Below, piece by piece: positions 1 through 50,448 of a stretch of 50,448 nucleotides of DNA. The stretch lies in NCBI GenBank assembly GCA_905234995.1, contig CAJOJV010000020.1, positions 3,859 through 54,306 of the forward strand, in the 5' to 3' direction. The notes under the pieces are model-generated. The model saw only the letters and a list, made by a program, of their open reading frames with translations, was not told the origin of the DNA and did not search any database. The DNA comes from an uncultured Eubacterium sp. (GTDB lineage: Bacteria; Bacillota; Clostridia; Oscillospirales; Acutalibacteraceae). The position numbers and the translations under genes are program-made. Position 1 is the stretch's first letter. Each line of letters starts with the position of its first letter.

Positions 1-108
1 GCGCCTACCGGCGCTTGAAGAGATTCCCGCTCTTTATCGAAAGGTGCACTGCACCTTTCTCCCAAAAACGCCTTGCGTTTTTGGAAACTCGCTTCGAATC
101 TCTTCTGT
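1..108. repeat. palindrome-rich intergenic element, cut by window edge
   Basis: No gene is seen here. The stretch is built from nested inverted repeats. GAAGAGATTC (17-26) pairs with GAATCTCTTC (96-105). Between them lie two tighter palindromes: AAAGGTGCA/TGCACCTTT (about 40-58) and CCAAAAACGC/GCGTTTTTGG (about 62-84). The 11-mer TGAAGAGATTC at 16-26 also occurs at 158-168 in the T-arm end of the adjacent tRNA gene. The style matches the palindrome arrays at 18205, 21137 and 25203. Confidence 0.6.
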
Positions 109-148
109 AAAAAATATATAGGGAGTGCTAATGCACTCCCTATATATT
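109..148 (-). terminator. intrinsic terminator of the tRNA-Ser gene
   Basis: A long stem pairs ATATATAGGGAGTGC with GCACTCCCTATATAT around a TAAT loop. On the minus strand a run of T follows it, directly downstream of the tRNA 3' end. Confidence 0.8.
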
Positions 149-241
149 TGGCGCAGATGAAGAGATTCGAACTCTTGAAACGGTTATCGCCGTTTACACG
201 ATTTCCAATCGTGCTCCTTCGGCCAGCTCGGACACATCTGC
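149..241 (-). tRNA. tRNA-Ser (anticodon GGA)
   Basis: On the minus strand the 7-bp acceptor arms GCAGATG (235-241) and CATCTGC (153-159) pair. They are followed by discriminator G and an encoded CCA (149-151). The anticodon stem CACGA/TCGTG holds loop TTGGAAA, giving anticodon GGA (204-206), which reads UCC. The T arm is AAGAG-ATTCGAA-CTCTT. A long variable arm sits between the anticodon and T arms, as expected of a class II serine tRNA, and the total length of 93 nt including CCA fits. No other tRNA is visible in the window. Confidence 0.95.
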
Positions 242-311
242 AAATAAAATATATTGGCAACATTTCTGCTGCCAATATAATTTACTACATTTTTATTCAA
301 TAGTCAATAGT

Positions 312-614
312 TTATTTTCCCTTTTTGAAAACGCCCTTGGGGTCCTTGATTAAAAGAACGACGAGCCAGATTATAAGCGCAAGCGCGATTACCGAAAGCC
401 CGAGGAACGCATCGTTTACCATATCGCCGATTGCGGGGGTAAAATAATCCGCGCCGAGCTCTGCATATTCAAATACGGCATCAATAAACCACATAATTGA
501 AGCGCCCCAGAAAAGGAAGCAAAGGGTTCTGACCTTGAGCTTATCATCCTGAGCGTGATTATACCAAATCACCGTGCTGATGATTGCGGCGAAAACCGTG
601 AGCAATAAGGTCAT
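312..614 (-). CDS. small membrane protein, partner of the upstream 137-aa protein
   Basis: A 100-residue protein with no assigned function. It begins with a hydrophobic segment (about residues 1-16), has a second about 30-48 and a third about 70-90, and ends in a short Lys-rich tail. This pattern suggests a three-helix integral membrane protein without a secreted domain. The start codon directly follows the stop of the 137-aa gene with no intervening base, so the two are translationally coupled and probably act together. No catalytic motif is evident. Confidence 0.7.
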   Translation of the reverse strand: MTLLLTVFAAIISTVIWYNHAQDDKLKVRTLCFLFWGASIMWFIDAVFEYAELGADYFTPAIGDMVNDAFLGLSVIALALIIWLVVLLIKDPKGVFKKGK

Positions 615-1028
615 TTACTTCTCCTTTACAAGCGCAGATTTAATCTTCTTAAATTTAACGTCTGCCACTGCGCAGATTACGCCCCAGATTGCAGTTACGC
701 TTACTGCCATAGTTGTGCCGACGGTTGCCATTTCGGAAAGCATAACCTGTTTATCCTCAGGATTGCTCATTGCCGAAAGGAACGGTGGAAACGGAACAAC
801 CTCCCCGTGCCACAAATGCTCAAAAGCAAGCAGAATAACGCCGCCCCAAAGGAGCTTTGCAAGAAGGCTGAGCTTCTTTGACCAGGTGGGCTTATTCTCA
901 TTTGAAAAATCATTGGAAGCCTCGCCCTCAAGCTTTGGAGCCTGAAGCTTGATTTCCTGCTTTTTCATTGCGATTGCAGCTGCGGTAACGATAATTGCCT
1001 CAGCAGCGGGAACAACAAAACACGCCAT
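615..1028 (-). CDS. conserved-looking membrane protein, first gene of a two-gene unit
   Basis: 137 residues preceded by a strong GGAGG ribosome binding site. The short hydrophobic N-terminus (MACFVVPAAEAIIVTAAA) is followed by a polar stretch. Then comes a helix carrying the motif FEHLWHGEVVPFPPFL, and a final membrane helix near residues 105-125. The His/Glu-containing motif inside or next to a membrane segment is unusual and could bind metal or protons; that is inference only. I have the impression of similar proteins in gut Clostridia, but I can name no family or function. Confidence 0.7.
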   Translation of the reverse strand: MACFVVPAAEAIIVTAAAIAMKKQEIKLQAPKLEGEASNDFSNENKPTWSKKLSLLAKLLWGGVILLAFEHLWHGEVVPFPPFLSAMSNPEDKQVMLSEMATVGTTMAVSVTAIWGVICAVADVKFKKIKSALVKEK

Positions 1029-1124
1029 AAAAAATACCTCCGTAAATAATTTATTACTCTAATATAATAAAGCATTTTGAATTAAAGCGGAAGCCCCCAA
1101 GGGGGATAAATATGAAAATTTATG

Positions 1125-2438
1125 CTAATTGCTCTCTGTTGAAACGGGATTGCGGTTTTTGATTTTTTTGATTTTAAAAACGATTACTGCAACAACGGCT
1201 GCAGACGCAGCTGCGGCAGTGATATAAAGCACGGCATAATTTGCCTTTTCAACGTCGCTTGAAGCAACAAGATTTGCCTTATAGCTGACGCCGTCAATAT
1301 TATAAGTTATCTGCCCCATAATCTGATTTTGGCTTATCGGAGCCTTGATATCATCAACGAGATTGATTTCCGGCTCAGTCGAGCTGACGTCAAACCCCTT
1401 GGGCATTATGCCGTTAATATCTTCGGCAACGACTATTTCAAGCGGTGCCTCGCCGCGCTTTGCCCTTTTGACATCCGCAGTTGCCGCAACGCTGTTTGCC
1501 GCGCAAATTGCACCGTAAGAATAGTTTTCATAAGCAAAATCAAAAAGCGCAATGGAATCCGTATAGCGCCTGTTTATGCCCTGCTCATCAACAATTCCGC
1601 CGAGCACAACGCAGATTAAATCAAGACTTCCCTTTGAAGCGCTGGATACGAGGCAGTGCCCTGCGGGCGTGGTGTAGCCCGTTTTCATACCCGTACAATA
1701 TGGATAATAGTATTTTGAATAACCCGAAAACAGCATTTTATTTGTGTTTTTGCAAAATCTGTCTTCCTCAGGATAAAGTTCGGTTGCAGGCACGATGAAG
1801 CTTTTCGTCTGCACGATTTCGTTAAAGACATCGTACTTCTGACACTCGCGCGCAATCAGAAATAAATCATACGCCGTGCAATAATGATTATCATCGGGCA
1901 TGCCGTTTGCGTTAACGAAATGCAGATTTTCACAGCCGAGCTCAACGGCGCGCTCGTTGCAGAGCTTTGCAAATTCCTCAACGCTTCCGCTGATATGCTC
2001 GGCAAGCACGGTTGCCGCGTCGTTGGCGCTGTAAATCAGCATTGCCTGCAGCAGCACGTAAACGCTGAGCTCCTCGCCCGGAACGAGCGCCGCGCTTGAA
2101 TAGTCATACGTAACCGAGTTTACCGCATATTCGGAAACGACCGCAGTTTCATCAAGCGTGCATTTTTCCAGAGCCAGCAATGCCGTTAAAAGCTTTGTGG
2201 TGCTGGCGGGATACATCTTTGCGTGGGCATTTTTTTCATATATGATTTTACCCGATTCGGGCTCTGCAAGAAGAACGGACGGAGAGCTGATTTCAGGCGC
2301 CGCGAGCACAGCCTGCTCGGAAGCATCAAAGCCATAGGTTATACCGACAGCATAATCATCCTCACCGAGCGCAGGCGTGCCCGCGGGAACAATTGCAATC
2401 AGCAAAACCAAAAGGCATAAAAGAATTCGTTTTTTCAT
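1125..2438 (-). CDS. D-alanyl-D-alanine carboxypeptidase (S11 family, DacF/PBP5-like)
   Basis: A penicillin-binding DD-peptidase that removes the terminal D-Ala of peptidoglycan stem peptides outside the membrane and so limits crosslinking. A signal peptide occupies residues 1-25. The three active-site motifs are present: SxxK at Ser79-Lys82 (STTK), SxN at Ser137-Asn139 (SAN) and KTG at 252-254. A C-terminal helix around 400-425 followed by a basic tail anchors the protein, where many family members use an amphipathic helix. The length of 437 aa fits the family. The AAGGGG ribosome binding site and the promoter at 2467-2495 indicate its own transcript. Confidence 0.93.
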   Translation of the reverse strand: MKKRILLCLLVLLIAIVPAGTPALGEDDYAVGITYGFDASEQAVLAAPEISSPSVLLAEPESGKIIYEKNAHAKMYPASTTKLLTALLALEKCTLDETAVVSEYAVNSVTYDYSSAALVPGEELSVYVLLQAMLIYSANDAATVLAEHISGSVEEFAKLCNERAVELGCENLHFVNANGMPDDNHYCTAYDLFLIARECQKYDVFNEIVQTKSFIVPATELYPEEDRFCKNTNKMLFSGYSKYYYPYCTGMKTGYTTPAGHCLVSSASKGSLDLICVVLGGIVDEQGINRRYTDSIALFDFAYENYSYGAICAANSVAATADVKRAKRGEAPLEIVVAEDINGIMPKGFDVSSTEPEINLVDDIKAPISQNQIMGQITYNIDGVSYKANLVASSDVEKANYAVLYITAAAASAAVVAVIVFKIKKIKNRNPVSTESN

Positions 2439-2466
2439 AAATTCCCCTTAAATTCATTTACACTTT

Positions 2467-2495
2467 TTTATAACATAAAAACGGATTATCGTCAA
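2467..2495 (-). promoter_or_regulatory. sigma-A promoter for the DD-carboxypeptidase
   Basis: On the minus strand TTGACG (-35, 2490-2495) and TATAAA (-10, 2467-2472) are separated by 17 bp, upstream of the gene starting at 2438. Confidence 0.75.
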
Positions 2496-2507
2496 CTTTT
2501 GCCGTGA

Positions 2508-2539
2508 ACAACAAAAAAACGGGCGGATAACATCCGCCC
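2508..2539 (-). terminator. intrinsic terminator with GGGCGGAT stem
   Basis: The 8-bp stem GGGCGGAT/ATCCGCCC has a 3-nt loop. A T-rich tract follows on the minus strand, just after the 2551-3102 gene. The stem and flanks are nearly identical to the hairpin at 47075-47097. Confidence 0.85.
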
Positions 2540-2550
2540 CTGATAACTGC

Positions 2551-3102
2551 TTATTTCTCTTTGCCTTCCGCCTTTCTTAAAGACAATTCATTTAAGAATG
2601 CGGCATTATCCTCCAATGAAAAAACAATGATATACTCCGTCGTTTTGCGATTAACGGCAAGCCTAATGCAATCTTTGGTATACCCGCCTGTATAATATCC
2701 CTTCTTGCGTTTAAATAGTCTTAAAATCCTTCCGAGAGTTGCAGGTATAAAAGATGCGCGCCCTCTTGCAAAATAAAACCAGATAGACGATTCGTTGCGG
2801 GCATCACCGAGCAGGGAGTAATCCGTTATTTCCGAAAGACGGATTATTCCAAGCCTTTTAAATCTATCTATTTCAACAGAGTCTTCATAAAGATAAACGC
2901 CATAAAGCCTTGTTTTGCGATAAAAACACCCTGCAACAATTAAAACGGACAATATTGCGCCGATAATAATTGCCGCTGTAGTTGAATGTTCATTTCTCAA
3001 GGATGAAACAAAAGCACAAATAAGTCCTACAAAAAAGAATTCAATTATAGCCAGAAGAACTTCAACATATTTCGGGTTTTTAGAATATGGATAATAAGAC
3101 AT
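2551..3102 (-). CDS. PH-like/membrane-anchored hypothetical protein
   Basis: The start is placed at the ATG at 3102 (183 aa), because the longer frame to 3126 would begin inside the preceding terminator stem; a GGAG site precedes 3102. Two membrane helices near residues 15-33 and 44-62 are followed by a cytoplasmic domain. That domain has alternating strands and the pattern YGVYLYEDSVEIDRF then IIRLSEITDYSLL. Such N-terminal helix pairs followed by a beta-rich region resemble bacterial PH-domain membrane proteins, but the match is loose and no function is assigned. Confidence 0.7.
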   Translation of the reverse strand: MSYYPYSKNPKYVEVLLAIIEFFFVGLICAFVSSLRNEHSTTAAIIIGAILSVLIVAGCFYRKTRLYGVYLYEDSVEIDRFKRLGIIRLSEITDYSLLGDARNESSIWFYFARGRASFIPATLGRILRLFKRKKGYYTGGYTKDCIRLAVNRKTTEYIIVFSLEDNAAFLNELSLRKAEGKEK

Positions 3103-3111
3103 AGAGACTCC

Positions 3112-3136
3112 AAAAAACGGGCGCAATGTGCGCCCG
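3112..3136 (-). terminator. intrinsic terminator after csoR
   Basis: The stem CGGGCGCA/TGCGCCCG (3118-3125 and 3129-3136) has a 3-nt loop and is followed by TTTTTT on the minus strand. It separates csoR from the next gene. Its T-run abuts the ribosome binding site of that gene. Confidence 0.85.
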
Positions 3137-3139
3137 AAA

Positions 3140-3430
3140 TTATTTCATAAATTTATCAATCGCGTTGTTGAGTTCCTCAATCATTTCAACGTCGCCATCC
3201 TCAACGGCATGCACGATGCAATGTTCCATATGGTCCTTCAAAATGATTTTACCCGTGTTATTGATTGCGCTTTTAACCGCCGCAAGCTGAATTAAAACAT
3301 CGCTGCAATCCTCGCCGTCCTCAACCATCTGCCGAACCTTCTGCAAATGCCCGATTGCGCGAGCAAGGCGGTTTGAAACCTCCTTGGTGTGCTCGTGCGA
3401 ATGTGTGTGATTATGCTTATGCTCTGCCAT
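3140..3430 (-). CDS. csoR: CsoR/FrmR-family metal- or thiol-sensing repressor
   Basis: A small all-helical DNA-binding repressor of the DUF156 family. It has Cys42, His67 and Cys71, with spacings of 25 and 4 residues that equal those of copper-sensing CsoR (Cys36-His61-Cys65 in the Mycobacterium protein). This suggests Cu(I) sensing, although related members sense nickel, formaldehyde or sulfane sulfur. An added N-terminal tail, residues 4-14, alternates His with other residues and could bind metal. It begins 2 nt after the lipoprotein gene and is co-transcribed with it. No copper ATPase or chaperone gene is nearby. Its targets are unknown. Confidence 0.88.
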   Translation of the reverse strand: MAEHKHNHTHSHEHTKEVSNRLARAIGHLQKVRQMVEDGEDCSDVLIQLAAVKSAINNTGKIILKDHMEHCIVHAVEDGDVEMIEELNNAIDKFMK

Positions 3431-3432
3431 AA

Positions 3433-3942
3433 TTAATCCTCGGTATCAGCCGCCGCAGTTGTGCCGGCGGTGGTGCTTTCAGCGGGAAGCGTTACCTCCG
3501 GAATATCGTGAACGTTTTTAATTCTGGTGTATTCGCCGCTTTCCTGATCATAGCTGAGCAGGGTTTCACCGTCATAGCTGATATAGAAAACCCCTGCCGT
3601 ATCAACGCTGAAGGTGCCGTCATCATTAAAATTCTTTGTGCCGACCTCAACGCAAACGTAATAGCCCTTATACTGCTTGTCCGTTAAATAAACGCCATCG
3701 CTTCTGTGGGCAACGAAATCATAATCCTCCCAGGTGCCGTCCAGCCCGAGCTCTGAAGGTTCATAGGATTTAATCAGCGCAATGCAATCCGCATTTTTGA
3801 TTTTTGCGGTATCAAGCGTGATTTCCTCGCCCTCCTCGGGAGGCGCAGGCTCGCTTTCCTTTTCTGATGAGCAGGCGGCAAAAACGCCGCAGATTGCAAT
3901 AATGAGCGCTAAAAGCACAAGTATTTCTTTATTTATTTTCAT
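3433..3942 (-). CDS. predicted lipoprotein co-transcribed with csoR
   Basis: 169 residues. A basic N-terminus and hydrophobic stretch lead to a lipobox-like FAAC with Cys24 as the probable lipid-modified residue, followed by an acidic Ser/Glu/Pro linker. The globular region (about 45-150) is Tyr-rich and acidic, and the C-terminus is Thr/Ala-rich. No enzyme motif is visible. It directly precedes csoR under a promoter at 3975-4003, so it may be an extracytoplasmic partner in the same stress response; that link rests on position only. Confidence 0.78.
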   Translation of the reverse strand: MKINKEILVLLALIIAICGVFAACSSEKESEPAPPEEGEEITLDTAKIKNADCIALIKSYEPSELGLDGTWEDYDFVAHRSDGVYLTDKQYKGYYVCVEVGTKNFNDDGTFSVDTAGVFYISYDGETLLSYDQESGEYTRIKNVHDIPEVTLPAESTTAGTTAAADTED

Positions 3943-3974
3943 TTATATCAGCTCCATAACCAATTTCAAAATAG

Positions 3975-4003
3975 ATTATATAATTATAAATCCGCTTCGT
4001 CAA
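3975..4003 (-). promoter_or_regulatory. sigma-A promoter for the lipoprotein-csoR unit
   Basis: TTGACG (3998-4003) and TATAAT (3975-3980) on the minus strand with a 17-bp spacer. The -35 and part of the spacer lie inside the 3' end of the HAD-DUF523 gene. No classic G/C-tract CsoR operator is seen over it. Confidence 0.75.
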
Positions 4004-5252
4004 GCAATTTATTAATTTCGCTTTCGCCGAAAACGGATATGCCTCTTTTAAGAAGCAAATCCGCAGTTACGCCGTTGCCCTCAACGAGTCTGCCCGAAAA
4101 GCTGCCGTCATAAATTCTGCCGCAGCCGCAGGAGGGGCTGCGCTCCTTAAGCAGCGCAAGGCGGGCATTTTTCTCCTCCGCAATATAGAGCGTTTTTTCA
4201 GCGCCGCTGTGAAATTCCGCCGTAACGTCCTCGCCGTTTTTTGAGAGCACTCTATCCCCCACTATCTCGCAGGGCACGCGCGGAATGGGCAAACCGCCGA
4301 AGCTTTCCGGGCAGACGGGAATTAATTCAAAATCTTTTTCAAGTTCAAGGGCGGCATCGTTTTTATTGTTGCCGCCGTTATATTTGCAGTTTTCGCCAAG
4401 CAGGCAGGCTGAAACCAGCAGCCGCGGCTTTTTGCCGAGGGCGTATCTTTCAACCGCGCTTGCAACGCCGTCCAGCTCATTCGAGGGGGCGATATACTTT
4501 GCCTGCGCCTTGCAGATTTCATCGCCGTTTTCCATAGCAAATCCGAAGCCCACCGCCTTTATCATACCCAGATCGTTATCCGCATCGCCGAACGCCATAA
4601 CCTCATATCTGGTTATGCCGAGCTCCGCGCAGATTGCATCAATTGCAAAAACCTTATCCACGCCCTTATAGGTGATTTCAATATCGCCATCAATCGGAGA
4701 GGTGAAAAGCACGTCCGGGCACGCCTCAAAATGCCGCTTGATTTCGCCGAGATTCGGATTTCCGAAATAATAAACGTTCACCTTTTCGCAAATATTATCC
4801 TTTGCGAAACCGGCAAGGTTATCAACGAAATAGAGCTTTTTTATATAATCCTCCATAAATTCCTGCGGAAGATTAACGTTTGTGAAATACTGCTGCTTAT
4901 CGGGCTGGCTGTACTGCTTTCCGCCCGCATAAACCTCATAATAAACCTCTTTGCAATCAAGATAATCAACGATATCCGCAGCAATTTCCCGCGGTAGAGG
5001 CTTTGAATAAATCAGCCTTGCCCCATGCAAATCATAAGCCGCCGCGCCGTTTGAATAAATCACGTAATCCGCAAAGGGCAGCTGCTCAATAACGTCATAA
5101 ATCATTGAAAGCGTTCTGCCCGTTGCAATGGCGATTTTTATTCCCTTTTCGTGCGCCTCATAAAGCGCTTTTTTCGTGCGCTCTGAAACCGTTAAATGAT
5201 CGGGCGAAAGCAGGGTTCCGTCCAAATCCGAGGCAATAAGTTTTACTGACAT
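3984..5252 (-). CDS. fusion: HAD-superfamily (Cof-type) phosphatase + DUF523 domain
   Basis: The start is set at the ATG at 5252 (422 aa), which has a GGAG site 6 nt upstream; a longer frame to 5264 overlaps that site. Residues 1-270 are a Cof-type HAD hydrolase: DLDGT at 9-14 (Asp9 nucleophile, Asp11) and a GDADND motif near 225 for Mg2+ binding. From about 277 a complete DUF523 domain follows, with VSACLLGENCKYNGG, CPESFGGLPIPR and ERSPSCGCG Cys motifs. The HAD part probably dephosphorylates a small sugar phosphate or cofactor. DUF523 function is not established, and its cysteines suggest metal binding. DUF523 is normally a stand-alone protein of about 150 aa. Confidence 0.88.
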   Translation of the reverse strand: MSVKLIASDLDGTLLSPDHLTVSERTKKALYEAHEKGIKIAIATGRTLSMIYDVIEQLPFADYVIYSNGAAAYDLHGARLIYSKPLPREIAADIVDYLDCKEVYYEVYAGGKQYSQPDKQQYFTNVNLPQEFMEDYIKKLYFVDNLAGFAKDNICEKVNVYYFGNPNLGEIKRHFEACPDVLFTSPIDGDIEITYKGVDKVFAIDAICAELGITRYEVMAFGDADNDLGMIKAVGFGFAMENGDEICKAQAKYIAPSNELDGVASAVERYALGKKPRLLVSACLLGENCKYNGGNNKNDAALELEKDFELIPVCPESFGGLPIPRVPCEIVGDRVLSKNGEDVTAEFHSGAEKTLYIAEEKNARLALLKERSPSCGCGRIYDGSFSGRLVEGNGVTADLLLKRGISVFGESEINKLLDEADL

Positions 5253-5327
5253 AAATAACTCCAAATATAAATCAGGTGCGGATGTGCCGCCCTTAATTAT
5301 TCATTATTCAATCTTCCTTATCAATTC

Positions 5328-5351
5328 AAAAAGGGGCGCCGAAAACGCCCC
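5328..5351 (-). terminator. intrinsic terminator of the atp operon
   Basis: The stem GGGGCG/CGCCCC (5333-5338 and 5346-5351) is followed by TTTTT on the minus strand, directly after atpC. Confidence 0.85.
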
Positions 5352-5360
5352 ATTTCATAT

Positions 5361-7161
<1,801 letters not shown>

Positions 7162-7182
7162 TTAGGATTCCTCCTAATACGC

Positions 7183-8070
7183 TTACTGCGTTTTGTGTTT
7201 TTGCGCCTTTGAGCCCGCAATAATCTCCGTTATTTCCTGAGTTATCGCCGCCTGCCTTGCGCGGTTATACTGCACTCTGAGCTGGCGGAGCATATCCGCA
7301 CCCGCATCCGTTGCAGTCTGCATCGCCATCATTCTGGCATTATGCTCGCTGCAATAGGATTCAATCAAAGCGCCGTAAATGAAGCCCGCAACGTAATCGG
7401 GCACTATATTATTGAAAACGGTTTGTGCATCGGGCATAAACTCTGCGTTTTCATAATAATTATTCTCATCCCTTATTTCAATATGCTCCTCTTTAAGGGG
7501 CAGGATTTTCTGCGTTCTTACCTCCGTGGTCATTGAATTAACCATATCGGTGTAAACAACATAAATCTCATCAAGCTCGCCGCTTTCAAAAAGCTTTGTG
7601 AGCCTGACCGCAATATGGCGCGCGCGGTTCATAGTGGGGTTCTGCGCCGTATATCTGAAATTAATATCAACGGGGATATTCTTTCTTTCAAAATAATGAC
7701 GCCCCACCTGGCCGACAACGAAAAGCATATTCTCCGTTTCCATTGCGGCGCTCTCTTCCGTGGCTTTAATAATATTGTGGTTATAAGAGCCTGCAAGCCC
7801 CTTATCCGCAGTTATAACAAGATAGCCCTTCCTGCGCTGCTTGCCCGTTTTTTCGGGACGCTCATCAAAAAAGACGTTGCCGACCTCGGGCGCAATATTG
7901 AGAATTTTTGCAAGACTATCCTGAATTAAATAGAAATAAGGCTCTGTGTTTTTCAAATTCCTGCGAGCCTTCTGAAGCTTTGATGAGGACACCATATACA
8001 TTGCGTTGGTAATCTTCATCGTGTCCTGAATAGACTTCATTCGGCTCTGAATTTCCCTTGCATTAGCCAT
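7183..8070 (-). CDS. atpG: ATP synthase F1 subunit gamma
   Basis: 295 aa, the rotating central shaft. The N-terminal coiled-coil helix contains [32 protein letters not shown], split by the family's conserved MVSSSK region (about residues 26-31). The C-terminal helix has [28 protein letters not shown] with the conserved N-RARQA-IT-E pattern. The middle Rossmann-like domain carries [13 protein letters not shown]. It overlaps the upstream delta-alpha gene by 8 nt, indicating translational coupling. Confidence 0.97.
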
Positions 8071-10087
8071 TATTTACCTCTTCAAACTCATCAGCTGCGC
8101 TGAGAATTCTTTCCTTGATATCATCGGAAAGCACCTTTTCGCGGTTAATATCATCGGCAATATCGGAATGATTTTCATCAATGAATTCAAGCAATCTGCC
8201 CTGATAAGCCTTAATCTCGCTGACGGGCACCTTGACGAACCTTTTTCCGATTGCACACACAAGCGTGATAACCTGATGCGAAAGAGACATCGGATTGCCG
8301 AGAGGCTGCTTAAGCAGCTCCATAAGCCCCTTTCCGTAATTGAGGTTTGCCTTCGTTTCCTCATCAAGGTCTGATGAAAACTGGGTGAAAACCTCCATTT
8401 CACGGTACTGCGCCAAATCAACGCGCAGCGAGCCCGCTGCCTTTTTCATAGCCTTCGTCTGCGCCGCGCCGCCTACACGGGATACGGATAAGCCGACGTT
8501 AACTGCGGGACGCTGACCGCTGAAGAACAAATCGCTTTCAAGGAATATCTGGCCGTCAGTGATTGAAATAACGTTCGTCGGAATATACGCCGAAACGTCG
8601 CCCGCCTGAGTTTCGATAATCGGCAGGGCGGTGATTGATCCGCCGCCGAGCTCGGGTGAAAGACGGCTTGAACGCTCAAGCAATCTTGAATGAAGATAGA
8701 AAACGTCGCCGGGATAAGCCTCACGGCCGGGTGAACGCTCAAGCAGAAGCGAAAGCGCGCGGTAAGCCACGGCGTGCTTGCTTAAATCGTCGTAAACAAT
8801 AAGGCAATCCTTGCCCTGATACATAAAGTATTCTGCAATCGCAGTTGCGGAATACGGTGAAATATACTGAAGCGACGCGGGTTCAGCAGCGGTTGAGGAA
8901 ACAACAACCGTGTAATCCATTGCGCCGTGCTTTTTAAGCGTGTTAACGAGCTTTGAAACCGTTGAGGTTTTCTGACCGATTGCGTTATAAATACAAATGC
9001 AGTCCTTACCCTTCTGGTTAAGAATAGTATCAAGCGCGATTGAGGTTTTACCCGTCTGACGGTCGCCGATAATAAGCTCACGCTGACCTCTGCCTATCGG
9101 GAACATACTGTCAATCGCAAGTATACCCGTTTCAAGCGGCTGGGAAACCGATTTCCTGTCAACAATTGACGGAGCAGGCTGCTCAACGAGGCGGTAATCA
9201 TCCGCCTGAATTTCGCCCTTGCCGTCAATAGGCTCGCCGAGCGCGTTAACGACTCTGCCGATATACGCCTCGCCGACTGGAAGACCCGCCTTTCTGTGCG
9301 TGCGTTTAACCCTTGAGCCCGCGTGAATTTCACTATCCAGACCGAAAAGGATGCAGCCGACGGTTTTGCGCTTGATATCCTGAACCATACCCTTAACGCC
9401 GCTGTCAAAAATAACGATTTCGCCGTACATAACGCTGTTAAGACCGTGAATGGTTGCAATACCGTCGCCTACTGAAATAACCGTGCCGACCTCTTCGCCC
9501 GCGGTTTCAAAATCAAAATCCTTAACGTTTGCGCGCAGAATTGAAATGATATTCTTTGCATCATCCGCCGTGGATTTTTTTGCGCTTTCAACAAGCTCTT
9601 CCTTAATCTTGCTGATTTTGGCTTTCATACTGCGGTCAATCTGCTTGCCGCCGAATTCAAGAACAAAGCCGCCGATGAGGCTTTCATCAATAACAACGTT
9701 GATTTCAGCCGAGCCTGCCTTTTCCTCTTTTATAACATAATCCTTTATGCCCTGAAGCTGCTTTTCATCGGGCTCGGTTACGCAATAAAGGGTTGCCCTT
9801 ACGACGTTATTCTGCTTATCAAGCGCTTCAAAATACGCTTCGCAAACCTCTGCAAAGCGTTCCGTTTTGCAGGTTCTTGCAAGCTCATAAACGACGCCTC
9901 TTACCGAAGCGGGAAAAAGCTCCTCGCAAACAGCCTTCTTTTCCGCATTGGAAACAGAGGGGCTTGAAAGCACATCTGCAAGCTCCTCGTTTTTAAGAGC
10001 AGCCGCAGCCTCGTCAAGCTCCTGTGCACCTGCCTTTGAATTAAGCAGTGCGTTAACCAAATCATTGAAATTATCAGTCATTATCAT
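8063..10087 (-). CDS. atpA: ATP synthase delta-alpha fusion protein (AtpH-AtpA)
   Basis: One uninterrupted frame holds two subunits. Residues 4-170 are a full delta subunit, with C-terminal signature [19 protein letters not shown]; delta binds the b stalk to the F1 head. After a linker rich in Lys, Ser and Ala (about 168-177), residues 178-674 are a full alpha subunit: [13 protein letters not shown] near 200, Walker-type GDRQTGKT near 342-349, and the [10 protein letters not shown] segment. I see no ATG, GTG or TTG in frame with a ribosome binding site at the junction, so separate alpha is not obviously made. Canonical F1 has three alpha and one delta, making this fusion puzzling. The start is taken as the ATG at 10087, overlapping atpF; a GTG at 10090 and an ATG at 10081 are alternatives. 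Confidence 0.95.
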
Positions 10088-10562
10088 CACTGCCTTCGTT
10101 TAAAAATTCATCAAGCATATTGCGGTTATCCTCTGCGCTGATATTAGCCTCAACAAGCTTTGAGGCAGCCTCTGCGGCAAGGGAGGCAATCTCCTCCTTC
10201 GCAGCGCGCAGGGAGCTTTCGCGCTCTTCCTCAATCTGCTTCTGAGCGTCAGCCTTCATCTGCTGCGAATCCTGCTGCGCTCTGTCTATAATTTTATCGT
10301 ATTCAGCCCTTGCCGACTGCCTTGCATCGCTGATAATCTGCTTTTTCTCTTCCTCAACGTTTGAGATTTTGCTTTCATAATCAGCAAGCTTTTCCTCAGC
10401 CTCGGCATTGGCCGTTTCTGCATTTCTGAACTGCTCGTCAAGCATATCCTGCCTTTTATCCAAAACCTTTTTAATCGGCTTGAAAAGAAATAGTTTCATA
10501 AGCACGAAGAAAATGATAAGGTTAAAAACAGTCCAGAGAAGATTCCAGTCAAACTTTAACAT
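10074..10562 (-). CDS. atpF: ATP synthase F0 subunit b
   Basis: 162 aa. A single N-terminal membrane helix (about 8-28, [18 protein letters not shown]) is followed by [16 protein letters not shown] and a long charged coiled coil to about residue 150. This is the peripheral stator stalk joining F0 to delta on the F1 head. It overlaps the delta-alpha gene by about 14 nt. In many bacteria delta is a separate gene here; in this operon the next product carries delta at its N-terminus, so the b-delta contact is to the fusion protein. Confidence 0.95.
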
Positions 10563-10604
10563 TTACTGCTTTCCTTTCCGTAAAGAAATTCAGTTTCTCG
10601 GTTA

Positions 10605-10826
10605 TTATTTAAGAATAAAGATAATAAGAATACCTACAACGAGGCCGTAAACGGCAGTTGCCTCGGCAAGCGCGCCGCCGAGAATAAGTACGGTCTGAAT
10701 TTTACCTGCTGCTTCGGGCTGACGTGCGATAGACTCAACAGCCTTACCCGTTGCGATACCAAGACCTACGCCTGCGCCAAGGCTGGCAAGAGCAGCAATA
10801 GCTGCACCGATTGCGATTGTTCCCAT
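10605..10826 (-). CDS. atpE: ATP synthase F0 subunit c
   Basis: 73 aa starting at the ATG at 10826, which has an AAAGGAG site; the longer frame is unlikely. Two membrane helices are joined by the polar loop GKAVESIARQPEA, the family signature. The ion-binding Glu is in helix 2 (GGALAEATAVYG). The helix 1 position that is Gln in Na+-dependent c rings is Leu here (GVGLGIATG), and the Ser after the Glu is Ala. Both substitutions favour a proton-driven ring, although Thr and Tyr of the Na+ motif remain. Inference from family comparison. Confidence 0.96.
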   Translation of the reverse strand: MGTIAIGAAIAALASLGAGVGLGIATGKAVESIARQPEAAGKIQTVLILGGALAEATAVYGLVVGILIIFILK

Positions 10827-10867
10827 AATAAAATCTCCTTTTATCAATAAAAATTTTTGTTTATAAA

Positions 10868-11668
10868 TTAAGCGGCTGCCTCAATATCGGCAGGTGCTTT
10901 TTTGAGCTTTTGCTTTTTCTGCTTTTTCGGCTTCTTTTCCTTAGGCTCGGACGGTTCAACCGCCTCTCTGATATAAAGCGAGGTCAGGAAAACGAAAACG
11001 TAAGCCTGCAAAAAGCCGTCAAACAAATCAAAATACAGGCTGAACACCATCGGAACGAATATGGGCACGACTGCCTTTAAAAGCTCCATAATGATAAACG
11101 CGCCTATGATATTACCGAAAAGTCGCATACAAAGCGAGAGGGGCTTGATAATCAGCTCAAGCAGATTAATCGGCGTTACGATTGCCACGGGCTCCGTGAA
11201 CGATTTAAGGTGCCCCTTTAAGCCCTTTGCCCTGAGCCCCGCAAACTCCGTGATAAGAATGCTCGTAGCGGCAAGCGCGGCAGTTACCTGCATACTTTTC
11301 GTCGGCGGCTTGAAGCCGAAAATGCCAATCATATTTGAAGCGCCGATAAAAATCGCCGTGCTCATCAGCCACGGGATATAGCCCTTGCCCTCCTCGCCGA
11401 GCTGCTCCTTGAAAAAGCTTTCCATCTTTGTGTAGCACATTTCAAGCAAAAGCTGGCGCTTTGTGAGCTTTCCCTCAACCTTCAGATTTCTTGTGAGCAG
11501 AAATGCAAGCAGAGTTATCACGGCAATGATAATCCAGGAAACCACGGTGCCCTCATCAAAGCCGAGGGTTACGGAGCCGATTTTGAAGCTGAATATCTCT
11601 TTAATATTAAGCTGTTCCGTAATTTCCTCCTGCAAATCAAGCTTCATCGCTATAGGAGCAAATGCCAT
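10868..11668 (-). CDS. atpB: ATP synthase F0 subunit a
   Basis: 266 aa from the ATG at 11668, seven nt after GGAGG; the ATG at 11674 abuts the binding site and is rejected. This multi-pass protein forms the ion half-channels. The essential Arg lies in PLSLCMRLFGNIIGAF (around residue 180). The C-terminal tail is an unusual Lys-rich stretch (EPKEKKPKKQKKQKLKK) followed by an acidic and Ala-rich end, longer than typical. First gene of the operon; no atpI or atpZ precedes it. Transcription starts from the promoter at 11727-11754. Confidence 0.95.
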   Translation of the reverse strand: MAFAPIAMKLDLQEEITEQLNIKEIFSFKIGSVTLGFDEGTVVSWIIIAVITLLAFLLTRNLKVEGKLTKRQLLLEMCYTKMESFFKEQLGEEGKGYIPWLMSTAIFIGASNMIGIFGFKPPTKSMQVTAALAATSILITEFAGLRAKGLKGHLKSFTEPVAIVTPINLLELIIKPLSLCMRLFGNIIGAFIIMELLKAVVPIFVPMVFSLYFDLFDGFLQAYVFVFLTSLYIREAVEPSEPKEKKPKKQKKQKLKKAPADIEAAA

Positions 11669-11726
11669 CAACATACCTCCTTACCGACGCTATTTATATA
11701 CAACAGCGCCTAATATTTCAAAGTCG

Positions 11727-11754
11727 ATTATACCACTATTAATTTATTTTTCAA
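11727..11754 (-). promoter_or_regulatory. sigma-A promoter of the atp operon
   Basis: TTGAAA (11749-11754) and TATAAT (11727-11732) on the minus strand with a 16-bp spacer, about 59 nt upstream of atpB. Confidence 0.75.
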
Positions 11755-11838
11755 TAATAATCTGTAAATTAAATATTAATATTCCCTTTTGAATAAAAAC
11801 GGGGATAAATCAGAGCGTTTTTTTATAAAAAAATAATA

Positions 11839-11867
11839 TTTACAAGCGTTTTTCTTTAGGTTATAAT
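11839..11867 (+). promoter_or_regulatory. sigma-A promoter of proS-galE
   Basis: TTTACA (11839-11844) and TATAAT (11862-11867) with a 17-bp spacer, about 50 nt upstream of proS. It diverges from the atp promoter. The region between the two promoters is AT-rich and holds no other feature I can support. Confidence 0.8.
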
Positions 11868-11919
11868 AAGCATTGCATCGTACACTATTCGGTTAGATAT
11901 ACATATTAGGAGTTTAATT

Positions 11920-13359
11920 ATGGCAAAACAGCAACAGAAAATGGTTGACGATATTACGTCAATGGATGAGGATTTTGCAAAATGGTATACCGACATTTGC
12001 AAAAAAGCGGAGCTGATTGAATACACCAGCGTTAAGGGCTGTATGGTTATCCGCCCTTACGGCTACGCAATCTGGGAAAATATTCAGAGGATACTTGACG
12101 ATATGTTCAAGGCAGAGGGGCACGAAAACGTGTGTATGCCGATGTTCATTCCCGAAAGCCTGCTGCAAAAGGAAAAGGACCACGTTGAGGGCTTTGCGCC
12201 CGAATGCGCGTGGGTAACCTACGGCGGCAACGAAAAGCTTGAGGAACGCCTTTGTGTTCGCCCGACCTCCGAAACCCTTTTCTGCGAGCATTTTAAAAAC
12301 GTCGTTCAGTCTTACAGAGATTTGCCGAAGCTTTATAATCAGTGGGTTTCCGTTGTAAGATGGGAAAAGACCACACGTCCTTTCCTTCGTTCGCGCGAAT
12401 TCCTGTGGCAGGAGGGTCACACCCTGCACGAAACTGCCGAGGAGGCAATTGAGGAAACCGAAAAAATGCTGAACGTTTACACGGAATTCTGCCAGAAATA
12501 TCTGGCAATCCCCGTCGTTCAGGGACAGAAAACCGAAAGCGATAAATTTGCAGGTGCTGAGCGCACATACTGCATTGAGGCGCTTATGCACGACGGCAAG
12601 GCGCTGCAGGCAGGCACATCCCACTATTTCGGCGACGGCTTTGCAAGAGCCTTTGAAATCCAGTTTACGGACAGGGAAAACAAGCTGCAGTTCCCGCACC
12701 AGACCTCCTGGGGTATGACCACCCGCCTCATCGGCGCAATCATTATGACCCACGGCGATAACAACGGTCTTGTGCTTCCGCCTGCAGTTGCTCCGATTCA
12801 GGCAATCGTGCTTCCGATTGCGCAGCACAAGGAGGGCGTGCTTGAAAAGGCAAACGAGGTTTGCGACAGGCTTAAGAAAATCTGCCGCGCCAAGATTGAC
12901 GACAGCAATAATTCACCGGGCTGGAAGTTTGCGGAATACGAAATGAAGGGCGTGCCGATCAGAATTGAAATCGGCCCCAAGGATATTGAAAACAACCAGT
13001 GCGTTATCGTAACGAGGCACAACAGAGAAAAAACCTTCGTTTCCCTTGACGAGCTTGAGGACGTTGTTCTCAAGAAGCTTGACGAGGTAAGGGACGGCTT
13101 ATATCAGGCGGCGCTTGAAAACAGAGAGCACCGCACGTATAAATGCACTACGATTGACGAGATTAACAGCGCGCTTGAAAACGGCGACGGCTTCGTTAAG
13201 GCAATGTGGTGCGGCAGTGAGGAATGCGAGGATAAGGTTAAGGAGCTTACCGGCGTGGGCTCGCGCTGCATTCCGTTTGAGCAGGAGCAGCTTTCCGATA
13301 AATGCGTGTGCTGCGGCAAGCCCGCAAAGCATATGCTTTATTGGGGAAAGGCGTATTAA
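11920..13359 (+). CDS. proS: prolyl-tRNA synthetase, short archaeal/eukaryote-like type
   Basis: Charges tRNA-Pro with proline. At 479 aa it lacks the YbaK-type editing insertion of long bacterial ProRS and is of the short (type 3) class. Class II motifs are visible: RPTSET at 114-119 and motif 2 [21 protein letters not shown] at about 147-167. The C-terminal domain is Cys-rich ([11 protein letters not shown]...[10 protein letters not shown]), consistent with the zinc-binding domain of this class, and it ends in the expected Tyr (WGKAY). A TAGGAG site precedes the ATG. It is followed by galE after a repeat-containing gap of 55 nt. Confidence 0.97.
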
Positions 13360-13360
13360 G

Positions 13361-13391
13361 AGTGGTCAGTGGCCAGTGATTAGTGGTCAGT
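13361..13391. repeat. short direct repeats AGTGGTCAGT
   Basis: AGTGGTCAGT occurs at 13361-13370 and 13382-13391, with the related GGCCAGTGAT between. A similar low-complexity stretch (GTTGTCAGTTGTTAGTGACC) lies at about 30533-30552, after another gene end. Confidence 0.6.
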
Positions 13392-13414
13392 AATATTTAA
13401 TTCGGAGGAAAATT

Positions 13415-14431
13415 ATGGCAGTATTAGTTACGGGCGGCGCAGGATATATCGGCAGCCACACCTGTGTTGAGCTTATCAACGCGGGCATCGACATCGTTAT
13501 CGTTGATAATTTTTACAACTGCAAGAAAAGCAGCATTGACCGCATTCGCGCTCTGGTTGACAGGGATTTCAAATATTACGAATGCGATATTCGCGATAAA
13601 GAGGGTATGGACAAAATTTTCAAGGCTGAAAAGATTGATTCCGTTATCCATTTCGCGGGCTTGAAGGCGGTTGGCGAAAGCGTTGAAAAGCCGCTTGAAT
13701 ATTTTGACAATAACGTTAACGGCACGCTCGTGCTGCTTGACGTTATGAGGGCAAACGGCTGCAAGAAAATCGTTTTCTCCTCCTCCGCAACGGTTTACGG
13801 AATGAATAATATTTCCCCGCTTACGGAGGATATGCCCGTCGGCGGCGTTACGAACCCCTACGGCAGAACGAAATATATGATTGAGTGCATTCTGCAGGAT
13901 TTATATACTTCCGATAACAGCTGGAGCATCTGCCTCTTGCGCTATTTCAACCCCATCGGCGCTCACAAGAGCGGCACTATGGGCGAGGACCCGAACGGAA
14001 TTCCGAACAACCTTATGCCCTTTATTACTCAGGTTGCAATCGGCAAGCGCGACCATCTGAACGTTTTCGGCAACGATTATGCAACGCATGACGGAACGGG
14101 TATCCGCGATTATATCCACGTTGTTGACCTTGCGCTCGGCCACGTTAAGGCAGTGCAGAAGGTTGAAAAGGACGAGGGCTGCTTCATTTACAACCTCGGC
14201 ACCGGCAAGGGCTACAGCGTGCTGGACGTTGTGAACGCATTCGAAAAAGCATCCGGCGTTACGATTCCTTTTGAAATTCAACCGCGCCGCGCAGGCGATA
14301 TCGCAATCTGCTATTCAGACCCCGCAAAAGCACTCAGAGAGCTTGGTTGGAAAGCCGAGAGAGGGCTTGAGGAAATGTGCGAGGACAGCTGGCGCTGGCA
14401 AAGCCAGAACCCCAACGGCTACCCCGATTAA
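13415..14431 (+). CDS. galE: UDP-glucose 4-epimerase
   Basis: Interconverts UDP-glucose and UDP-galactose (Leloir pathway, cell-surface glycan precursors). An extended SDR fold: NAD-binding TGGAGYIGSH at residues 6-15, catalytic Ser region SSSATVYG at 122-129, and the YxxxK pair Tyr149/Lys153. The 338-aa length is typical. A GGAGG site is 8 nt before the ATG. It is transcribed with proS on the only plus-strand unit, and two hairpins follow. No other gal genes are nearby. Confidence 0.96.
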   Translation: MAVLVTGGAGYIGSHTCVELINAGIDIVIVDNFYNCKKSSIDRIRALVDRDFKYYECDIRDKEGMDKIFKAEKIDSVIHFAGLKAVGESVEKPLEYFDNNVNGTLVLLDVMRANGCKKIVFSSSATVYGMNNISPLTEDMPVGGVTNPYGRTKYMIECILQDLYTSDNSWSICLLRYFNPIGAHKSGTMGEDPNGIPNNLMPFITQVAIGKRDHLNVFGNDYATHDGTGIRDYIHVVDLALGHVKAVQKVEKDEGCFIYNLGTGKGYSVLDVVNAFEKASGVTIPFEIQPRRAGDIAICYSDPAKALRELGWKAERGLEEMCEDSWRWQSQNPNGYPD

Positions 14432-14440
14432 TAAAAGCAA

Positions 14441-14469
14441 AAACGGACATCGTTTGATGTCCGTTTTTT
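14441..14469 (+). terminator. intrinsic terminator of proS-galE
   Basis: The stem AAACGGACATC/GATGTCCGTTT (14441-14451 and 14456-14466) has a GTTT loop, and T residues continue to 14469. Confidence 0.9.
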
Positions 14470-14494
14470 AGTGGAAGGAAGGAGTATGATAAGC

Positions 14495-14519
14495 CTTCCC
14501 CTTGAGGGGAAGACTTTTT
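14495..14519 (+). terminator. second hairpin, CTTCCCC/GGGGAAG repeat type
   Basis: The stem CTTCCCC/GGGGAAG (14495-14501 and 14506-14512) has loop TTGA and is followed by TTTTT at 14515-14519. It may back up the galE terminator. It lies between convergent units, just before the stop of the minus-strand gene at 14521. Confidence 0.6.
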
Positions 14520-14520
14520 G

Positions 14521-14904
14521 TTATCCAAAGTCATCAAAACACTGCGCTGCGGAATTAATCCCCGAAAGACATATAAGAGAAACGGCTAAGCCGATAATAT
14601 TAACCGCAAAGCAAGCTGCGCAGATAACCTTATACTTAGAACTGCCGCATTTTCCGCGAAGCTCAATAATTATTCCGACAAACGGGATAACGGCAAGCGC
14701 AATTCCAATTGAAATAACAACCGCGCTGTAATGCTCTGCAACAAAGCCATAGGCTGCGTTTGAGGGAAATATAACCGAAAGCTCCCAAAAATTAAGGAGC
14801 ATATATATTATGCCAAACGGAGTTAAAGCCACGCCTGCAATTGCCGCAAGCGACTTAACGATTATAAACGTCCTTCGGTGTTTAACAATTTCTTTTCTGC
14901 TCAT
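14521..14904 (-). CDS. small membrane protein (three to four helices)
   Basis: The real start is the ATG at 14904 (127 aa); the longer frame runs back through the upstream lipoprotein gene. Helices lie near residues 13-35, 55-75 and 88-112. The last contains CFAVNIIGLAVSLICL after a polar IELRGKCGSSK loop. The 118-aa protein at 17357-17713 has the same order of elements (hydrophobic pair, polar turn, then CFAANVIHLLL), so the two may be distant paralogs. Four nt separate it from the lipoprotein stop. No function recognised. Confidence 0.7.
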   Translation of the reverse strand: MSRKEIVKHRRTFIIVKSLAAIAGVALTPFGIIYMLLNFWELSVIFPSNAAYGFVAEHYSAVVISIGIALAVIPFVGIIIELRGKCGSSKYKVICAACFAVNIIGLAVSLICLSGINSAAQCFDDFG

Positions 14905-14908
14905 ATTG

Positions 14909-15556
14909 TTAATACTGCTCAATATAATTTGCAAAGAAATCCGTGATTTTGGAATCGGTAAACTGGTCGAAGCCGAGGATGACGAGCGTGCCGTTTTCAA
15001 CGAGGATATAATCAACCGAATTAGCCTCGTCCGAGTCGGCATAATCCCATTTTGCGCAGGTGTATTCCCTGCCGCCGATATTCACGGCGCCCACTGCATT
15101 AAGCGCAGTCAGCGAATCCATTGAGGTATTTATATAAGCAATATAATCCTCGCTGCTGCCGTAGGGCACGTTTTCAGTTACGCTGATTTTAACGGTTTTA
15201 TACGCCACGCTGTCGTGATTTTCAGTCAGCTCAATAACGAAATAATCATTATTCGGATTCTGAACCTCTCCCTCTTCCGCAAAGCTTTCAAAACTTTCGG
15301 GAGGGGTTATTTTTATGCCGAGGGTGGAATTTTCATAAACAGTGCCCTCCTGCGTGCCGTGAGCAATGGCAATGCCCGTTTTATCCTTTGCCTCAGCCGA
15401 GCCGACCTTTGCAAGCGCCTGCTCCGCCTCCTCGGCGGAAAGCGAGGTGCTCTCGCCCGCGTCGGTTGTGTTTTCATCGTTTCCCGCCTGCCTTGCGCAC
15501 GCAGCAAACGAAGCCGCAAGCACCAAAGCAAGAATTAATGAAATTATCTTTTTCAT
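14909..15556 (-). CDS. lipoprotein with NSTLG-type extracytoplasmic domain
   Basis: 215 aa from the ATG at 15556. The signal peptide ends in ASFAAC with Cys20 as the likely lipidated residue. An acidic Ser/Thr linker leads to a globular domain (about 70-215) beginning VYENSTLGIKITPPE and ending with a helix ITDFFANYIEQY. The same start pattern (VYQNSTLGFKIDFPE), a mid IGxxEY segment and the final DF..xY helix recur at the C-terminus of the DUF4173 protein at 18377-20608. This points to a shared surface domain of unknown role. Transcribed with the 127-aa membrane protein. Confidence 0.8.
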   Translation of the reverse strand: MKKIISLILALVLAASFAACARQAGNDENTTDAGESTSLSAEEAEQALAKVGSAEAKDKTGIAIAHGTQEGTVYENSTLGIKITPPESFESFAEEGEVQNPNNDYFVIELTENHDSVAYKTVKISVTENVPYGSSEDYIAYINTSMDSLTALNAVGAVNIGGREYTCAKWDYADSDEANSVDYILVENGTLVILGFDQFTDSKITDFFANYIEQY

Positions 15557-15572
15557 ATTATCACCCGAAAGC

Positions 15573-15601
15573 ATTATATCAAACTGCTCCTTTGAAAGCA
15601 A
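15573..15601 (-). promoter_or_regulatory. candidate sigma-A promoter for the lipoprotein gene
   Basis: TTGCTT (15596-15601) and TATAAT (15573-15578) with a 17-bp spacer on the minus strand. The leader would be very short, since the ATG is at 15556. Confidence 0.6.
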
Positions 15602-15610
15602 CCCCTCACA

Positions 15611-15635
15611 CAAACAGGGGGCTGTCCCCTGTTTG
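15611..15635. repeat. CAAACAGGGG inverted repeat
   Basis: A 10-bp perfect inverted repeat, CAAACAGGGG/CCCCTGTTTG, around a 5-nt loop. Related motifs occur at 17306-17325 (imperfect), 21223-21243 and 21929-21952, all in this accessory stretch. Confidence 0.75.
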
Positions 15636-15643
15636 CGGGGCGG

Positions 15644-17281
15644 TTAGGCACCCGTAAAGTTAATCGTTATTTTTGTATTGTACTCCTTGCCGTTCAAAAC
15701 ATAATGCTTTTCGGTGAAGGTGAATGAGCTGCCGCCGTCGCTGATTTTATCCATCATTCTGACTGACACGCCATAGCTTCTGCTTGCGTCTGTGTAATCC
15801 TTTTTGCTCATATTAATATTAAACTCAACCTCAGTATAATTATAAATCATCGTGCCGAGGTCATAGAGGTCGGTTGGCGTATCGGTGTAAACGGTAAGGG
15901 TAATATTTTCCTTTTCGTTTTTTATGCGCACGTCCTCGTCAAAAACGCCAAGCGGTACAAAAAGATTGCACCCTTTTCCAAGTGTTACCTTTTGCAGCTC
16001 CGGTGCAGAGCCAAACACGCTTTCAATGCCTGTTGTGTGCATATTGTCCGGAAAAGCCACCTCTTTAATCGGGCAGTCCGCAAACGCACCCGTTACAACA
16101 AGCAGGCTCTCGCCGCTAAACTCAACGTTTTCAACGTCGGTATACGCAAATGCGTATGCGTCAATAACCTTGTCCGTAATCACTATATCCTTTTCATCAC
16201 TTAAAGAGAAAACTATTCTTGTATCGTTGCTGTAAACCATATCGTCCTTAACCGTATAATCAAGCTCGTCTGCAAAGGTTATGGTTTTAAACTTATCCCT
16301 GTTCTTCGCCAGGCAATAAAAGAATTTGGAAGGCGTGGCGTTAGAATGGCTCTCTTCAAAAACAACCTTTTTGCCGTTGAGCGTAGCGGGAACGACTATG
16401 TTTTCTGATGAAAAGTCGTAAGCCTCAACAAGGCAGTAATCTCCGTCTCTGTAAGGGTAGTAAGTGCTGCTGCCTTCTTTTTGCGCGTAGTAGCCCTCAA
16501 AGCCGTCAATTATAAAATGAGCGCGCTCTTTTTCGTTTCCGTCGTTACTGCCGACGTAAACAATGCCGCGGCTTTCCTCTAATTTGCGGCTGTCGCTTTC
16601 AAAGTACGCGGCAGTTCCGCCAAACGCAATAACGCCTGCAAGCACTATGCAGATAACCGACACGGGAATTGCCCGCCAACGCGTTTTCTGCACGTCGCCG
16701 TCCCTGTACCATATAACGGTGTTGCCAAGCGAGGCTGCAATTAACAAAGTTGTTACATAAACCGACGGCTCATCGCAGACTTCAGCTATGGACGCCGAGC
16801 ATATAATGCCGATTATAAAAAATATTATCGGCAAAACTCCGTTTACGTCCTTTTTATTTTTGGCAAGCATTACGATAAACAGCACAAGCTGCACTGCCGT
16901 AACAAGCAGATACACGGGACCAAAGAAAAGTATTTCAAGTCCCTCGCCCGGTATATCGTACTTGAAAAGCAGCACTATTGACGCAAAAAACGCCGCAGCG
17001 CCGATAACCTTTGCAAGCTTTACCTTTGTGAATTTATTAATGTTTATATGCGCTATAACGGCATAAAGGATAAAGGCGGCAAACCCAAAGGCAAACGTGG
17101 CAACAAGCGGAAAAGTCATATCGCCTTTAAACTCCTGAAGAAGCTGGTCTTTGGTGTATCCCGTGCCGCCGCTTTGGTATTTGCAAAGCGCATACCAATC
17201 AAGCGCTTCGTAAAACGCGGCAATAACAGAAAGCGCCACGCCTGCCGCGGACAGCGCAACAGATAATAATCGCTTTGCCAT
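15644..17281 (-). CDS. multi-pass membrane protein with LRR_5/BspA-like surface domain
   Basis: 545 aa. About seven hydrophobic segments lie between residues 5 and 225. The remainder is predicted to face outward. That region contains short repeats typical of BspA-type leucine-rich repeats: IVVPATLNGKKV, then ITFADELDYTV, VITDKVIDAYAFAY, VENVEFSG and IKEVAFPDN, in which an aliphatic/Phe/Pro pattern recurs every 20-odd residues. Such domains often bind proteins or glycans, and the ligand here is unknown. An AAAGGAGG site precedes the ATG. A final beta-rich stretch (about 460-545) has no family assignment. Confidence 0.75.
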   Translation of the reverse strand: MAKRLLSVALSAAGVALSVIAAFYEALDWYALCKYQSGGTGYTKDQLLQEFKGDMTFPLVATFAFGFAAFILYAVIAHININKFTKVKLAKVIGAAAFFASIVLLFKYDIPGEGLEILFFGPVYLLVTAVQLVLFIVMLAKNKKDVNGVLPIIFFIIGIICSASIAEVCDEPSVYVTTLLIAASLGNTVIWYRDGDVQKTRWRAIPVSVICIVLAGVIAFGGTAAYFESDSRKLEESRGIVYVGSNDGNEKERAHFIIDGFEGYYAQKEGSSTYYPYRDGDYCLVEAYDFSSENIVVPATLNGKKVVFEESHSNATPSKFFYCLAKNRDKFKTITFADELDYTVKDDMVYSNDTRIVFSLSDEKDIVITDKVIDAYAFAYTDVENVEFSGESLLVVTGAFADCPIKEVAFPDNMHTTGIESVFGSAPELQKVTLGKGCNLFVPLGVFDEDVRIKNEKENITLTVYTDTPTDLYDLGTMIYNYTEVEFNINMSKKDYTDASRSYGVSVRMMDKISDGGSSFTFTEKHYVLNGKEYNTKITINFTGA

Positions 17282-17356
17282 ATCGCATCCTCCTTTACTT
17301 TTTTACAAAAGGGGAAGTCCCCTGTTTGCATATCGGAATTCCGCCAAAAAAGCAGC

Positions 17357-17713
17357 TCACAGCATCATATATACAAGCCACGCGGCAATGCCGATAAACG
17401 GCAAAAGCAGGTGAATAACGTTTGCCGCGAAGCAAACATTGCTTGCAATTCTGATGTTCCGTTGAAGCGCAGAGGCGCGGAATTCCAAAACAAGTCCCGC
17501 AATTCCCGCCGCCAGACCGAGAAGGAAAAGCAGCACGATAACGGCTATCGCAAGAAGCTCGTTAATATCCTTATAATAGCAAATATCATCAACCACGAAA
17601 TAGCCCGCAAGCGCCCAGACGGGAACGGAAAACACGCTCAAGCAGAGCACCACCGTTTTGAAAACCACAAAGCAATCGTAAGGCGTTAAATTCGTTTTTC
17701 TAAAATTATTCAT
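17357..17713 (-). CDS. small membrane protein
   Basis: 118 aa with three hydrophobic segments near residues 17-38, 52-76 and 88-116. The polar turn LEFRASALQRN precedes CFAANVIHLLLPFIG, echoing the 127-aa protein at 14521-14904. An AAGGTGA site lies upstream, and the gene begins 10 nt after the 17724-18155 gene ends, so the two form one transcript. Function unknown. Confidence 0.7.
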   Translation of the reverse strand: MNNFRKTNLTPYDCFVVFKTVVLCLSVFSVPVWALAGYFVVDDICYYKDINELLAIAVIVLLFLLGLAAGIAGLVLEFRASALQRNIRIASNVCFAANVIHLLLPFIGIAAWLVYMML

Positions 17714-17723
17714 ACCATCACCT

Positions 17724-18155
17724 TTATCTGAACATCCAATACGCTGCCACTACGCCGAGGCTGATAACGGGATACAGGACATAAATAACCGCGTTAAAGG
17801 TTTTCATTGCCCTTTCGTGTTCATTGCTTTTCTCACAAAGCACAACAAACAAATTTGTTATTATAACAAGCACAGGCACAAATAGCGCCGCCTTTGTAAC
17901 GGCATAAGCAATGCTGTCCAAAACGGTTATCTCGCCGCCCTCGCTGGTTGTAAAGATTACGAAAGCAACGACTGCCCCTATAGGCAAAGAAAAGAGATTA
18001 ACAACTATGCCCTCAATAATCATCGTAACAAGGCTTTCCCAAAAGGCTTCTCCGCGCTTTGAAATGTCCGGAATTCTGCGCTGAGCAGGCGGCTTTATTT
18101 CGTATTTTGTTTCGGTTTCATTTATATTCGTATTCTTATTTTCATCATCATTCAT
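17724..18155 (-). CDS. small membrane protein with polar N-terminus
   Basis: The start is set at the ATG at 18155 (143 aa), with AGGTGA upstream; the longer frame lacks a site. A polar Asn/Glu-rich N-terminus (1-25) and a PPAQRRIPDISKRGEAFW segment are followed by three hydrophobic helices (about 47-70, 85-105 and 120-140). It precedes the 118-aa gene, and a palindrome array lies just upstream at 18205-18345. No motif identifies its role. Confidence 0.7.
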   Translation of the reverse strand: MNDDENKNTNINETETKYEIKPPAQRRIPDISKRGEAFWESLVTMIIEGIVVNLFSLPIGAVVAFVIFTTSEGGEITVLDSIAYAVTKAALFVPVLVIITNLFVVLCEKSNEHERAMKTFNAVIYVLYPVISLGVVAAYWMFR

Positions 18156-18204
18156 AAAATCACCTGTCTGATTGGTGTGTGAATTGGGATTAATAGAGCT
18201 GAAT

Positions 18205-18345
18205 GTTTGCTGACGCAAACGCTAAATTGCTTTGCTGCTAAATAGCAACGCTGCTAAATTCGGCTGGCGCCGAGCTGATTAGCGTTGACCTTTGGTCAAC
18301 CTTTCGCTTGCCGCAGGCAAATTTAGCTTCCGCAGGTAATTTAGC
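18205..18345. repeat. array of short palindromes separated by CTAAAT-like spacers
   Basis: This stretch has no gene. Successive units are GTTTGC/GCAAAC (18205-18220), TAGCA/TGCTA (18243-18256), TCGGC/GCCGA (18260-18273), GCT/AGC (18274-18283), the perfect GTTGACC/GGTCAAC (18284-18300) and TTGCC/GGCAA (18308-18320). GCTAAAT or its complement ATTTAGC stands between several of them. Each unit has a 3-4 nt centre and differs in sequence while keeping the same form. Confidence 0.75.
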
Positions 18346-18376
18346 ACAATAGAAGATTGTATTTAGCTCTGCAAAA

Positions 18377-20608
18377 TTAAACCTCAAAAACGTAGCTGCT
18401 GATGAAATCGTTCATTTCATCCTCGGTAAATCCGCTGAAATCGAACGTGATTTCCACGCCGTCAACGTAGGTTACGAGCGTGATATTATGGGAGTCGCTG
18501 TCTTCAAACACGGTTTCAACCGCGCCGTATTCATAGCTGCCGATGATTACCGTGCCAAGGTCGTTAACCTTAAAGCCCTCGCCATTAGTTACCTGCTCAT
18601 CCTTATAGCCCTCAATTGAGTAATAGCGGCTGTTTGTTGAGAAAGCAAGCATAACCCATTTTGAATTATTATCAAATGCGTTAAATTCCTGACAGAAGCC
18701 GTCGGAGCCGTTATCGGAGGCTACAATATTCCAGTCCTCGGGAAAGTCAATTTTAAATCCAAGGGTGGAATTTTGATAAACGTTATCAGTTAGCTCTCCC
18801 CTTCCAACCGAGCTGTTTTCAAGTCTGATATCGGGGTTATAGGAATAATCGCGAACGGAATTATAGCTGTTGTTTTTATAATCCTGCTTATCCTCATCCG
18901 AAAGGTTATTATAGAAATCGCGGATGGTTTTGCACGCGTTATCAACAACGGTGTTGTATTCCCTGAAATCGTAATTCGGGGTATAAACCATAGCGCCGTT
19001 TTTATCGGTTTTCAGCTTATCGCTGTAATCGTAATTAATTTTATCGTAAATAATATTTCTTGCGCTTTCGGCAACCTTTTCATCCTCAACCGAGGTTAAA
19101 TCAATAATGTAATCCACGGCGGAGGCTGAAAGCTCGTCAAGATAATAAATATCAATTGAATCAATTTTGCCGTTCTTATAAGCATTAACGTCGTATTTAG
19201 CAATCTGAGCGTCAATATCCGCAAAGGAAATGCCAATGAAAATGCAGCTGCAGATTATGATTATCGGCTGCATATAGCTTACCTTCGGCACAAATATGTG
19301 CAGCATAAAGAAGCCGATGATGATAAACAGCATAATCATAAATACGGAAACCAGAAGCCTGTATTTCGTTAAGCCGTAAATATCAATATAGAGCTTCATT
19401 TTTCTCATAGCCGTAACAATCATCAGCACCGAGAAAAGCGAGACGAAGGTTGAAATGCCCTTAACGGCTTTTGACTGCCTGCCGTTTTCAAGCCTTTTCG
19501 TGAAAACGTTTACGAGCGAAAGCAGCACGATGTTTATGCAAACGATTGCAAACATCTCAAAGAAGCCGCGCCTTGCATAGCTGCTTGCGGAATACTCATA
19601 GCCCTTTGGCAGAATGCCCGAAAAGGCTGAGAAGAAATATGCAAGCTGAGAGAAAAGATAAACGATATAAACAAAGGAAATGGCGCACAGGAAGAAAACA
19701 GAAACAATATTTGGAGAGAAGCGTGCGCCACTGTAATCCTTTGTCGTTATTTCGGAGCCGGTTTTGAAATTGCGCTTTTTCGAGAACATATATGAAATGA
19801 TATACGGAGTCACGATAAGCGCGAGAACGGCTTCCAAAAGATATTCGCCGATGTTTTTAAGCACGGCTTTAACAAGACCTTCAAAAGCCGCATCGCTGCT
19901 GACAAGAAGCGGAACTATAACGAGCAGCACCGGCAGGGAAATTCCGATACCGATTAACGCGTGAATCAGCTTCTTGTTCTTAGATACGGATTTTGAAAAG
20001 GCGGTGTTAACGTTTGAAAGATTTGCAAACGGTGCAACTATTGCGCCGCCGAGCATATCAAGCAGCATTTTAAAGCTGCCCTCTTTATTGCGGAAGGTGC
20101 CCGAAATGCCGCAGCTGTAAATTGTGAACAGAGAGGCAACGAGGAACACCATAATGCAGTTCATAAAAACGTCTCTGAACACGGCAAGGGTTACCGCGCC
20201 CGCAAGCGAAAGCACGCCGCAGACAAGCGAGAATTTGGAGGGCTTAACGTCCTTTTTATGCAGATACATAGTTACGATTGCAAACAGGGCAAAGAAGGAG
20301 ATTGTGAAGCCCAGATTGAAAAAGTGCATAACCGCAAAATCAATGAAAACGAAAGCCCAGATAAAGAAGGCAACCATAAACGCCGAATCCTTTTTATCCA
20401 TCGGCGCAATGCTTTCCTTAAACTTTTTGAGCGCCTCCATTCGCTGAACGTAGGGCGGAACGTAATTTGCGCCCGTTGCGGGTTGCATAGGCGCGGGCGC
20501 TCCGTTAAAGGGCTGCGCGGGTGCGCCGCTTACGTCTGTTGCGACCGTCGTCTGCACGCCGCCGTTTTGCTGCGGCTGCAGCGGGTCAAAATATGTGTCT
20601 TTATTCAT
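18377..20608 (-). CDS. DUF4173-type membrane protein with C-terminal surface domain
   Basis: 743 aa. A Pro/Gln/Ala-rich cytoplasmic N-terminus (1-70) precedes about a dozen membrane helices (about 75-480). The sequence SASSYARRGFFEMFAIVCINIVLL resembles the conserved segment of the DUF4153/DUF4173 family. The region after about 485 is soluble and acidic. It ends in a domain starting VYQNSTLGFKIDFPEDW, like that of the lipoprotein at 14909-15556. A GGAGG site precedes the ATG. Members of the family have no established activity, and an envelope role is inferred from topology. Confidence 0.75.
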   Translation of the reverse strand: MNKDTYFDPLQPQQNGGVQTTVATDVSGAPAQPFNGAPAPMQPATGANYVPPYVQRMEALKKFKESIAPMDKKDSAFMVAFFIWAFVFIDFAVMHFFNLGFTISFFALFAIVTMYLHKKDVKPSKFSLVCGVLSLAGAVTLAVFRDVFMNCIMVFLVASLFTIYSCGISGTFRNKEGSFKMLLDMLGGAIVAPFANLSNVNTAFSKSVSKNKKLIHALIGIGISLPVLLVIVPLLVSSDAAFEGLVKAVLKNIGEYLLEAVLALIVTPYIISYMFSKKRNFKTGSEITTKDYSGARFSPNIVSVFFLCAISFVYIVYLFSQLAYFFSAFSGILPKGYEYSASSYARRGFFEMFAIVCINIVLLSLVNVFTKRLENGRQSKAVKGISTFVSLFSVLMIVTAMRKMKLYIDIYGLTKYRLLVSVFMIMLFIIIGFFMLHIFVPKVSYMQPIIIICSCIFIGISFADIDAQIAKYDVNAYKNGKIDSIDIYYLDELSASAVDYIIDLTSVEDEKVAESARNIIYDKINYDYSDKLKTDKNGAMVYTPNYDFREYNTVVDNACKTIRDFYNNLSDEDKQDYKNNSYNSVRDYSYNPDIRLENSSVGRGELTDNVYQNSTLGFKIDFPEDWNIVASDNGSDGFCQEFNAFDNNSKWVMLAFSTNSRYYSIEGYKDEQVTNGEGFKVNDLGTVIIGSYEYGAVETVFEDSDSHNITLVTYVDGVEITFDFSGFTEDEMNDFISSYVFEV

Positions 20609-20646
20609 AATTATTACCTCCGTAAAGGATTAATATATTCTGTATG

Positions 20647-21090
20647 CTAAAAAACATAATATACATAGTGAAGTGTATTCATTTCGGTATCATAATAATA
20701 GATTTTTACATTCGTTTTTCTTGAATAATCTATAACATTGCCGTCTTGATCGTAATAAACGGTGACGAAATAATCACCCTCTGTCACCTTATCACTAAAA
20801 TGCCCTTGCCCCGCTTGTACTTCATAATCTCTGATATCCGAATAAAGACGGTCAATATTATCAGCGGTGACCAATTGGTATTCCTCACTAAGCTGAGGCA
20901 TAGCATCATAGGTGTAAAAACAATATTCGTCAAGGTCCTTGCCCGCATCAGTGTTTCCCGTTTTATCAATATAACCATCGGGAATTTTCACATCTGAACT
21001 GCTGCCCGAATGATGAAATACTGCAAATGCAATCCCTGTTAAAAGCAGAAATGCAGAAATTATTATTAAAAGCTTTTTGGAATTTTTCAA
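20647..21090 (-). CDS. membrane-anchored extracytoplasmic protein
   Basis: 147 aa starting at a TTG at 21090 with AAGGTG upstream. An N-terminal hydrophobic helix (about 6-25) serves as signal anchor. The rest is acidic and Tyr-rich (EGDYFVTVYYDQDGNVIDYSRK), probably a small beta-rich domain. It is followed 38 nt later by the DUF4173 gene, so co-transcription is likely. No family recognised. Confidence 0.68.
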   Translation of the reverse strand: MKNSKKLLIIISAFLLLTGIAFAVFHHSGSSSDVKIPDGYIDKTGNTDAGKDLDEYCFYTYDAMPQLSEEYQLVTADNIDRLYSDIRDYEVQAGQGHFSDKVTEGDYFVTVYYDQDGNVIDYSRKTNVKIYYYDTEMNTLHYVYYVF

Positions 21091-21136
21091 AGAAGCACCT
21101 TCTTATAATTGCACGAGGCGGAGCCGAGTAACCTGC

Positions 21137-21297
21137 ATTTGCCAAAGGCAAATTTCATTGCAAGGCAATTTCATATTTTTGCCCTGCAAAAATATTTCAT
21201 AAATCCACAGGATTTATTTCATCAAACAGGGGACAGTCCCCTGGCTGTACTGGCTGTACTGCAAAAATATTTCATAAATCCACAGGATTTATTTCAT
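21137..21297. repeat. array of palindromes punctuated by TTTCAT, with a 39-nt direct repeat
   Basis: There is no gene in 21091-21303. Units are ATTTGCC/GGCAAAT (21137-21153), TTGC/GCAA (21158-21168), ATATTTTTGC/GCAAAAATAT (21173-21195), ATAAATCC/GGATTTAT (21199-21217) and CAGGGGAC/GTCCCCTG (21227-21243). TTCAT or TTTCAT stands between them. GCTGTACTG then occurs twice (21244-21261). Positions 21184-21222 repeat exactly at 21259-21297. Confidence 0.8.
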
Positions 21298-21303
21298 TAA
21301 TAA

Positions 21304-21900
21304 TCACGGACATTCTGCTTTAAGCAAAGCAGAATTGACCGCTGTGAATGCCAGTGTGAAAACAACAAAGGGAATTGCCGCTATGCCAAGCATACCGCCT
21401 GCTGCAACTGCACTCAAACAAATTATAACGGATGTGATGATAACATTTTTCTTGAGCGCGGTTTCACTGAATTCGCGTTTCCCTGACAATATTCTGATAA
21501 TTGCAAATGACGGTATATATTTTGGCACAAGCAAAACCAGATACAATACATACACGGGAATCATTACCATCATCGTTTCCAGCAAGCCTAAGTTGTATGT
21601 TTCATCGTCTATTGCAAACAAAAGGGTGAAGGTGGATAGCGCAGTTTCAAGCACATAAAGCAGAGGTGAGAGCAAATTCTTAAACCAGCCCGAAAGCTTC
21701 ATTTCCTTCCGATTATCGACAATAACAACGAAGGCAATCACTATTACGGGAATTAATACCGAAATCAAGTTTTGAGAATACTCCACCATATCAGGAGCTC
21801 CGTAACGGTAATATCCGTCAGCAAATCCATAGGCTGCGCCGGCAATGCTCAATAAAAACAGCGCAAACGATGTCGTTCTCAATTTATCGATTTTCGTCAT
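21304..21900 (-). CDS. multi-pass membrane protein, function unknown
   Basis: 198 aa from the ATG at 21900, which has a GGTGG site; the longer frame to 21930 overlaps the upstream hairpin. About five hydrophobic helices are visible (near residues 10-28, 42-62, 75-95, 108-128 and 150-190). The patterns (FALFLLSIAGAAYGFADGYY, FVVIVDNRKEMKLSGWF) give no family. It follows the DUF2975/XRE pair, and a perfect 12-bp inverted repeat lies between XRE and this gene. The pair's regulator could control it; this is inference. Confidence 0.7.
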   Translation of the reverse strand: MTKIDKLRTTSFALFLLSIAGAAYGFADGYYRYGAPDMVEYSQNLISVLIPVIVIAFVVIVDNRKEMKLSGWFKNLLSPLLYVLETALSTFTLLFAIDDETYNLGLLETMMVMIPVYVLYLVLLVPKYIPSFAIIRILSGKREFSETALKKNVIITSVIICLSAVAAGGMLGIAAIPFVVFTLAFTAVNSALLKAECP

Positions 21901-21923
21901 TGCCGCCACCTGCCTTTTATCCT

Positions 21924-21956
21924 CCGTCAAACAGGGTAAATTTTCCTGTTTGACGG
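21924..21956 (-). promoter_or_regulatory. perfect 12-bp inverted repeat upstream of the 21304-21900 gene
   Basis: CCGTCAAACAGG (21924-21935) and CCTGTTTGACGG (21945-21956) flank a 9-nt AT-rich loop. It ends 23 nt before the ATG at 21900 and has no T-run in the minus direction, so it is not a simple terminator. It contains the AAACAGG core of the repeat at 15611. Confidence 0.6.
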
Positions 21957-21969
21957 AAATTTTTTCATT

Positions 21970-22179
21970 TTATTCATCATCCCTGAATTCCAGGATATCC
22001 CCGGGCTGGCATTCAAGCTCGCGGCAGATTGCATTGAGCGTTGAAAAACGGATTGCCTTTGCCTTGCCCGTTTTCAGAATCGAAAGATTTGCGGGGGTTA
22101 AATCTATTCTTGAAGCAAGCTCAAGGGAGCTCATCTTGCGCTTGGCAAGCATAACGTCAACGTTTACGATAATTGCCAT
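21970..22179 (-). CDS. YozG-like XRE-family transcriptional regulator
   Basis: 69 aa, essentially a single Cro/C1-type helix-turn-helix. The HTH lies in MLAKRKMSSLELASRIDLTPANLSILKTGKAKAIRFSTL. The ending CRELECQPGDILEF is highly typical of this small family. Such regulators are commonly encoded directly after a DUF2975 membrane protein, as here (13-nt gap). They probably work as a membrane-signal and DNA-binding pair. An inverted repeat over the promoter at 22717-22750 is a possible autoregulatory operator. Confidence 0.9.
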   Translation of the reverse strand: MAIIVNVDVMLAKRKMSSLELASRIDLTPANLSILKTGKAKAIRFSTLNAICRELECQPGDILEFRDDE

Positions 22180-22192
22180 TTTTGCCGCCCCC

Positions 22193-22660
22193 TTAAACAG
22201 TTAAATCATTTTCTTCTTTAATATCTATCGCGGCTTTAAACACGTTTTGCACCACACGCACAAGCAGCCCTACGAAGAAGGAGGCAACCGTTACGATTGC
22301 AAAGGAAAGCGCAAACTTTGGCAAATAAATCAAGATAATTACAAGCCCGATTGCGGAAACCGCAAAGCAGGAAAGCGAAGCGAAGCCAAGCATTTTAACA
22401 TTATTCTCATCAAAAATTTTCTTTGCGCGCAGATTTGTTAAAATCTTATGCAGCGCATAAAGCGTGAGCCAAGCAAAGGGCAGCGCGCAATACATACCGA
22501 TGGTGAGCATAATCAGCTTTGCATCTGATTTATCCCAATCAAAGGTTTGCAGATACCATCTTAAAACGGGATAAGCGCCCACGGTTAATGCCGCAAGCAG
22601 CACTGCAAAAATGCGAACTATCCACAGTGAAATGCCGATTGATTTTAAATTGTTTTTCAT
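22193..22660 (-). CDS. DUF2975 membrane protein
   Basis: 155 aa from the ATG at 22660 (AAAGGAG site). Four membrane helices (about 8-30, 45-68, 90-112 and 118-140) surround the signature LRAKKIFDENNVKMLGF, and the C-terminus AAIDIKEENDLTV is characteristic of DUF2975. The family is regularly paired with the XRE regulator that follows. The sensed signal is unknown. Promoter at 22717-22745. Confidence 0.88.
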   Translation of the reverse strand: MKNNLKSIGISLWIVRIFAVLLAALTVGAYPVLRWYLQTFDWDKSDAKLIMLTIGMYCALPFAWLTLYALHKILTNLRAKKIFDENNVKMLGFASLSCFAVSAIGLVIILIYLPKFALSFAIVTVASFFVGLLVRVVQNVFKAAIDIKEENDLTV

Positions 22661-22716
22661 AATTTTCTCTCCTTTGTTTTTCCGTTTGGAAAATATTTCT
22701 TTGTTTCTGTAATTGC

Positions 22717-22750
22717 ACAATAACACAAAAATTATTGTTTGTCAATAATT
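22717..22750 (-). promoter_or_regulatory. consensus promoter with overlapping inverted repeat (DUF2975-XRE)
   Basis: TTGACA (22740-22745) and TATTGT (22717-22722) are 17 bp apart on the minus strand. A perfect inverted repeat, AATTATTG/CAATAATT with a 5-nt centre (22730-22750), covers the -35 and part of the spacer. It is a plausible operator for the XRE protein. Confidence 0.7.
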
Positions 22751-22788
22751 TTTTATCAGTTAATAAAAAGTTAATATTTTTTGACAAC

Positions 22789-22820
22789 AAAAAAGCAGGC
22801 TGCCTTGCGGTAGTCTGCTT
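22789..22820 (-). terminator. probable terminator of the ABC-F/HD unit
   Basis: A 12-bp stem (22793-22804 and 22809-22820) has loop TTGC. In the minus-strand RNA it has two mismatches, and a run of T follows. It lies just after the HD gene. Confidence 0.65.
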
Positions 22821-22827
22821 TATACTA

Positions 22828-23505
22828 TTAATTAATATATTTATCTAATAATGCTTTGCCCTTTTCATAGGCGGGCTTGGTTTCGCTGAGCATTGCATTG
22901 TAAAAATCAACCGCAGCCGCCTGCCGCTCAAGCGCAAGCTGCCTGCCCCTTTCGGTTAAAAAGCGGGAATAAAGCTTTTCAAGCTTAAACTTATATTCCT
23001 GAAAAAACGACGGCGCTTCATCCGCACTGCCGTCCAGCACAAAGCCGTTTTCATCAAGAGAATAAAGCGGCTCTGAAAATGAGCTTTTATACTGCAGCGT
23101 TCTTGCAATTCCAAGCGTGCCCGTTGCATCAAGCTTATCCGCGTCAAAAAGTATTTTTGCCTCAAGGCTCTGCGGCGGATTATCGCCCCTGAAGCGGTGC
23201 GCGCTTATGCAATGGGAAACGGCGGAAGCGAAGGCTTCATCAAACCCGTTTTCAAGCAAAAAGCGCTTTGCCTTTTCCGCGCCGACCTGCGCGTGGCAGA
23301 GGGCGGGATTTTCAAACTGCTCCGCCCTGCCGATATCGTGAAGCAGGCAGGCGGCAATCAGAATATCCGCATCCGCAGCGGGCTCTGACTGCGCAATATC
23401 AAGCGCGGCATACAGCACGCGGTAAATATGCTCCTTATCGTGGGCGCTGTCCTCCATACAGGAGAGCATATAGCCCTCAAGCAGCTTATATTTATTTATA
23501 TCCAT
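22828..23505 (-). CDS. HD-domain phosphohydrolase
   Basis: 225 aa from the ATG at 23505, which is 1 nt past the stop of the ABC-F gene; the longer frame runs into that gene. Metal-binding HD-superfamily residues are visible: His22 and His26 (AHDKEHIYRV), the HD pair His56-Asp57 (LLHDIGR), His71, and a later Asp in LFDADKLDATG. Related proteins hydrolyse phosphate esters of nucleotides or related metabolites, and the substrate here is unknown. It is translationally linked to the ABC-F gene. Confidence 0.88.
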   Translation of the reverse strand: MDINKYKLLEGYMLSCMEDSAHDKEHIYRVLYAALDIAQSEPAADADILIAACLLHDIGRAEQFENPALCHAQVGAEKAKRFLLENGFDEAFASAVSHCISAHRFRGDNPPQSLEAKILFDADKLDATGTLGIARTLQYKSSFSEPLYSLDENGFVLDGSADEAPSFFQEYKFKLEKLYSRFLTERGRQLALERQAAAVDFYNAMLSETKPAYEKGKALLDKYIN

Positions 23506-23506
23506 A

Positions 23507-25126
23507 TTAGTAAGTGCTGCGATATTTCTTGAGCTTTTCTTCATCAAAGCTTTCGATGAAGTCATCATAAGTGCCCTTGAAGTCCGTTATACCGCCGTCT
23601 GCGATTTCAATTACGCGGTCTGCAATAGTCTGGATAAACTGATGGTCGTGCGAGGTGAAAAGCACGGTTTCGGGATAGCGGATAAGACCGTTGTTGAGCG
23701 CGGTGATTGATTCAAGGTCAAGATGGTTGGTGGGCTCATCAAGGATAAGCACGTTTGCGCCGGAAAGCATCATCTTGCAGAGCATACATCTAACGCGCTC
23801 GCCACCTGAAAGCACTGAGGCTTTCTTAAGCGCCTCATCGCCGCTGAACAGCATTCTGCCGAGCCAGCTTCTGAGGTCTGCCTCAAGAATGAGGGTTGTG
23901 AACTGACGGAGCCAGTCAACAAGGGACAAATCTACGCCGTCAAAATATTCGCTGTTATCGCTGGGAAAATAGCTCTGTGAGGTGGTAACGCCCCATTTGA
24001 ATTCGCCCTCATCGGGCTCCATTTCGCCCATAAGGATTTTGAAAAGGGTTGTTTTTGCAACTGCGTCCGAGCCAACGAAAGCGACCTTCTCCCTCGGATG
24101 AATGATGAATGAAACGTCATCAAGCACCTTACGGTCACCGATAGTTTTTGAAATATGGTCAACGCGGAGCAAATCGTTTCCGCATTCCCTGTCCGGCTTA
24201 AAATCAACATAGGGAAAACGGCGGGAGGAAACGGGCATTTCAATCATCTCAAGCGCGTCAAGCTGCTTTTTGCGGCTTGTTGCCTGCTTGGATTTTGAAG
24301 CATTTGCAGAAAAGCGCTGAATGAATTCCTGCAGCTCCTTAATCTTCTGCTCGTTTTTCTTATTCTGGTCGCGCTGCTGGCGCTGGCGCATCTGGGTGTA
24401 TTCATACCAGAAATCATAGTTGCCGGCATACATCTGGATTTTGCCGAAGTCAACATCGCAGATATGGGTGCAGACCTTATTGAGGAAATAACGGTCATGC
24501 GAAACTACGATAACGGTGTTTTCAAAATCCAGCAGGAAATTTTCAAGCCAGCGGATTGCGGATAAATCAAGATGGTTCGTGGGCTCGTCAAGCAGCAGAA
24601 TATCGGGATTGCCGAAAAGCGCCTTTGCAAGCAGCACCTTAACCTTTAAATCAGAGGGAAGCTCTGCCATTTTGAGATAATGATATTCATCCGTTACGCC
24701 AAGCTTATTGAGCATAAACTCTGCGTCAGACTCCGCATTCCAGCCGTCCAAATCCGCAAATTCAGCCTCGAGCTCGCCCGCGCGAATACCGTCCTCCTCA
24801 GAGAAATCGGGCTTCATATAAAGCGCGTCCTTCTCCTCCATAATCTCAATAAGGCGCGGATTGCCCATAAGCACGGTGCGAACCACCTCATATTCATCAT
24901 ATTTAAAGTGATCCTGCTCAAGCACGGAAAGGCGCTCGCCGGGGGTGATGACAACCTCGCCCTTCTGCGGCTCAAGCTCGCCGCTGAGCACCTTTAAAAA
25001 GGTGGATTTTCCAGCGCCGTTTGCGCCGATAATGCCATAGCAGTTGCCCGCGGAAAAGAGCACGTTAACTCTTTCAAACAGCGCCCTGCCGCCGAACTGA
25101 ACAGTTACGTTATTTGCCTGAATCAT
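23507..25126 (-). CDS. ABC-F family ATPase (YkpA/YbiT-like)
   Basis: 539 aa with two ABC domains and no membrane segments; a ribosome-associated translation factor family. Domain 1 has Walker A GANGAGKST (34-42) and Walker B LLLDEPTNHLD (177-187), but the signature reads LPSDLKVK rather than LSGGE. The charged linker is at about 240-300. Domain 2 has a divergent Walker A, GSDAVAKTT (352-360, Ala in place of the last Gly), a normal LSGGE (439-443) and a second DEPTNHLD. As far as I recall, the weak signature 1 is usual in the YkpA/YbiT group. It has its own promoter (25164-25192) and an AGGAGG site. Confidence 0.93.
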   Translation of the reverse strand: MIQANNVTVQFGGRALFERVNVLFSAGNCYGIIGANGAGKSTFLKVLSGELEPQKGEVVITPGERLSVLEQDHFKYDEYEVVRTVLMGNPRLIEIMEEKDALYMKPDFSEEDGIRAGELEAEFADLDGWNAESDAEFMLNKLGVTDEYHYLKMAELPSDLKVKVLLAKALFGNPDILLLDEPTNHLDLSAIRWLENFLLDFENTVIVVSHDRYFLNKVCTHICDVDFGKIQMYAGNYDFWYEYTQMRQRQQRDQNKKNEQKIKELQEFIQRFSANASKSKQATSRKKQLDALEMIEMPVSSRRFPYVDFKPDRECGNDLLRVDHISKTIGDRKVLDDVSFIIHPREKVAFVGSDAVAKTTLFKILMGEMEPDEGEFKWGVTTSQSYFPSDNSEYFDGVDLSLVDWLRQFTTLILEADLRSWLGRMLFSGDEALKKASVLSGGERVRCMLCKMMLSGANVLILDEPTNHLDLESITALNNGLIRYPETVLFTSHDHQFIQTIADRVIEIADGGITDFKGTYDDFIESFDEEKLKKYRSTY

Positions 25127-25163
25127 ATAAGACTGCCTCCTGTATTATTTAATAGCCTTGTGT

Positions 25164-25192
25164 ATTCTAACACAAAGGGGGGGTAAATACAA
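25164..25192 (-). promoter_or_regulatory. candidate sigma-A promoter of the ABC-F gene
   Basis: TTGTAT (25187-25192) and TAGAAT (25164-25169) with a 17-bp spacer on the minus strand, 38 nt upstream of the ATG. Confidence 0.65.
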
Positions 25193-25202
25193 GATAAAAA
25201 TA

Positions 25203-25302
25203 AGCTAAATATTCGCTTCTGCAAATGCTAAATTATTTCATAGCTGAATTAATGCTTCGCATCAGCGAAATTGCTTTGCAGCTTTTTTCTGCTTTAGAGC
25301 AG
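25203..25302. repeat. short palindrome array with GCTAAAT spacers
   Basis: No gene is seen between 25127 and 25356. GCTAAAT is at 25204-25210 and 25227-25233. ATGC/GCAT (25252-25262), TTTCGCTGAT-type imperfect units and CTGCT/AGCAG with a TTAG centre (25289-25302) follow. The make-up matches the array at 18205-18345. Confidence 0.6.
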
Positions 25303-25322
25303 TAAAAACAGGCATATAGATG

Positions 25323-25353
25323 AAAACAGCCTTCGGTTAAATCCGAAGGCTGT
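25323..25353 (-). terminator. intrinsic terminator after fic
   Basis: The 11-bp stem ACAGCCTTCGG/CCGAAGGCTGT (25326-25336 and 25343-25353) is followed by TTTT on the minus strand. A T-run on the other side suggests it could work in both directions. Confidence 0.85.
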
Positions 25354-25356
25354 TGC

Positions 25357-25950
25357 TTATTTTTTAGTTGTTATTCTTTCAAACATTGCATTGATTTTAT
25401 CATAGTTGCAGGCGAAGGATTCGGCACTGGCAATTATCATTTCATTTGCTGTAACCTCTGAAAAATCAACCTTATATCCTGCGTGGTCGGCGAGATATTC
25501 AATGAACAGCCTTTGCGCTCTGCCGTTTCCTTCGCGGAACGGATGCAGTACGTTTATCTCGCTTAAGTAATACGCAAAGCGATGAGCAACGTTACCGTCG
25601 TAATCAATCAGGTAATTATCCGCTTTGAGCTTTGCAAATATATCCGCAGCATACATTTCAATATTCTGACTCAGGCAAAACTGATTGCCCTTTGAAATAT
25701 TGACGTGGCGTATTTCGCCAGCCCAGGTGTAGATATCCTCAAAGATAAATCTGTGTATCTTTTTGAGATGCTCAAAATCAAAGTTGCCCTTGATTATTTC
25801 GGCTTTTGCAATTGCTATTTTCAGCGAGGTTATTTCTCTCTCCGCCGTTACAAGCTCGTCGTGTTTCTTAATGCCGAGCCTGTTTATCAGCACGTTGGAG
25901 GAGGGATAGCAGTATTCCTTATCCCATTCGTATTCATAACCGTAACTCAT
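25357..25950 (-). CDS. fic: Fic-domain AMP-transferase (toxin)
   Basis: 197 aa. The active-site loop HPFREGNGR at residues 136-144 matches HPFx(D/E)GNGR, with His136 as the catalytic base. The preceding flap region (NISKGNQFCL) and a following helix fit the core Fic fold. Fic enzymes transfer AMP from ATP to Ser/Thr/Tyr of target proteins; small stand-alone ones often target DNA gyrase and topoisomerase IV. No inhibitory helix is fused to it. That role falls to the small protein encoded 8 nt upstream, making this a class I (VbhT/VbhA-like) pair. The AGGTGAG site overlaps the antitoxin stop. Confidence 0.93.
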   Translation of the reverse strand: MSYGYEYEWDKEYCYPSSNVLINRLGIKKHDELVTAEREITSLKIAIAKAEIIKGNFDFEHLKKIHRFIFEDIYTWAGEIRHVNISKGNQFCLSQNIEMYAADIFAKLKADNYLIDYDGNVAHRFAYYLSEINVLHPFREGNGRAQRLFIEYLADHAGYKVDFSEVTANEMIIASAESFACNYDKINAMFERITTKK

Positions 25951-25958
25951 ACGCTCAC

Positions 25959-26120
25959 CTATACCGAATGCTTGAAAATAAGCTCGCGCAGAATCTTCTG
26001 ATACTGCTCTTTGCTTGAAAGGGAAATGCGGATGCGTTCCTTGTCTGCATCGGTAAGCGGCATTCCCTCAATTGCCATTGAGCCGTTCACTTCGTTTACG
26101 ATTTTATCTATCTCACTCAT
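25959..26120 (-). CDS. Fic antitoxin (VbhA-like)
   Basis: 53 aa from the ATG at 26120. It has an AAAGGAG site at a proper distance, whereas the ATG at 26126 abuts the site. The inhibitory motif (S/T)xxxE(G/N) is present as Ser14, Glu18, Gly19 (SMAIEG). In class I systems this Glu enters the Fic ATP site and blocks productive binding. The rest is a short helical region rich in charged residues. It is the first gene of the pair, as expected for antitoxin-before-toxin order. Confidence 0.88.
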   Translation of the reverse strand: MSEIDKIVNEVNGSMAIEGMPLTDADKERIRISLSSKEQYQKILRELIFKHSV

Positions 26121-26150
26121 ACGCATGCTCCTTTCATTTGGTACTCTTAT

Positions 26151-26179
26151 ATTATACCACATTAACACAAGCAATTCAA
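26151..26179 (-). promoter_or_regulatory. sigma-A promoter of the Fic toxin-antitoxin pair
   Basis: TTGAAT (26174-26179) and TATAAT (26151-26156) with a 17-bp spacer on the minus strand. Confidence 0.75.
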
Positions 26180-26265
26180 TAAATATTATCATACCGTTCT
26201 GCAAAACAAAGCGCCTTTGGTGTAACAGGTCAAAAGTGCCGTTGCGTTATTATCAAAAAGCACAA

Positions 26266-26304
26266 AAAGAAAACAGACCGAAAAACATAATTACTTTCGG
26301 TCTG
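26266..26304 (-). terminator. intrinsic terminator after mgtE
   Basis: The stem CAGACCGAAA/TTTCGGTCTG (26274-26283 and 26295-26304) is followed by TTTTCTTTTTG on the minus strand. Confidence 0.88.
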
Positions 26305-26339
26305 CTTGCCCCGTTTATATTTTTGGAGCGCATTCTTAT

Positions 26340-27725
26340 TTAATGAAGCTGCGGGATGACCGCGGTTGAAATTCCGAAGAAGACGAGAAGCGAAACCGCA
26401 TCAACAATTGTTGTGATAAACGGAGAGGACATTACCGCGGGGTCAAACCCGATTTTCTTTGCAAGCATCGGCAGTGAACAGCCGATGAATTTTGCAAACA
26501 CAATTTCCACCACGAGAGTGAGGCAAATTGCAAGGTCAATAATCAGAGTGATTTCATCATTATGGAAAAGCATACGGTCAATAAACCAGATTTTTAAGAA
26601 ATTAACCGCCGCAAGCGATACGCCGCACACGAAACCGACGCGCAGCTCTTTCCAAACAACGCGGAAATAATCGCGGAATTCAATCTCGCTCAGGGACATT
26701 GCACGAATAACCGTTACGCTTGCCTGACCGCCCGAATTACCGCCCGTATCCATAAGCATCGGAATAAACGCGGTTAAAATCGTGAGCGTTGCAAGCTTAT
26801 CCTCAAAGGTGGTGATAATGGAGCCCGTAAAGGTTGCGGAAACCATCAGAAGCAAAAGCCACGGGAAGCGGCTTTTCCAGGTTTCGAAAACCGAGGTTTT
26901 AAGATAAACCTTCTCCGTGGGAAGCATAGCGTTCATCTTCTGGATATCCTCTGTGTTTTCCTCCTGGATAACGTCGATAACGTCGTCAATGGTGATGATA
27001 CCGACGAGCCTGTTTTCCATATCAACAACGGGCAAAGCAAGGAAGTCATACTTTGACATAAGTATTGAAGCGTTTTCCCGGTCCTCCAGCGTATTGATTG
27101 AAATAACGTTGGTTTCCATAAAATCGCTGATAACATCCTCATATTCGTGGAGGAGCAGCTCCTTGACTGTTGTAACGCCCAGAAGATGGCGAGAAGCATC
27201 AGTAACGTAGCAGGTGTAAATCGTTTCCTTATCCACGCCCTGGCGCCTTATGCGCTTAAACGCATCCTCAACCGTCATATCCTTTTTGAGGTCAACGAAT
27301 TCCGGAGTCATAATTGAGCCGGCGGAATCCTCGGGATATTTCAGAATAGTGTTAATTGCGATACGGGTTTCGGGATCCGTGTTCTGCAGAATTCTTTTAA
27401 CGAGAGTTGCGGGCATTTCCTCAATGATATCCGCCGCATCATCGACGTAGATTTCATCAAGCACGGCGCGCAGCTCCGTATCAGAGAAAGCGCGGATAAG
27501 ATTTTCCTGCGTGTCGCTGTCAAACTCAACGAAGGTGTCCGCCGCATTTTCCTTCGTTAACATTCGGAAAAAGAACACTCGCGTTTTTTCATCATCAAGC
27601 GCTTCCAAAAGCTGCGCAATATCGGCAGGATTCAGCTCATTCAATAACACCTTAAGCTGACTGATTTGCTTGTTCTGATAAAGCTCCTCAACCTGCTCCA
27701 TCATTTCATCAAAATCAAAATCCAA
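26340..27725 (-). CDS. mgtE: MgtE-family magnesium transporter
   Basis: 461 aa starting at a TTG at 27725 with an AAAGGAAGTGAG site. Order of parts: helical N domain (about 1-125), two CBS domains (about 135-255) that close the channel when Mg2+ is bound, then five membrane helices (about 285-455). The channel signature PMLMDTGGNSGGQ is intact. It imports Mg2+ down the membrane potential. It is last in a transcript with rpe and two envelope-protein genes and ends at a strong terminator. No Mg2+ riboswitch is seen, as only 48 nt precede it. Confidence 0.95.
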   Translation of the reverse strand: MDFDFDEMMEQVEELYQNKQISQLKVLLNELNPADIAQLLEALDDEKTRVFFFRMLTKENAADTFVEFDSDTQENLIRAFSDTELRAVLDEIYVDDAADIIEEMPATLVKRILQNTDPETRIAINTILKYPEDSAGSIMTPEFVDLKKDMTVEDAFKRIRRQGVDKETIYTCYVTDASRHLLGVTTVKELLLHEYEDVISDFMETNVISINTLEDRENASILMSKYDFLALPVVDMENRLVGIITIDDVIDVIQEENTEDIQKMNAMLPTEKVYLKTSVFETWKSRFPWLLLLMVSATFTGSIITTFEDKLATLTILTAFIPMLMDTGGNSGGQASVTVIRAMSLSEIEFRDYFRVVWKELRVGFVCGVSLAAVNFLKIWFIDRMLFHNDEITLIIDLAICLTLVVEIVFAKFIGCSLPMLAKKIGFDPAVMSSPFITTIVDAVSLLVFFGISTAVIPQLH

Positions 27726-27773
27726 GTGCTCACTTCCTTTCAGTGCGTAAGGGTAAACGCCTCTCCGCGTGAA

Positions 27774-28136
27774 TTATTCTTCGTCCTTTTCCTCTTCCTC
27801 AGGCTCAGGAGCTGCATAGAACTCCGGCTCTTCGGAATCATAGGGGTTAACGACTGCCTTTCTGATTGAGGAAAAGGCAACCGCAAACACAACCAGCCCG
27901 CCGATTACGGCGCAGAGGCTGATTAAAAAATTCGGCTTTTCGTAAAACATTTCGCCGGCAACGAAGGAGGTGTAATTTTCCTGCTGCATTTCGGCTTTAA
28001 TCTGCTCAACGGTTTTATCCACGCGCTTAATCTTAAGCGTGTATTTTTTCGTCGTGCCGTCAGAGGCAATGACGGTGAGCGGAATCTGCGGGGTCTGGTC
28101 CTCGCGCAGCTCAAGCCCGGTTATCGGGGTGCACAC
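27774..28136 (-). CDS. 3' half of a frameshifted cadherin-like surface protein
   Basis: As an open frame it would start at a GTG at 28136 and give 120 aa. The first 40 residues (TGLELREDQTPQIPLTVIASDG then KKYTLKIKR) continue the beta-sandwich domain that breaks off in the upstream frame. It then has one membrane helix (about 70-90) and a Glu-rich cytoplasmic tail. No binding site suits the GTG, supporting the view that it is the end of one gene of about 285 codons. Its overlap with the upstream frame is 28121-28136. Confidence 0.75.
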   Translation of the reverse strand: MCTPITGLELREDQTPQIPLTVIASDGTTKKYTLKIKRVDKTVEQIKAEMQQENYTSFVAGEMFYEKPNFLISLCAVIGGLVVFAVAFSSIRKAVVNPYDSEEPEFYAAPEPEEEEKDEE

Positions 28137-28636
28137 CGCGCCGCGTCCGCCGTTACGGGAGTGATATTCAGCACCGTCAAATCACTGGGGATATAGAGCT
28201 TATAAACCGTATCCCTTTCGTTCAGCTCAGGCTGCAGCTCGCCGTACTCGCAGGTGATTGAGGCAAGATTTGCATTGCCGTTTACAGCAAGCTCGCTTAT
28301 GTTCGAATACATAAAGCGATAAATTACGCTTCCGTTTGCAAAATTGAGGGTTACGGAAACGCCGTCCTGCTGATTTGAGGTATAAAGATACTCAATAAAA
28401 ACGCTTGCCTCACCGCTGATTTTATAGCCCGAAACCACTGCGCTCTGAGCGGGGTTATCAAGGGTTACAGTGAAATCCGTTTTGCCCTGAGCAAAGCCGC
28501 CGTCCACCGCCGCATTTGAAAAGGTGATATCCTCAAGATACGGGGCATCCGCAATCGGCGCCGTGGCGGCATAAGCGCTGAGGGAAGCGGTTAAAAGCAC
28601 AACCAGCGCAAGCGCGCATAACAAAATTCTTTTCAT
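28121..28636 (-). CDS. 5' half of a frameshifted cadherin-like surface protein
   Basis: From the ATG at 28636 (AGAGG site) this frame gives 171 aa: a signal peptide (1-23), a first beta-sandwich region, and the start of a cadherin-like beta-sandwich domain (ELNERDTVYKLYIPSDLTVLNITPV). It then ends abruptly at DAARCAPR. In the minus strand the sequence GACGCGGCGCGGTG (28134-28147) lacks one G compared with the reading that would give D-A-A-A-V-C and run on into the 27774-28136 frame. The intact product would be a secreted protein anchored by a C-terminal helix. The gene sits between the barrel protein and mgtE. Confidence 0.78.
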   Translation of the reverse strand: MKRILLCALALVVLLTASLSAYAATAPIADAPYLEDITFSNAAVDGGFAQGKTDFTVTLDNPAQSAVVSGYKISGEASVFIEYLYTSNQQDGVSVTLNFANGSVIYRFMYSNISELAVNGNANLASITCEYGELQPELNERDTVYKLYIPSDLTVLNITPVTADAARCAPR

Positions 28637-28656
28637 AAATTTTACCTCTTGCCGCA

Positions 28657-29751
28657 TTATTCGGAAAGAATATAGGAGCTGACTGCGGCAGCATCAAGCC
28701 CCTCCTTTGCTGCTGATAATTCAGCATTTGTTTTTATGAAATAAACGGCATTGCTGCCTATATCCTCGGAAAGCTTATTTTCAATGTCGGCAGAAACCGA
28801 GCCCTCGTCAATAACGTCGCCGTCCTCATCATAAACGACCCTGCGTGTTACGCTTACATTAACGGCGCGAAGCAGCTTGATTTCCGTGCCCAAATCGGCA
28901 TAAAGCCTTGCGGCAAGATAATCAAAGCCGTCGTTATAATTATCCGAAATCGCCTCCGGCAAATCCGTGCCGTCAAGCACGAAAACGGTTACGCCCATTT
29001 CATAAGCCTCAAGAATAATATCCTTGATGTATTTATACGCCGTCTGCGAATCGGGGTTAAGATAGGTGTTATCCCTGCCGTCCGTATAAGGAATTGAATT
29101 GCTGTCCAGCACGGCTGCGGAGCTATCCTGCGCGGGCACGAGATTATCAAGATAGCAATAAACCCTGCCGACCGCAAGAATATCGTTGCTTTTCAGCGTT
29201 TCAACGGAAAGCTTAAGATTGCCTGCGGGAAAGGCAACCGCGCCGTAAGTATCCACAGCGGCAAGCCTGCTTTTGTAGCCCACGGAGCCCTCGCTTCGCT
29301 TAAGGTCAAAGGTTATGCTGTTATATCCGTTTTCCGCGGCATCCGAAATAACGGATTCAAGCATAACACCGCCGTCAAGCGAAATGCTTTCAACATATTT
29401 TGATTTAAGATTCAGCGCAACCTCATTCATAGTGCCGCCGTTATCATCATCTGCGGATGATGCGGAGGGCATAGCGTTTCGCTGCATATAGACATCCATT
29501 CCCATGTAGCCCACGCCCATAACAAGAAATGCAATCAGGACGGCGGCAAGCGCCTTGCCGAGCTTTTTAAGCTTAGCCCTGTGCTGCTTTTTCTTTTTCG
29601 TTTTGGGGCGGAGATAATCAAATTTATCGGAATAAATACCCGTGCCCTCCGGCTCGTTATACTTTTCGGCAAAGTCTATTTCCCTGCCGACCTCGGGCTC
29701 CGTCCAGCGTTGGTTGCGCTCTTTATTCTTATAAAAGCGCTTTTTCTTCAT
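28657..29751 (-). CDS. membrane-anchored TIM-barrel-like protein (possible DUF4015 type)
   Basis: 364 aa. A basic, Lys-rich cytoplasmic N-terminus (1-65) and a single membrane helix (about 67-87) hold an extracytoplasmic domain. That domain resembles putative glycoside-hydrolase barrels of the DUF4015 type: SVISDAAENGYNSITFDLKRSEGSVGY (about 130-156), and later LNPDSQTAYKYIKDIILEAYEMGVTVFVLDG, where a sequence before an Asp ends a strand. The match is to the general pattern only. The GAGG site follows the rpe stop closely. Confidence 0.65.
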   Translation of the reverse strand: MKKKRFYKNKERNQRWTEPEVGREIDFAEKYNEPEGTGIYSDKFDYLRPKTKKKKQHRAKLKKLGKALAAVLIAFLVMGVGYMGMDVYMQRNAMPSASSADDDNGGTMNEVALNLKSKYVESISLDGGVMLESVISDAAENGYNSITFDLKRSEGSVGYKSRLAAVDTYGAVAFPAGNLKLSVETLKSNDILAVGRVYCYLDNLVPAQDSSAAVLDSNSIPYTDGRDNTYLNPDSQTAYKYIKDIILEAYEMGVTVFVLDGTDLPEAISDNYNDGFDYLAARLYADLGTEIKLLRAVNVSVTRRVVYDEDGDVIDEGSVSADIENKLSEDIGSNAVYFIKTNAELSAAKEGLDAAAVSSYILSE

Positions 29752-29763
29752 TTATATCCTCGG

Positions 29764-30417
29764 TTATTTCTGAAAACTATCCTTTGCGTTCTGCATTAAA
29801 AGCTCAATCATTTCGCTCGGGCTTTCACTGCTGAAAACAGCATTGCCCGCAACGAAAACATTTGCGCCCGCCTTGGCGCAGGTTTTAATCGTTTCGGCAT
29901 TCACGCCGCCGTCAACCTGAATATCAAGCTCGGGGAAATCCGCGCGCAACTTTTCAATCTTGGGCATCATATCCGCCATAAAGCTCTGCCCGCCGAAGCC
30001 TGGCTCAACCGTCATAACGAGCACCATTGAAAGCCTGTCAATATAGGGATAAACCGCCTCAATCGGGGTGTTCGGCTTAACGGAAAGCGAAGCCCTGCAG
30101 CCGCATTCAAGGATTTTATTAATCGTTTCGTTAACGTCGCTGTCACACTCAACGTGGAAGGTGATGAGGTCTGCGCCTGCGTCTGCAAAAGCCTCAATAT
30201 ATTTAAGCGGCTCCGAAATCATCAGATGCACGTCAAACGGAATATTGCAGAATTTGCTGAGCGCCTTGATAACGGGCGGACCGATTGAAATATTAGGCAC
30301 GAAATGCCCGTCCATAACGTCAAGATGAATGAGCTGCGCCTTTTCGCATTTTGCAAGCTCTGCGCCGAGATTTGCATAATTTGCGGAAAGAATTGATGGT
30401 GAGATTTTAATATCCAT
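29764..30417 (-). CDS. rpe: ribulose-phosphate 3-epimerase
   Basis: Interconverts ribulose 5-phosphate and xylulose 5-phosphate in the pentose phosphate pathway. A 217-aa TIM barrel with intact signatures: ISPSILSANYANL at the start, LIHLDVMDGHFVPNIS with metal-ligand His and Asp, FDVHLMI, MTVEPGFGGQ and the final QVDGGVN plus AGNAVF. It is first in a transcript running to mgtE, from the promoter at 30466-30494. Confidence 0.97.
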   Translation of the reverse strand: MDIKISPSILSANYANLGAELAKCEKAQLIHLDVMDGHFVPNISIGPPVIKALSKFCNIPFDVHLMISEPLKYIEAFADAGADLITFHVECDSDVNETINKILECGCRASLSVKPNTPIEAVYPYIDRLSMVLVMTVEPGFGGQSFMADMMPKIEKLRADFPELDIQVDGGVNAETIKTCAKAGANVFVAGNAVFSSESPSEMIELLMQNAKDSFQK

Positions 30418-30465
30418 TTAATGCTCCGAAAACATATTAAATAAATAATATCTATAGTTAGGTTT

Positions 30466-30494
30466 ATTATACATAAAAGTTATATTAAAATCAA
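30466..30494 (-). promoter_or_regulatory. sigma-A promoter of the rpe-mgtE unit
   Basis: TTGATT (30489-30494) and TATAAT (30466-30471) with a 17-bp spacer on the minus strand. Confidence 0.78.
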
Positions 30495-30500
30495 CCATTA

Positions 30501-30530
30501 AAAAAACAGGAGAGTGTTGCTCTCCTGTTT
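30501..30530 (-). terminator. intrinsic terminator after the nitroreductase-like gene
   Basis: The stem AAACAGGAGAG/CTCTCCTGTTT (30504-30514 and 30520-30530) runs into a T-rich tract on the minus strand. Confidence 0.85.
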
Positions 30531-30585
30531 AAGTTGTCAGTTGTTAGTGACCGGTGGCCGGTTAGCGGTCGCTGCGCTCCGATTA

Positions 30586-31347
30586 TTATTCCGTTTCAGA
30601 AGCGGTCGGGAATTTGATTATGCGTTCGCCGTCCGCAATAAATTTGCCGTCCTTCCATTCGCCCTTTATTCCCTTTGCGGAAGCGCCGAGCTGAAAATGA
30701 AGCTGAGCTATGCCGAAATCAATACTTTTGATTGAATACGGCTCCTCCACGCTGCCGGAAATCACGCCGTTTTCATATCTGAAATTAACGGGGCGACAGT
30801 TAACGGAGCTTGGCGCCTTTTCAACCTGCTGCATTGCAAACACATATTCGGGCGGAAGCTTTTCATCGCAAAACTCAAACATCTTCTGATAAGGCTTGCT
30901 TTTCTTATGGGTGGCGTTATAAATAATCTTTTCCTTAACGCTCTTTTCCTTGCTGACGAAGCCTATTGCGATAACGCAATAAAGCCGATAGCCCTTCGGA
31001 ATATCAAGCACTTCCATAAGCTTATTCTCATTATACGAGCCGACCCAGCAGGTGCCGAGCCCGTGAAACGCGCATTGCAGCACTATCGTTTCGCCGTAAT
31101 AACCGCAGAGCTCGCGCGCAGGAACAGTATCCCTGCCGCAGACGGCAATCAGGCTCATATTGCCCTTTTGCACGTTGAAGGCAAAGCGCGCGTCCTCAAC
31201 GAAATAAAACTGCAGCTCCTCGCGCTGATTAACGTATTCCACCATATCGCGGATGACCGCCTTCGTATCCTCATCAAGGGGAATATTTCTGAACGTGCGG
31301 CGGGAGCAGCGCTTATCAATTGCAATCAAATATTCTTCATTCGTCAT
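30586..31347 (-). CDS. nitroreductase-superfamily protein (TM1586-like)
   Basis: 253 aa. RCSRRTFRNIPLDEDT at 13-28 is the typical N-terminal FMN-phosphate-binding Arg/Ser sequence. AFHGLGTCWVGSYNENKL (about 93-110) matches the second conserved region, and KAPSSVNCRPVNFRYENG (about 177-194) resembles a repeat of the fold. These fit the putative TM nitroreductase group that carries two fold halves in one chain. Substrate unknown, with flavin binding expected. It overlaps the GDPD gene by 4 nt (ATGA) and is followed by a terminator. Confidence 0.82.
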   Translation of the reverse strand: MTNEEYLIAIDKRCSRRTFRNIPLDEDTKAVIRDMVEYVNQREELQFYFVEDARFAFNVQKGNMSLIAVCGRDTVPARELCGYYGETIVLQCAFHGLGTCWVGSYNENKLMEVLDIPKGYRLYCVIAIGFVSKEKSVKEKIIYNATHKKSKPYQKMFEFCDEKLPPEYVFAMQQVEKAPSSVNCRPVNFRYENGVISGSVEEPYSIKSIDFGIAQLHFQLGASAKGIKGEWKDGKFIADGERIIKFPTASETE

Positions 31348-32186
31348 GCTTTTTTACCCCAATTATCAATGATATCAATCAGCAGGTCATATTCCTTAGT
31401 GGTGATATTATCCGGCATAATGGAGAGCGCCCTTTTCATAGTGAGCTCGTTATTAACCGTCCACACCGAGAATTTATAGCCGTTATCGTGAAGCAAATCG
31501 GAAAGCGTGCCGCTGGCGTATTTATAATTGCAGTTAATGCCGATTGCGCCCGTTTCCTCAAGCGTTTTCAGCAGCCTTTGCTGATAATCGGCGGAGAAAA
31601 TCTCAATCCTTGAAACCTGGCAGTTATAATAATAATCCATATCCTTGCACTTGGAGTCCTTAACCGCCTTAATGTTAAGCACGTCAACACCGGTCAGAAA
31701 CGCGCGGTCAAGTAAGCCGTATTCCTCAAGCATATCATAGAGCGCGTTAAGCGTTCTTGCCTCCTTGATATCAAGGTTTATTTTGCAATCCGCAGCCTTT
31801 AGCAGCTCAAACGCGTCTGCAAGCGGGGTGCCGTCGCTGTTCGTGAGCGCAATATCGTGGTTCATAACCAAGGTGCCGTCAGGGCGCTGGCGAACGTCAA
31901 GCTCCAGAATTTCAACGCCGTGATTAATCGCCGCTTCAACCGAGGCAAGCGAATTTTCATCCGTTTCAAACGCGCCCGTGTGCGCTGTTATTGTGAAATC
32001 CTCCCTGAAGCGCAGAGTTCTTTCATCATAGCTTTTCGTAACTGCATAAAGCGCAACACCCATAACCATAGCCACCGAAACGAGAAAGGCGAAAACCTGA
32101 TAAGAAAAATGCTTTGCCCAGGTCAGCGTCATATTTCGCTTTAAAAACCTTTTAAATTTTTGCCATTTGGAAATTTTTTCCGTCAT
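31344..32186 (-). CDS. glycerophosphodiester phosphodiesterase-like membrane protein
   Basis: 280 aa from the ATG at 32186 (AAGGGTG site); the longer frame runs into guaB. One membrane helix (about 28-50) anchors an extracytoplasmic GDPD domain. The active-site elements are His69 (in HTG), Glu77-Asn78, Glu95 and Asp97 (ELDV) and His110-Asp111. The usual HRG triad reads HTG here, so the conserved Arg is Thr. The other metal and acid-base residues are kept. It probably hydrolyses glycerophosphodiesters or teichoic-acid-like polymers, but the Arg change leaves the activity uncertain. Confidence 0.85.
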   Translation of the reverse strand: MTEKISKWQKFKRFLKRNMTLTWAKHFSYQVFAFLVSVAMVMGVALYAVTKSYDERTLRFREDFTITAHTGAFETDENSLASVEAAINHGVEILELDVRQRPDGTLVMNHDIALTNSDGTPLADAFELLKAADCKINLDIKEARTLNALYDMLEEYGLLDRAFLTGVDVLNIKAVKDSKCKDMDYYYNCQVSRIEIFSADYQQRLLKTLEETGAIGINCNYKYASGTLSDLLHDNGYKFSVWTVNNELTMKRALSIMPDNITTKEYDLLIDIIDNWGKKA

Positions 32187-32211
32187 TAATGACACCCTTT
32201 TAATTATAAAG

Positions 32212-32250
32212 AACACAAAAGAGGCAGTAGCTGCCTCTTTATGGTTTGTG

Positions 32251-32253
<3 letters not shown>
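32212..32253 (-). terminator. long hairpin after guaB
   Basis: The inner stem GAGGCAG/CTGCCTC (32221-32227 and 32231-32237) is extended by AAA/TTT, and outer arms AACACAAA/TTTGTGTT lie further out. The outer arm contains the guaB stop codon. The T-tract is weak, so termination may be partial, with read-through into the GDPD gene. Confidence 0.65.
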
Positions 32254-34301
<2,048 letters not shown>

Positions 34302-34302
34302 A

Positions 34303-34932
34303 TCAAACGCCGACCTTTTTGCAATAATCACTCATCGGGCATTCAGCGCATTTCGGCTTTCTTGCAGGGCAGATATCGCGCCCGAAAAGCACGATTCTGT
34401 GGCAGAAATCAGAGCTCTCCTCCGGCGGAAGAAGCTTTTTCAGCTCAAGCTCAATCTTCTTCGGGTCCTTTTCATTTACGAGCCCTATGCGGTTTGAAAT
34501 GCGGATGCAATGGGTATCCACAACGACTGCGGGCTTGCCGTAAACATCGCCCACAATCAGATTTGCGGTTTTTCTGCCGACTCCGGGCAAGGTGGTTAAA
34601 TCCTCAATATTATCGGGCACGACGCCGCCGAAATCCGAAAGGATTTTCTGCGCCATACCGATGATTGATTCCGCCTTTGCGCGATAGAAGCCGCAGGAAT
34701 GTATGTAATTCTCAATATCCTTTATATCCGCGGCGGCATAATCCTCAATGGTTTTATACCTTGCAAACAGCGCGGGGGTGACGAGATTCACCCTTGCATC
34801 CGTGCACTGCGCGGAAAGGCGCGTTGCCACGAGAAGCTCAAACGCATTTCCCGCTTCAAGCGAGCAGATTGCATCCGGATATATTTCTTTTAAAATTTCA
34901 ACTGCCTTTAAGGCTCTTTCTTTCTTAGTCAT
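34303..34932 (-). CDS. nth: endonuclease III (DNA glycosylase/AP lyase)
   Basis: 209 aa. Removes oxidised pyrimidines and cleaves abasic sites. The helix-hairpin-helix LPGVGRKTAN contains the catalytic Lys (about residue 118), and the catalytic Asp is in VVDTHCIRIS. A [4Fe-4S] cluster motif Cys-x6-Cys-x2-Cys-x5-Cys is at the C-terminus (CPARKPKCAECPMSDYC). It overlaps the rarA end by 8 nt. Confidence 0.97.
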   Translation of the reverse strand: MTKKERALKAVEILKEIYPDAICSLEAGNAFELLVATRLSAQCTDARVNLVTPALFARYKTIEDYAAADIKDIENYIHSCGFYRAKAESIIGMAQKILSDFGGVVPDNIEDLTTLPGVGRKTANLIVGDVYGKPAVVVDTHCIRISNRIGLVNEKDPKKIELELKKLLPPEESSDFCHRIVLFGRDICPARKPKCAECPMSDYCKKVGV

Positions 34933-36190
34933 TCTTTATTTTATCCCAATAATTCTTAAATCCCTGCTCCGTTTTATTATCGCCGGGGGTATAATATTTT
35001 GCATTTTTGATTACATCGGGCAAATACTGCTGGGCAACCCAATGGTTTTCATATGAATGGGGATATTTATAAAACTGACCCTTAACAGCAGCATCCTCGC
35101 CGTCAAAATGCTTGTTCTGAAGCTGACGGGGTATCGGGCCGTAATTGCCGTTTTTTACGTCTGCAATCGCCCTGTCAATCGCGTCAGCGCCCGAATTGCT
35201 TTTCGGCGCAGAGGCAACCAAAATCACAGCGTCCGCAAGCGGTATTCTTGCCTCGGGCAGACCGACCATCAGCGCCGCGTCAACCGCTGCCTTGACGATT
35301 GGAATTATCTGCGGATAGGCAAGCCCAACGTCCTCGCACGCGCAGACCATCAGCCTGCGGCAGGCGGAGGGCAAATCCCCCGCTTCAATCAGCCTTGCAA
35401 GATAATGCAACGCCGCATTAACGTCCGAGCCGCGCAGGCTTTTCTGATAAGCGGAAATAATATCATAATGCTCATCGCCCTCACGGTCATATTTAACAGC
35501 GCTTTTCTGCGTTAATTCATCGGCATTTTCAAGGGTTACGAGCCTTTTGCCGTTTTCCTCTTTGGCGCAATAATAGCAATTTTCAACGCTGTTGAGCGCC
35601 TTACGAACATCGCCGCCGCAGCCCCTTGCAATCTTCTCCGCAACGCCCTGCTCAATATCGAGCTCTGCGCCGTTTTCCTTTGCAATGAAATCAAAGCCGC
35701 GCTCAACCGCAGGCACGATTTCCTGCCATTCAATTGACTTGAATTCAAACACCGTTGAACGGGAAAGGATTGCGGGATATATGTAAAAATAAGGATTTTC
35801 AGTTGTTGAGGCAATCAGCGTTATTGAGCCGTTTTCAATGAATTCAAGCAGGCTTTGCTGCTGGCGCTTATTGAAATACTGAATTTCATCAAGATAGAGC
35901 AGAATGCCGTTGGGGGCTTCAAAGGTGTCCAGCTCCGCAACGATATCCTTTATATCCTTGGTTGAGGCGGTAGTGCCGTTCAGGCGGCGCAACGCCCTTT
36001 TCGTTTTATTTGCGATGATTGAGGCAACGGTCGTTTTGCCGACTCCCGACGGTCCGTAAAATATTAAATTCGGGATATTTCCGCTCATAATCATCTGATA
36101 TAGCGGCTTATCGGGGCTGAGCAAATGGCGCTGGCCGACAACGTCCTCAAGCTCCGTCGGCCTCATTCTTGCCGCTAAAGGATTATTCAT
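34925..36190 (-). CDS. rarA: replication-associated recombination protein A (RarA/MgsA)
   Basis: 421 aa AAA+ ATPase acting at stalled replication forks. Walker A GPSGVGKTT (about 46-54), Walker B LLYLDEIQYF, and sensor 1 STTENPYF. The C-terminal tetramerisation region has ACEDVGLAYPQI, PLADAVILVASAPKSN and YKYPHSYENHWV, all family marks. An AAGGAG site precedes it, and it overlaps the queH stop by 8 nt. Co-transcription with nth makes a small DNA-repair unit. Confidence 0.96.
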   Translation of the reverse strand: MNNPLAARMRPTELEDVVGQRHLLSPDKPLYQMIMSGNIPNLIFYGPSGVGKTTVASIIANKTKRALRRLNGTTASTKDIKDIVAELDTFEAPNGILLYLDEIQYFNKRQQQSLLEFIENGSITLIASTTENPYFYIYPAILSRSTVFEFKSIEWQEIVPAVERGFDFIAKENGAELDIEQGVAEKIARGCGGDVRKALNSVENCYYCAKEENGKRLVTLENADELTQKSAVKYDREGDEHYDIISAYQKSLRGSDVNAALHYLARLIEAGDLPSACRRLMVCACEDVGLAYPQIIPIVKAAVDAALMVGLPEARIPLADAVILVASAPKSNSGADAIDRAIADVKNGNYGPIPRQLQNKHFDGEDAAVKGQFYKYPHSYENHWVAQQYLPDVIKNAKYYTPGDNKTEQGFKNYWDKIKND

Positions 36191-36824
36191 AATTGTTCTC
36201 CTTAATCATATCTCTTTCAACCTTTGAAAAAGCGCAGCCGCAGAAATTCTGGCGGTATAAATCATACTGAGCGGAAAGCTCTATTGAGCGCTTATAGCCC
36301 TCTTTCTTTTTGAAATCCGAGGGCAACCATTTAACCCCGTATTTCTCTGCAAGCTCAAAGCCGATTTCATTAATCTTTTGGGCGTTTTTCAGCGGGCTGA
36401 TTGAAAGCGTTGTGCAAAAATAATCAAAGCCCTCAGCGCTTGCATAAGCCGCAGTTTTTTCAAGCCGCAGGCGATAGCAGGCAAAGCAGCGCTCGCCGCC
36501 CTCGGGCAAAAGCTCCATACCCTCAACCGTATCCAGAAATTCGCCGTAATTATATTCGCCGTCAATCAGCTTAACGGGATGCTCAAACGGCATTGAATTA
36601 ACGAGCCTTTTAAGCTCCGAAAACCTTTTTTTAAACTCGGATTCGGGCGAAATGTTCGGATTATAATAATAAACCGTTATATCAAAATATTTGTTTAAAT
36701 ACTCAAGACAGGCGCTTGAGCACGGCGCACAGCAGGCATGAAGCAAAAGAGAGGGCAGTTTCTGCTCTCTCTTGTTTTTTTCAATAATCTTTTCAGTTTC
36801 CTTTGAGTAGTTTATCTTATTCAT
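36183..36824 (-). CDS. queH: epoxyqueuosine reductase QueH
   Basis: 213 aa from the ATG at 36824; the longer frame passes through the structured repeat upstream. It catalyses the last step of queuosine tRNA modification in bacteria lacking QueG. Conserved Cys pairs for the iron-sulfur and metal sites are Cys31-Cys32 (HACCAPC), Cys113 and Cys116 (RCFACYRLRL), and a later FCGC. PLKNAQKINEIG and the YGVKWLPSDFKK region also match the family (DUF208). It is first in the queH-rarA-nth-aroK series. No other queuosine gene is in the window. Confidence 0.92.
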   Translation of the reverse strand: MNKINYSKETEKIIEKNKREQKLPSLLLHACCAPCSSACLEYLNKYFDITVYYYNPNISPESEFKKRFSELKRLVNSMPFEHPVKLIDGEYNYGEFLDTVEGMELLPEGGERCFACYRLRLEKTAAYASAEGFDYFCTTLSISPLKNAQKINEIGFELAEKYGVKWLPSDFKKKEGYKRSIELSAQYDLYRQNFCGCAFSKVERDMIKENNYE

Positions 36825-36844
36825 AATTATTGCTTCCGGTATGA

Positions 36845-36978
36845 ATTTTTCATATCTAAAAGCAGACAGATTTTGTGAAAGGCAAGGCTTTCGGAAAATT
36901 TTGTGAGGGCGCATACTTAGTGTATGTAACCGAGCAGAATTTACCGTATAACGCAGCATTTCGCAAAATATGCGCTGC
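36845..36978. repeat. structured intergenic element
   Basis: About 130 nt between queH and the third M23 gene without a coding frame I believe. It contains CATAC/GTATG (36912-36926) and GCAGCAT/ATGCGCTGC-type arms near the end (36954-36978). Pieces such as GGCAAGGCTTTCGG and AACCGAGCAGAATTTACCG look conserved in style. It may be a dispersed repeat or a structured RNA or 3' end. Confidence 0.5.
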
Positions 36979-38442
36979 TTAAGTCAAGTAGTTTTTAGGA
37001 TTAATCCTTGTTCCGTCTGCGCGAATTTCAAAGTGGCAATGCGGTCCTGTTGAATTGCCGGTTGAGCCTGAGGAAGCAATCTGCTGTCCCTTATAAACCG
37101 TTTGCCCCGCTGAAACGAGGATTGATGAATTATGGGCATAAAGCGTTACGATTGTTCTGCCCTGAGAATCGGTGCCGTGATAAATCATAACGTAATAGCC
37201 ATAGCTGTAATTAAGCCTTTTAACCGTGAGCACGACGCCCTTCTGCGCGGCAACGACCTTTGAGCCCGTGGGGCACGGGAAATCAATGCCGCCGTGATAA
37301 GAGCCGTTGCTGTAATTCGGGAAGCCCGCGGAAATCGTTGTGTGCCCCGGAACGGGATAGCACATACTGAGCACGGCGTCCGACCTGTTATAAACCTCAA
37401 TATCAGAGGAGCTCTCACCCTCTGCTTCGTCGCGCGGCTTGGTTGTATATTCGGTGACCTGATCCGGAGTGATAATGCCCGCAATCAAATCGCTGATTTC
37501 CTTTTCAACCGCCTCGGTAATCTCCTTATCCTCATTTCTGAATTCGGTGTACATTCCGGTTTCGGCAGTCAGCTTTGCAAAAAGCTCGTCGCTTTCCGCT
37601 CTGTCCTGCGCAAGGATAACCTTCTTCTGCGCAATTTCCTCCTGCGTTTCGGTTAACACATCCTGCTTTGCCTTTTGGTCCTCCTGCTCAATAACAAGCT
37701 TTGAGCGGATTGCCTCAAGCTCGGCTTTCTTTACGTTCAAATCTGATTCCTGCTGCAGGATTGCCTCGGTCTGCTCCTGAATTGACTGCAGAAGCTCGGC
37801 ATCGCTTTTTGAAACCGCTTTTATCATTTCATAGCGGGTTAAGAAGCCCGATAAATCCTTGCAGGTTAAGAGCGCGGTTATCAGATTAAAGCTGCCCGAT
37901 ATATATATTGCACGCATACGCACACAATACGCATCATACTTGGCGTTGAACCTTTCCGTTAATTCATCAAGGATTGCCTGAATACGGTCAACCTCCGCCT
38001 GAAGCGCATCAGCCTGCGTCTGATTTTCGTCTATATCCTTCTGAAGGATATCAATATCCTCCTGATAAGCAAGCACCTGGCTGTCAAGCACGGTTAACTG
38101 CTGATTGAGAACGGCGATTTTTGCATCAAGCGCGTTTATGTATTCCTCGGTAACCTTTGAGGCTTCCGAAAGAGAGGCAATCTTTTCCTCAGCAGCTTTT
38201 AAATCAGCCTCCAGCGCTTCCTTCTGGCTTTCAAGCTTCTGGCGCGCCTCTTCCCTTGCCTCCTCCTCCGAGAGGGTGGTTTCCTCCTCGGGGGGAAGCG
38301 TTGTGGTTTCCTGCTGCTGTTGCTGCTCGGCGGTTGTGCCCTCCTCCTCCGCGAAGGTGGTGAAGCCATAGCAAAGCATTGAGGTTGCAGCAATTGAAGC
38401 AGCCAGAACGCAGCAAATTATTTTATTAAGCTTTTTATGCAT
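36979..38442 (-). CDS. secreted coiled-coil M23 peptidase (third of three)
   Basis: 487 aa. Signal peptide (1-31), then an acidic Gln/Thr/Glu stretch, a long coiled coil (about 55-290) and a C-terminal M23 (LytM) domain from about 365. The zinc and catalytic residues are present: HGGID, the YAHN segment and PHCHFEIR (HxH). The domain cleaves peptidoglycan cross-bridges. The architecture is like EnvC/PcsB, which are gated by FtsEX. It follows two paralogs and ftsEX, 18 nt after the previous gene, with an AAAGGAGG site. Confidence 0.9.
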   Translation of the reverse strand: MHKKLNKIICCVLAASIAATSMLCYGFTTFAEEEGTTAEQQQQQETTTLPPEEETTLSEEEAREEARQKLESQKEALEADLKAAEEKIASLSEASKVTEEYINALDAKIAVLNQQLTVLDSQVLAYQEDIDILQKDIDENQTQADALQAEVDRIQAILDELTERFNAKYDAYCVRMRAIYISGSFNLITALLTCKDLSGFLTRYEMIKAVSKSDAELLQSIQEQTEAILQQESDLNVKKAELEAIRSKLVIEQEDQKAKQDVLTETQEEIAQKKVILAQDRAESDELFAKLTAETGMYTEFRNEDKEITEAVEKEISDLIAGIITPDQVTEYTTKPRDEAEGESSSDIEVYNRSDAVLSMCYPVPGHTTISAGFPNYSNGSYHGGIDFPCPTGSKVVAAQKGVVLTVKRLNYSYGYYVMIYHGTDSQGRTIVTLYAHNSSILVSAGQTVYKGQQIASSGSTGNSTGPHCHFEIRADGTRINPKNYLT

Positions 38443-38460
38443 ATCTGCCCGCCTCCTTTA

Positions 38461-39903
38461 CTACGGCAAATACAATGCCGGATTTTTGCAATCGGCATAA
38501 GCCGAGGTTGGGGTTCGCACCTCAAAATGGCAATGCGGACCCGTTGAATTACCCGTTGAGCCCGAATAAGCAATGAGCTGACCCTTGGTAACGTAATCGC
38601 CTGCCGAAACAAGCCTTGTATTATTATGGGCATAAAGCGTATAAACCTTATCGCCCGAAGCCGTCGTTTTATCGTGCGCGATAACGATATATCTGCCGTA
38701 GCTGCGGTAAGTGCCGTCCTCATTTTTCAAATCGGCAGAAATGATAACCGTGCCCGATTCAGCCGCAACGACCTTTGAATTTGCAGGGCAGCTGAAATCA
38801 GCGCCGCTGTGCCCCGAATAGCCGTGGAACGCGCAGGTGATTTTGGTCTGCGACGGCACGGGATAGGTCAGGCTGATATAATTTGACTCTGCCTTTTGGG
38901 TTGTTGTGGTTGTTGTAGTCGTCGTGGTGGTTGTTGTATTATTTCCCCCGCCCTGCGTGGTTGAGGGCTTGGCGGTTGTTGTCGTAGTTGTAGTTGTCGT
39001 GGTGGTTGTGGTCGTAGGCTGAGAAGCATACTGCGCTGCAGCGCGTGCAATAGCATCGTCAATCTCAGCCATTGCAGCTTTATCCTCTTCAAGGTATTCG
39101 GTGTACATACCCGTTTCATCGTTAAGCTTCTTGAGCAGGGCGTTTGCCTGCTTCGTCTGCTCGGATATTTCCTGCTTTTTGGCATCAAGCGCTTTTTGCT
39201 TTTCCTCAAGCGCGGGGAGCGCCGCCTCCAATTCAGCCTGAGTTGCGGCAAGCTCTGCCTGAGTTGCGGCAAGCTTTTCGTTTTCCGCCGAAATCTGCTC
39301 CTTTGAAGCGGTTAACTGCGCCATTTCATCATCAATCTGGGCAAGCAGCTCGCCATCCTGCTTTGAAACGCGGCGAATCATCTCATAGCGCGTTAAAAGC
39401 TGGGAAATATCATCGCTGGTTAAAAGAAACGAAAGCACGTTGGTTTCGCCGCTGATATACATTGCGCGCAGGCGCTTGCAATAAAGCTGATATTTATCTG
39501 AGAAATCTGCTTCCTCTTTATTATATTCCTCGGTAAGGCGGGAAATCTCTGCCGTTGAGGCGGCAATTTCCTGCTCATTTTTCACCTGAGTGATTTCCAG
39601 ATTTTCAATCTGCGCCTTATCCTTTGCAATTTCATTGTTAACAATTTCAAGCTGCTGCTGAAGATAAACGATTTTCTGATTTAAGGTATCAAGATATTCC
39701 TGTGTGCTTGTGGACTGCGCCGCAAGCTCATCAAGCTTATTCTGAGTTTCCTTGATTCTCTGCTCAAGCTGAGCCTTTTCCTGCTCATCGGTGAGCTGAT
39801 TTTCAGCCGTGGCGCTGAACGAGCAGGTGGCAAAGAGAAAACAAGAAGCCAACAAAACGGCAAGCGCTTTTTTAAGCCCTGTTAACAGTTTCATTGACTT
39901 CAC
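38461..39903 (-). CDS. secreted coiled-coil M23 peptidase with Thr-rich linker (second of three)
   Basis: 480 aa. Signal peptide (1-33), coiled coil (about 35-280), a linker of two uninterrupted Thr runs of about 13 each split by AKPSTTQGGGNN (coding 38900-39016), and the M23 domain (about 365-480). Active-site residues are HSGAD and PHCHFEVR. The Thr runs are candidates for O-glycosylation and could space the enzyme through the wall. It has its own promoter (39944-39972) besides possible read-through from ftsEX. Confidence 0.9.
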   Translation of the reverse strand: MKSMKLLTGLKKALAVLLASCFLFATCSFSATAENQLTDEQEKAQLEQRIKETQNKLDELAAQSTSTQEYLDTLNQKIVYLQQQLEIVNNEIAKDKAQIENLEITQVKNEQEIAASTAEISRLTEEYNKEEADFSDKYQLYCKRLRAMYISGETNVLSFLLTSDDISQLLTRYEMIRRVSKQDGELLAQIDDEMAQLTASKEQISAENEKLAATQAELAATQAELEAALPALEEKQKALDAKKQEISEQTKQANALLKKLNDETGMYTEYLEEDKAAMAEIDDAIARAAAQYASQPTTTTTTTTTTTTTTAKPSTTQGGGNNTTTTTTTTTTTTTQKAESNYISLTYPVPSQTKITCAFHGYSGHSGADFSCPANSKVVAAESGTVIISADLKNEDGTYRSYGRYIVIAHDKTTASGDKVYTLYAHNNTRLVSAGDYVTKGQLIAYSGSTGNSTGPHCHFEVRTPTSAYADCKNPALYLP

Positions 39904-39943
39904 TTCCTTTAATATTCCTTAATGCTTAAAACATCTAAAGTAT

Positions 39944-39972
39944 ATTATACCAAATAAAAGTTAAATTAACAA
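39944..39972 (-). promoter_or_regulatory. sigma-A promoter of the second M23 gene
   Basis: TTGTTA (39967-39972) and TATAAT (39944-39949) with a 17-bp spacer on the minus strand, 41 nt before the ATG. Confidence 0.75.
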
Positions 39973-39999
39973 TATTAAATTGAATATTCTTTTCGAAAA

Positions 40000-41235
40000 T
40001 TACAGATAGCTGAGCGGATTAACTCTGTTGCCGTTCAGGCGCACCTCGAAATGGCAGTGCGGACCCGTTGAATTGCCCGTTGAGCCCGAATAAGCGATAA
40101 GCTGACCCTTGGTTACGGTATCGCCAACTGAAACGAGCAGCGAGCTGTTGTGAGCATAAAGGGTTGAAAGCCCGTTGCCGTGGTCAATCAGAATATATTT
40201 GCCGTAGCTGTATGTAAGGCTCTTTGCAATAACAACCGTGCCCGAATCAGCTGCATGAACCTCAGTGCCCGTGGGGCAACGGAAATCAACGCCGCCGTGA
40301 TAAGAGCCGTTGCTGTAATTCGGATAGCCTGCGGAAATCGTGCGCGAGCTTGTGGGATAAGCAAGCTGACCCGTGCCCTGAACGTAATTATCGCTGCCGG
40401 AATTACTCTTTGCTGCAGCAAGCGCAGCCTTGATTTCGGAATCAATCTGCTGCTGCTCTGCCTTACTTGCGGAAATAGTTTCCTGAATTTCAGCAGTCTG
40501 GCTATTGAGCTTTGCGATTGCCGCATTACATTCGGCAACCTGTGAATCAAGCTCTTTTCTTGAAGCCGTGATATCATCAATAGAAGCCTGAAGCTCTGCT
40601 TTCTGAGCATCAAGATTTTCCTTATCCTGCTGAAGCTCCTGCTTTTTAAGCTCAAGCTCATGGCGCTTTTCCTCAATCTCCTGCATCTTTTTCATCAGGG
40701 AATCAAGGGTTTCGCTATCCTGCTCTGAAACGCTTTTAACCATTTCAGCGCGGGTTAAAACGGCGCTCATATCGCCGCTTTCAAGCAGAATTTCAAGAGT
40801 TGTTACATTACCTGAAATATACATAGCGCGCAGGCGTTGGCAATACTGGCTGTAAACCTCGTCAAACTCTGCCTGCTTCTTATCTATTTCATTCTGAGCC
40901 TCTTCAATTTCAGCCTCTGTTTTTTCAATTTTTGCCTCAATGGCATTAATCTCTTTCTGAAGGGCTTCCTTTTCATCCTCAAGCTTATCAATCTTATCCT
41001 GAAGAAGGGAAACCTTTGCCATCAGGGCATCAACATATTCCTGAGTTTCCGCCTTTTCGGAATTAAGACTTTTGATTTTTGCCTCAGCCGCATCAATCTG
41101 CTGCTGGATTTTTTCCTTTTCCTTCTGCAGCTCGGAAGCAGATTTTGCCTCTGCCGCAAAGGAGGAACCCAGAACGAACATAACGCTGAGAGCAATACAT
41201 ATAATTCTTAAAAAGCCTTTTGATTTAAATTGCAC
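40000..41235 (-). CDS. secreted coiled-coil M23 peptidase (first of three, coupled to ftsX)
   Basis: 411 aa starting at a GTG (41233-41235) that overlaps the end of ftsX, with an AGGAAGG site inside ftsX. Signal peptide (1-30), coiled coil (about 32-270) and M23 domain (about 295-411) with HGGVD, YAHN and PHCHFEVR. Tight coupling to ftsEX suggests it is the primary partner. FtsX extracellular loops bind the coiled coil of such proteins in other bacteria (PcsB, EnvC), and ATP use by FtsE then opens the hydrolase. Here the coupled gene is catalytically complete, unlike EnvC. Confidence 0.92.
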   Translation of the reverse strand: MQFKSKGFLRIICIALSVMFVLGSSFAAEAKSASELQKEKEKIQQQIDAAEAKIKSLNSEKAETQEYVDALMAKVSLLQDKIDKLEDEKEALQKEINAIEAKIEKTEAEIEEAQNEIDKKQAEFDEVYSQYCQRLRAMYISGNVTTLEILLESGDMSAVLTRAEMVKSVSEQDSETLDSLMKKMQEIEEKRHELELKKQELQQDKENLDAQKAELQASIDDITASRKELDSQVAECNAAIAKLNSQTAEIQETISASKAEQQQIDSEIKAALAAAKSNSGSDNYVQGTGQLAYPTSSRTISAGYPNYSNGSYHGGVDFRCPTGTEVHAADSGTVVIAKSLTYSYGKYILIDHGNGLSTLYAHNSSLLVSVGDTVTKGQLIAYSGSTGNSTGPHCHFEVRLNGNRVNPLSYL

Positions 41236-42145
41236 TTATCTCACTACCTTCCTTATTAAGGTATCTGCCCATTGAAATCAAAGCGCCGCCTACGCCCGTT
41301 ACGATACCGATTGCAACGAAAATGCCGAGCATCGGAAGTGCATAGCCGTCAAATTTGAGAGCCTCAAGGCTGAGCGAATTAAGCAGCTCGCTGAACTGCT
41401 TAACGGCAAACACATAAAAGCCCCATACAAGCCCGAGCGAAATTACGCCCGAAACTATGCCTAAAATCATTCCCTCTACCACGAAGGGCAACCGCACGAA
41501 GCTGTTGGTTGCGCCGACGGATTTCATAATTTGGATTTCAAGCTTTCTTGAATAAACGGTGAGCTTAATGGTGTTTGAAATGATGAAAACGGAAATTGCA
41601 AGCAGCACTGCGATAATGATTACCGAAATAACCTCAATGCCGTGGCGGATTGTTACAAGCTTCTTTGCAAGATCCTTATTTTCGCGAATCGTTTCAATAT
41701 GGTTCATCTGACGGATCTGATCAATCGTGCCGTCAAATTGTGAAAGGTCTTCAACCGTTACTTTATAAGCATCGGGAAGCGGGATATCTGAGCTTATCTC
41801 AGTGAAGAATTCGCGCTGAGCCTCCTCCATGGTTGCAAGCTGCTCAGCCCACGCGTCCTCCTTGGCAATGAACTCAACCTCTTTGATATTATCAATACCC
41901 TTGAGCTGAGTGCCCATTGCGGTTATATCCGCATCCGCGGTGCCGTCCTCAATATAAACCATAACTACGTTTTCCTCTTCAATTCTGCTGAGAAGAGAAT
42001 CTATATTCAGGAAAATCATTGAAGCGCAGCCGATGAGCACAAGGCAGCTCATAAGCACGCAGATTGAAGCAACGCTCATCATCCTGTTAGTCCAGGTGTT
42101 TCTGAAGCCCTCTTTCAGGAGGTATCTTAAACTTGACGCCGTCAT
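41225..42145 (-). CDS. ftsX: cell division ABC transporter permease FtsX
   Basis: 306 aa. A short cytoplasmic N-terminus ending in a basic segment precedes the first membrane helix (about 23-48). A large extracellular loop (about 50-170) follows, then three helices (about 175-200, 225-250 and 270-295) before the C-terminus. The loop is where FtsX binds its secreted hydrolase partner in known systems. It overlaps ftsE by 1 nt (TAATG). Confidence 0.95.
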   Translation of the reverse strand: MTASSLRYLLKEGFRNTWTNRMMSVASICVLMSCLVLIGCASMIFLNIDSLLSRIEEENVVMVYIEDGTADADITAMGTQLKGIDNIKEVEFIAKEDAWAEQLATMEEAQREFFTEISSDIPLPDAYKVTVEDLSQFDGTIDQIRQMNHIETIRENKDLAKKLVTIRHGIEVISVIIIAVLLAISVFIISNTIKLTVYSRKLEIQIMKSVGATNSFVRLPFVVEGMILGIVSGVISLGLVWGFYVFAVKQFSELLNSLSLEALKFDGYALPMLGIFVAIGIVTGVGGALISMGRYLNKEGSEISAI

Positions 42146-43041
42146 TACTCATCACCTCCGTCTTCAAATTCATCAATCACTTCAAAGTCAGCCTCGGCGC
42201 TTTCATCTGCCGTTGCAGTATCCTCGCCCTCGCTGTCCTCATTTGCAAAATCCTCATCAATGGATTCAAAAATATCCTCAACGTCCTCGCCGAGCTTAAC
42301 GTCCTCGTTAAAGAAAATCATTTCATTCTGATTTTCGGGAACGCTGGCGTCAAACTGAGCGTGAGTCGGGTCCGGAGTATCGGAAACGACCTCGCCGTTT
42401 TTGATAACGATAACCCTGCGCGGGAAGGCGCGAACCAAATCGTGCTCGTGCGTTACCATAATTACGGTGGTGCCGTTGTTATTAATCTTTGTGAGCATAT
42501 CAACGATTTCGTGGCTCATCTCGGGGTCAACATTGCCCGTGGGCTCATCGGCAATAATCAGCTTGGGATTATTAACGAGCGCCCTTGCAAGGGAAACGCG
42601 CTGCTGCTCGCCGCCCGAAAGCTCGTTCGGCATTGAGCGCGCCTTGTGGGAAAGACCCACGAGCTGAAGAATATAGGGAACTCTTTTTCTGATATCCTTT
42701 TCCTTTGCGCCGATAACGCGCATTGCAAACGCAACGTTATCATAAACGCTCATCTTTGAGATAAGGCGGAAATCCTGGAAAACGATGCCCATCGTTCTTC
42801 TGTAATACGGAATCTGCTTTTTCTTAATTGTATCCGAGGAATAATCGCCGACGATTACGGTGCCCTCGGTTGGCTTTTCCTCGTGCATAATGAGCTTCAG
42901 GAAGGTGGATTTACCCGCGCCTGAAGCGCCGACAACGAAAACGAACTCGCCATCCTCAATTTTGATGTTAACATTTTTGAGGGCGGTGGTGTTTAGATTA
43001 TTGCCGTCATAAATCTTCGTAACATCACGAAATTCAATCAT
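42145..43041 (-). CDS. ftsE: cell division ATP-binding protein FtsE with acidic C-terminal tail
   Basis: 298 aa. Walker A GASGAGKST (38-46), signature LSGGEQQR (141-148) and Walker B LIIADEP (161-167) are intact. FtsE is normally about 225-230 aa. Here residues from about 228 on form a tail of roughly 70 residues dominated by Asp and Glu (about one in three). The tail has no counterpart in the usual protein and probably lies in the cytoplasm. With FtsX it forms the complex that controls peptidoglycan hydrolysis. Promoter at 43131-43159; AGAGG site. Confidence 0.95.
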   Translation of the reverse strand: MIEFRDVTKIYDGNNLNTTALKNVNIKIEDGEFVFVVGASGAGKSTFLKLIMHEEKPTEGTVIVGDYSSDTIKKKQIPYYRRTMGIVFQDFRLISKMSVYDNVAFAMRVIGAKEKDIRKRVPYILQLVGLSHKARSMPNELSGGEQQRVSLARALVNNPKLIIADEPTGNVDPEMSHEIVDMLTKINNNGTTVIMVTHEHDLVRAFPRRVIVIKNGEVVSDTPDPTHAQFDASVPENQNEMIFFNEDVKLGEDVEDIFESIDEDFANEDSEGEDTATADESAEADFEVIDEFEDGGDE

Positions 43042-43130
43042 GATTCTTTACCTCTTGCCTTTAGATTTCAACAATGCCTTTTTGCACATTCGCAGATTGG
43101 GGCATTTTAAAATGCTTATTATTAATCTAT

Positions 43131-43159
43131 ATAATAACTCATATAACCGCATAAATCAA
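43131..43159 (-). promoter_or_regulatory. sigma-A promoter of ftsEX and the M23 genes
   Basis: TTGATT (43154-43159) and TATTAT (43131-43136) with a 17-bp spacer on the minus strand. The leader contains a palindrome, GCATTTTAAAATGC (about 43102-43115). Confidence 0.7.
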
Positions 43160-43189
43160 GTTTTTGATGTTATTTTTTTGTAAATAATG

Positions 43190-43203
43190 TTACAAATTTG
43201 TAA
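43190..43203. other. perfect 14-bp palindrome upstream of the ftsE promoter
   Basis: TTACAAATTTGTAA lies about 30 bp upstream of the ftsE -35. It is symmetric enough to be a dimeric regulator site. The regulator is unknown, and the region is AT-rich, so chance is possible. Confidence 0.35.
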
Positions 43204-43206
43204 AAA

Positions 43207-43237
43207 GAAAAGCGGCAACACTTTATTAGTGTTGCCG
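43207..43237 (-). terminator. intrinsic terminator of the PucR/CdaR-type gene
   Basis: The stem CGGCAACACT/AGTGTTGCCG (43213-43222 and 43228-43237) has a 5-nt loop, and a T-rich tract follows on the minus strand. Confidence 0.88.
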
Positions 43238-43252
43238 AAAATTTCCAATCTA

Positions 43253-44338
43253 TTAATACTTAACGGGGCTTGATTCGAGATACTTATTAACCATAAGCGC
43301 AACCTTGAAGATGATTGCGTCATCAAATTCTCTTAAATCAAGGCCTGTGATTTTCTTGATTTTCTCAAGGCGGTAAACGAGCGTGTTTCTGTGAACGAAG
43401 AGCTTGCGGCTCGTTTCCGATACGTTAAGATTATTTTCAAAGAACTTCTGGATTGTGAACAGAGTTTCCTGATCAAGCGAATCGATTGAGCCCTGCTTGA
43501 ACACCTCTTTGAGATACATTTCGCAAAGGGTTGTGGGCAGCTGATAAATCAGGCGGGCAATGCCGAGATTTTCATAGCTTGCGATATTCTGCTCCGTGTC
43601 AAACACCTTGCCGACCTCAAGCGAAACCTGAGCCTCCTTGAAGGAGCGCGCCAAATCCTTAACGCCCGTTACGCAGGTGCCGATGCCGACAACGGCTTTG
43701 CAGTAAAATTCGGTTGAAAGCGTGTCACAAATTGAGCGGGCAAGCTTTTCCAAATCCTTCATCTCAACATTTGAGCGAACCTCTTTGATAAGGGCGATAT
43801 CGCTTTCGTTGATGTTTATAACAAAATCCTTTGTTTTATCGGGGAAGAAATTCTGAATAACGTCATAAACCGAAACATCCGTCTTCTGCGGAACGCGGAT
43901 GATGAAAACGACCCTCGTTGCATCGTTATTAAAATGAAGCTCGCGGCTTTTGATATAAATATCGCCGGGAAGAATATTATTAAGAATAACGTTTTTAACG
44001 AAATTTGAGCGGTCAAACTTCTCATCGTTATTCTGCTTAATCTGCGAAAAAGCAACGGCGATAATATCCGAATAATGCTTGCTTAAATCATCGGTACCGT
44101 CAACAAAAACGGCGTATTCGGGATGAAGCGCGCTGCCGAAAGCCTTATAGGTGCAGCCGTCAACGCAGGTTTGAAGCCCTGAGAAAACGCCCGCGGAAAC
44201 AACGCCCTTGCGGATTTCGCCAATCTGCCCAAGCTCTGAACAGGCAATAACGGAGCCGCTTTCATCAACAACGCCGATATTGCGGTCAATAGCATCCCTC
44301 ATCTGATTTACGATGCCCTGAAATAATCTGTTAGGCAT
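43253..44338 (-). CDS. PucR/CdaR-family transcriptional regulator
   Basis: 361 aa from the ATG at 44338 (GGGAGGG site). The N-terminal sensory region (1-115) begins QGIVNQMRDAIDRNIGVVDESGSVIACS, reminiscent of the sugar-diacid-recognition domain. A central region (about 130-280) resembles the degenerate GGDEF-like domain of this family. The C-terminal PucR-type HTH (LNVSETSRKLFVHRNTLVYRLEKI) lies at about 305-345. Such proteins sense small metabolites and often act on their own neighbours. Here the gene stands alone between terminators, so its target is not obvious. Confidence 0.85.
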   Translation of the reverse strand: MPNRLFQGIVNQMRDAIDRNIGVVDESGSVIACSELGQIGEIRKGVVSAGVFSGLQTCVDGCTYKAFGSALHPEYAVFVDGTDDLSKHYSDIIAVAFSQIKQNNDEKFDRSNFVKNVILNNILPGDIYIKSRELHFNNDATRVVFIIRVPQKTDVSVYDVIQNFFPDKTKDFVININESDIALIKEVRSNVEMKDLEKLARSICDTLSTEFYCKAVVGIGTCVTGVKDLARSFKEAQVSLEVGKVFDTEQNIASYENLGIARLIYQLPTTLCEMYLKEVFKQGSIDSLDQETLFTIQKFFENNLNVSETSRKLFVHRNTLVYRLEKIKKITGLDLREFDDAIIFKVALMVNKYLESSPVKY

Positions 44339-44406
44339 AATATGCCCTCCCCTCAACAACAAAAAGAACTAAATTTATACAAAAGATAAACTAATCTCTT
44401 GTTGAT

Positions 44407-44435
44407 ATTATACAAGGGCGTTAAACAATTTGCAA
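44407..44435 (-). promoter_or_regulatory. sigma-A promoter of the PucR/CdaR-type gene
   Basis: TTGCAA (44430-44435) and TATAAT (44407-44412) with a 17-bp spacer on the minus strand. In the rest of the gap to 44560 I see only the stem GCCGCAG/CTGCGGC with a long loop around an ATATAT palindrome (about 44494-44534). Confidence 0.72.
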
Positions 44436-44560
44436 GCATTTTAACTAAGTTTTTTATATTTTTTTGTTTAACTTGCATAAATAGTTGAAATGCCGCAGTC
44501 TGACCACAATATATAGTGTTCATCGCTGCGGCTTCGTTATTTTTTTCACAAAAAACCTTG

Positions 44561-45277
44561 TCAGTTTTGCTCAATTATCAGTGCTAATTCGTCATTTTTA
44601 ATAAATCTGCACTCCCCTTCGGCAAGTGAAGCATCAAGCTCAAGGGCGCCCATTTTTGTTCGTTTCAGCTCAAGCACCTTAATTCCGCGCGCGGCGAACA
44701 TTCTTTTAACCTGATGATACATTCCCTGAGAGATAACCGCCTGCGCGATTTTGCAATCCTCGCTGACGGGCATTAGCTGCGCCGGCAGGCAGCGTTCCTC
44801 CCCTAATTCAATTCCCGACTCAAAGGCTGCAATATCCTCGGGCTGAACGGGCTTGTCCAGCACAGCAAGATAAGTTTTTTCAATATGCTTTTTCGGGCTT
44901 AAAATATTGTGGGCAAATTCGCCGTCATCGGTTATGAGCATAAAGCCCGTTGTATCCTTATCAAGCCTACCCGCGGGGAAAAGTCCGCGGCGCACAAACT
45001 CGGGCGGCAGAATATCCAGCACGGTTTTTTCGCCCGTTTTGCTGCCGTCCGTTGATGAAATTACGCCCTTCGGCTTATTCATCATTATATATACATATCT
45101 ATTATATTCAATTTCCCTGCCGCTGACGGTCAGCCTGTCCGCCTGCAAATCCGCCTTTTCATCCGCGGATTTTACGGGCACGCCGTTTTTCTGCACCTGC
45201 TTTTGCTTAATCAGCGACTTTGCCTCGCTTCTCGTAACATTTAAAGCGGAGGCGATTATTTTATCAATTCTTTCCAT
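44561..45277 (-). CDS. rsuA: 16S rRNA pseudouridine synthase (RsuA type)
   Basis: 238 aa. The N-terminal S4 RNA-binding domain (1-55) includes TRSEAKSLIKQKQVQKNG. The catalytic domain has MNKPKGVISS, the active-site motif GRLDKDTTG (Asp106) and a HQVKRMFAARG segment. RsuA modifies U516 of 16S rRNA. Related enzymes act on other rRNA sites, and RsuA is the closest by size and motif. It follows the DUF4830 gene closely (4 nt). Confidence 0.9.
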   Translation of the reverse strand: MERIDKIIASALNVTRSEAKSLIKQKQVQKNGVPVKSADEKADLQADRLTVSGREIEYNRYVYIMMNKPKGVISSTDGSKTGEKTVLDILPPEFVRRGLFPAGRLDKDTTGFMLITDDGEFAHNILSPKKHIEKTYLAVLDKPVQPEDIAAFESGIELGEERCLPAQLMPVSEDCKIAQAVISQGMYHQVKRMFAARGIKVLELKRTKMGALELDASLAEGECRFIKNDELALIIEQN

Positions 45278-45281
45278 AAAG

Positions 45282-45749
45282 CTATTTCTTTAATCCCTGC
45301 ATAAAGCCGTTCTCCGCGGAGGTGGAGCAGACATCGCCGCCGATAAGCTCCCCGTTAAAAACGAGCAGATTTGCAAGGATATAATCCTCATTTTCAAAGC
45401 CGGGATAATTGAGCACGTTATAGGTGAAAACCGAAACGGTTTCGCCCTTATAATCTGCCAAATCAAAGCCCTGCGCTTTTTGAATATCATTATATTTTGC
45501 GTAGGTTTCATTAAACTCCATCGGAATTTTAACCTGCTTTTCCTCATAATCGGCGGCAATCTGCCAACCGAGGGAGCTTAAATAATCCGCCCTTTCCTGC
45601 TCAGAGGCAAGCATAACGCTGCCCGAGGTTTGCCTGCTGCCCTCAACGTGGTTTGAAAAGAAGGTTACGGCGATAACGACAACGCCCGTGGCAATCAGAA
45701 TTAAACCGAATATCGTTTTGGGCTTTAATCTTAAGGTAAACATTTTCAT
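45282..45749 (-). CDS. DUF4830 membrane-anchored protein
   Basis: 155 aa. One membrane helix (about 12-32) is followed by an extracytoplasmic domain carrying RADYLSSLGWQI, then IPMEFNETYAKYNDIQKAQGFDLADYKG and a C-terminal LIGGDVCSTSAENGFMQGL. These three segments are characteristic of DUF4830. Function is unknown. An AGGTGA site precedes it, and it is co-transcribed with hflX and rsuA. Confidence 0.85.
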   Translation of the reverse strand: MKMFTLRLKPKTIFGLILIATGVVVIAVTFFSNHVEGSRQTSGSVMLASEQERADYLSSLGWQIAADYEEKQVKIPMEFNETYAKYNDIQKAQGFDLADYKGETVSVFTYNVLNYPGFENEDYILANLLVFNGELIGGDVCSTSAENGFMQGLKK

Positions 45750-45796
45750 AAAATCACCTGAACATAAAGTATTACAGATAATCTTATGCGCCTGCT

Positions 45797-47062
45797 TTAC
45801 AAAATATAATCCTTAATCTGATTTAAAAATGAGATTTCGGCAATCGCTTCAACCTCTATACCGTTCTCTCTATATTCCTGCGAAAATACCACGCCGTTTT
45901 CGTGCAGCGAATTTATTATCCCGCCCTGCGAAAACGGAACGAGCAGGCGCACCCTGCGCCGCGTCTGCGGCAGTGCGTCGTCAATCTTTTTGAGCAGCGC
46001 GTCAAGCCCGAGCCCCGTTTTTGCACTGATGTGCACGTTGTTTCCGATCAGCGGGAAATCAAGCACGCCGGGCACCAAATCGCATTTATTGAGCACGTTT
46101 ATAATCGGCTTACCGTCGCACCCGAGGGAGGAGAGCAAATCGTTCGTAATCTTTATATGCTCCGCACATTCGGGGCTTGAAGCATCGCAGACATTAAGAA
46201 TAACGTCCGCCCACAGCGCCTCCTCAAGCGTTGAGCGAAAAGCGTCAACGAGCTGATGGGGCAGTCTGCGCACAAGCCCAACCGTATCGACGAGCATAAT
46301 CTGCCTGCCGCTCGGAAGAGAAAGCTTTCTCGCAGTCGGGTCAAGCGTTGCAAAAAGCTTGTCCTCCTCAAGCACGCCCGCGCTCGTCAGCCTGTTCATA
46401 AGCGTGGATTTGCCGACGTTTGTGTAACCGACTATTGCAACGCATTCCGCGCCGTTTTTCTCCCTGCGCTTATGCATTGCAAGGCGGCGCGCCTTTATCT
46501 TTTCAAGGCTTTCGTTCAGATACTGAATTCTGCGGCGGATGTGGCGCTTATCGGTTTCAAGCTTGGTTTCGCCGGGTCCCCTCGTGCCGATACCGCCGCC
46601 GAGCCTCGAAAGGCTTGCGCCCTTGCCCGTAAGCCTTGGCAACGAATACTGAAGCTGCGCCAGCTCAACCTGAATTTTACCCTCTGCCGACCTTGCACGC
46701 TGAGCAAAAATATCAAGGATCAGCGTCGTGCGGTCTATCACGCGCACGTCCGTTACGTCCTCAATATTGCGCACCTGAACGGGGGTGAGCTCGCCATCCG
46801 CAATAATAACGTCTATTTCGTTATTTTCGCAGAACTGCTTTATCTCGGCAAGCCTGCCGCTGCCGACGTAGGTTGCGGCAACGACGCTGTCGCGCTTCTG
46901 GATAAGCATTCCCTCAACCTCGGCGCCCGCGGTTTTTGCAAGCTCTGCAAGCTCGTCAAGCGAAAGCTCGGCGTTGAATTCACCCGTATCAACCGAAATC
47001 AGCAGCGCCTTTTCGGGAGCGTTTTCATCATTCAATTTTTCTGTTTCAAATAATTCACTCAT
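45797..47062 (-). CDS. hflX: ribosome-splitting GTPase HflX
   Basis: 421 aa. The N-terminal HflX domain includes YVGSGRLAEIKQF and the hallmark GGGIGTRGPGETKLETDKR (about 155-173). The GTPase motifs are G1 GYTNVGKST (212-220), G3 DTVGL (259-263) and G4 NKCD (about 325). HflX splits stalled ribosomes under stress. No clear Shine-Dalgarno sequence precedes the ATG; instead the GGGCGGAT hairpin at 47075-47097 lies immediately upstream, which may influence its translation or transcription. Confidence 0.95.
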   Translation of the reverse strand: MSELFETEKLNDENAPEKALLISVDTGEFNAELSLDELAELAKTAGAEVEGMLIQKRDSVVAATYVGSGRLAEIKQFCENNEIDVIIADGELTPVQVRNIEDVTDVRVIDRTTLILDIFAQRARSAEGKIQVELAQLQYSLPRLTGKGASLSRLGGGIGTRGPGETKLETDKRHIRRRIQYLNESLEKIKARRLAMHKRREKNGAECVAIVGYTNVGKSTLMNRLTSAGVLEEDKLFATLDPTARKLSLPSGRQIMLVDTVGLVRRLPHQLVDAFRSTLEEALWADVILNVCDASSPECAEHIKITNDLLSSLGCDGKPIINVLNKCDLVPGVLDFPLIGNNVHISAKTGLGLDALLKKIDDALPQTRRRVRLLVPFSQGGIINSLHENGVVFSQEYRENGIEVEAIAEISFLNQIKDYIL

Positions 47063-47074
47063 ATTTTAAAGAAG

Positions 47075-47097
47075 CGGGCGGATAATATCCGCCCCTG
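47075..47097 (-). repeat. GGGCGGAT hairpin between PBP and hflX
   Basis: The stem GGGCGGAT/ATCCGCCC (47076-47083 and 47087-47094) has a 3-nt loop. It shares a 23-nt stretch with one mismatch with the terminator at 2520-2542. On the minus strand only a weak T-tract (CTTCTTT) follows, so it may attenuate rather than terminate. Confidence 0.75.
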
Positions 47098-47115
47098 CGC
47101 TTTTTAATCTGTAAG

Positions 47116-48510
47116 CTATCTTTCAACTATTGCCTGCAGCACCTTGTTTGCCATCGGTCCCGCGGTTTTGGAGCCCGAATTACCCTTTTCCGCAATAACT
47201 ACGAAGGCATAGGGATTTTCGGGATCGTCCATAAAGCCGACGAACCAGGCGGTGTTATGCGCGTCCACATCGTCAATCTGAGCCGTGCCGGATTTTGCGC
47301 AGAGATTTAAGCCCTTATAATTACCGTCGCCGTACTGAACCTCAACGTTATTTCGCATAAGGGTTTTCATCTGCGAGGCGATATCCGCGCTCATAAGCTG
47401 AGTGCTGCCCTGCTTGAAATCAATGCCGAGCGTTTGCCCCGCCTTATCCGAAAAGCCCTGAACGAGATTGAAATCAACCGCACTGCCGTCGTTTGCAATT
47501 GCGCACATCAGGCGAAGCATTGCTGCAGGAGAAACGAGAGTGTCGCCCTGGCCGATACCCGTCCAGCCGACGGTTGCGGCAGGCTCGCCGCCCTCAAGAT
47601 AAAATCTGCCCTTTGAGGATTTGATATTATCATCAAAAACGACCCTTGAGGTTAAGCCGAGCTCATCAACCGTTTTTGCAAGATTTGCGCCGCCGAGCTC
47701 AATTGCAATTTCCGCATAAGCGGAGTTGCAGCTTTTTGCAAGCGCTGTTTCAAAATTAACATTGCCGTGGGAGGCGTTACATATAATATTATCCTCCTCA
47801 ACATCGTCAACCTCAAGCACCTTGTCGCAATCCCAGCTGCGGTTATAAATATCGCTGCCGATATTTTCAAGCGCGCATATTGAGGTAACCAGTTTAAAGG
47901 TTGAGCCCGGGGTATATAATCCCGTTAAAAAGCGGTTGATATAAACGCCCTCGTATTTTTCATTGGTTTCCAAATCGGAGGGAACCTTGTTAACGTCATA
48001 GCTCGGCGTTGAAACCATACAAACGATATCGCCCGTTTTATAATTTGCAACCGCAATCGTGCCCTTATAATCGCCGAGGGCGTTATAGGCAACCTTATTA
48101 ATATCGCTGTCAATCGTGAGGGTTAAATCGTTTCCGCTGCCGTAACGCTCAATCGAATATACGCCGGTGAAAACGTTATAGCCCACGAGCTGGGATTTGA
48201 ATGCGGACTGGGCGCCGTTTGAAATAAAGCCCTTCGGGTCACCCACTGCGTGCAGGGTTGAAAGGCGAACGGTTTTATCCTCGTTATAAACCCTTTCGCC
48301 GTCCTCCGTTTTTGAGAGAACGACTCCGTTAACGTCCTTAACGTCGCCCGCAGCGATAAGCTGCCCGTTGCTGTAAACGTGGTGATTATACGGCTTCATA
48401 ACCCAGCTTGAGCCGTCCGTTACAAGGCTGTAGGTTAAAAAGCCGAGACCGATAAGGAAAAGCGCGCATAAAATCCAGAGGAAAATTCCTCTCTTCGTAA
48501 TCATTTTCAT
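47116..48510 (-). CDS. class B penicillin-binding protein (transpeptidase)
   Basis: 464 aa. A short cytoplasmic N-terminus and one membrane helix (about 8-30) precede a small non-catalytic region and the transpeptidase domain. Active-site motifs are SxxK at Ser203-Lys206 (STFK), SxN at Ser260-Asn262 (SCN) and KSG at 406-408 in place of KTG. It crosslinks peptidoglycan strands made by the SEDS glycosyltransferase encoded directly upstream (4-nt ATGA overlap). The compact size is like PbpA of actinobacterial FHA-RodA-PbpA loci rather than long FtsI. Confidence 0.94.
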   Translation of the reverse strand: MKMITKRGIFLWILCALFLIGLGFLTYSLVTDGSSWVMKPYNHHVYSNGQLIAAGDVKDVNGVVLSKTEDGERVYNEDKTVRLSTLHAVGDPKGFISNGAQSAFKSQLVGYNVFTGVYSIERYGSGNDLTLTIDSDINKVAYNALGDYKGTIAVANYKTGDIVCMVSTPSYDVNKVPSDLETNEKYEGVYINRFLTGLYTPGSTFKLVTSICALENIGSDIYNRSWDCDKVLEVDDVEEDNIICNASHGNVNFETALAKSCNSAYAEIAIELGGANLAKTVDELGLTSRVVFDDNIKSSKGRFYLEGGEPAATVGWTGIGQGDTLVSPAAMLRLMCAIANDGSAVDFNLVQGFSDKAGQTLGIDFKQGSTQLMSADIASQMKTLMRNNVEVQYGDGNYKGLNLCAKSGTAQIDDVDAHNTAWFVGFMDDPENPYAFVVIAEKGNSGSKTAGPMANKVLQAIVER

Positions 48511-49787
48511 TTCTTATCCGCACCCCCTTTTTTCATTCCGCCGAGGTAATTATAGGTGCGCACGTCCGAAGCCTTAATAAAGGCAAGCACGCCCCAGCAG
48601 CAAAGCATTGAGGAGCCGCCCTGGCTTATAAAGGGCAGGGTTACGCCCGTTAGCGGAAGAACATCCGTTATGCCGAAGATATTGAGCGAGGTCTGGAAAA
48701 GCAGCATACCCGCGCCCGCAACCGCGGCAATTGAATAAAAGGTTGAGCGCGCCGCGATGGAATTAACGAGCGCAGAAACGGCGATTGCAACGAAGGAAAG
48801 CACCGTCACGCAGGCAAATATGAAGCCCCATTCCTCGCAGATTACGCCGAAAATCAAATCGCTCGTTGAATAAGCGACGTAGCGGGTGTTACCGTTTCCG
48901 ATGCCGAGCCCGAGAAGCCCGCCCGAGGCTAAGCCGACGAGCGTTCTGGTCTGCTGCCAGCCGCTTGTGTTATAATAATCCGCTTCCCAGATATGGCGGT
49001 AAACCGAAAAGCGCGCTGTTACATAGGATTTATACTTAATAACAATTCCCGCGCCGAGAACGGCGGAGGCAATTGCAAGAATAATAGTTTTAATATCGCC
49101 CGAAACCATGAAAGCAATAATTAAAAAGGTGATGAAAAACACCAGCGCCGTGCCGAAATCTTTAATTAAAATCAACGTGCCCACGCAGGCAACGGCAAAG
49201 CCGATGAAGGCAAAGATGTTTTTACTTGTCTGAATTTTTTCAAGCGTTGCAGCACCCACAAAGATGAACGCCACCTTAACAAATTCGCTTGGCTGAATGG
49301 AAATGCCGCCGATTTCAATCCAGTTTCTTGCGCCGTTGATTGCCTTTGCAATAACAAGATTAACAACAAGTAGCCCCACCGCCGCAATTGCAACGGGCAG
49401 ACGCAGCTTCATACACAAATCCACATTGCCGAGCAGGAACACGAGCACTGTGAAAACGATTATGCCCGCAATAACCATAAAGCACTGCTTAAATGCGGAC
49501 TCCGCATTAACGGAGCCGATGGTTGCAAGCCCGACGGAGGAAAGGAAAAACGCGATAAATTCAAGCTCAAAATTGCGCCTGTGCAGCGCCGCGTAGAACG
49601 CAACGACGTAAACCCATTCAGCCGCAATGAGCATTAGCATTGCAAGAAACGCCTTTGCCTGAAAGCCCTCCTCCCCTGTCGAGGCAGAAATAAAGCCGAC
49701 AATTAATTCAAAAAGTGAAAGAAAAATCAGCATTGCAAAATTGTTTATAGGCTTGATTTTGGGAAGCCTTTGCTTTTTAGCGCTCAT
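48507..49787 (-). CDS. rodA: SEDS-family peptidoglycan glycosyltransferase (RodA/FtsW)
   Basis: 426 aa from the ATG at 49787 (AGGTGAG site); the longer frame overlaps the FHA gene. About ten membrane helices. Conserved SEDS segments are seen: the NGARNWIEIGGISIQPSEFVKVAF loop, IFLITF-type helices, the ASGGLLGLGIGNG loop and the STSDLIFGVICEEWGF motif. It polymerises lipid II into glycan strands with the class B PBP that follows. FtsW versus RodA cannot be told apart from sequence alone; context favours RodA. Confidence 0.92.
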   Translation of the reverse strand: MSAKKQRLPKIKPINNFAMLIFLSLFELIVGFISASTGEEGFQAKAFLAMLMLIAAEWVYVVAFYAALHRRNFELEFIAFFLSSVGLATIGSVNAESAFKQCFMVIAGIIVFTVLVFLLGNVDLCMKLRLPVAIAAVGLLVVNLVIAKAINGARNWIEIGGISIQPSEFVKVAFIFVGAATLEKIQTSKNIFAFIGFAVACVGTLILIKDFGTALVFFITFLIIAFMVSGDIKTIILAIASAVLGAGIVIKYKSYVTARFSVYRHIWEADYYNTSGWQQTRTLVGLASGGLLGLGIGNGNTRYVAYSTSDLIFGVICEEWGFIFACVTVLSFVAIAVSALVNSIAARSTFYSIAAVAGAGMLLFQTSLNIFGITDVLPLTGVTLPFISQGGSSMLCCWGVLAFIKASDVRTYNYLGGMKKGGADKK

Positions 49788-49797
49788 TTTTCTCACC

Positions 49798-50445
49798 TCA
49801 CTTTTCGTAGAATATGAACACTCTGTCGCCGAACGTAATCGTGTCCTCATCAAAAATCAGACGGGTCTGATTAATATATCTGCCGTTAAGCTTCGTGCCG
49901 TTGTGCGAATCTAAATCCGCAAGCGCAAAGCCGCGAGTTGTTTTATAAATTCTGGCGTGCTCAGAGGAAATTTTATCGGACATTATTCTTATATCGCAAT
50001 TCTCTCCCCTGCCGATGAGCACGTCGTTTTTACGTAAATAAACAGGCTTACGGGTTGCGGCATCCACCAAAACGGCATAGGCAATCTTGCCGCCCGCAGG
50101 CTGTGCGCCCTGAGCAGAACGCCTGATTTGCTTTTTAGTTGCGGCGGAAATCGCCTCTGCACATTCAAATTTGAATTTTGCAGCGCCGATGCCGATAACG
50201 TCGCCATCCTCAATAACAGCTTTGCCCTCAATCTGCTGTCCGTTAACAAAAACGCCCGTGCGCGAAAACGTATCCGTAACCAGCCAATCGCTGCGCTTTT
50301 TTGCAATAACGGCGTGAAAGCGGGCTACGCCCGTTTCATCAAGCGAAATATCATTTGATTTTGATTTGCCGATTGAGGTTTCCCAATGATTAATCTCAAT
50401 CAGCTCTCCGCTTCCCACCTTGCGAAGCTGAGCCATTTTGTGCAC
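49798..50445 (-). CDS. tandem FHA-domain protein, 5' end uncertain
   Basis: 215 aa visible. The frame begins with GTG at 50445 beside the window edge and has no visible binding site. The ATG at residue 4 also lacks one, so the true start may lie outside. Two FHA domains: FHA1 (about 5-95) lacks the usual Arg and Ser (GKSKSND, VARFH), which suggests weak phosphothreonine binding. FHA2 (about 130-215) has canonical IGRGENCD, SSEHARI and SHNGTKLNG. FHA proteins read phospho-Thr marks from Ser/Thr kinases; next to rodA and a PBP it likely links kinase signalling to wall synthesis. Ten nt precede rodA. Confidence 0.88.
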   Translation of the reverse strand: MHKMAQLRKVGSGELIEINHWETSIGKSKSNDISLDETGVARFHAVIAKKRSDWLVTDTFSRTGVFVNGQQIEGKAVIEDGDVIGIGAAKFKFECAEAISAATKKQIRRSAQGAQPAGGKIAYAVLVDAATRKPVYLRKNDVLIGRGENCDIRIMSDKISSEHARIYKTTRGFALADLDSHNGTKLNGRYINQTRLIFDEDTITFGDRVFIFYEK

Positions 50446-50448
50446 GCG

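Follow-up and report, generated by a model that had tools for sequence, protein, structure and literature searches.

In F-type ATP synthases, one delta subunit per F1 is treated as a rule that limits the enzyme to a single stalk and a single a subunit, and hence sets the proton cost of ATP. A 50,448-nucleotide stretch of DNA from an uncultured Eubacterium sp. (the window) contains a gene that raises the question of how this rule fares when every alpha subunit is made with a delta of its own. An earlier note on the window, made from its letters alone, had claimed that delta and alpha share one unbroken frame and are both complete, with alpha starting at about residue 178, and that three delta domains would thereby be placed where one fits.

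The frame is stop-free over positions 8066–10081 of the minus strand and continuous from the overlap with the b gene down to a stop codon at 8063–8065. GTG 10090, ATG 10087, and ATG 10081 are candidate starts. The third of these shares bases with the b stop codon (ATGACTGA), and the product read from it has 672 amino acids and a computed mass of 73.1 kDa. With residues numbered from one codon upstream, Pfam OSCP spans residues 20–164 (83.5 bits, cut-off 22.3), and TIGR00962 atpA spans residues 175–669 (758.8 bits, cut-off 484.45). The barrel, nucleotide-binding, and C-terminal domains of alpha are all present by Pfam and TIGR00962. The delta part consists of a six-helix N-terminal domain (NTD) and an alpha/beta C-terminal domain (CTD), as judged from the OSCP profile, AlphaFold, and a fold match; the two domains score 83.9 and 103.0 bits with NTD and CTD profiles, respectively. 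The frame, both family profiles, and AlphaFold thus bear out that two complete subunits share one frame. The two-part layout proposed earlier stands, and its boundary moves: alpha begins near residue 175 (~9559).

AlphaFold modeled the delta part alone (residues 1–174, alignment with 46 relatives) at a pLDDT of 88.1; the model contains the CTD and the six helices of the NTD. The best PDB match of this model was the delta subunit of Bacillus PS3 (6n2y_I, E 1.4e-10, TM 0.62); a TM of 0.62 across both delta domains means that the modeled fold agrees, while the placement of one domain relative to the other is not fixed. In a model of the whole fused chain (pLDDT 69.1), delta was the same as in the delta-only model, and the linker and alpha N-terminal helix were of low confidence. 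Coordinates are collected in Table 1.

Table 1. Features of the fused gene and its operon in the window; residues are those of the product from ATG 10081.
Feature	Position	Strand	Evidence
Delta (OSCP) NTD, six helices, residues 1–91	9809..10081	-	OSCP profile, AlphaFold, NTD profile
NTD helices	residues 5–15, 19–30, 32–39, 45–55, 58–69, 73–90		AlphaFold
Delta CTD, residues 92–165	9587..9808	-	OSCP profile, CTD profile, AlphaFold strands and helices 93–172
Delta-alpha linker, residues 166–174, without stop or SD-preceded internal start	9560..9586	-	Frame, start scan, low pLDDT 171–195
Alpha, residues 175–672, N-terminal helix included (NIISILR from residue 177)	8066..9559	-	TIGR00962; Pfam ATP-synt_ab_N, ATP-synt_ab, ATP-synt_ab_C
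a subunit gene	10868..11674	-	Pfam ATP-synt_A
c subunit gene, 73 aa	10605..10826	-	Pfam ATP-synt_C
b subunit gene, separate; 8-base overlap with ATG 10081	10074..10562	-	Pfam ATP-synt_B, 83.1 bits
gamma subunit gene, overlaps fusion stop	7183..8070	-	Pfam ATP-synt
beta subunit gene	5770..7161	-	Pfam ATP-synt_ab, ATP-synt_VA_C
epsilon subunit gene	5361..5777	-	Pfam ATP-synt_DE_N, ATP-synt_DE

The gene lies in an operon of the order a-c-b-[delta-alpha]-gamma-beta-epsilon, in which each subunit is matched by its own Pfam family. All subunits and their order are as in canonical bacterial F-ATPase, where atpH and atpA are separate; unlike there, no stop or start lies between delta and alpha. The genome is a 2.04 Mb draft of 74 contigs, 96.6% complete. 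A genome-wide profile search returned the fused gene as the sole OSCP match, and a redundant second delta was rejected on that ground. The two ATP-synt_ab matches are the fused alpha and beta, in a search that also picks up A/V-type enzymes (it was positive in control genomes). The fusion thus belongs to the one rotary ATPase that these searches detected in the clostridial genome. Since they turned up no further delta or alpha gene, the fused gene specifies three deltas per F1, not one. Three other genomes searched for a second delta (G145, G201, and G222) likewise gave one OSCP match each.

Loss of a stop codon through an error of assembly or sequencing, as might happen in a 74-contig draft, has a practically negligible probability. 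The same fused frame is present in relatives G337 and G351 (90 and 89% identical) and in 40 further genomes of the genus; it also occurs in isolates and in a complete genome, and for the family such an error is refuted. In a survey of the genus, 56 of 60 genomes matched, and 43 of the 60 carried a full-length fusion (two cut by a contig end), all 43 re-read from DNA. The remaining matches were one partial fusion (residues 3–523), seven fusions lacking the NTD, two genomes with separate delta and alpha (L131 and L132), and three fragments. Full-length fusions are also present in cultured Lachnospiraceae: among the best 80 of 594 relatives, to which the census of named records was confined, they occur in Pseudobutyrivibrio xylanivorans DSM 14809, 'Lactobacillus rogosae' ATCC 27753, Oribacterium parvum ACB1, and Lachnospiraceae bacterium GAM79 (complete genome); the NTD-less form is found in Butyrivibrio hungatei DSM 14810, Shuttleworthella satelles, and Absicoccus porci.

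Across the class, sampled evenly, the match table gave a stop-free fused frame of 583–691 amino acids over the junction in 35 of 391 genomes; a 36th genome, G431, has a 509-amino-acid fused frame. Within the order, a sample of 295 genomes (alpha above the cut-off in 144) yielded at least 47 fusions (4 full-length, 33 NTD-less, 9 in which b, the delta CTD, and alpha are joined, and 1 with two CTDs). Fusion forms were told apart with a home-built NTD profile (E < 0.01), which was seeded partly with the same sequences and so separates classes rather than discovers them. The NTD scored at least 59.8 bits in the 30 full-length rows listed, and in the seven NTD-less rows of the genus this profile gave no match at E 10. 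Altogether, 198 of 208 rows were distinct: 69 full-length fusions, 72 NTD-less fusions, 35 full separate deltas, 9 b-CTD-alpha fusions, 7 separate CTD-only deltas, 1 double CTD, and 5 unclassified. The fusion is real, widespread, and functional-looking. The search for delta-alpha fusions in related Clostridia that had been proposed for this locus thus finds them both within the genus and across the class; the earlier view of the fusion as real holds, while its treatment as a single oddity does not, given 35 of 391 class genomes and repeated loss of the NTD. We found no account of a natural full-length delta-alpha fusion in the literature covered, which left most subscription journals and preprints outside.

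We considered next to this the possibility that separate alpha and delta are still made, through internal initiation or linker cleavage, and that the assembled enzyme is canonical. In the 50 codons that lead up to the alpha barrel, the only in-frame ATG, GTG, or TTG in the window is an ATG inside the delta CTD, without an SD-like motif. Over the same span, a start with such a motif was found in 10 of 69 distinct full-length fusions and 14 of 72 NTD-less fusions, versus 28 of 35 separate alphas. The claim that no internal start is visible at the junction is upheld by these counts. An internal start at the junction, scanned for in the fetched fusions as ATG, GTG, or TTG plus SD-like motif, was rejected as not conserved. 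Delta starts themselves seldom carry the motif (17 of 78 rows, first 14 frame codons scanned), possibly owing to their overlap with the b stop, and a missing motif by itself is therefore weak evidence. The junction has no upstream stop for translational coupling. The linker varies in sequence and length across aligned fusions and is predicted with low confidence, which, together with the starts present in 10 of the 69, would suit separate chains; yet no conserved cleavage motif was seen by eye in the linker alignment, and if the chains were to separate, there would be little point in deleting the NTD while leaving the CTD fused. Taken together, we regard the making of separate chains as improbable. 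At another junction of these operons, gamma and beta lie in one stop-free frame of 776–795 amino acids in L069 (6417–8801, plus strand; Pfam), L072, and L085. Unlike the delta-alpha junction, these frames have a start with an SD-like motif at beta (by eye); a read-through chain would tether the rotor (gamma) to the stator (beta).

Ueno et al. (2025; PMC12229609) describe an engineered counterpart. In Bacillus PS3, one alpha meets the C-terminal region of delta and the other two meet its N-terminal region on the axis; the axial NTD is said to restrict stalks to one. When delta without its NTD was fused through the CTD to alpha, up to three stalks formed, each with an a subunit (PDB 9jc1), and the H+/ATP ratio was 5.8 versus 3.0. 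The average was two stalks, cryo-EM showed few triple-stalk particles, and pump activity was reduced. In the triple-stalk structure all three CTDs are accommodated, one per alpha, and the CTD is the part that binds the b dimer. As natural cases, the authors name Acidaminococcus fermentans, in which the NTD is missing, and UniProt G4Q3K6 and A0A1I2C5T3 only as having 'similar features' (PMC12229609).

As in the engineered delta-deltaN-alpha FoF1, the delta CTD in the window is joined to the alpha N-terminus in one chain, and a profile of full fusions aligns with 9jc1 chain I over profile positions 95 to 666. The fusion is thus a variant of a known, recently engineered kind and not a new class. 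Unlike the engineered enzyme and that of A. fermentans, the window gene keeps a complete, constrained NTD (83.9 bits and six predicted helices, where NTD absence defines delta-deltaN-alpha FoF1). The concern that three delta domains occupy the place of one applies to the NTD and falls away for the CTD, three of which fit in the engineered structure (PMC12229609).

A natural F-ATPase with two deltas already exists: PDB entries of the Chloroflexus aurantiacus enzyme (9itj series) each contain 3 alpha, 1 gamma, 2 delta, 2 a, and 4 b chains. This enzyme has multiple sets of delta, a, and b for each F1, its delta being a separate 157-residue chain; the window, unlike it, has a single fused gene and no second OSCP match in the genome. 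The Foldseek list includes two Chloroflexus delta chains with only 69–70 residues modeled and another with 147, lengths that would be compatible with order in one domain and disorder in the other, whichever these are. The mycobacterial b-delta fusion (PDB 7jg5 chain d; 40 chains in 40 entries, a single copy in each) also joins delta covalently to another stator subunit. Its partner is b and not alpha, and the window has b as a gene of its own (10074–10562), in agreement with the distinction drawn in the earlier note.

Because three CTDs are accommodated in the engineered structure, a changed stator, in our analysis, leads among the explanations that note had offered, and is unproven for the full-length form. 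The reading we favor, and consider rather probable, is a genuine translational fusion whose chain stays whole, with a CTD on each alpha and one axial NTD, the window representing an intermediate toward NTD-less multi-stalk enzymes. The fused chain would remain uncut in the assembled enzyme, and each CTD would sit on top of its own alpha, through the contact used in the engineered enzyme, able to take up a b dimer. A single NTD would occupy the central dimple on the threefold axis, leaving the other two undocked. Such an enzyme could run on one stalk with room for more, the stalk number being one to three. The covalent delta-alpha link may take over the tethering job of the NTD and make it dispensable; its repeated deletion would then give CTD-alpha enzymes, predicted to have as many as three stalks and as many a subunits, with the full-length fusion as a working intermediate on this path.

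An enzyme with a single stalk, in which one delta works and the other two are tolerated baggage of a near-neutral stop loss, is a rather unlikely but serious alternative. It finds support in the published design argument that an axial NTD permits one stalk only (PMC12229609), and, since the NTD is kept and under selection, a single-stalk enzyme fits these observations as well. The phylogeny bears on both readings. In a genus tree built on alpha plus gamma, NTD-less fusions appear at three or four places within full-length fusions, implying at least three NTD losses. With groups defined after viewing the first tree, so that p-values are optimistic, AU tests rejected one clade of all seven NTD-less members of the genus (p 8e-51) and the joining of L124/125 with L128–130 (p 3.7e-7), and kept L126 together with L127 (p 0.49), possibly one loss. 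A short piece of the NTD start apparently survives in L124, L125, and L128 (by eye), as expected from in-frame deletions. That the NTD was removed repeatedly while the CTD stayed is unexpected for mere baggage, and so is the occurrence of the fusion across many genera. On the other side, separate genes recur within the genus: L131 and L132 are nested in the fused clade (AU p 0.032, borderline), where the genes were probably split again after fusion, and a separate-gene species within a fused clade suggests that fusion is reversible, perhaps nearly neutral.

A wider tree of 166 rows (quick search, LG+G4, 51 of 162 inner branches open) contained 14 maximal NTD-less clades, 12 of them CTD-alpha fusions when L126 and L127 are counted as two. 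One of the 12 comprises 45 rows, including the double-CTD row and one row without a recognised delta; the two clades outside the 12 are one of 10 rows, mostly separate CTD-only deltas, and the b-CTD-alpha clade. Sister rows are exclusively fused for 10 of the 12 CTD-alpha clades, those of L067 and L039 being mixed (fused and separate). Since an NTD once lost is unlikely to return, the full-length fusion would have come before loss of the NTD in these lineages. L167, a full-length fusion, is surrounded by Mediterraneibacter relatives with separate genes, so the fusion probably arose more than once. The NTD has also been lost without fusion: separate delta frames of 73–78 amino acids, CTD only, stand beside a normal alpha in L080–L084, L088, and L089.

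Constraint on the NTD was compared in pairs hand-picked from near relatives, some sharing members: the median dN ratio of NTD to CTD was 1.17 in 19 fused pairs versus 1.25 in 15 separate pairs, and that of NTD to alpha was 4.1 versus 4.8 in the same sets. Decay of the NTD in fusions, for which faster change is expected, was rejected because these ratios do not show it. Where kept, the NTD appears from dN to be under selection with about the same constraint as in separate deltas, a result that also suits idle deltas. A constrained NTD is presumably doing something, at least folding.

Returning to the whole-chain fusion as a step toward multi-stalk enzymes, we advance a broader claim with more reserve, as somewhat less likely to be right than wrong: that Clostridia evolved multi-stalk, multi-a F-type ATP synthases by delta-alpha fusion, that stalk number and H+/ATP vary within a genus as the NTD is kept or deleted, and that two undocked NTDs in full-length enzymes are no bar to extra stalks. 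With each alpha made with its own delta, natural enzymes with several outer stalks are plausible. Close relatives form a natural series of separate genes, full fusions, and NTD-less fusions, with b-CTD-alpha fusions in other lineages of the order. This series breaks the gene-dosage side of the one-delta rule and makes stalk number testable without engineering, with relatives as controls. If NTD-less or full fusions carry extra a subunits, ATP synthesis may be possible at lower driving force, which, if true, would suit fermenters living on a weak Rnf-generated gradient. RnfC was above its cut-off in 16 of 16 genomes tested, covering all three states, and an ion gradient for ATP synthesis is thus probably available in them. 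In three genomes of the genus (G320:C36, G323:C8, and G325:C7), rnfC lies ~4.6–4.8 kb from the atpA match.

Several related forms were encountered. In L050 (4065–6371, minus strand), L046 (3957–6209, plus strand), and L054 (3776–5989, minus strand), one frame combines an N-terminus that resembles b and includes a membrane segment (by eye), a delta CTD, and alpha. Such triple fusions also occur in L045, L053, L057, L059, L061, and L065, with frames of 737–784 amino acids across all nine, and a separate b gene adjoins them. Of the three tested with Pfam ATP-synt_B, L050 and L046 scored above the cut-off and L054 below. If uncut, this chain would give three covalent membrane anchors per F1, which would imply three stalks. 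Absence of epsilon from this lineage was considered and rejected, a short epsilon being present in nine of nine genomes; its frames have 86–131 amino acids compared with 139 for the window genome, and in G091 the match contains a TGA. The C-terminal helical domain of epsilon is probably missing there, as in the engineered enzyme. At least six order genomes with a CTD-alpha or b-CTD-alpha fusion (G091, G178, G229, G251, G273, and G293) also hold a separate delta; their fused atp set and separate delta/alpha set amount to two F-ATPases per cell.

Other arrangements were also seen. L044 (5044–7062, plus strand) has two tandem delta CTDs, seen as two OSCP stretches, fused to alpha; L085 (5715–6431, minus strand) has b fused to a delta CTD in 239 amino acids, with alpha separate; and L090 (5402–6184, minus strand) has a 261-amino-acid delta frame, a complete delta followed by a second OSCP stretch. 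In the window, just downstream of the operon (3984–5264, minus strand), a HAD-type hydrolase and a 2-thiouracil desulfurase domain (PF04463) share one 426-amino-acid frame. A change in the c-ring was rejected as a correlate, since the c subunit of the window, at 73 amino acids, is ordinary and c extensions elsewhere could not be linked to stalk number. At least two c-like frames are present in the operons of L035, L223, L225, and L234. A signal-peptide-like N-terminal extension precedes the c hairpin (by eye) in many NTD-less fusion operons, among them L037, L039, L041, L044, L056, L058, L217, and L222; in L037 the ATP-synt_C match begins at residue 76.
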